Assembly (NCBI GenBank): GCA_002726945.1
Contig: PBTB01000106.1
Location: 1 to 37,314, forward strand
Direction: 5' to 3'
DNA length: 37,314 nucleotides
From: Deltaproteobacteria bacterium
Lineage (GTDB): Bacteria; SAR324; NAC60-12
Shown here: positions 1 through 37,314 of the stretch, one piece after another
Position numbering within the stretch: position 1 is the stretch's first letter
Layout: every line of letters starts with the position of its first letter
The notes under the pieces: generated by a model
Databases searched by the model: none
Told to the model about the DNA's origin: nothing
Seen by the model: only the letters and a program-made list of their open reading frames with translations
Made by a program: the position numbers and the translations under genes

Positions 1-186
1 CTCCTGATAGGCTCGCAGCACCTCGGCCTTGCGCTCCTCGCTGTAGCGTTGCTTGGGAAGCAGCACCTTGCTCGCCCCGCAAGTGCGGCACTGGTACTGC
101 TGGCTTCCGCAGCGGTTGTGGCCGTTCTTGACAATGTGTGTGCTGCCGCAAGCGCGGCAGTGATGAACTTGGCTGGTCCGAATCAT
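1..186 (-). CDS. IS1-like transposase N-terminal (InsA-type) protein, truncated by window edge
   Basis: Manual translation: MIRTSQVHHCRACGSTHIVKNGHNRCGSQQYQCRTCGASKVLLPKQRYSEERKAEVLRAYQE..., with CxxC...CxxC zinc-finger pattern typical of InsA. Absent from the ORF track because no stop codon is in the window. Confidence 0.8.
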   Translation of the reverse strand, partial: MIRTSQVHHCRACGSTHIVKNGHNRCGSQQYQCRTCGASKVLLPKQRYSEERKAEVLRAYQE

Positions 187-219
187 CGCTAATCTCCTTT
201 GGTAGGTTAAGACATCACC
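1..219 (-). mobile_element. Partial IS1-family-like insertion sequence, one end inside the window
   Basis: Reverse strand encodes an InsA-like zinc-finger N-terminus. The terminus read on the minus strand, GGTGATGTCTTAACCTACCAAAGGAG (219 downward), resembles the IS1 end GGTGATGCTGCCAACTTACTGAT. The other end lies outside the window. Confidence 0.75.
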
Positions 220-347
220 TCCAGAGCATACCATTTCATTTAATCACAAGCCACTACCTACTATAATATCAATGAATTGTATGTTTGTATCCCAGTCCAA
301 GATGTGTCCTATAACCAGTGGCTTTGACTATACCTGCTCAATGTGGG

Positions 348-794
348 TTATTTGGAATAGATGCCGGAGTATCCTGCCAACTGAAGCAATTCGATTTCCA
401 GTTCCAGCATTTTGCGGGCGTCTTCCTCAGAGCGTTCATGATCCCACCCGGCGAGGTGGGCACAGCCATGTGCGAGCATCCGGGCGAGTTCCGTTTCCAC
501 GGGCCAGCCGTTTTCCTGTGCCTGCCGAGTGACCTGCTCCAGCGAAACCGCCAAATCTCCCACGCACTCCGCATCAGGATCGTCCTCCCAGTATGACCAC
601 GAAAGCACATCTGTGGTTTGGTCTCGCTCCCGGAACTCCCGGTTCAGCTCCCGCATTTCCACATCGTCCGTGAGGTAGAGCGAAACGCAGCGTTCTCCCG
701 GAAAAAGCTTCTGGAGGAACGTGGTCAGCACCGTTTGAAGCACCTCTGGATCTGCCTGCCCCGCAACGGTTTCCGTGCAAGTGATTTCAATCAC
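348..794 (-). CDS. ybeY: Endoribonuclease YbeY (rRNA maturation factor)
   Basis: HGCAHLAGWDH metal-binding motif (HGxLHLxGxDH-type) near the C-terminus; upstream DVLSWSYWEDD. Confidence 0.9.
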   Translation of the reverse strand: MIEITCTETVAGQADPEVLQTVLTTFLQKLFPGERCVSLYLTDDVEMRELNREFRERDQTTDVLSWSYWEDDPDAECVGDLAVSLEQVTRQAQENGWPVETELARMLAHGCAHLAGWDHERSEEDARKMLELEIELLQLAGYSGIYSK

Positions 795-1746
795 TCGATT
801 TCTTCAACTCAAACACCCGCAACTTGGCGCTGCGGCTTCTTGGATTGTCTGAGACTTCAGCTTCGGTCGCCATGATGGGGCTGCGATTGACCGCCCGTCC
901 AATGGACTGTTTGCCGCAGATGCAGTACGGCAGGTCGGTTGGGCAGGCGCAGGGTCGCTCCCATTCCCGGAATAGCTTTTTGACCGGACGGTCTTCCAGC
1001 GAGTGAAAGCTGATGATTGCCATGCGTCCCCCCGGATTCAGAAAGTCCGGAAGGATTTTCAGCAGGGTTTCCAGTTCCTCCAACTCGCGGTTGACCGCAA
1101 TCCGCAACGCCTGAAACGTCAGGGTCGCCGGATGGAAGCCGGGTTTGTGAAAGCGACGGGGAATCGTGCTGGCAACGAGGTCGGACAACTCGGCAGTCGT
1201 GCGAATTGGGTTGGTGCGCCGATGCTCAATGATCGTCCGGGCGATCTTCGTAGCGTTGCGCTCCTCGCCATATTCACGGAGCCAACGTCGCAATTCGTGC
1301 TCGTTGACTTTTCGGAGCAGTTGTGCTGCGTTCAGGTCCGGACTGTTCGGGTCCATCCGCATGTCCAACGGACCATCGAGGAGAAATGAAAAGCCACGTT
1401 CTGCCCGCTGGAGTTGTTCGGAGGACATGCCGAGATCGGCAATCACAAAATCGTAACGCAGTCCCCAGAGTTTGAGGTAGGCGGGGAGTTCCGAAAACCG
1501 TGCCTGCCGAACTTCCGTTCGTCCTGGGAATCGAGCTTCCAGTCGCTGCTTGGAGGCGTCCACCGCCACGGGATCACGATCCCCCCCCCGGAGTTGAGCC
1601 TCTGGACAGCGGTGAAGAAGTGCAGAACTGTGCCCGGCACCGCCGAGGGTGCAGTCCAGCAAAGTTCGGGGTTGCTCTGGCAGGTTCGCAAGGATTTCCT
1701 CAACCAACACCGGAACGTGCTGGAAGTCGCCGGAGGGAGTTTCCAT
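787..1746 (-). CDS. rsmH: 16S rRNA (cytosine(1402)-N(4))-methyltransferase RsmH
   Basis: HVPVLVEEIL, LDCTLGGAGHS, IADLGMSSEQL, RIAVNRELEELE, ISFHSLEDRPVK motifs. Overlaps ybeY by 8 nt. Confidence 0.95.
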   Translation of the reverse strand: METPSGDFQHVPVLVEEILANLPEQPRTLLDCTLGGAGHSSALLHRCPEAQLRGGDRDPVAVDASKQRLEARFPGRTEVRQARFSELPAYLKLWGLRYDFVIADLGMSSEQLQRAERGFSFLLDGPLDMRMDPNSPDLNAAQLLRKVNEHELRRWLREYGEERNATKIARTIIEHRRTNPIRTTAELSDLVASTIPRRFHKPGFHPATLTFQALRIAVNRELEELETLLKILPDFLNPGGRMAIISFHSLEDRPVKKLFREWERPCACPTDLPYCICGKQSIGRAVNRSPIMATEAEVSDNPRSRSAKLRVFELKKSSD

Positions 1747-1749
1747 GCT

Positions 1750-2664
1750 TCAGAAGCCCAGCACTTGCCAAGCGGCAGGGTGAAAAGTGTAGCGGTGCTG
1801 AAACGCGAGGTTGTGCGTTTTCTTGAGTTCCCGGAAGAGCGGATGGGGCTGCCAGTTCCTGGATTGACGGAAGAGCAGGCTCAGCACCTCGGAAACCACC
1901 TCTTCAGGGAGATCATGACGAGCAACCAGCACCGGGCGCTGCATGGGTAGCACCACGTCTTGAGCCTGTCCCAGATACGTCGCTGCGGGCAGCATCGCCA
2001 TTTGCATCCACGGAGCTGTTTCCAGAAGCCCTTGCCGCAGTTGCGGATTCAGCGCAAGCAGGCGGTGCAGCGGGTTTTGCTGAAGATGCTGATGGATTTC
2101 CTGGGTTGGTGCCGGGGCCAATACCACCCAGGTCTCCTCCAGTCCCCACAACGTTTCGTCATTTTGAGGCATCGTGCTTTCCCAACGGATGCTTTGCACT
2201 CCAGAGTGGGTTTGCGCTCCCCAGACCACGGCTAGCGGGAACGTGTTTGGATGCATCCGCAAGGTGAGCCGGGGATCGGGAGGCAGTTCAAGCAACTCCG
2301 GATGGGCGCTGATCACCTGCAACCAATTCGTCCAGAGGACCGTCAGCACCTGCACTTTCGGGAACTCCCCAAGCCAGCGGTACGCCGATTCCGCGTCCAC
2401 GATAGCCAAATCCCCGCGCTGCTCGGAAAGCTGTTCCAGTCGGGATTTTGGATGCACGGCAAAGCTCCAGTCAAGATGGAATTCCTTGTCCTTGACTGCC
2501 CCCGGAAGTTTCCAGAGCCGCACCAGTTCTCGGGCAAATTCGCGGGAGCCGGAGTCTTCCGTTCCCCCCAGCACCACATAGTGTGTCTCTGCACCAAACA
2601 CGGTGCCGGAGCAGATCCAGTTGCAGCCAAGCACGAGGACAAGCAGGAGGAGATGCTGCTTCAT
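1750..2664 (-). CDS. Secreted TAXI/TRAP-type solute-binding-like protein
   Basis: N-terminal signal peptide; GGTEDSGSREFARELVRLW and GDLAIVDAESAYRWLGEF resemble divergent TAXI-family solute receptors. Confidence 0.5.
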   Translation of the reverse strand: MKQHLLLLVLVLGCNWICSGTVFGAETHYVVLGGTEDSGSREFARELVRLWKLPGAVKDKEFHLDWSFAVHPKSRLEQLSEQRGDLAIVDAESAYRWLGEFPKVQVLTVLWTNWLQVISAHPELLELPPDPRLTLRMHPNTFPLAVVWGAQTHSGVQSIRWESTMPQNDETLWGLEETWVVLAPAPTQEIHQHLQQNPLHRLLALNPQLRQGLLETAPWMQMAMLPAATYLGQAQDVVLPMQRPVLVARHDLPEEVVSEVLSLLFRQSRNWQPHPLFRELKKTHNLAFQHRYTFHPAAWQVLGF

Positions 2665-3479
2665 TGCTGGCAGGCGGGACAGAAAAAGCTGCTGCGCTGT
2701 TGCTGGACGATGCGCTGGATGGGAGTGCCGCAGGTGGGGCAGGGGGAGCCGTCCTTGCCGTACACTCGCAGGAAGTCCTGAAACTCACCGGTCTTGTCAT
2801 CCACCCGTCGGAAATCGGAGATCGAGGTGCCGTTCATTGCGATTGCCTCTTGCAATACGAACTTGGTGGTGGCGACCAATTGCTTGCGCTCCTTGGAGCG
2901 AATTTGCTGGGCCGGGCGTTCCGGATGCACTCCAATGCGGTAAAGGATTTCCGAGGCGTAGATGTTGCCAATGCCCACGACCACGCGCTGGTCCAGTAGC
3001 ATGGACTTGATGTTGCGGGAAGTACGCTGGAACGGATTGCGCAGGGAGTCTGGAGTGAATTTGGAAGAGAGCGGTTCCAAACCCAAGTTTGCCAAAGCGG
3101 GACTTTCTTCAAGCGTATCCAAGACTTCCAAAGTGCCAAAGCAGCGCACATCGCTGAAGACCATCCAGCGTCCACTTTGAAAGCGGAACCGCACCCGCTG
3201 GTGCTTGTCCAACGACAGTTCGGTTTCGGTGACGACGAACTTTCCTGTCATCCGGAGGTGCCCCAGCAAGTAGCCTCTCGGGGACAAATGGAAGCAGAGG
3301 AATTTTGCGCGGCGGGTGACATCGTGGATGGTGCGCTCCAGCAGACGATCCAGGAACGCCTTTCGGTCTCCTTGCACAATGAGCGTGGGATGCAGAATCT
3401 CCACGCGGTCAATCGTCTCACCAACGATCTGGCTCCGCAGCCCACGGACCACCGTTTCCACTTCCGGGAGTTCTGGCAT
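2661..3479 (-). CDS. mutM: Formamidopyrimidine-DNA glycosylase
   Basis: MPELPEVETVVRGL N-terminus; C-terminal zinc finger CPTCGTPIQRIVQQQRSSFFCPACQQ. Stop overlaps the next start by 4 nt. Confidence 0.95.
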   Translation of the reverse strand: MPELPEVETVVRGLRSQIVGETIDRVEILHPTLIVQGDRKAFLDRLLERTIHDVTRRAKFLCFHLSPRGYLLGHLRMTGKFVVTETELSLDKHQRVRFRFQSGRWMVFSDVRCFGTLEVLDTLEESPALANLGLEPLSSKFTPDSLRNPFQRTSRNIKSMLLDQRVVVGIGNIYASEILYRIGVHPERPAQQIRSKERKQLVATTKFVLQEAIAMNGTSISDFRRVDDKTGEFQDFLRVYGKDGSPCPTCGTPIQRIVQQQRSSFFCPACQQ

Positions 3480-3483
3480 GACG

Positions 3484-3771
3484 CTATCCCCGGGTTAACT
3501 CGAACAGCCAATGGCGCACCACGAACGCCGTCCGGAACGGGGACATGCGGATGCGCTCCAGCATCAACTTCTGATCAGACGACGACGATTCTCGCTCCGT
3601 CGGCACAGCCCAATCCTCTTCTCCGGGCATCTCGAGTTTCTGCGAACCCCGCAGCGCATGGCGGAAAAATCCGTTTCCGTTCAAACGCCAATTGCGTACC
3701 AGCCACGAGAACATGCAGATGCCAATGCTGGTGGTGCAGTAGGTCAGGATTCCGGTCAGCAGTTCCTGCAT
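3484..3771 (-). CDS. Hypothetical protein
   Basis: Internal ATG start (MQELLTGILTYCTTSIGICMFSWLVRNW) with a hydrophobic segment; co-directional with mutM. Confidence 0.45.
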   Translation of the reverse strand: MQELLTGILTYCTTSIGICMFSWLVRNWRLNGNGFFRHALRGSQKLEMPGEEDWAVPTERESSSSDQKLMLERIRMSPFRTAFVVRHWLFELTRG

Positions 3772-3865
3772 GGCCACTCCTCCAGGTTGGGCCGAGGTGC
3801 TTTGGTGGTGCGAGCGACAACTCTCAACGAGTTTCACTCAGGATGGCTGGTGCTGGAGCGTGACG

Positions 3866-4132
3866 TCAGGACTTGGAATCTTTGGAAGGCTGAGCGTCCG
3901 TGGCGGCTTTCATCATGCTCTCCATGCTGCGCCCCAAGGTTTCCACAAACTGCCGTCCAAACTGGAAGGTTGGTCCCATCATCTCCGCCATCACTTCCGG
4001 ATTCATCTGGCCCGTGCGCATTTGCTCGGCAAACTCCTCCAGCACCTCGCCCTGCACCTTCGAGAGGTGGGGCATCCCAAGGGTTTCCCGGACTTCTTCC
4101 GGAGTGGCTTCAATACTGATGTTGATTTTCAT
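3866..4132 (-). CDS. DUF6489-like small protein
   Basis: MKINISIEATPEEVRETLGMPHLSKVQGEVLEEFAEQ... 88 aa; start chosen downstream of the track start. Confidence 0.65.
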   Translation of the reverse strand: MKINISIEATPEEVRETLGMPHLSKVQGEVLEEFAEQMRTGQMNPEVMAEMMGPTFQFGRQFVETLGRSMESMMKAATDAQPSKDSKS

Positions 4133-4193
4133 GGGAATCCCTACCCCCGTTCTCCCGTGAAGCGGGCCAAGTCTGCGACTATTTTGAAAGAAC

Positions 4194-4829
4194 TCACGAA
4201 TCAAGAAACGTCCACGGGGTCTGCGCCCGGGCTTGTTGCTCATAGGCCGTGATTTGCCCGGCGAACCTGAGGGTCCAGCCAATGTCGTCGAGTCCGCTGA
4301 GCAGGCAGTGCTTCGCAAAGGGATCAACCTCGAAGGAGAACATCCGTCCTTCAGGAGAACGAACCTCATCCGAAGGCAGGTCAACGGTCAGTTCACAACC
4401 TTCGTTCGCTTCTACTTCCTCGAACAACGCCTGCACCTCCTCTGGTTGCAGCACCACCACGAGGATGCCGTTCTTGCGGCAGTTGTTGAAGAAGATGTCC
4501 GCAAAACTCGGTGCAATGATACAGCGGAAACCGTAATCAAGCAAGGCCCACGGCGCGTGTTCCCGACTGGAGCCACAGCCGAAATTATCGCGGGCCAACA
4601 AGATTTGTGCGCCTTGGAAACGCGGGGCGTTCAGCACGAACTCCGGATTGGGCTGGGTGCCCGCATCGTCCAGATAGCGCCAGTCGTGAAAAAGGTGGAC
4701 CCCAAAGCCCGTGCGTTCGATCTTCTTGAGGAACTGCTTGGGGATGATCTGGTCCGTGTCCACGTTGATCCGGTCAAACGTGGCGGTCAGGGCGGTCAGT
4801 TGGGTGAACGGTTCCATGTTTCTTGTCAA
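4194..4829 (-). CDS. leuD: 3-isopropylmalate dehydratase small subunit
   Basis: [37 protein letters not shown] motifs. Start may be the internal Met (MEPFTQL) at 4817. Confidence 0.95.
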
Positions 4830-5302
4830 AGTTCAATGTTCTGGTGAAATTCCGGGAATATCCGTGAAGTGGACCGTGGGCTTTCTACGTCAAAAAAACT
4901 TAATCGGCCATCCTCATCGCAGTACCAGACTTCTTCGGCGTCAGTTTCAAAATACAATTCCCGTTTTTCGTGCATTTCCTTATCGGTGTTGCCGGGAGAG
5001 AACACCTCCACACAAACCTCCGGTGCCACGGAGCATTCCACTTCATGCTTGATCTGCTCAAAGCGCTCACGCGAAGCCCAAGCCACATCCGCGACTTTGG
5101 TGCCGCCGTGCGTGTGAATCGCGCATGCGGCCAACCCCTTGCCATCGGAACGCATGGATTCCATCAAATGTCCGACGGCTAGTTGGTACGCCGAATGGCT
5201 CACTCGAACGGGAGCCATAACGATTTTTCCATATTCATTGAGTTCAATCTTGAATGGAAGGTTTCTCAGGTTGGGATGATCACACACTTCTTGCCAGTTC
5301 AT
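4826..5302 (-). CDS. Uma2/DUF820 family PD-(D/E)xK-like protein
   Basis: KVADVAWAS...[37 protein letters not shown] matches the Uma2 core pattern. Confidence 0.85.
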
Positions 5303-5314
5303 GAGATGCCTTTT

Positions 5315-6709
5315 TCAAAGAGTGCGGGGATCGGCAAAGCGTCCGGCCACAGCGGCGGCAGCGGCCATCAGCGGACTGACGAGGTGGGTGCGTCCCCCCT
5401 TGCCCTGGCGTCCCTCGAAGTTGCGGTTGCTGGTGGAGGCGCAGCGCTCTCCGGGTTGGAGCATGTCATCATTCATGGCGAGGCACATTGAACATCCGGG
5501 TTCGCGCCAGTCAAAACCTGCTTCAGTGAAGACCTGATCCAGACCCTCCTCTTCGGCTTGCTGCCGCACCAGTCCGCTGCCGGGGACAATCATCGCGTGG
5601 ACTCCGGAACGGACCTTGCGGCCCTTCACGAACTCCGCAACCGTCCGCAGATCCTCGATACGGGAATTGGTGCAGGAGCCAATGAAGGCCCGGTCAATCG
5701 AGATTTCCTGCATCGGGGTGTTGGCCTCCAGCCCCATGTACGCCAAGGCGCGTTGCAACGCCTTGCGTTCGGTGGAGTCCACAATGGCTTCCGGATCGGG
5801 AACCTTGCCGTTGATGTCCGTGACCATGCCCGGATTTGTCCCCCACGTCACTTGCGGCAGGATGTCCTCGGCGGTCAGCGTGAGTGTGGTGTCGAATTCG
5901 GCGTCCGGATCGGAGGGCAACTGCTTCCACGCCTCAACCGCTTGGTCGAAATCTGCACCTTGCGGGGCGAAGGCTCGCCCCTGAAGATAGGCATACGTCT
6001 TCTCATCGGGGGCCACCATTCCGGCTCGTGCCCCGGCTTCGATGGCCATGTTGCAGAGCGTCATGCGCCCTTCCATCGAAAGGTTGCGAATTGCTGCGCC
6101 CATGAACTCGATCGCGTAGCCCCCGCCTCCGGCAGTGCCGATTTTACCGATGACGGTGAGGATGATGTCCTTCGCAGCCGCGTTTTCCGAAAGTATGCCT
6201 TCGACGGCCACTTTCATCGTTTTTGGTTTTTTCTGCTGGAGCGTCTGCGTGGCCAGCACATGTTCCACTTCGGAGGTGCCGATTCCGAAGGCAAGCGTTC
6301 CAAAAGCCCCGTGGGTCGCGGTGTGGGAATCGCCGCAGACAATCGTCGATCCTGGCAGCGTCAGTCCTTGCTCCGGTCCCATCACATGCACGATTCCGGA
6401 ACGCTTGTCTCCAAGGTCAAAGAGCGTGATTCCGAAATCCTTGCAGTTCTGGCGCAGCGTCTCCACCTGCTGGCGGGAAATCGGATCCTTGATTGGGGCA
6501 AGTTGGTCGCGGGTCGGGATGTTGTGGTCCGGAACCGCGTAGGTGGCTTCGGGACTGCGGACTTTTCGTCCAGCAAGCCGCAGTCCTGCGAAGGCCTGAG
6601 GTGAAGTGACTTCGTGGACGAGATGCCGGTCGATGTAGAGGATGGTGTTGCCCTCTTGCTCATGCACGACGTGCGTATCCCAGATTTTCTCAAACATTGT
6701 CTTGGCCAT
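5315..6709 (-). CDS. leuC: 3-isopropylmalate dehydratase large subunit
   Basis: [49 protein letters not shown] motifs; about 464 aa. Confidence 0.97.
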
Positions 6710-6749
6710 GGGACGAATCCTCCAAAATGCAGGTTTTCAGTACAGAATG

Positions 6750-6778
6750 ATTCTAAGAGTCGGCTTGGAGGGAGTCAA
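6750..6778 (-). promoter_or_regulatory. Candidate sigma70-type promoter for leuC
   Basis: On the minus strand TTGACT (6778-6773), 17-bp spacer, TAGAAT (6755-6750); GGAGG Shine-Dalgarno just upstream of the leuC ATG. Confidence 0.6.
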
Positions 6779-6783
6779 GCACG

Positions 6784-6884
6784 CGGAGCGCACCCCGCCG
6801 TCAGATGCGCTCCGGAGGGAAGCGTGAGGAGGGTCACAAGCTACGTCCACAGGACGCAGCTTGAGGAAAGCCCCTCAAAGGGGT
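6784..6884. other. Highly structured intergenic element (candidate ncRNA or IS605-type right end)
   Basis: CGGAGCGCA/TGCGCTCCG 9-bp inverted repeat (6784-6792/6806-6814); AAGCTACGTCC-ACA-GGACGCAGCTT (6838-6862); CCCC-TCAAA-GGGG (6871-6883) competing with TTGAGG/CCTCAA (6861-6866/6873-6878). Confidence 0.5.
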
Positions 6885-7081
6885 GATGGGTGGAACAATC
6901 CTAACCCGGACTAGCCGGAACCAAAATTATCGTCTATTCTCATTTCAGATAGTCCCCCTCTGAATGTCAAACAAAACCCATGAGGACCAAGGGGCCCACC
7001 TTTGGAATCGTCAGCACCTCCCCGTAGGGGAATACTCCGTGTGACCCCTGCAGTCCTGAACTCGCTTGAGGAAACTCCCTC

Positions 7082-8047
7082 TCACTCGGAGGAAGCCTGC
7101 TTGATGGTGATGCGGGCGGACTGCCGGAGTTCAGTGAGGTAGGCTTGGATCGCTCCGGTCCGTTTTTGCTGGTACACGGAATTGGCGAGCGCGTCCGATT
7201 GCTCGGCGGAGAGGTTCGCACAATCCGGAGCGTTGGGAAACGCCTCTTCGGTGATGAAGAGGACATGGAAGCCAAACTGGGATTGCACCAGTTCGCTGGG
7301 TTGCGCCACCGGAAGGGTAAACGCCGCTTGGTCAATCGCAGGGAGCAGTTGCCCCTGCTGGAATTTTCCGAGTACCCCACCATTTTTTTTCGCTCCAGGA
7401 TCGTCAGAAACCTCACGGGCGATGGCGGAAAACGCCTTGCCTGCCGTAAGGGCAGTGCGTACTTCCTGTGCCCGGTTTTGCGCCTCCGTTTCAGAAGTTC
7501 GGAAGAGAATCTGTGACAAGCTGATCTGCCGCAACGACTGCCGATGCGTCCGGCAGGCGGCCTGAATCTCGGTGCCCTCCACACGAATCTTCGAGTCCAC
7601 CTCGCGGGACAGGACCCGCTGCTTCTTGAGATCCTTGAGGATACGTGACTGCAACTCGCTTTCCGGCATCACCGTGAGCAGTTGCGGGTTGGATTCGGAA
7701 ATGCGGTCCAATTGCGCATCCACCTCCTTGTTGGAAATTTCAATCTTCAGGACACGAGCGCGGTCGAGCAGCAGCAGTTCCTGGATGAGGCTGTCCACAG
7801 TGGTGCGGTCCACTTCGGCAAACTCGCGGTCGCGTTCCGGACCTTCCGGAATCGCTTGCTGAATCTGCGCCTTGAGTGCATTCACGATGTCCTCGGCCTC
7901 GCTCTGGGTCATCATCTGGCTGTTGACGATGAGGAAGATCCGGTCAATCACCTGGGGGGCCGCCCCAACTTGGAGCGCGGGGAGTAGAAACGCCCCCAGC
8001 AAAAGCATCAGCAGGGGCCAAAATCTAGCGGGCATGGTCGAGCGCAA
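7082..8047 (-). CDS. SurA-like periplasmic peptidyl-prolyl isomerase/chaperone
   Basis: Signal peptide, IDRIFLIVNSQMMTQSEAEDIVNALK SurA_N-like segment, parvulin segment LSQILFRTSETEAQNRAQEVRTALTAGKAFSAIAREVSDDPGAKKNGGVLGKFQQGQLLPAIDQAAFTL...SQFGFHVLFI. Confidence 0.85.
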   Translation of the reverse strand: MRSTMPARFWPLLMLLLGAFLLPALQVGAAPQVIDRIFLIVNSQMMTQSEAEDIVNALKAQIQQAIPEGPERDREFAEVDRTTVDSLIQELLLLDRARVLKIEISNKEVDAQLDRISESNPQLLTVMPESELQSRILKDLKKQRVLSREVDSKIRVEGTEIQAACRTHRQSLRQISLSQILFRTSETEAQNRAQEVRTALTAGKAFSAIAREVSDDPGAKKNGGVLGKFQQGQLLPAIDQAAFTLPVAQPSELVQSQFGFHVLFITEEAFPNAPDCANLSAEQSDALANSVYQQKRTGAIQAYLTELRQSARITIKQASSE

Positions 8048-8867
8048 GTGAGGTCATCGTTTGGGAAAAGGGTTGCAGTTCTGTGCTTCGGGCAGTCACA
8101 GGAATGCGGTGCAGGTACTCCATCTTGGTGACGGTGACACGCTTGTGCAGCCTGCCGTCGAACAGGTATTCCGTGACTTGCGGGTACGCCTGTTTCTGGT
8201 AAGTCTTGAATTTTGAAAAGCGCACCTCCAACTGCCAAACCGTGCCGTCCGGGTGCTGGACTTCGCGGTGCAGCGAGTGCATCCGGAAGGTGATGGGCTG
8301 GATGAAGGCGTAGGCTCCGGATTCGGGATGGCCCACACGATACAGGGCGTGGCTGTCCTCAGTGAGTTGCAGGGTGACGTGGAATCCGGAAAGACCGTAC
8401 TCCCGGAGCGTTTGCTCACGGTTCTGGGAATCACGTCCCAGCAGTCGCAAGTACCACGGCGAGGTTTCGTGCCAGTCGAATCCGGGATGCAGGGCCGTGT
8501 CGGCGTAGTTGTCCTTGTACTCAAGGTGAATGTGCAGTCGCTTCTGGAATCCCAGGGATTCCACGATGATGGCCTCGTCAGCTTTCCAGTGAATGCGCTG
8601 GCGGTAGCGGCGGTCAGGCCGCTCCACCGGATGCAGCTTGCCCTTGGCGTCCGCAACCGCTTGCAGTGGATCAAACACCTGCACCTCGGTTTCAAGGTAG
8701 ATACGCCACCAGTTGACGTGTTGATTCATTTGAAACTGGAGGTCTTCCCACGCAAGTGGTGACGTTGCGGCATGACCGGAAGCGGTGACCAGCAGCCCGG
8801 TTCCACAGAAGAGGAGAAGCCTCGACAGGCAGCGGGGAATCCGAAAAAGTGGCAAACGGCTTTTCAT
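8025..8867 (-). CDS. Secreted hypothetical protein
   Basis: Signal peptide; overlaps the start of the surA-like gene by 23 nt; no family recognised. Confidence 0.55.
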   Translation of the reverse strand: MKSRLPLFRIPRCLSRLLLFCGTGLLVTASGHAATSPLAWEDLQFQMNQHVNWWRIYLETEVQVFDPLQAVADAKGKLHPVERPDRRYRQRIHWKADEAIIVESLGFQKRLHIHLEYKDNYADTALHPGFDWHETSPWYLRLLGRDSQNREQTLREYGLSGFHVTLQLTEDSHALYRVGHPESGAYAFIQPITFRMHSLHREVQHPDGTVWQLEVRFSKFKTYQKQAYPQVTEYLFDGRLHKRVTVTKMEYLHRIPVTARSTELQPFSQTMTSLALDHAR

Positions 8868-9061
8868 TCAAGAGGAGCAGTGCTAGGTTCAGCATGTCAG
8901 TTTTTGTTGGAATTCGCAAGGAATAGTGGCCGATACAGAAGCCTTTCAGAATCGGATTATCCAAGCTCTGAGTCGTTGCGTATCCCCACCTGACACCGGC
9001 AATCCGTTATGAAAGAAGCCAGAGGCTGGATCGATTTTAATCCCTTGAGGGTCTGATTCCC

Positions 9062-9080
9062 CGCAGCTTGCTGCGTTTTT
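9062..9080 (+). terminator. Terminator-like or REP-like hairpin plus T-tract
   Basis: CGCAG-CTTG-CTGCG followed by TTTTT. Confidence 0.3.
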
Positions 9081-9320
9081 CAGCGCCGCAGGCCATAGTT
9101 TTGCCAGGCTTTTTTCAAAAGTGTCACCGAATACTCCGCTGCTCTGCGGCGGGGTATGAATTGAACCATAATTTTTAAAAAACCGACCTGCTCAATGCGG
9201 GAAATAACTAATGATTCCAAAGAATTAAAGGATTTGAGGAATTTTTGATGAAGTCAATAATATCCGTGCTTTAGCAAAATTTTTCGTAAGTCCTGTATAC
9301 GTTTTTTCAACTAGGCGATA

Positions 9321-9917
9321 GTGGTGAGAAATTTAGTTTTAACAATCATTTTTGTGTTATTCAGCAGTTGCAGTGCTTTTGCGGAGACTTGGGATTTTGG
9401 GATAGGCCTTCCTTTTTATTCAGGAAGAATGAAAAATTATCATCCACTGCAATTGGAAATTGGAGTGGCAAGTGTGAAAGGTTATGGCATTAATTCCAGT
9501 ATACAATCGGTAAAGAGTCACAAAGTTTCAGGGTTTACAGGAAAATTAAAATGGACAAGTTTCGATATTCATATTTTTTACAGATTTGAAAAGTACGTGC
9601 ATAGATGGGATGTTGGAGTAATGACCAATTTAAATAAATATTATGGACAAATTAATGAGATCGAATTCAATAAAAATATTACATACATTGGTCCCATGAT
9701 ACAGTATTCTACTACAATCAAAGGCTATGATCGTGAAGACGCGTATTATGGAGTCCGTATTTTTGCTTTGTCCACAAGTGAAATCAACACTCATTCATTT
9801 GACCTGACGGATGACACTACATTTCAATCTGAACATGAAAATTATAAAAGTTATATCAAAAATAATAACCCTGCATTAACTGTTGGATTGAACTTTACCA
9901 TAGGTTTTAGATTATGA
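9321..9917 (+). CDS. Secreted, probable small outer-membrane beta-barrel protein
   Basis: GTG start, signal peptide (LVLTIIFVLFSSCSAFAETWDF), alternating aromatic/polar segments, terminal TVGLNFTIGFRL consistent with a beta-barrel C-terminus. Confidence 0.5.
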   Translation: MVRNLVLTIIFVLFSSCSAFAETWDFGIGLPFYSGRMKNYHPLQLEIGVASVKGYGINSSIQSVKSHKVSGFTGKLKWTSFDIHIFYRFEKYVHRWDVGVMTNLNKYYGQINEIEFNKNITYIGPMIQYSTTIKGYDREDAYYGVRIFALSTSEINTHSFDLTDDTTFQSEHENYKSYIKNNNPALTVGLNFTIGFRL

Positions 9918-10483
9918 AGAAACTGTTTTTTGTTCTCATGTTTATTTCAATAGCTGGCTGTTCCACACAAAAATTCACAAGAATTGAAGAAGGGGGAAAA
10001 AAGGAAATCGTTATCGGTAAAAATTACAGTGTCATCTATTGTGAATGTGAAAAAAACGAACTGCTGAACGAATTATTAGGGAAGTTGAGAGCAAGGGGGT
10101 TTCAAATTATTAAAGTCAATTCGTTTGAAGACATGAATGTCGTGAAAACAGAAAAAAACATAGTGCTTTACGGCTACAGTAAAAAGGTGCAAGGTGACAC
10201 AAAAAAATATACAACCACAAACCTTGTCAGCAGAAATGAAACTTATGACTGTGGCAAAGGGTGCAGTGTCCGTCGACGCTGGAATGAACTTGTTGTTAAT
10301 ACTGTAACCACTCCTAGTGTTTCACGAAACAACAGCGTCTTAATCTATAAAATAGATGATGCAACAGAATTGTTAATGGCCATCACTTCTGGAGATAAGT
10401 ATTCTTTGAATTTATCAACCAAAGAAGAGACAGGAAGCACGCTCAACGTCATCTCAGAAACCAAAGCATATGTCATCAAATAA
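9914..10483 (+). CDS. Uncharacterised lipoprotein
   Basis: Lipobox SIAGC; ATGA overlap with the upstream stop codon; internal YDCGKGC. Confidence 0.6.
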   Translation: MKKLFFVLMFISIAGCSTQKFTRIEEGGKKEIVIGKNYSVIYCECEKNELLNELLGKLRARGFQIIKVNSFEDMNVVKTEKNIVLYGYSKKVQGDTKKYTTTNLVSRNETYDCGKGCSVRRRWNELVVNTVTTPSVSRNNSVLIYKIDDATELLMAITSGDKYSLNLSTKEETGSTLNVISETKAYVIK

Positions 10484-11501
10484 GTTCATTGTTTTTTTAT
10501 ATGCAGTGTCTGCCTCAATCATGCTTCATGGTTGTGCAGACAGGCATCTCCTACAGCTAGAAAGAAAAATCACCAACGACTCTAAGTTCAACAAAACTGA
10601 AACGGTGGTTGTTGATTTGGAATTCAGTGAAATAGATTACTCTGAAAGAATAGTTTCGTTACATTCCAATAGAGTTTTCAAAAAAGGAGCCTTGCCGCAA
10701 AACAAGAAAATTATAATTGACGCTTTAAGTGAATCGTTATCCTTTGATGGAAAATCAGTATTTTCGCTGGAAGAATATCAACGGATTAAAAAAGACTTAA
10801 GAAAAATCAGACCTGCCGCAGGTTATAAAGATCCAAAACCAGATGCGTTAATTCGCTTAAAAGTCTCCTACAGCATCCAAACGGGGAGATATGAGAAAGA
10901 AAGGGTGTATAGTTTTTACAGAAAGGAAACACGTTGTCGATACTTAAAAAAACCGCCAAAAAAATATAAACCCTGCCGAGATACAGAAAACTCCACTTGG
11001 GATGAAATCAGATTAGACCGGAACGCATCAGGGGTAGTTGACCTGTGGTATTCTGGTGATGTCTATCTAAATGAAAATGACCAATATATTCATCATAGAA
11101 GCCTCAATGGCTATCAATCAATAACAACACTTTATCAAGATGAAAAAGTTTTGAATCAAAGTATTGCAGCGGGACTTGGCCTAATCATTAGCAATAACCT
11201 GGGAACAGTGGACTTGGCAGTCAGGTTGGAAATTGATGAAGGAAATCATAATGAGGCAATAGAGTGGTTAAAACGAGGCGAAATTGAAGTTGCCAGAAAA
11301 ATTCTGGAAAAAGATGTTACCGAAAATATGTTTGAATCATCAACTGATTATTACAATCTGGGATTAATTTACCATATCTATGGAGATTTTGAGATTGCAA
11401 GAGAATACTATGCAAAAGCCATCAATGCAGGGGGTTATAAAAGAATGTATGTTGAAGCTCTTCAAAACATCAAGGTGTTGAATGAAAAAAGTACGCTGTA
11501 A
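10470..11501 (+). CDS. Uncharacterised lipoprotein with C-terminal TPR-like repeat
   Basis: Lipobox-like MLHGC; C-terminal YYNLGLIYHIYGDFEIAREYYAKAI TPR-like helix pair; overlaps upstream gene by 14 nt. Confidence 0.6.
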   Translation: MSSNKFIVFLYAVSASIMLHGCADRHLLQLERKITNDSKFNKTETVVVDLEFSEIDYSERIVSLHSNRVFKKGALPQNKKIIIDALSESLSFDGKSVFSLEEYQRIKKDLRKIRPAAGYKDPKPDALIRLKVSYSIQTGRYEKERVYSFYRKETRCRYLKKPPKKYKPCRDTENSTWDEIRLDRNASGVVDLWYSGDVYLNENDQYIHHRSLNGYQSITTLYQDEKVLNQSIAAGLGLIISNNLGTVDLAVRLEIDEGNHNEAIEWLKRGEIEVARKILEKDVTENMFESSTDYYNLGLIYHIYGDFEIAREYYAKAINAGGYKRMYVEALQNIKVLNEKSTL

Positions 11502-12363
11502 GGCTTGGTACCTGGTGGTGTCAATATTAATTTTTGGGTGCAGTTCTTTCTCTTCAAAAAAAACCTTTACAATCACCTATTTTACACCACCGAAAAAAAT
11601 GTTGACAAACAAGCCAATTTTGGTGAGCAATTCAACTGGAGATGGCTATCACTTGAAAAATATTTTAACTGAATTGTTGATGAACAGTGGTTATGAGGTC
11701 ATACAAGATGTCAACAGCACGGGAAAACTCATTGCACCATTTGGCATTGACCAAGCTGTTCCCACCAAGGATGTCACAGAAATCACAGTCTCGTTGGAAC
11801 TGGAAAAAACGAATGAGACTTCCAGACAAATTTCTGAAAAAATCACTTTAACTAGCTGTAATTATCTGCGAGAGAAAAATCCGTGTTCATCAAGATCTGG
11901 AATCGTGAGGAGCTTCCAAACAACCCTAAGTAAAAAAGGACAAGCAAAGATCAGGATTAAAGATTCAGGCAAGGAAACAATAACCATTGAATTCCCAATA
12001 AATGTAAAAACCGCTGGCCTACTACCAGGGGGCACGAACATACCCCTAACTCAAGCTATACAAAATATTTTAAGAAAGACGTTTGCTCCATACTTAAAGA
12101 GTCTTGTACAAGAGCAATCCACTTTTGAAATTGATAAAATGGCTGCTGATTTCATAGACAGTGGACTTTTTGAGGTTGCAAAATTACGAGTTCAGGGTCA
12201 TGAGAGTGGAGTTGGATACTACTTGACAATGGGATATATTGAAGAAAAACAAGGCAATCTATCCGGCGCAAATATGTATTATCAAGAAGGCGAAGTCAGT
12301 ACCAGCGAAAATGAATTATTTAAAAAATCAATCGAAAGAATAAATTTTTTATTGCAGCAGTGA
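11482..12363 (+). CDS. Uncharacterised lipoprotein, apparent paralog of the preceding gene
   Basis: Lipobox LIFGC; CNYLREKNPC motif; C-terminal YYLTMGYIEEKQGNLSGANMYYQEG TPR-like segment; overlaps upstream gene by 20 nt. Confidence 0.6.
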   Translation: MKKVRCKAWYLVVSILIFGCSSFSSKKTFTITYFTPPKKMLTNKPILVSNSTGDGYHLKNILTELLMNSGYEVIQDVNSTGKLIAPFGIDQAVPTKDVTEITVSLELEKTNETSRQISEKITLTSCNYLREKNPCSSRSGIVRSFQTTLSKKGQAKIRIKDSGKETITIEFPINVKTAGLLPGGTNIPLTQAIQNILRKTFAPYLKSLVQEQSTFEIDKMAADFIDSGLFEVAKLRVQGHESGVGYYLTMGYIEEKQGNLSGANMYYQEGEVSTSENELFKKSIERINFLLQQ

Positions 12364-12509
12364 AACGCTTTCGATTTTATCACTTCGTGTTGATGGATGG
12401 TGTAGCACGTTACTCTGGACGAGTTTTTAAAGAAGAGCACGGAGATCAGAGTCAATTTGACATCAGAACAATCGAATGGAAAAGTTCTGTACAGAATCAA
12501 TGAAGCAAT

Positions 12510-12635
12510 TGATAACTGATGTTACGCACTCGGATTTTAACTCATTGAAATCATTGTGGTTTTTAAATCGATCAAAATTATCACCATCAATAAAATCAAT
12601 AACTTACGCAGGGGACTGCGTAACATCAGTTGATA
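12510..12635. mobile_element. MITE-like non-autonomous insertion with target-site duplication
   Basis: Perfect terminal inverted repeats ACTGATGTTACGCA (12515-12528) and TGCGTAACATCAGT (12617-12630), flanked by TGATA direct repeats (12510-12514 and 12631-12635); AT-rich non-coding core. Confidence 0.75.
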
Positions 12636-12740
12636 AATGACTTGCTATTCAAGAAAAGGGACGTTAGACTGCTTGCAGTGATTCTCTTTTCGGGAAGATC
12701 ATGACTTCGTATTTTTCGAACCCTAACTCATACAGGAATT

Positions 12741-14117
12741 ATGTTTAAAATTCTTTCGCGGATCTTGGCCCACGTCCTTTTCGTTGTGCTACTGGTGGGC
12801 TGTGCTTCCGCACCTCAACCAAAATCCAAGCCCAAGGCCGAAAATTTTCTAACCCTCGCAGATGTCAACGGTCAAATCTCGTTTAAGGAAAACAATAACA
12901 CTCCTGACATTCGAGTGATTCGTGCCAAGGCTAAAGCATTCATCAAGCAAAACGACCTGCGCTCAGCCAAGATACTTGCAACTAATCAAGCCACTAGTTA
13001 TGCCGTGGATGACATGGTTCGGGAATTACTGACCGAGGAGATTTACAACAACAATTTTGAAAAAATCGAAGAGTACCTTTCTAAAAATTTAGACAGTTAT
13101 GTCGTTGATAAGGAGGTTGTGGCCGAGAAGCGTATCTTTGCGAACAAGTATTATGGCATTGACACTGCCTTTAAAATAAGTCGCCAGAAAGTCCTTGTTG
13201 CTTTGCAAAAGGATCTCAAGCTCATCAACACCAGTTCAAGCACGTTAGTGGTCGTGATTACCAGTAAAAAAGGCATTGACCTGTCAGGGTCAGGGTTTCA
13301 GTTTGGCGACTTGGAGGACGCGTTGATGAACCAGATTCAAACCGACCTGAACCAGCGAGGATTGCGAGCAATGGACTTTCGGAATGCGATCACTCACTTG
13401 CAGAGCGATGCAAAAACAAAAGAACAGTTTGGAAAAATATCAAAAGAACAGTTTCTTGCGGTAGTCTCTGGAAGTCCAGCAGACCGTGCATTGCTCAACA
13501 AGCAGATTCAGGAAGCAGAGGGGTTCTATACAACCGGTCTGAGTCTGCTGCAGCAACTGGCAAAGGTGGTGGTTGAGGTCAATATCTTTTCAATCAGTGG
13601 AAACACGAAGGGGGATCTCGCTCTTTCCCTCAACGTCACAGCGAAAAACATTTCCACAGGACGGGGCGGGGCGTTTGCAAACACAGTCACCAATGTTGCT
13701 CGACGAGGCGGCCCCAACGTCATTCCGTCAGCAATGATCACCGGCCTGGTCCAAGACACCTACCAAGACCTAAAGCGTGAATTCATCCCTCAGGTTATCA
13801 AGGAGATGTCCACAATCACTGTGGGGGGGGACAAACTGATGCCTTATGAAATTGTCTTAAAAGGCTTCGACAGTCGCAACGTTCGCAGATTCAGATCTGC
13901 CTTGGATCAGAGACAAAATGATCAATTCAGATACATTGACTACGACAATACACTGGCAGGAACTCAGCCTTCGATTGTGACCATTCGTGTGCGTTACGCA
14001 GGAAAGCCCGACCGCTTGGCGGATCTGCTGATGGGTATTCTTGATGGACAACAGATTGACTTCAAGGAACCCCGTGTCGCTCCAGAGCTCAAGGATATTG
14101 TCATTGAACACCAGTGA
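12741..14117 (+). CDS. Large uncharacterised lipoprotein
   Basis: Lipobox VLLVGC; 458 aa; no firmly recognised domain. The C-terminal MPYEIVLKGFDSRNVRRFRSALD...VTIRVRYAGKPDRLADLLMGI segment is loosely like envelope assembly lipoproteins. Confidence 0.65.
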   Translation: MFKILSRILAHVLFVVLLVGCASAPQPKSKPKAENFLTLADVNGQISFKENNNTPDIRVIRAKAKAFIKQNDLRSAKILATNQATSYAVDDMVRELLTEEIYNNNFEKIEEYLSKNLDSYVVDKEVVAEKRIFANKYYGIDTAFKISRQKVLVALQKDLKLINTSSSTLVVVITSKKGIDLSGSGFQFGDLEDALMNQIQTDLNQRGLRAMDFRNAITHLQSDAKTKEQFGKISKEQFLAVVSGSPADRALLNKQIQEAEGFYTTGLSLLQQLAKVVVEVNIFSISGNTKGDLALSLNVTAKNISTGRGGAFANTVTNVARRGGPNVIPSAMITGLVQDTYQDLKREFIPQVIKEMSTITVGGDKLMPYEIVLKGFDSRNVRRFRSALDQRQNDQFRYIDYDNTLAGTQPSIVTIRVRYAGKPDRLADLLMGILDGQQIDFKEPRVAPELKDIVIEHQ

Positions 14118-14134
14118 ATTATTGGAGAACAAAT

Positions 14135-15001
14135 ATGAAGATTCCAATCAGGATTCTGTTGGCCGCGATTGCATTCCTCTTCATAGGAATTGGAGGCTGC
14201 ACAAAGACCATTGAGGATGCCGAGTCGCTTTACCGCAACGGGCAGGAAGAAGAGGCGTTGGATGCTGTCGAAAAATTAATGGAGCATGAAGACCCCAAAG
14301 TGCGGCAGCGAGCGGTTCGGATTGCTGGAAAGGTCGGTAACGACCGCGCCGGCAAGCTCCTAGTCCTTGCGTTGCGGGATGCCAGCCCCGTGGTGCAGGC
14401 TGAAGCCGTGCGGGGGCTCGGCGCCAATGTCTATGAACCCGGCATCCAGCCACTGCTCGAAATGCTTCCTAAGGCAGACCCTGATGTGATACAGGCGGCG
14501 GGAGGGGCTTTGGCCAGTTATGGTGCTGCCGCACTCGATAAACTGGTGCAGCTCTACACGACTCCTTCACAGAAATCCAATCGAGGTGTGTACAGGCAAG
14601 TCCTGCTTCAAGTAGGCGCACCTGCTTCAGAAGCTTTGATTGCCACCTTGAAGGGCAGATCGTTCTTTGAAAACCGGGACACCTTCATGCTGCTCAAGCA
14701 AATGCGCAATCCGAAGGTCGCAACTCTGATGCTCCCTTATTTGGAAGACGAAGAGGTCGCCGGGCAGGTAGCGGAAGCCATTGGACGCCTTGGCAGTATG
14801 GGCGTCAGCCCGACACTGGACAGTATCAAAGGCTACAAGAATGACCCTGCGGATGTTCGTGTGCTGGAGTTGCACATTCGCATTCTTGGAAAATTGAAAG
14901 ATGTCCGCGCTGCTGAAACATTGGAAGCCCTCGCAACACATCCTAGCGAGCGCATCCGCGATGCCGTGGACCGCGCGCTCTTCCAGATTCGCGGCTACTG
15001 A
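14135..15001 (+). CDS. HEAT-repeat lipoprotein
   Basis: Lipobox FIGIGGC; repeated helical units (DPKVRQRAVRIAGKVGNDRAGKLLVLALRDASPVVQAEAVRGLG...). Confidence 0.8.
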   Translation: MKIPIRILLAAIAFLFIGIGGCTKTIEDAESLYRNGQEEEALDAVEKLMEHEDPKVRQRAVRIAGKVGNDRAGKLLVLALRDASPVVQAEAVRGLGANVYEPGIQPLLEMLPKADPDVIQAAGGALASYGAAALDKLVQLYTTPSQKSNRGVYRQVLLQVGAPASEALIATLKGRSFFENRDTFMLLKQMRNPKVATLMLPYLEDEEVAGQVAEAIGRLGSMGVSPTLDSIKGYKNDPADVRVLELHIRILGKLKDVRAAETLEALATHPSERIRDAVDRALFQIRGY

Positions 15002-15010
15002 TTTGCAGCA

Positions 15011-16147
15011 TCACATCCGGTAGGGCGGGAGTCCGGCACTGTCCGGACCTGCCCAGCCGCGTCGGGCGGACCACTCCTGCACCCACGCCGCTCCTCGGTC
15101 CAGCCAGCGATCCACCCGGTTTTTCCCGCTTTCCGTGCGGACCTCCACCACCTCGTGCCCGTCCTCCTGCTTTGCGTAGAGGTAGTCATCGCTCGTCTGC
15201 AACTCATCCACCAACCCCAGTTCCAAGGCTTTTGAGGCCAGCCAGTACTCTCCGGTCGCAATCGTGTCCAAGTCCACCCCCGGACGGTGTTCCTGAATCA
15301 ACCTCTTGAACGCACCGTGGATCGCTTCCAGGTCCGCCTGGAATTTCTCGCGTCCTTCCTCGGTGATTTCCGCAAGCGGTGTGACGGTGCGCTTGTGCTT
15401 TCCGGCGGTGAAGAGGTGATAATCCACCTCGTTCTTCTGGAGAACACGGTGGAAATTCGGAATGCCTGCGACCACACCGATGGAGCCAACGAACGCAAAG
15501 GGTGCGGCCACGATGCGATCCGCAACGGTGGCCATCATGTAACCGCCGCTGGCGGCAATGACATCCACACAAACCGTGCAGCGCAGCCCCGCCTGCCTGA
15601 GCCGAGCGAGTTGCGAACTGGCGAGTCCGTACTGTGCGACCGCTCCCCCTGGACTGCTGAGCCGTACCACCACCTCGTCTGAAGGCAAAGCGGCTCCAAG
15701 CAAAAAGGTGATCTCGTCCCGGAGTTGTTCCACCGAAGACGCGAGGATGTTGCCCTCAAAATCCAGCACATAGATGCGGTTTGAGTGCCCCTTGACGATT
15801 TCCTCCACCGACTTGCCCGCCTTCAGGTTGGCCCGGATGGACGTCACCGTTTGCTCGTCCTTGGACTTTTCTTTCTTCTTTTCGACCTTACCCTCCTTGC
15901 GCCGAGCCTTGCGCAACAGCTTGATTGCGCTCTTGGACAGGGCCGGATGCTCGATCAGCGTTTTTTCCAATTCTTCTCCGGCTTGTTCAAAGCGTTTGCT
16001 CCAGCGCCGGAAGGCCAAATGCGGCTCCTTCTCCCCGGACATGCGCTTGCGCAACAAAACCCGCAGCAGGATGATCAATCCGGCAATGCCAAAGAGCAGG
16101 ACGGAAACGTGGTAAAAGCTGAGGAACTCGTTGAGAAATTCGGTCAT
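15011..16147 (-). CDS. sohB: SohB-like inner-membrane S49 protease
   Basis: LRDEITFLL...VVVRLSSPGGAVAQYGLASSQL...VDVIAASGGYMMATVADRIVAAPFAFVGSIGVVAGIPNFHRVLQKNEVDYHLFTAGKHKRTVTPLAEITEEGREKFQADLEAIH. Confidence 0.92.
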   Translation of the reverse strand: MTEFLNEFLSFYHVSVLLFGIAGLIILLRVLLRKRMSGEKEPHLAFRRWSKRFEQAGEELEKTLIEHPALSKSAIKLLRKARRKEGKVEKKKEKSKDEQTVTSIRANLKAGKSVEEIVKGHSNRIYVLDFEGNILASSVEQLRDEITFLLGAALPSDEVVVRLSSPGGAVAQYGLASSQLARLRQAGLRCTVCVDVIAASGGYMMATVADRIVAAPFAFVGSIGVVAGIPNFHRVLQKNEVDYHLFTAGKHKRTVTPLAEITEEGREKFQADLEAIHGAFKRLIQEHRPGVDLDTIATGEYWLASKALELGLVDELQTSDDYLYAKQEDGHEVVEVRTESGKNRVDRWLDRGAAWVQEWSARRGWAGPDSAGLPPYRM

Positions 16148-16231
16148 TCAGGCTGGGAGCGTGTTGTTCTTGGAGATGGGAGGATCGTCTGATAGCCTAA
16201 CCGATTAGACTCAATTTGCAACGAGATTTCC

Positions 16232-17455
16232 ATGTCCCAGACGCCATCCCGCGTTTATCTTCGTCTTTTTCTGCTCACCACCTGCTTCGCTCTCACCGGT
16301 TCTGTCGCCAGCATGACGGTTTCGGTGGGTTCACTGGTTGGCCATGCGATTGCCGAAAACAAGGCGCTTGCCACCCTGCCGTTGTTCCTCAAACTGCTCG
16401 GCACCATGTCGGCGGGCCTTCCGGCCTCGCTGCTGATGCGTCGGGTGGGGCGACGCAACGGCTTTCTGGTTGGCACCAGCCTTGGGCTGCTCGGCGCATT
16501 GACCGGATCATACGCGATCCGCATCGGCAATTTTCCGCTATTTTGTGCGTCCACCTACACTTTGGGATTGATGATGGGGGTCAACCACCTCTACCGCTTT
16601 GCAGCGGTTGAGGTGGCCGGATCTGCATTCAAGGCAAAGGCGGTCTCGCTGGTGATGGCCGGAGGCATTGTTTCCGGAACGCTCGGCCCAACACTTGCGG
16701 TGCAGGGCGAGGATTGGATTGAAAACGCCCCTTTCGCGGGAGGCTACCTTGCGGTTGCAGGAGTGTATGTGCTGGTCGCCGGCATTCTCGCCTTTCTCGA
16801 CCTCCCTCGTCCGACCGTTGAGGAACAGCACGGAACACGGCGTCCGCTTGGAGAACTGATTGCCCAGCCCAACCTGATCTTGGCGGTTGCCAGCGCCGCC
16901 CTGAGCTATGGGGTGATGGCCTTCATCATGACCGCCACTCCGCTGGCGATGATGCATCGCGGGCATCTGTTTTCAGACACCGCCCTAGTCATTCAGGGGC
17001 ATGTGATGGGGATGTTCCTTCCCTCCTTCTTCACCGGTTCCCTCATCCAGCGCTTCGGCGCCCCTCGCATGATGGCCACCGGAGTGGTGCTGAACCTTGT
17101 CTGCATCGCGCTCAACGTCCACGGTGAATCATGGTGGCACTTCTGGACCTCGCTGATGTTGCTCGGCGTCGGTTGGAACTTCATGTTCATCTCCGGAACC
17201 ACGCTGCTCACCGAAACCCACCGTCCTGCCGAAAAAGCGCTGGTGCAGGGCTGCAACGATTTTCTCGTCTTTGCCATGGCCGCGTCCGGATCGTTGCTGG
17301 CAGGAGTGCTGCTCAGCGTCATGGACTGGCAGCAACTCAACCTGATCGCCCTACCGCTGTTGGGCGTGGTGGTCATTACGCTCGTCTGGTATCGATTGCG
17401 GCAACGCCCGGCGACTCCGGAAGCTCTGGCATCTGCGGCCAGTTCCGGGGACTAA
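16232..17455 (+). CDS. Major facilitator superfamily transporter
   Basis: About 12 hydrophobic segments; MRRVGRRNGFLVGTSLGLLG MFS loop motif. Confidence 0.85.
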   Translation: MSQTPSRVYLRLFLLTTCFALTGSVASMTVSVGSLVGHAIAENKALATLPLFLKLLGTMSAGLPASLLMRRVGRRNGFLVGTSLGLLGALTGSYAIRIGNFPLFCASTYTLGLMMGVNHLYRFAAVEVAGSAFKAKAVSLVMAGGIVSGTLGPTLAVQGEDWIENAPFAGGYLAVAGVYVLVAGILAFLDLPRPTVEEQHGTRRPLGELIAQPNLILAVASAALSYGVMAFIMTATPLAMMHRGHLFSDTALVIQGHVMGMFLPSFFTGSLIQRFGAPRMMATGVVLNLVCIALNVHGESWWHFWTSLMLLGVGWNFMFISGTTLLTETHRPAEKALVQGCNDFLVFAMAASGSLLAGVLLSVMDWQQLNLIALPLLGVVVITLVWYRLRQRPATPEALASAASSGD

Positions 17456-17471
17456 CCACACACCTCGTCGG

Positions 17472-17723
17472 TCAGCAGTCGCGGATCAGGTATTTCGGAG
17501 GTTTCGGGTGGCGCTCCCAGCAACTGCGCTGGAAATTGCGGTGAATGTGACCGTAGTTGTGGGAATTGAACCGCCCATCTCCATTCCACTCCGGCGCAAG
17601 GGTGCGCAGAGCAGGAGTCTGGACAGCAGGTGGTGGTGGGGTGCAGGCGATGCTGAACAGCACGATCATGCCGAGCATCCCGGAAAACCTCCGGTTCCGT
17701 CCAAACTCAAAACAGCACATCAA
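17472..17723 (-). CDS. Small lipoprotein (paralog A)
   Basis: Lipobox LFSIAC followed by TPPPP; EWNGDGRFNSHNYGHIHRNFQRSC motif shared with the neighbour. Confidence 0.5.
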   Translation of the reverse strand: MMCCFEFGRNRRFSGMLGMIVLFSIACTPPPPAVQTPALRTLAPEWNGDGRFNSHNYGHIHRNFQRSCWERHPKPPKYLIRDC

Positions 17724-17729
17724 ACCAAA

Positions 17730-17999
17730 TCAGCAGCGAGTGGATGAACGCTTTTGGGAAATGATCCGGACACAATTCCGAAAAGGTCGGGGATGCACGG
17801 GCAGGTAATTGCGCTCGTTGTAGCGTCCATCATTCCAATCTGATGAAATCGGCTTTCTGACCGCAAGCGGTTGCCCTGGCTCAAGCTCCGGCGTCAAGCA
17901 GCCCGTGCCCCAAGCCACCACCACCACGCTTGCCAGCCCCAGACAACACCTCACTTTGAATCCTTGCCTTCCGTGTATTGAGATTGCCGAAGCAATCAT
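17730..17999 (-). CDS. Small lipoprotein (paralog B)
   Basis: Lipobox-like WGTGC; DWNDGRYNERNYLPVHPRPFRNC motif matching paralog A. Start refined from the 217-aa track ORF. Confidence 0.5.
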   Translation of the reverse strand: MIASAISIHGRQGFKVRCCLGLASVVVVAWGTGCLTPELEPGQPLAVRKPISSDWNDGRYNERNYLPVHPRPFRNCVRIISQKRSSTRC

Positions 18000-18146
18000 G
18001 AACGTTCCTGCCATTCTCTCAAGTTCCGGAACGAGGATCAAGCAGCAGCGTGGGTTTGCGTTGACTGTCACGGACAGCCTTGGCACAGTATTGAGGCACA
18101 GCGAACGGCTCTCTTGACTCCTCAACCCAGACGCGCAAACCAAAAC

Positions 18147-18530
18147 ATGGACACCCAGCACGCTCCAATTGAAGTTAAACAGCTCTTGGAACTCAACCAC
18201 ATTGCCGTGGACATCAGCCACAGCATCATGGACAAACCGGTGCTCGAAGCCTCCGCCGGAGACTGGACCTTCATCCCCACAGTACTCCACAACCTCCAGC
18301 ACGTCTATGGTCGTCCGCTGGTGGCGGTGCGGAACATTGACGGGGAAAAGCGCATCATGTTCGCCGCCTATGTGATGGACCACGCAGTGCTGCCCAGTGG
18401 CCGGGTGCGCTTCGTGCTTTCCGAAGATCCCGGGACGCTCGGCGACCTTGTGGGCCGGGTCTATCCAATGTGGCGCGGGGCGACCATCGCCTACGTCTCC
18501 AGAGAAAGCCGTTCGGTTCTGGAGTTCTGA
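18147..18530 (+). CDS. Hypothetical protein
   Basis: MDTQHAPIEVKQLLELNHIAVDISHSIMDKPVLEASAGDWTFIPTVLHNLQHVYGRPLVAV...; internal ATG preferred. Confidence 0.55.
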   Translation: MDTQHAPIEVKQLLELNHIAVDISHSIMDKPVLEASAGDWTFIPTVLHNLQHVYGRPLVAVRNIDGEKRIMFAAYVMDHAVLPSGRVRFVLSEDPGTLGDLVGRVYPMWRGATIAYVSRESRSVLEF

Positions 18531-18566
18531 GTGCAGACGTTTTGTAACCCATTCCCAAAAGCCGTC

Positions 18567-20858
18567 ATGCGATTCCCACGCCTTCTCCTCAGCCTACTCG
18601 TCCTCACGCTGCTGTTGTGGGGGACTCCTCCACTTCCAGATCTCCATGCCGAGGAACTGCTCTTCTCCGACGACTCCCGCTATGAAGGGGAGCTTGCGGA
18701 CGGAAAACCCAACGGCCAAGGGGTGTATCAGTATGCCGACGGCTCCCGCTACGAAGGCAAATGGGTGGCTGGTGCTCCGGAAGGACGTGGCACCTACACT
18801 TACGCGAGTGGAACTGTTTATGATGGCGACTGGAGGAACGGCATCCCTGACGGACGAGGGTTGCTGACCTACGCCAACGGCGTGCAGTATGTCGGGGAGT
18901 TTCAGGACGGACGCTTCCACGGCGGCGGGGAACTGACCTATCCGGACGGCACGCGTTACAGCGGGGAATTCGTCAAGGGCGCCTTGCAGGGCAAGGTCCG
19001 CATCGAGTATGCGGACAGTACGCACTACGATGGAACCTGGCAGAACGAACGGCCCAGCGGCAGCGGGACCCTGCGCTACGCAAGCGGCACGGTGTACGAG
19101 GGCGAGTTCACCGAAGGCCGGATCGAAGGCAAGGGTCAACTCCGCTTTGCCGACCAGTCCGTGTACCGGGGAACGCTCGTGGATGGTGAGTACCTCAAAG
19201 GCAACTACCGCTACCCGGATGGCTCCAGCTACATCGGCGACTGGCGGGACGACCAGCCCGAAGGGCAGGGTACCATGGATTACGCCGACGGCTCCCACTA
19301 CGAGGGACAGTGGCGCAAGGGGATGCCACATGGACAGGGTGAGTTGCGTTTCGTCGATGACTCCCGCTACCACGGCGTGTGGCAGGGCGGACGCTACCAC
19401 GGACTCGGCACCTTCACCTTTGCCAACGGTAGCCACTACAACGGCCACTGGCATGAGGGGAACTACCACGGGCAGGGCACCTTCAAGTACGCCGACGGCA
19501 GTCGCTATGAAGGCCAGTGGTCCAACGGGGTCCAACAGGGGTCCGGCACCTTCACCTACACCAACGGCAGTCACTACTCCGGAACTTGGCGCAACGGCAA
19601 TTTCCACGGGCAGGGTACGTTTGTCTATGCCGAGGGCGGCCGCTACAAGGGGCAGTGGTCGAACGGCACCCCGGACGGAGAAGGCGAGTTCAAATACGCC
19701 GACGGCAGCCGCTACAAAGGGTCGTTTGCCAAGGGACTCCCACATGGACAGGGCAAGCTGAATGATGCTAACGGTACCGCCTATGAAGGGCAATTCGTCG
19801 CCGGAGCCATCCGGGGACAGGGGGCCTTCACTCACAAGGACGGCAGTGTCGCCACCGGTCAATTCTCAGATGGAATCCAGCAGGGCACCGGCACCCTGAC
19901 TTATCCAAGTGGAGCGGTGTACTCCGGGGCATTTCTTGATGGAACCCCGCACGGACAGGGGGAGTATACCTTCCCCGACGGCTCCCACTACAAAGGCAAT
20001 TTCGCCTCCGGGAGTATCAAGGGGCAGGGCACCTACACCTACCCCGACGGCACCGTGTACGAGGGCAGCTTTGCGGCAGGCATTCCCAGCGGACGCGGCC
20101 GGGCTCGTTATCCTGCCGGATCGCAGTATGAGGGCGATTGGCGAGACGGCATGCCCTACGGACAGGGCCGCTGGAACTACGCCAACGGTGCAACTTACGA
20201 AGGGCGGGTCAAAGACGGGAGTCCGGACGGACAGGGCAAGTACGCCTTTGCCGACGGCAGCCACTACGAGGGGAAATTCCGCATGGGCACCCCGGAAGGT
20301 AAGGGTGTGATTGCGTATCCGGACGGCACCCGCTACGACGGTCAGTGGCGAGCGGGCATCCAAAGCGGGCAGGGCAAGCAGACTTACCCCACCGGAGCTT
20401 CCTACAAAGGCACCTTCCTGAACAGCCAGCCGCACGGCGTGGGCACCTACACCTTCCCGGACCAGACGGTCTATGAGGGCCAGTTCAACATGGGCAAACG
20501 CTCTGGACGCGGCGAAATCCGCTACCCCAGCGGTGCGAACTACAAAGGCAATTTTGTGGACAGCACACTGCACGGCCAAGGGACGTACCACTACACCGAC
20601 GGCTCACACTACCAGGGAAGTTTCGTCAGGGGAAAACCGGAGGGCAAGGGCATCATGACCTACGCCAACGGGGCGAGCTACTCCGGGAACTTTCTCAAAT
20701 GCCTCCAGCACGGGCAGGGCATCTACACCTTCCCGGACGGCTCGCGCTACGAAGGTGCGTGGGCCGACGGCCAGCAGAACGGACAGGGCAACTACTACGG
20801 CCCGGATGGAGAAATTATCTTCAGCGGACAGTGGGAAAAAAGCAAACCCCAGCAGTAA
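18567..20858 (+). CDS. Secreted MORN-repeat protein (31 tandem repeats)
   Basis: Signal peptide MRFPRLLLSLLVLTLLLWGTPPLPDLHA, then YEGxWxxGxPxGxGxxxYxDGSx units of 23 aa; 31 counted by hand. Confidence 0.95.
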   Translation: MRFPRLLLSLLVLTLLLWGTPPLPDLHAEELLFSDDSRYEGELADGKPNGQGVYQYADGSRYEGKWVAGAPEGRGTYTYASGTVYDGDWRNGIPDGRGLLTYANGVQYVGEFQDGRFHGGGELTYPDGTRYSGEFVKGALQGKVRIEYADSTHYDGTWQNERPSGSGTLRYASGTVYEGEFTEGRIEGKGQLRFADQSVYRGTLVDGEYLKGNYRYPDGSSYIGDWRDDQPEGQGTMDYADGSHYEGQWRKGMPHGQGELRFVDDSRYHGVWQGGRYHGLGTFTFANGSHYNGHWHEGNYHGQGTFKYADGSRYEGQWSNGVQQGSGTFTYTNGSHYSGTWRNGNFHGQGTFVYAEGGRYKGQWSNGTPDGEGEFKYADGSRYKGSFAKGLPHGQGKLNDANGTAYEGQFVAGAIRGQGAFTHKDGSVATGQFSDGIQQGTGTLTYPSGAVYSGAFLDGTPHGQGEYTFPDGSHYKGNFASGSIKGQGTYTYPDGTVYEGSFAAGIPSGRGRARYPAGSQYEGDWRDGMPYGQGRWNYANGATYEGRVKDGSPDGQGKYAFADGSHYEGKFRMGTPEGKGVIAYPDGTRYDGQWRAGIQSGQGKQTYPTGASYKGTFLNSQPHGVGTYTFPDQTVYEGQFNMGKRSGRGEIRYPSGANYKGNFVDSTLHGQGTYHYTDGSHYQGSFVRGKPEGKGIMTYANGASYSGNFLKCLQHGQGIYTFPDGSRYEGAWADGQQNGQGNYYGPDGEIIFSGQWEKSKPQQ

Positions 20859-20864
20859 CGGCCC

Positions 20865-21074
20865 TCACTCGTCCGGCTCCACGCGCTTTTCCGCCTGACG
20901 GTTGTAGCGCTGCTTGCGCGGCGGCCTCACCTTCTCCCGGAAGCGTGTGAACGGGTAGGTCGCGGCGATCTTCAACTCGCCGCCCTCGGACTCCCCCTCC
21001 AACTCGGGGGTTTCCTCCACTTCCGCTTCCGGAACTTTCTCGGCTCCGGCTTTCTGCTTTTTGCGTTTTAGCAT
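20865..21074 (-). CDS. Small charged hypothetical protein
   Basis: MLKRKKQKAGAEKVPEAEVEETPELEGESEGGELKIAATYPFTRFREKVRPPRKQRYNRQAEKRVEPDE; acidic middle, basic ends. Confidence 0.4.
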   Translation of the reverse strand: MLKRKKQKAGAEKVPEAEVEETPELEGESEGGELKIAATYPFTRFREKVRPPRKQRYNRQAEKRVEPDE

Positions 21075-21090
21075 CTCAATCCAACACCCG

Positions 21091-21192
21091 GCATCCGTTG
21101 CCGCCGTTCTTGACGATGTTCGCACTGCCGCACTCGCGGCAGTGCTGGACTTGGCTGATCTCGATCAGCGGTGTCCTCCTTTGGAAGGTTAG
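21091..21192 (-). pseudogene. Relic of IS1-like element end and insA N-terminus
   Basis: Aligns by eye with the IS1-like end at 1-210: CCGTTCTTGACRATGT...CTGCCGC...GCGGCAGTG...ACTTGGCTG...CTCCTTTGGWAGGTTA; encodes ISQVQHCRECGSANIVKNGGNGCRVLD followed by a stop. Confidence 0.8.
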
Positions 21193-21356
21193 ATGGTTTT
21201 GTAAGCGTTCAGAGGGTGACTATCCAAATCTCTCACTTGACACAAATGATGGGCTGTTGTCCAGTCGCTTCGGTAAAAGTCTCACTTTTACTTGCACCCG
21301 TCCGGAAGGATTCGGGATATGCTAGAGGCGTTGTGACGATTCAGGAAAAGGAAGGC

Positions 21357-21989
21357 ATGTCACGCAAGGTGGGAACAATGGACGAGACCGACGGACTGGG
21401 GCGCATCCGCATCGCGGTTGAACTGGATTCCGGTGGCACGGAGCAAGAGGTTGCGTCGCGGCTGGGAATTCCGGTGAGCCTCGTCCAGGAAGTCGCCACA
21501 ACCGCAGGCTTCCGCGAAAAGCAGGGGGCGTCACAGCGCAGTCGCCGCACCACCGAGGCGGAACGCTCCGTTGCGGTTTCACGGATTGCAGGTGGAGAAT
21601 CACCTGAACGGATTGCCGAGGAAATTGGCGTAACGGTCCCGTTGCTGGCCCGCTGGTGTCGGCGGCAAGGAGTGACGGTGGGGCGAACGCTGGATCAACT
21701 CAGCGGTGCAGAGCAGAAGGAGGTCCGGCAACTGCTGGAATCCGGAGAACCGGAGGCGGAGGTGCGGGAAGCCTATGGCCTCACCCGCGAGGCATTGGAG
21801 GAATTGCAAGAACCGGAATACCAGGAACTGGATTCCGAAAGCCTGGGGTTTCTCTACGAAATCCTGCGGGAACAACCCCGCGCCTCGAACCGACGGATCG
21901 CGCAGATGGCCGGGGACGCAGGCTTGGAACTTCTGGAAACCGCCGTTGTCGCCTACCGCCAGCGTTTGCAACGGCTGGAAAAGCTCTGA
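21357..21989 (+). CDS. Tandem helix-turn-helix-like protein
   Basis: Repeated HTH-like units: EQEVASRLGIPVSLVQEVATTAGF, PERIAEEIGVTVPLLARWCRRQGV, EAEVREAYGLTREALEEL. Internal ATG preferred to the track start, which runs into the IS relic. Confidence 0.5.
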   Translation: MSRKVGTMDETDGLGRIRIAVELDSGGTEQEVASRLGIPVSLVQEVATTAGFREKQGASQRSRRTTEAERSVAVSRIAGGESPERIAEEIGVTVPLLARWCRRQGVTVGRTLDQLSGAEQKEVRQLLESGEPEAEVREAYGLTREALEELQEPEYQELDSESLGFLYEILREQPRASNRRIAQMAGDAGLELLETAVVAYRQRLQRLEKL

Positions 21990-22370
21990 TCAGTGGAGGG
22001 TGCCTCCGGAGGAAGCGTCCTCGTTGACCGATCCCAGCAGCGCCACAATGTCGTCGAGTTCCTCAAGCTTGGGGAATTTTCCCTGATCCATGAGCGAGAG
22101 ATCCTCAAAGCTTTCAGGCGGAAGCAGTTCCTCATCGTCCAACATTTCCATGATCGCATCGCCGTTGATGTAGCACATCAGGCGGTCGCGGTCCTCCTGA
22201 TCAAACCCGAAGAGGTCGTCGAAGAGTTCTGTCCCGGCAAGGTCGATTTCGGTGACAACGACGCGGTGGTATTCTCGGTGCTTGAGTTGCCGGAGCAGCG
22301 AAATGACGTCATTGACGCTGATGCGGTGGTGCTGGTCGATATGAACGCAAAGGTCCCCTGACATTTTCAC
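21990..22370 (-). CDS. Hypothetical acidic protein
   Basis: 126 aa, Asp/Glu-rich; convergent and abutting the HTH-like gene. Confidence 0.5.
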   Translation of the reverse strand: MKMSGDLCVHIDQHHRISVNDVISLLRQLKHREYHRVVVTEIDLAGTELFDDLFGFDQEDRDRLMCYINGDAIMEMLDDEELLPPESFEDLSLMDQGKFPKLEELDDIVALLGSVNEDASSGGTLH

Positions 22371-22837
22371 AACTCCGTGTGCGGGTGGGCAATCGTCCGT
22401 GTACTCTCATCCTCTTTCAATTCCCGTACCAGCTAGCCGGCAATCCCAAGGTCACTTGATTCGTGGGATGGGCAGGGGGAAGTGTTCCAAAACCAGCTCC
22501 ACTGCGCTTGAGCCGCCCTATGCAAAAACGCAATTTGTAGGACACGGTTCATTTACCTGCGTCTTGCCACAGCGATTTCGCTTGCCTGTTCACCATCAGT
22601 ACGCCATTCTCCCACTTGGCACCAACATGAAGGCAACGTCCGCACCTGCTGGCAGCAGGTGTTGCAAGAGCGACTGGCTGTCGGGAGTCAAAAACAAAAT
22701 GTGGGTGGTGTGGTCTTCGCGGCCCGCACTGTGCGTACCACCGGGAAATCCTTGCTGGTGCTTGGTTTTCACAGCTTGGGCAAGAATGAGGTATTCGAGG
22801 CGGTATCATTGAAAATCGCCAAACTTGAGAGGAGAGT

Positions 22838-23689
22838 ATGGCAGACAGGCTGACGGGTAAGGTTGCTATTGTGACGGGTGGCGGAAGCTACGGTGACGAT
22901 GTTGGTACGGGACGGGCCACTGCGGTGTGCTTGGCACGCGAGGGCGCCAAGGTCTTGGTTGCTGACATCAACGAAGCGAACGCGATGAACACCGTCGAGG
23001 CGGTGCGGGCCGACAGTGGCGGGGACGCCACCACGTTCGTTGGTGACGCTACGTGCAGCGCCGATAGCCGCGCAATGATCGAGTCCGCTGTCGAACGGTA
23101 TGGCGGTCTACATGTGCTGGTGAACAATCTCGGCTTTGGCGGACGCAGCGTTGCTTGGGGGAACCAACGCGGGTTGACCGACCTCAATGAGGCAAGGTGG
23201 CAGCAGGCCATCAAGCTGAATCTGAACTCGGCGATGTTGGCGAGTAAGCATGCCATCGCCCCTATGACAACCACCGGAGGTGGATCGATCATCAACATGT
23301 CGTCTGTCGACGGTCTGGTCACGTCGATGAATTACTCGATGCAGTACGGGGTGTCGAAGGGCGCGCTGATTATGCTAACCAAGGCCACCGCTGTCTGGCA
23401 CGGGCGCTCCGGCATCCGCGCCAATTGTATCGCGCCAGGGCACCTGCACTCAGCGTTCACCTCCCATATGGATACTGAGCTGCGTGATCGGCGCCGGCGG
23501 GTGACCCCCTTGGGCACCGAGGGCACGCCGTGGGATGTCGCCTGGGCCGCCGTCTTCCTGGCCAGCGACGAATCGCGCTGGATCTCCGGCGTGACCATTC
23601 CGGTTGATGGTGGCGTGCTCGCGGAACAGCCGCTGATGGGCTACGAGTTCATTAGCGAAGAGGTCGCGAGCGCCGACACAGATGGATAA
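22838..23689 (+). CDS. SDR family oxidoreductase
   Basis: KVAIVTGGG...GTGRATAVCLAREGAKVLVADIN cofactor fold; VLVNNLG; SMQYGVSKGAL (YxxxK). Confidence 0.93.
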   Translation: MADRLTGKVAIVTGGGSYGDDVGTGRATAVCLAREGAKVLVADINEANAMNTVEAVRADSGGDATTFVGDATCSADSRAMIESAVERYGGLHVLVNNLGFGGRSVAWGNQRGLTDLNEARWQQAIKLNLNSAMLASKHAIAPMTTTGGGSIINMSSVDGLVTSMNYSMQYGVSKGALIMLTKATAVWHGRSGIRANCIAPGHLHSAFTSHMDTELRDRRRRVTPLGTEGTPWDVAWAAVFLASDESRWISGVTIPVDGGVLAEQPLMGYEFISEEVASADTDG

Positions 23690-23884
23690 GACGACCGGCA
23701 GCCCCGCTCGCTGCCGATACTCGCGGCGCCATGCGCTGCAACGACGCCCGTGCGACCGACCACACGACTTCCGCTCGTGAGTCCCGTGCTACCCGGCTGA
23801 CGCGCGGACGTCAGGCGACGATGCTCAGGGGCGCTGGTGGCACTCCAGGCAAAAACTGCAAAGCAATAGCGGGGGTTTCCTGCT

Positions 23885-25375
23885 TCAGGGCACCACGCGC
23901 AGGTGGAGAATCGGCTGAGAATCCAGCAGCAGTTCCGGAGGGGGAGGCCAGCGGATTTGGGCAAGCCCTTCCAGTACGCCGAGCAGGAACGCAGGCGAAC
24001 CCTGTCGCTGGAGCAACCGCAGTGCAGGCTTGTCCGCTTGCTTGGAAAAACGCAGTTCCAGCACCAATTCCGAATCCGGACGGTGACGTTGAAGTGGGTG
24101 GAAACTCGACTCCGCCACCTTGCGGAGTTGTTCGTGCCAAAGCTGTCGCGCATCCTTCAACACCCTGCGATACGCCAGCCGCTTTTTCGTTTTGGGGTGC
24201 ATTGCGATTTTGGTTGCCGAAGTGTCCTCCGGAACGTGCAGGTGCGTCAGTGGAGCCATGCGAAACCGGAACGTCACACGCAACTGTTCGTCCGGAAATC
24301 CAAAAGGCAACGGCGGCAGCAACACGGTGTCCACCGCCCGTAGCGCGGCTTCCTGCACACTCTCCGGTAGCTTGCCCGTGGCCTGTGCCTGCGTGTCAAG
24401 AATCCGTCCGTCCTGAGCCACTTCCGCAGTGACCCACACCTCCCCGCCTTGTGGATGCTCTCCGGACAGGTACTCGGTGGGTGGATGCTGCGCCCAGTAA
24501 AACCGTGCCTGCTCGTTCCAACGCTTCAGGTAGTCGGCGTATTCCCAATCGTAGGTGCTGAGTTGATGGCCGGCGTAATAGTGGACGGTGAGTTGGTTGT
24601 CGGTTGTCGGTTGTCGGTTGATTGTCAATTCGCGGGCATGGCCCGCTCCTACCCCTTCTGCCTTCTTCAGGGGTTTAGGCGGTAGGGGTTCATCTGCTGC
24701 CTGCTGCCTGCTGCCTGCTGCCTTGTCGGGATCGGTTTCAACTTCGGAGGCGTTGTCAGAAACGGCTTTGGAGGCCGCGAGTTGGGGTTGCGATTCGTGC
24801 AGGGGCGGTCCCTCCACGCGCTCCAGATATTCAAACTTGGTGATGAAGAGCGGAGTCCCCATTGAGTCGGCTGCCTCGGTGCTGGCTTCTTTGAGGTGGT
24901 CTTCGTCATCCGGAAACGCCAGTCCCGAGAAGCGCACCCACTCGCCTTCCCGAAAGGTGGCGAGCCAGTCGTAAAGTTCGGTTCCCGGCAAAACGAGGGT
25001 GCCGTAATCCAAGTCCAGATAGGCGTTGTTCCAAGTTCCTGCACGGGGGTGCACGGGTGCGTCAAGCCGTTGAGGATCGGCGATGGTGATTTCCAGATAC
25101 GCCTTGCCATTCGCCGTCGCCCGCAACAGCGTCAGCACCCCGACCCATTCCTGAAACTGACGATCCGGAAGCAGTTTGGACAGATACGCCTTGCGCTGCT
25201 TGCGAATCAGGAACTGCTCGAGCGGATTTGGGGAGTCGGACCACTGCTGATGGAAAGCTGCGATGGCCTGCTGAAATTGTTGCTGCTTCACGGGCGCAAC
25301 TGCCGCTTCTTGCGCAACCACCGCGCCTGCCAAGGGAACGAGCAACAGCCATCCTAGCAACCGTGAATTCTTCAC
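23885..25375 (-). CDS. Secreted protein with TonB-C-like repeats at the C-terminus
   Basis: Signal peptide; HPQGGEVWVTAEVAQDGRILDTQAQATGKLPESVQEAALRAVDTVLLPPLPFGFPDEQLRVTFRFR is TonB C-terminal-like. Confidence 0.6.
   Translation of the reverse strand: MKNSRLLGWLLLVPLAGAVVAQEAAVAPVKQQQFQQAIAAFHQQWSDSPNPLEQFLIRKQRKAYLSKLLPDRQFQEWVGVLTLLRATANGKAYLEITIADPQRLDAPVHPRAGTWNNAYLDLDYGTLVLPGTELYDWLATFREGEWVRFSGLAFPDDEDHLKEASTEAADSMGTPLFITKFEYLERVEGPPLHESQPQLAASKAVSDNASEVETDPDKAAGSRQQAADEPLPPKPLKKAEGVGAGHARELTINRQPTTDNQLTVHYYAGHQLSTYDWEYADYLKRWNEQARFYWAQHPPTEYLSGEHPQGGEVWVTAEVAQDGRILDTQAQATGKLPESVQEAALRAVDTVLLPPLPFGFPDEQLRVTFRFRMAPLTHLHVPEDTSATKIAMHPKTKKRLAYRRVLKDARQLWHEQLRKVAESSFHPLQRHRPDSELVLELRFSKQADKPALRLLQRQGSPAFLLGVLEGLAQIRWPPPPELLLDSQPILHLRVVP
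24597..24721. repeat. In-gene repeat cluster: (TTGTCGG)x3, REP-like palindrome, (CTGCTGC)x4
   Basis: TTGTCGG x3 at 24597-24617; GCGGGC-ATG-GCCCGC at 24632-24646; CTGCTGC x4 at 24694-24721; all in-frame inside 23885-25375. Confidence 0.85.
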
Positions 25376-26973
25376 AACCGCTTCCCTTCCGTATCAAACT
25401 TGACGACAAACACGTCCAGCCCGCCTTGGTGCGTGTGTCCGTCCAGACTGCCGCTCGTGCCTCCGGTGGCGATCAGGTTCCCGTTGGGAAGAAACGCCAA
25501 CGCACGGACTTCATCGGCTCCGGAGGAACCAAACTGCCGCGTCCACAAAAAGGTGCCGTCCCTCTGAAACAGGCTGACGAAGGCACCGCCCTGCCCGGCC
25601 GTTTGCTGGTCCGGAAAGGCACCCTGCGTGGAGCCGCCAATGGCAAGGGTTGCGTTGTCAGAAAGTGCGATGGCGTGCACCCGTTCATCGGCTTCCGTGC
25701 CAAACTGCTGGAGCCACTGTGGATTCCCCTGTGTGTCGAAACCGATGACAAACGCATCATCGCCCTCTCCGGATTCCAGTGCTTCGGCAAGCGAGGAAAC
25801 CTTCACCCGTAACTTGCCTCCAGTCACGCCTGCCGCCACCACACCTTCCGCATTCGCCGCCAGCACCGTAACCACGTCACGGGAGGCGGTGGGCAAGCGT
25901 CGGCTCCAGCGTTTCACTCCGGAGGGATCGAGCTTCATCACAAAGCCGTCCTGCGTGTGGGTTGAGGGAGTGCCGTCCAGCGGCCCCGTCACGATGCCCC
26001 CCGCGTAAAGCGTGGAGCGTTGGTGCAGGGCAAGGGCTTTCACGGAAATCCCGGAGCCGAGCGTGGCAGAAGCACGCTGGTTCCAGCGACGGTGATTGAC
26101 TCGCAGGTGCCGTCGCGTGTCGCCGGACGACAGCAGATTGCCTGCGGGGTCCAGCACCAGCGCGGAACCTTGCGGAGCCGAGGGCCAGGTGAACTTGATG
26201 GACGGCTCGGCAACACCGTCTTCACTGAAACTCGTGAGTGCGAGCGTGGTCCCCGATTCTCCTGGAAGCAATGCTCCCATGCGCCATCCGGAATCCACTA
26301 CCTGAAGTGCAAGTGCGTTGGGCAGTTTGCCAAATCCCGGTTGCTGCATCCACTGCTGGTCGCCTTCGTGGTCGTAGAGCGCGAGGAAGCCGTCTTTGGA
26401 AACGTTATCGTTGTTTTCAAAGCGGGAGGCGCCCGCAACGAGCAGCCGCCCCTGCCCATCGGTGTGCAGGGCAAGGCCAAGGTCGTCTCCGGAGGCGCCA
26501 ATCGTGATGGTCCATTTCGTTGGAAAGCTTTCCTCGGTCGTGTAGGTGGATTTCAAGGATGCCCCCTTGTTGCTCTTGGCTTCCGGGGTGATGCGAAGGT
26601 GGTAGCGAAGCTTGCGACGCAACGATTCCGCAGGCAGGAATTGAAAGGTTTTCTGCTGATCGGAACTTCCGGTGCGGATGAGCGGCGCACAGGTTTGGAA
26701 ACCATCCGGGGAGAGTTGCACAACGCCCGTGCAGTTGCCATCCGTGGGAAGTTCCTTCCCAAGATTGGAGTCCATCGAAAGTGAGAAGCGCACCTCGATT
26801 TTCGGCAACAGCGACACCGTGGTGCCGTTGTCCGTGGGAGACACCGAAACGACTTCTGGCGTGGGCTGCTTGGGTTTCGCTTTGGGAACTTTGGGAACCT
26901 CCGGAGTGCTTTCAAAACACCCTGCAAGCAGGAACAGGAGGCCGAGGATCAGGAGCAGGAAGGAGAAACGCAT
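25372..26973 (-). CDS. Lipoprotein with Ig-like N-terminus and beta-propeller/SBBP-like repeats
   Basis: Lipobox LFLLAGC; VVSVSPTDNGTTVSLLPKIEVRFSLSMD Big-like segment; repeated GFDTQGNPQWLQQFGTEADERVHAIALSDNATLAIGGSTQG units. Confidence 0.75.
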   Translation of the reverse strand: MRFSFLLLILGLLFLLAGCFESTPEVPKVPKAKPKQPTPEVVSVSPTDNGTTVSLLPKIEVRFSLSMDSNLGKELPTDGNCTGVVQLSPDGFQTCAPLIRTGSSDQQKTFQFLPAESLRRKLRYHLRITPEAKSNKGASLKSTYTTEESFPTKWTITIGASGDDLGLALHTDGQGRLLVAGASRFENNDNVSKDGFLALYDHEGDQQWMQQPGFGKLPNALALQVVDSGWRMGALLPGESGTTLALTSFSEDGVAEPSIKFTWPSAPQGSALVLDPAGNLLSSGDTRRHLRVNHRRWNQRASATLGSGISVKALALHQRSTLYAGGIVTGPLDGTPSTHTQDGFVMKLDPSGVKRWSRRLPTASRDVVTVLAANAEGVVAAGVTGGKLRVKVSSLAEALESGEGDDAFVIGFDTQGNPQWLQQFGTEADERVHAIALSDNATLAIGGSTQGAFPDQQTAGQGGAFVSLFQRDGTFLWTRQFGSSGADEVRALAFLPNGNLIATGGTSGSLDGHTHQGGLDVFVVKFDTEGKRL

Positions 26974-27035
26974 GGGACCACGGTGGTCAATGCACCAAAC
27001 GCATCACAATGTGTGCCAACCGGAATGACGATTCC

Positions 27036-32028
<4,993 letters not shown>

Positions 32029-32036
<8 letters not shown>

Positions 32037-32745
32037 AAATGCTCCGGAACTCTGGCTTCAGTCGCAAACCAGCGACCTGCTGGAAACCATCATCCTGCTG
32101 CTGGATCGTCTGCATTGCCCCCCCTTTGAGTTGAGTTGGCTGCATGCCAAAATCGGGCAGAACTACCGAACGTTGCTGCTGGAACTGGAACGGGTGCTGC
32201 TGGAAATCTGGGAGTCCACTCAAAACAAAAAAATCGTGGAACTGGAGGATTCCCTGCAACTCTGGTTTCAGGACCAGCTTCGACAGGAAAACGGACTGTT
32301 CCGACAGTACCAACGGTTGTACGAGGCCCTGGAGAACTGGAGCCACACTCCGGAATCACAAGGTCAGGGCCTGCAGGGTTGGTTCGATTTCCAGCTCAAC
32401 GCGCTCATTCATGAACCCAACCTGCTCGTCCGCAAAGCGCAGGAGGCACAAGTGTCCATCGAGGAACTGGAGGTCTTGTCCGGCAAGGCACTCGCGTGGG
32501 TGCAGCCCGTGGCTTCAGAAGCACCGCACGACCTGCTCGACGAATTTTTCACCCTGCTCCGTCCCTTCACCAAAACCCACCCGGAACTCCTGCAACCGTC
32601 TCCCACTTCCCGGAACGCCCCACGGCACGATCAGTTCCACACCGCCCTCAACGCTCAGGACGACTGGGAATCCTCCGGGATCGAACTGGCGAAATGGCTT
32701 CGCGAGGCTCCGCGGCTTCCGTCCGCGAGAGTGCGGGATGCCTGA
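32029..32745 (+). CDS. Hypothetical protein
   Basis: ATG start (MAENAPELWLQSQTSDLLETIILLLDRLHC) overlapping the mfd stop by 8 nt. Confidence 0.55.
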
Positions 32746-32862
32746 CAAGGCGGAGGGGGTCGGATTGTTGAGGATTGCGCGTTCCTGGAACCTCTCACCT
32801 GAACAGTTATGGCTGACTGAGGAAAAACGGCTGAAGTCGTTTAGTCGCCAGTTGCACAAGCC

Positions 32863-33861
<999 letters not shown>

Positions 33862-33899
33862 GGGTTTTTCGATTTTCGGTTGTCGGCTTTTAGGGCTGA

Positions 33900-34478
33900 T
33901 CACTCTCCGTAGAGACTCTCTTTGAAATGCCTTCGGCACATCGAGACATAAGAGTCGTTGCCACCAATCTGGACTTGTGCCCCGGCGCGGGCGGGATTGC
34001 CCTGCTCGTCCAGCCGAACCACCATCGTCGCCTTGCTCCCGCAGTGGCAGATGGTCTTGATCTCGCACAATTCATCGGCCCACGCAAGCAGATGACGGCT
34101 GCCCTCAAACAACTCCCCCTGAAAGTCGGTGCGCAATCCGTAGGCGAGGACTGGAATTTTCCGCTGGTCCACGACCTCGCTGAGTTGGAACACCTGCGCT
34201 TGCGTTAGAAACTGAGCCTCGTCAACCAAAACGCAGTGCAACAGCTGCTCCGCCACTCGGGAATCCGCCAATTCTAGCAGATTCTGTTCCGGAGTGAAAT
34301 TCTCTGCAGCCATTTCCAGCCCGATCCGGGAATGGATGCGGGCGCCGTGGCGGTCGTCAATGCACGGTTTGAGGACGAGCGTGTTCATCCCGCGCTCGCG
34401 GTAGTTGTAGGAGGACTGCAAGAGGGTGGTGGTCTTCCCCGCGTTCATCGCGGAGTAGTAGAAGTAGAGCTTGGCCAT
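33900..34478 (-). CDS. tdk: Thymidine kinase
   Basis: [77 protein letters not shown]. Confidence 0.97.
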
Positions 34479-34741
34479 TTTGGGCAGATACGCTTCGCCC
34501 CCCGGAAGGCCGGGGTCCGGGCATGGAAGTTGCTGAGGCTTAAGTAAAGCCCTGGGGAGCAGTATCCATCTGCCTGAATTCATCCGATGAATCCATGAAG
34601 TGAGCCCCACAGACCATCGCAAAGTCCCGGACTCGTCCATTTCACCCCAGAGCAGATACTACTCTAGCCGCACTCTCCTGTAACATTCAAGCAGCTTTCC
34701 GAAATATCCAGCGACGGACCCGTCTGGGAGGGATGTGCCTG

Positions 34742-36007
34742 CTAAGTTGACTCCACCAAAATCGCCCGGAAGTCGTTGACATTCGTCAGGCTTGGGCCAG
34801 AAACCACCAGTCCGTTCACCTGCTGAAAAAACGAATAGGCATCATTGCGGCTTAGGAACTCGGCAGGCGAGAGGCCCAGGGATTCCGCCTGTGAAAAAGT
34901 TTCCGGAGTGTAGATGGCTCCGGCGTTGTCCTCGGACCCGTCAATGCCGTCAGTGTCGCAGGCAAGCGCGGAAACTCCGGGCAGGCCGCGCAAGTCGTCC
35001 AGCAAGGCCAGCACGAATTCCGAGTTGCACCCGCCCTTGCCGGAGCCGCGCACGGTGACGGTGGTTTCACCCCCGGAAAGGATCACTGCCGGAGGCACGA
35101 CGGGCTGCTGATGCGTCTGGATCTGACGGGCAATGGCCGCATGAACTTTTGCCACTTCACGGGTTTCGCCTTCCATGCGGTCGCTGAGGATCAATGGCGT
35201 GAAGCCTGCCTCCCGGACTTGTGCAGCGACGGCTTCGAGCATCTGCTGCGGCACGGCAATCAGCTTCGCCTCGGCGTTTGATAAGCGGAGGTCCCCGGGC
35301 TTGGGTGTTTCGTCCCCGGACTGTTCCAAATGGACACGAACGGCCTCCGGAACGGCAATGGCATATTTCTCCAGCACCGCCCGTGCTTCGTCAAAGGTGG
35401 ATGGATCCGGAACGGTCGGCCCGGAGGCAATCACGGAAAGCTCGTCTCCGGGAACATCCGAAATCACCAGCGTCAGCACCCGCGCCGGATGGCAAGCAGC
35501 AGCGAGGCGTCCACCCTTGATCGTGGAGAGATGCTTGCGGACGCAGTTCATCTCGTGGATTGTGGCTCCGGAGCGCAGCAGTTCCCGATTGACGGATTGC
35601 TTGTCCTCCAACGTCAACCCCGGCGCAGGTAAGGCGAGCAACGCCGAACCGCCTCCGGAGATCAGACACAGCACCAGATCGTCCGCAGTCAGTCCTTGCA
35701 CCAACTCCAACATCCGCTCTGCGGCCTGCCGTCCCGCTTCGTCCGGAACCGGATGAGCCGCCTCCACGATCTCGATGCGCTCACAGGGAACGGCGTGGCC
35801 GTAGCGCGTCAGTACCAGCCCTTCAAGGTCTCCGGGCCAGTGCTGCTCCACGGCACGTGCCATCGCTGCGGACGCCTTCCCGGCACCAATCACCAGCGTG
35901 CGACCCTTGGGTGGTTCCGGAAGATTAGGCGGCACACACTGTGCGGGCTGCGTACTGGCGACCGCCGTTTCAAAGAGGGAATGCAGGAATGCAGTGGGCG
36001 AGGTCAT
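34742..36007 (-). CDS. Glycerate 2-kinase (MOFRL-domain type)
   Basis: LVIGAGKASAAMARAVEQHW; LISGGGSALLALPAPGLTLEDK; ISDVPGDELSVIASGPTVPDPSTF; LSGGETTVTVRGSGKGGCNSEFVLALL; DTDGIDGSEDNAGA. Confidence 0.93.
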   Translation of the reverse strand: MTSPTAFLHSLFETAVASTQPAQCVPPNLPEPPKGRTLVIGAGKASAAMARAVEQHWPGDLEGLVLTRYGHAVPCERIEIVEAAHPVPDEAGRQAAERMLELVQGLTADDLVLCLISGGGSALLALPAPGLTLEDKQSVNRELLRSGATIHEMNCVRKHLSTIKGGRLAAACHPARVLTLVISDVPGDELSVIASGPTVPDPSTFDEARAVLEKYAIAVPEAVRVHLEQSGDETPKPGDLRLSNAEAKLIAVPQQMLEAVAAQVREAGFTPLILSDRMEGETREVAKVHAAIARQIQTHQQPVVPPAVILSGGETTVTVRGSGKGGCNSEFVLALLDDLRGLPGVSALACDTDGIDGSEDNAGAIYTPETFSQAESLGLSPAEFLSRNDAYSFFQQVNGLVVSGPSLTNVNDFRAILVEST

Positions 36008-36315
36008 GCAGCTGCTTCCGTGGCTTCCAGCTTCAGATAACCCCAATCGAAAAACTGGTGTTGCCAAGTTGGATCATTGCGGAAGGCGAGGAAAAACAGA
36101 TACTCTGGAGCCAAGTCCAACCCGTTTCCCCAGCAAATCGTGTAGCCGTCCGTTCGGAAATCCCGGAATTTGACGGAATCGCTTAGTTCCCGGAACACCG
36201 ACCGCCGATCGTTTGTGATTGTGTCCTCCAAATCTGCTACGCCCACCAGATTGTTGCTGAACTTCAGACGGATACGGTAGTCGCCCAAGTGTTTAGCCGT
36301 CTTGATGGAAATCAT
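36004..36315 (-). CDS. DUF2442 domain protein
   Basis: YRIRLKFSNNLVGVADLEDTI...FRDFRTDGYTICWGNGLDLAPEYLF pattern. Confidence 0.85.
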   Translation of the reverse strand: MISIKTAKHLGDYRIRLKFSNNLVGVADLEDTITNDRRSVFRELSDSVKFRDFRTDGYTICWGNGLDLAPEYLFFLAFRNDPTWQHQFFDWGYLKLEATEAAA

Positions 36316-36342
36316 CGTTACGTTCAGGCTAGTGGTTGAATT

Positions 36343-36582
36343 TTATGGAACCGCCCGGATTCCCGCAGGCTGTTCCAGTGCAAGCAGTTCCTCTTGGTGT
36401 TCCTGCCCCCACTCCACAACCAAGCTCAGGGCTTTTGCAGGGAGTTTCCCTTCCATCACACCAAGATTCTCAATCAGAATAGCAGCTTGGTACTCGTTGT
36501 ACTGGACATGAAAATTCGGCGGATTATGCTCATTGAAGTACATCTGGATGACCATTCCCAGAAAACGACTGATTTCCGGCAT
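36343..36582 (-). CDS. DUF4160 domain protein
   Basis: MPEISRFLGMVIQMYFNEHNPPNFHVQYNEYQAAILIENLGVMEGKLPAKALSLVVEWGQEHQEEL pattern. Confidence 0.9.
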   Translation of the reverse strand: MPEISRFLGMVIQMYFNEHNPPNFHVQYNEYQAAILIENLGVMEGKLPAKALSLVVEWGQEHQEELLALEQPAGIRAVP

Positions 36583-37314
36583 TCATCCCCTCAGTCGTTC
36601 GGCAAGGTACAGCGCCGGATGGATCACTCGCAACGGCAGTCCAGCAGCACGGATGCCCGCACGGATTTGGTAAAGACAGCCCGGATTGCCCGTCACCAGC
36701 GTGGTCGCCTGCGGGTTGGCTTGCAAGGTTTCCCGCACTGAAGCCATTTTACGCTCCAGCACGGCACTGGACAAGTCGGGATGCACCAAGTTGTAGATTC
36801 CCGCAGAGCCACAGCACCAATTCGACTCGGTGAGCGGAACCAGCGTGACCCCCGGCAGGCTGTTGACCAGTGCTCGCGGGTGATCATCCACCTGCTGGGC
36901 ATGCATCAGGTGGCAAGGGGCATCATACAGCACCACATTTTCATCGGTTCGCCAGTTCAGCCGCTGGATTGGCTTCAGATGCCGGGAGAGGAATTCAAGG
37001 ATGTCCACAATCCGGCCTTCGATGGCGTTCCAATTCCTGGAATAGCCAGAATGGTTTTGCGGAAACAGGTGATGGAACTCCCGGAGTTGGGCACTGCATC
37101 CGGCGGCGTTGGTGATGATTGCCTCAAACTCGCGTTCCTCAAACGCATCCAGATTATTGAGGGCCAAACCACGGGCCGTCTTGCGGTCGCCGCTGTGAAC
37201 GTGGAGTGCTCCACAACAGCCTTGCTTGCCGGGAACCACCACTGTATAGCCGATACCCCGCAGCAGCTTCAGCGTTGCTTCGTGGATCGCCGCCTCCGAG
37301 ACATCCATGATGCA
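36583..37314 (-). CDS. glcF: Glycolate oxidase iron-sulfur subunit, C-terminal part (truncated by window edge)
   Basis: Paired CCG domains: GKQGCCGALHVHSGD...NAAGCSAQLREF...YDAPCHLMHAQQV...ESNWCCGSAGIYNL...TGNPGCLYQI. Confidence 0.88.
   Translation of the reverse strand, partial: CIMDVSEAAIHEATLKLLRGIGYTVVVPGKQGCCGALHVHSGDRKTARGLALNNLDAFEEREFEAIITNAAGCSAQLREFHHLFPQNHSGYSRNWNAIEGRIVDILEFLSRHLKPIQRLNWRTDENVVLYDAPCHLMHAQQVDDHPRALVNSLPGVTLVPLTESNWCCGSAGIYNLVHPDLSSAVLERKMASVRETLQANPQATTLVTGNPGCLYQIRAGIRAAGLPLRVIHPALYLAERLRG

Follow-up and report, generated by a model that had tools for sequence, protein, structure and literature searches.

Among described envelope systems, those closest to the proteins treated here involve FlgT, HpaA, CsgG and PelC. 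FlgT, which is exported without a lipid anchor, helps to build the Vibrio H ring. HpaA is a lipoprotein of Helicobacter pylori and, unlike the SAR324 lipoprotein with which it is compared below, has no TPR tail; we know of no case in which it forms an ordered unit of three paralogs, nor of any ring of the kind considered below built from HpaA or from GNA1162, another fold relative. CsgG, the lipoprotein channel of curli, differs from the same SAR324 protein, which has an added TPR tail. In the Pel system, twelve PelC lipoproteins form a ring that sits on PelB and has TPRs within it, and the structure has been solved (PMC12141448). The lipoprotein triad described here differs from that arrangement in that the TPR is fused to the lipoprotein itself and in that three unlike paralogs are present instead of one.

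SAR324 bacteria (Ca. Lambdaproteobacteria) occur widely in the ocean and, to our knowledge, have not been cultured. Our literature search found no paper linking them to lipoproteins of this sort and no description of their envelope machinery; the phylum-level paper reports that SAR324 carries flagellar genes, and the word “lipoprotein” is absent from it (PMC9031357). The window, that is, the whole stretch of 37,314 nucleotides that was analysed, comes from a SAR324 genome of 2.6 Mb in 156 contigs, and the comparison sample comprised 52 SAR324 genomes from four families (f1–f4). Sequence comparison and structural models suggest that two modules of a single type of machine lie side by side in the region, namely a candidate envelope ring complex that has not been described before.

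Layout of the region and its AT-rich insert

The features of the region are as follows.

7082–8047, minus strand: SurA/PpiC-type PPIase (Rotamase_3 3.8e-22, SurA_N_3 1.6e-6), a conserved neighbour of the next gene
8025–8867, minus strand: left border, exported protein of 280 residues, no family, conserved in nine relatives and divergently oriented from gene 5
9321–9917, plus strand: gene 1, protein of 198 residues with a Sec signal and no family, probable signal-peptidase I site AFA/ETW
9914–10483, plus strand: gene 2, lipoprotein of 189 residues at the position of triad member 1, of the short type and without TPR
10470–11501, plus strand: gene 3, lipoprotein of 343 residues with a TPR tail, assigned by profile to triad member 2, short-type lineage
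11482–12363, plus strand: gene 4, lipoprotein of 293 residues, assigned by profile to triad member 3, short-type lineage
12509–12636, no strand: MITE-like element without an ORF, 114 bp (12516–12629) with inverted ends
12741–14117, plus strand: gene 5, FlgT-like lipoprotein of 458 residues with LPP20/FlgT_N-like, CsgG/PelC/TolB_N-like and alpha/beta C-terminal regions
14114–15001, plus strand: gene 6, HEAT-repeat lipoprotein (HEAT_2 4.8e-24), constant partner of gene 5
15011–16147, minus strand: right border, SohB-like S49 peptidase (Peptidase_S49 1.3e-39), the same neighbour as in G003 and G009

A preliminary description of this DNA had read genes 1–6 as a single operon-like run of one beta-barrel-like protein and five lipoproteins, possibly acquired at least in part horizontally. 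All six co-directional ORFs are present at the positions listed above, and the HEAT-repeat lipoprotein that it named is indeed gene 6. The overlaps at 9914/9917, 10470/10483 and 11482/11501 hold, whereas that at 14114/14117 needs a GTG start for gene 6; judged by its relatives, this gene probably starts at the ATG at 14135, which gives the length of 285–289 residues found in most of them and leaves a gap of 17 bp to gene 5. As for the five lipoboxes, genes 2, 4, 5 and 6 fit a PROSITE-like pattern, whereas that of gene 3 (MLHGC) is atypical; its Cys is conserved among triad orthologs, and the anchor Cys of gene 5 is invariant in all 20 rows of its alignment. Gene 1 loosely fits the lipobox pattern, and its AFA/ETW site resembles an ordinary signal-peptidase I site. 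One of the two TPR-like tails is clear, namely that of gene 3, whose best E of 4.7e-6 falls slightly short of the Pfam cut-off, whereas Pfam detected none in gene 4 itself and found it in the orthologs of gene 4. Beyond these repeats, Pfam and NCBIfam assigned genes 1–5 to no family, and an RNA-family search of the region returned none. The 280-residue border protein has no Pfam or PDB relative, and its reading as LolA-like was a guess that found no support.

The AT-richness of the first four genes was borne out (GC 0.34–0.37 against about 0.59). Their GC at third codon positions (GC3) is 0.29–0.38, compared with about 0.71 for the window, which places them 8–10 SD under the 19 other ORFs of the window, with gene 5 (0.53) and gene 6 (0.59) intermediate; as the drop affects third positions, it is compositional and goes beyond amino-acid content. 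The 280-residue gene lies −79 to 292 bp from gene 5 in nine relatives and 3873 bp from it in the window, where the interval holds genes 1–4 and the MITE-like repeat, and G003 and G009 show the order SurA, 280-residue gene, gene 5, gene 6, SohB, which is the order of the window minus genes 1–4. This short spacing and shared outer gene order indicate that genes 1–4 were inserted into a formerly short divergent promoter region. On composition and empty-site comparison, genes 1–4 are thus a late AT-rich insert ahead of a native gene 5–6 pair, in keeping with the partly horizontal acquisition proposed earlier. The six genes are not one unit, and a single operon is not supported: 377 bp with a repeat element separate genes 4 and 5, the insert has no counterpart in the short interval of the nine relatives, and genes 1–4 and genes 5–6 have different histories. 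We hold this anatomy, comprising the insert, the triad orthology of genes 3 and 4 described below and the native pair, with high confidence.

The MITE-like element occupies the right edge of the insert, in the 377-bp gap that separates gene 4 from gene 5. Its inverted repeats measure 18 nt, and it is flanked by a direct repeat, TTGATAA, read from the sequence at 12509–12515 and 12630–12636, which resembles a target duplication of 7 bp; the host genome has some nine additional near-full copies (88–98%) along with many fragments. An origin of the insert as phage or plasmid cargo was discarded after searches that reach close relatives only: genes 1 and 3 had no match in viral contigs, gene 2 had none in plasmids and PHROGs returned weak matches only.

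Gene 1 is possibly a small outer-membrane barrel, its sequence being beta-rich by eye. The one other trace of it in SAR324 is a partial match of 65 residues (37%, E 3.4e-4) in G013, where an ORF of 75 residues, weakly like part of gene 1, adjoins a tyrosine integrase (L130:100-1333).

The lipoprotein triad and the gene 5–6 pair

Genes 3 and 4 belong, by profile comparison and a tree of 47 proteins, to a triad of paralogous lipoproteins encoded in tandem, for which 24 complete loci from at least seven genera were found, always with three members in fixed order; two further loci are cut by contig ends. Two types can be distinguished. The long type has members of about 430, 380 and 410 residues, all with a TPR tail, and the short type has members of about 249, 380 and 320 residues, the first of which is without TPR. 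The triad proteins fall into six clean groups in which each position forms its own clade; for member 1 (97/96) and member 3 (86/85), the long-type and short-type proteins of a given position group together, and those of member 2 are neighbouring in the tree without being resolved as a single clade.

Against the short-type profiles, gene 3 matches member 2 (hhalign 98.7%, 304 columns) and gene 4 matches member 3 (97.5%, 275 columns), and the tree likewise places them with the short-type groups S2 (100/97) and S3 (100/98), respectively. Both lie external to the f1 and f3 sequences, and their branches are very long (2.7 and 2.5), which leaves their exact depth in the tree unsure. As judged from profiles and tree together, they are highly divergent triad members 2 and 3; a normal long triad, with a GC of about 0.6, is present in the host genome as well (L098). 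Gene 2 shares position and size class with the short-type member 1 and overlaps gene 3, and hhalign gives 29% against the long type of member 1 and 48% against both types combined, with 1–2 of 100 shuffles of its mature part scoring equally high; its homology to member 1 is weakly supported. A PorU-like assignment of gene 2 was rejected (E 0.0017, far under the cut-off), the match covering the signal peptide.

Full-length matches to the member 2 profiles occur in SAR324 families f1 and f3 only. In one f2 genome the match covers the TPR part only, candidate relatives outside SAR324 were rejected for the same reason, and the PDB sequence search with the triad returned TPR proteins only. The uncharacterised set of envelope lipoproteins that the preliminary description proposed is supported and has conserved synteny, which was found in SAR324 only and not in the unrelated genomes that it had named as support.

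Across f1 and f3, 29 SAR324 genomes carry gene 5 at full length, and three further fragments lie at contig edges. At every locus with flank available, gene 6 comes next in the same orientation (flank is missing or short in L060 and L061; in L051, gene 5 is masked by a longer ORF in simple ORF calling, though a separate search places it there). Gene 5 is part of the SAR324 core, and the gene 5–6 pair is native to the group. A PDB sequence search with gene 5 returned nothing.

If fragments at contig edges and a partial triad match in G027 are included, 28 genomes hold both triad and gene 5, four hold gene 5 only, two the triad only and 18 neither. The corresponding Fisher values (2.6e-8 for the 52 SAR324 genomes and 4e-4 within f1 and f3) are inflated by the relatedness of the genomes, and adjacency is perhaps the stronger evidence of association. 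A long triad directly follows gene 6 in G006, G046, G048, G049 and G050, and in the first of these a FecR-domain gene (L043:11518-12195) lies between gene 6 and the triad, overlapping the triad start. In G007, and in G025 beyond an intervening flavin-reductase gene, a short triad takes the place behind gene 6, and in the window the short-type genes lie upstream of gene 5. Rather than being scattered and never adjacent, which would have counted against the preliminary description, triads thus adjoin the pair in seven relatives and in the window; at eight further loci whose flank is long enough to tell, triad and pair are not neighbours.

Predicted folds, a candidate ring complex and its rivals

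The model of gene 5 (20-sequence alignment, pLDDT 76.0) shows an N-terminal domain of the order strand-helix-helix-strand-strand, followed by alpha/beta middle and C-terminal domains. When compared with the PDB by Foldseek, it matches FlgT best (8.3e-7 and 1.5e-6; PDB 3w1e and 8z5n), along most of the chain, followed by Chlamydia CT253, PelC (1.2e-4), CsgG (1.2e-4), GNA1162 and TolB. The model of triad member 2 (pLDDT 75.7) matches HpaA (3.5e-6), CsgG (7e-5), FlgT (2e-4) and, more weakly than gene 5 does, PelC (4.3e-4); it ends in TPR helices and contains a pair of 28-residue strands (135–162 and 172–199). These matches are significant by E-value and weak by whole-chain TM-score (0.2–0.3 of the query; 0.23–0.29 for gene 5 against FlgT), and model confidence is moderate; low TM-scores of this kind mean that the two models assign gene 5 and member 2 to a superfamily, not to a function. 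The earlier statement that no secretion, curli or flagellar component can be recognised therefore stands for sequence and needs amending for predicted folds, given that gene 5 resembles FlgT, PelC and CsgG and that the gene 3 family resembles HpaA and CsgG.

Starting from these models, and by analogy with described systems, the reading that we favour, at somewhat short of an even chance, is that the proteins are lipid-anchored subunits of a ring or collar lining the outer membrane on its periplasmic side. One module (A) would consist of genes 5 and 6, that is, the lipid-anchored FlgT-like protein and its HEAT-repeat lipoprotein partner, and the other (B) of genes 2–4, together with gene 1, a very divergent triad carried on the late insert, in which gene 2 would act as member 1. 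The triad family combines a predicted CsgG/HpaA-like domain with a short TPR tail (in members 2 and 3 and in the long-type member 1). All of these proteins would be lipidated and held, as we infer, at the outer membrane, facing the periplasm. Their domains of the ring superfamily would co-assemble, with the three triad members as the unlike subunits of one heteromeric ring or collar, which would dock on the FlgT-like/HEAT pair as a platform, with the TPR and HEAT parts pointing to the periplasm, where they may hold clients or a central structure. Such an arrangement would be analogous to PelC holding the TPR stalk of PelB, or to the part of FlgT in building the Vibrio H ring. A more specific version is a long shot: SAR324 of f1 and f3 would have their own outer-membrane machine, with three unlike TPR-bearing lipoproteins of the CsgG/PelC class on a FlgT-like/HEAT platform, which exports or anchors a surface structure not explained by any known system and has been duplicated and exchanged as a unit. 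In either form, a lineage-specific unit of three paralogs whose order is stable through deep divergence offers a concrete, testable target, and the case shows a possible re-use of the CsgG/PelC/FlgT ring superfamily.

Given that FlgT is the nearest fold to gene 5 and that FlgI occurs in 48 of the 52 SAR324 genomes, the proteins might instead be flagellar accessories, gene 5 acting as a FlgT with a lipid anchor and the triad making up H-ring-like or disk structures around the motor. We regard this as unlikely, and flagellar membership is not supported. The flagellated family f2 has FlgI in nine of its ten genomes and holds neither full-length gene 5 nor the triad, whereas G045 (88% complete) and G047 (68%) carry gene 5 and FlgI was not found in them. 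Gene 5 further differs from FlgT in being a lipoprotein with a HEAT lipoprotein partner and in lying outside flagellar clusters, no flagellar gene being recognised near triads or the gene 5–6 pair, and it has no direct Pfam FlgT match. Moreover, other SAR324 genomes encode a distinct FlgT_N protein adjoining a TPR lipoprotein. Three such proteins without a lipid anchor (378–394 residues) have a Pfam FlgT_N match, which exceeds the cut-off in two and narrowly misses it in one, and gene 5 matches them by profile over its full length (hhalign 96.8%, 336 columns), in line with its FlgT-like fold. The neighbour of the exported FlgT_N protein is a large TPR lipoprotein of 483–574 residues (L154:1227-3905, L155:535-3380, L157:2106-5029), at most a putative homologue of the triad; the FlgT_N protein may be the true FlgT of SAR324, or the two genes a variant of the gene 5–6 pairing.

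Rather unlikely, too, is an export apparatus, in which the triad would form a CsgG- or PelC-like outer-membrane channel or collar for a fibre or polysaccharide. Gene 5 and member 2 each have CsgG and PelC in their list of fold matches, the long strand pair of the member 2 model might enter the membrane, and gene 1 may be a small barrel. However, the Pfam CsgG family is matched neither by the window proteins nor by the triad members scanned, and in the neighbourhoods read no curli, Pel or other export partner was recognised, including csgA/B/E/F and the pel genes with PelB; judged by these neighbourhoods, the system is probably neither curli nor Pel.

It is improbable that the proteins are HpaA- or LipL41-like surface or periplasmic binding lipoproteins acting singly, with the triplication reflecting gene-family history alone. 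HpaA is the best fold match of the member 2 model and a weak LipL41 profile match was seen in gene 3, but the latter is confined to the TPR-like tail, and the strict order of three members over deep divergence, together with the linkage to genes 5–6, better fits a complex. Finally, a decaying or selfish insert functionally unconnected to genes 5–6, as low GC, very long branches, the MITE at its edge and a gene 1 trace beside an integrase in another genome might suggest, is very unlikely, as none of the four reading frames is interrupted, the genes overlap tightly and have signal peptides, and the insert adjoins the same pair that triads adjoin in other genera.

Other genes beside the triads and the pair

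The long triads of one genus (L091, L094, L095, L100 and L101) share a constant setting, with a DUF2851 gene upstream and a helix-turn-helix gene downstream (gene families were assigned at L091 alone). An ORF of 207 residues, with a GC of 0.54 in surroundings of 0.41, precedes the short triads of G025 (L044:10047-10670) and G017 (L084:378-1001) and is flavin-reductase-like in G025; these ORFs are possibly other inserts at the same junction. An M81 (MlrC-type) metallopeptidase gene is found behind gene 6 at one locus (L048:11801-13348, GC 0.42) and near a short triad at another (L086:6199-7686, GC 0.53).
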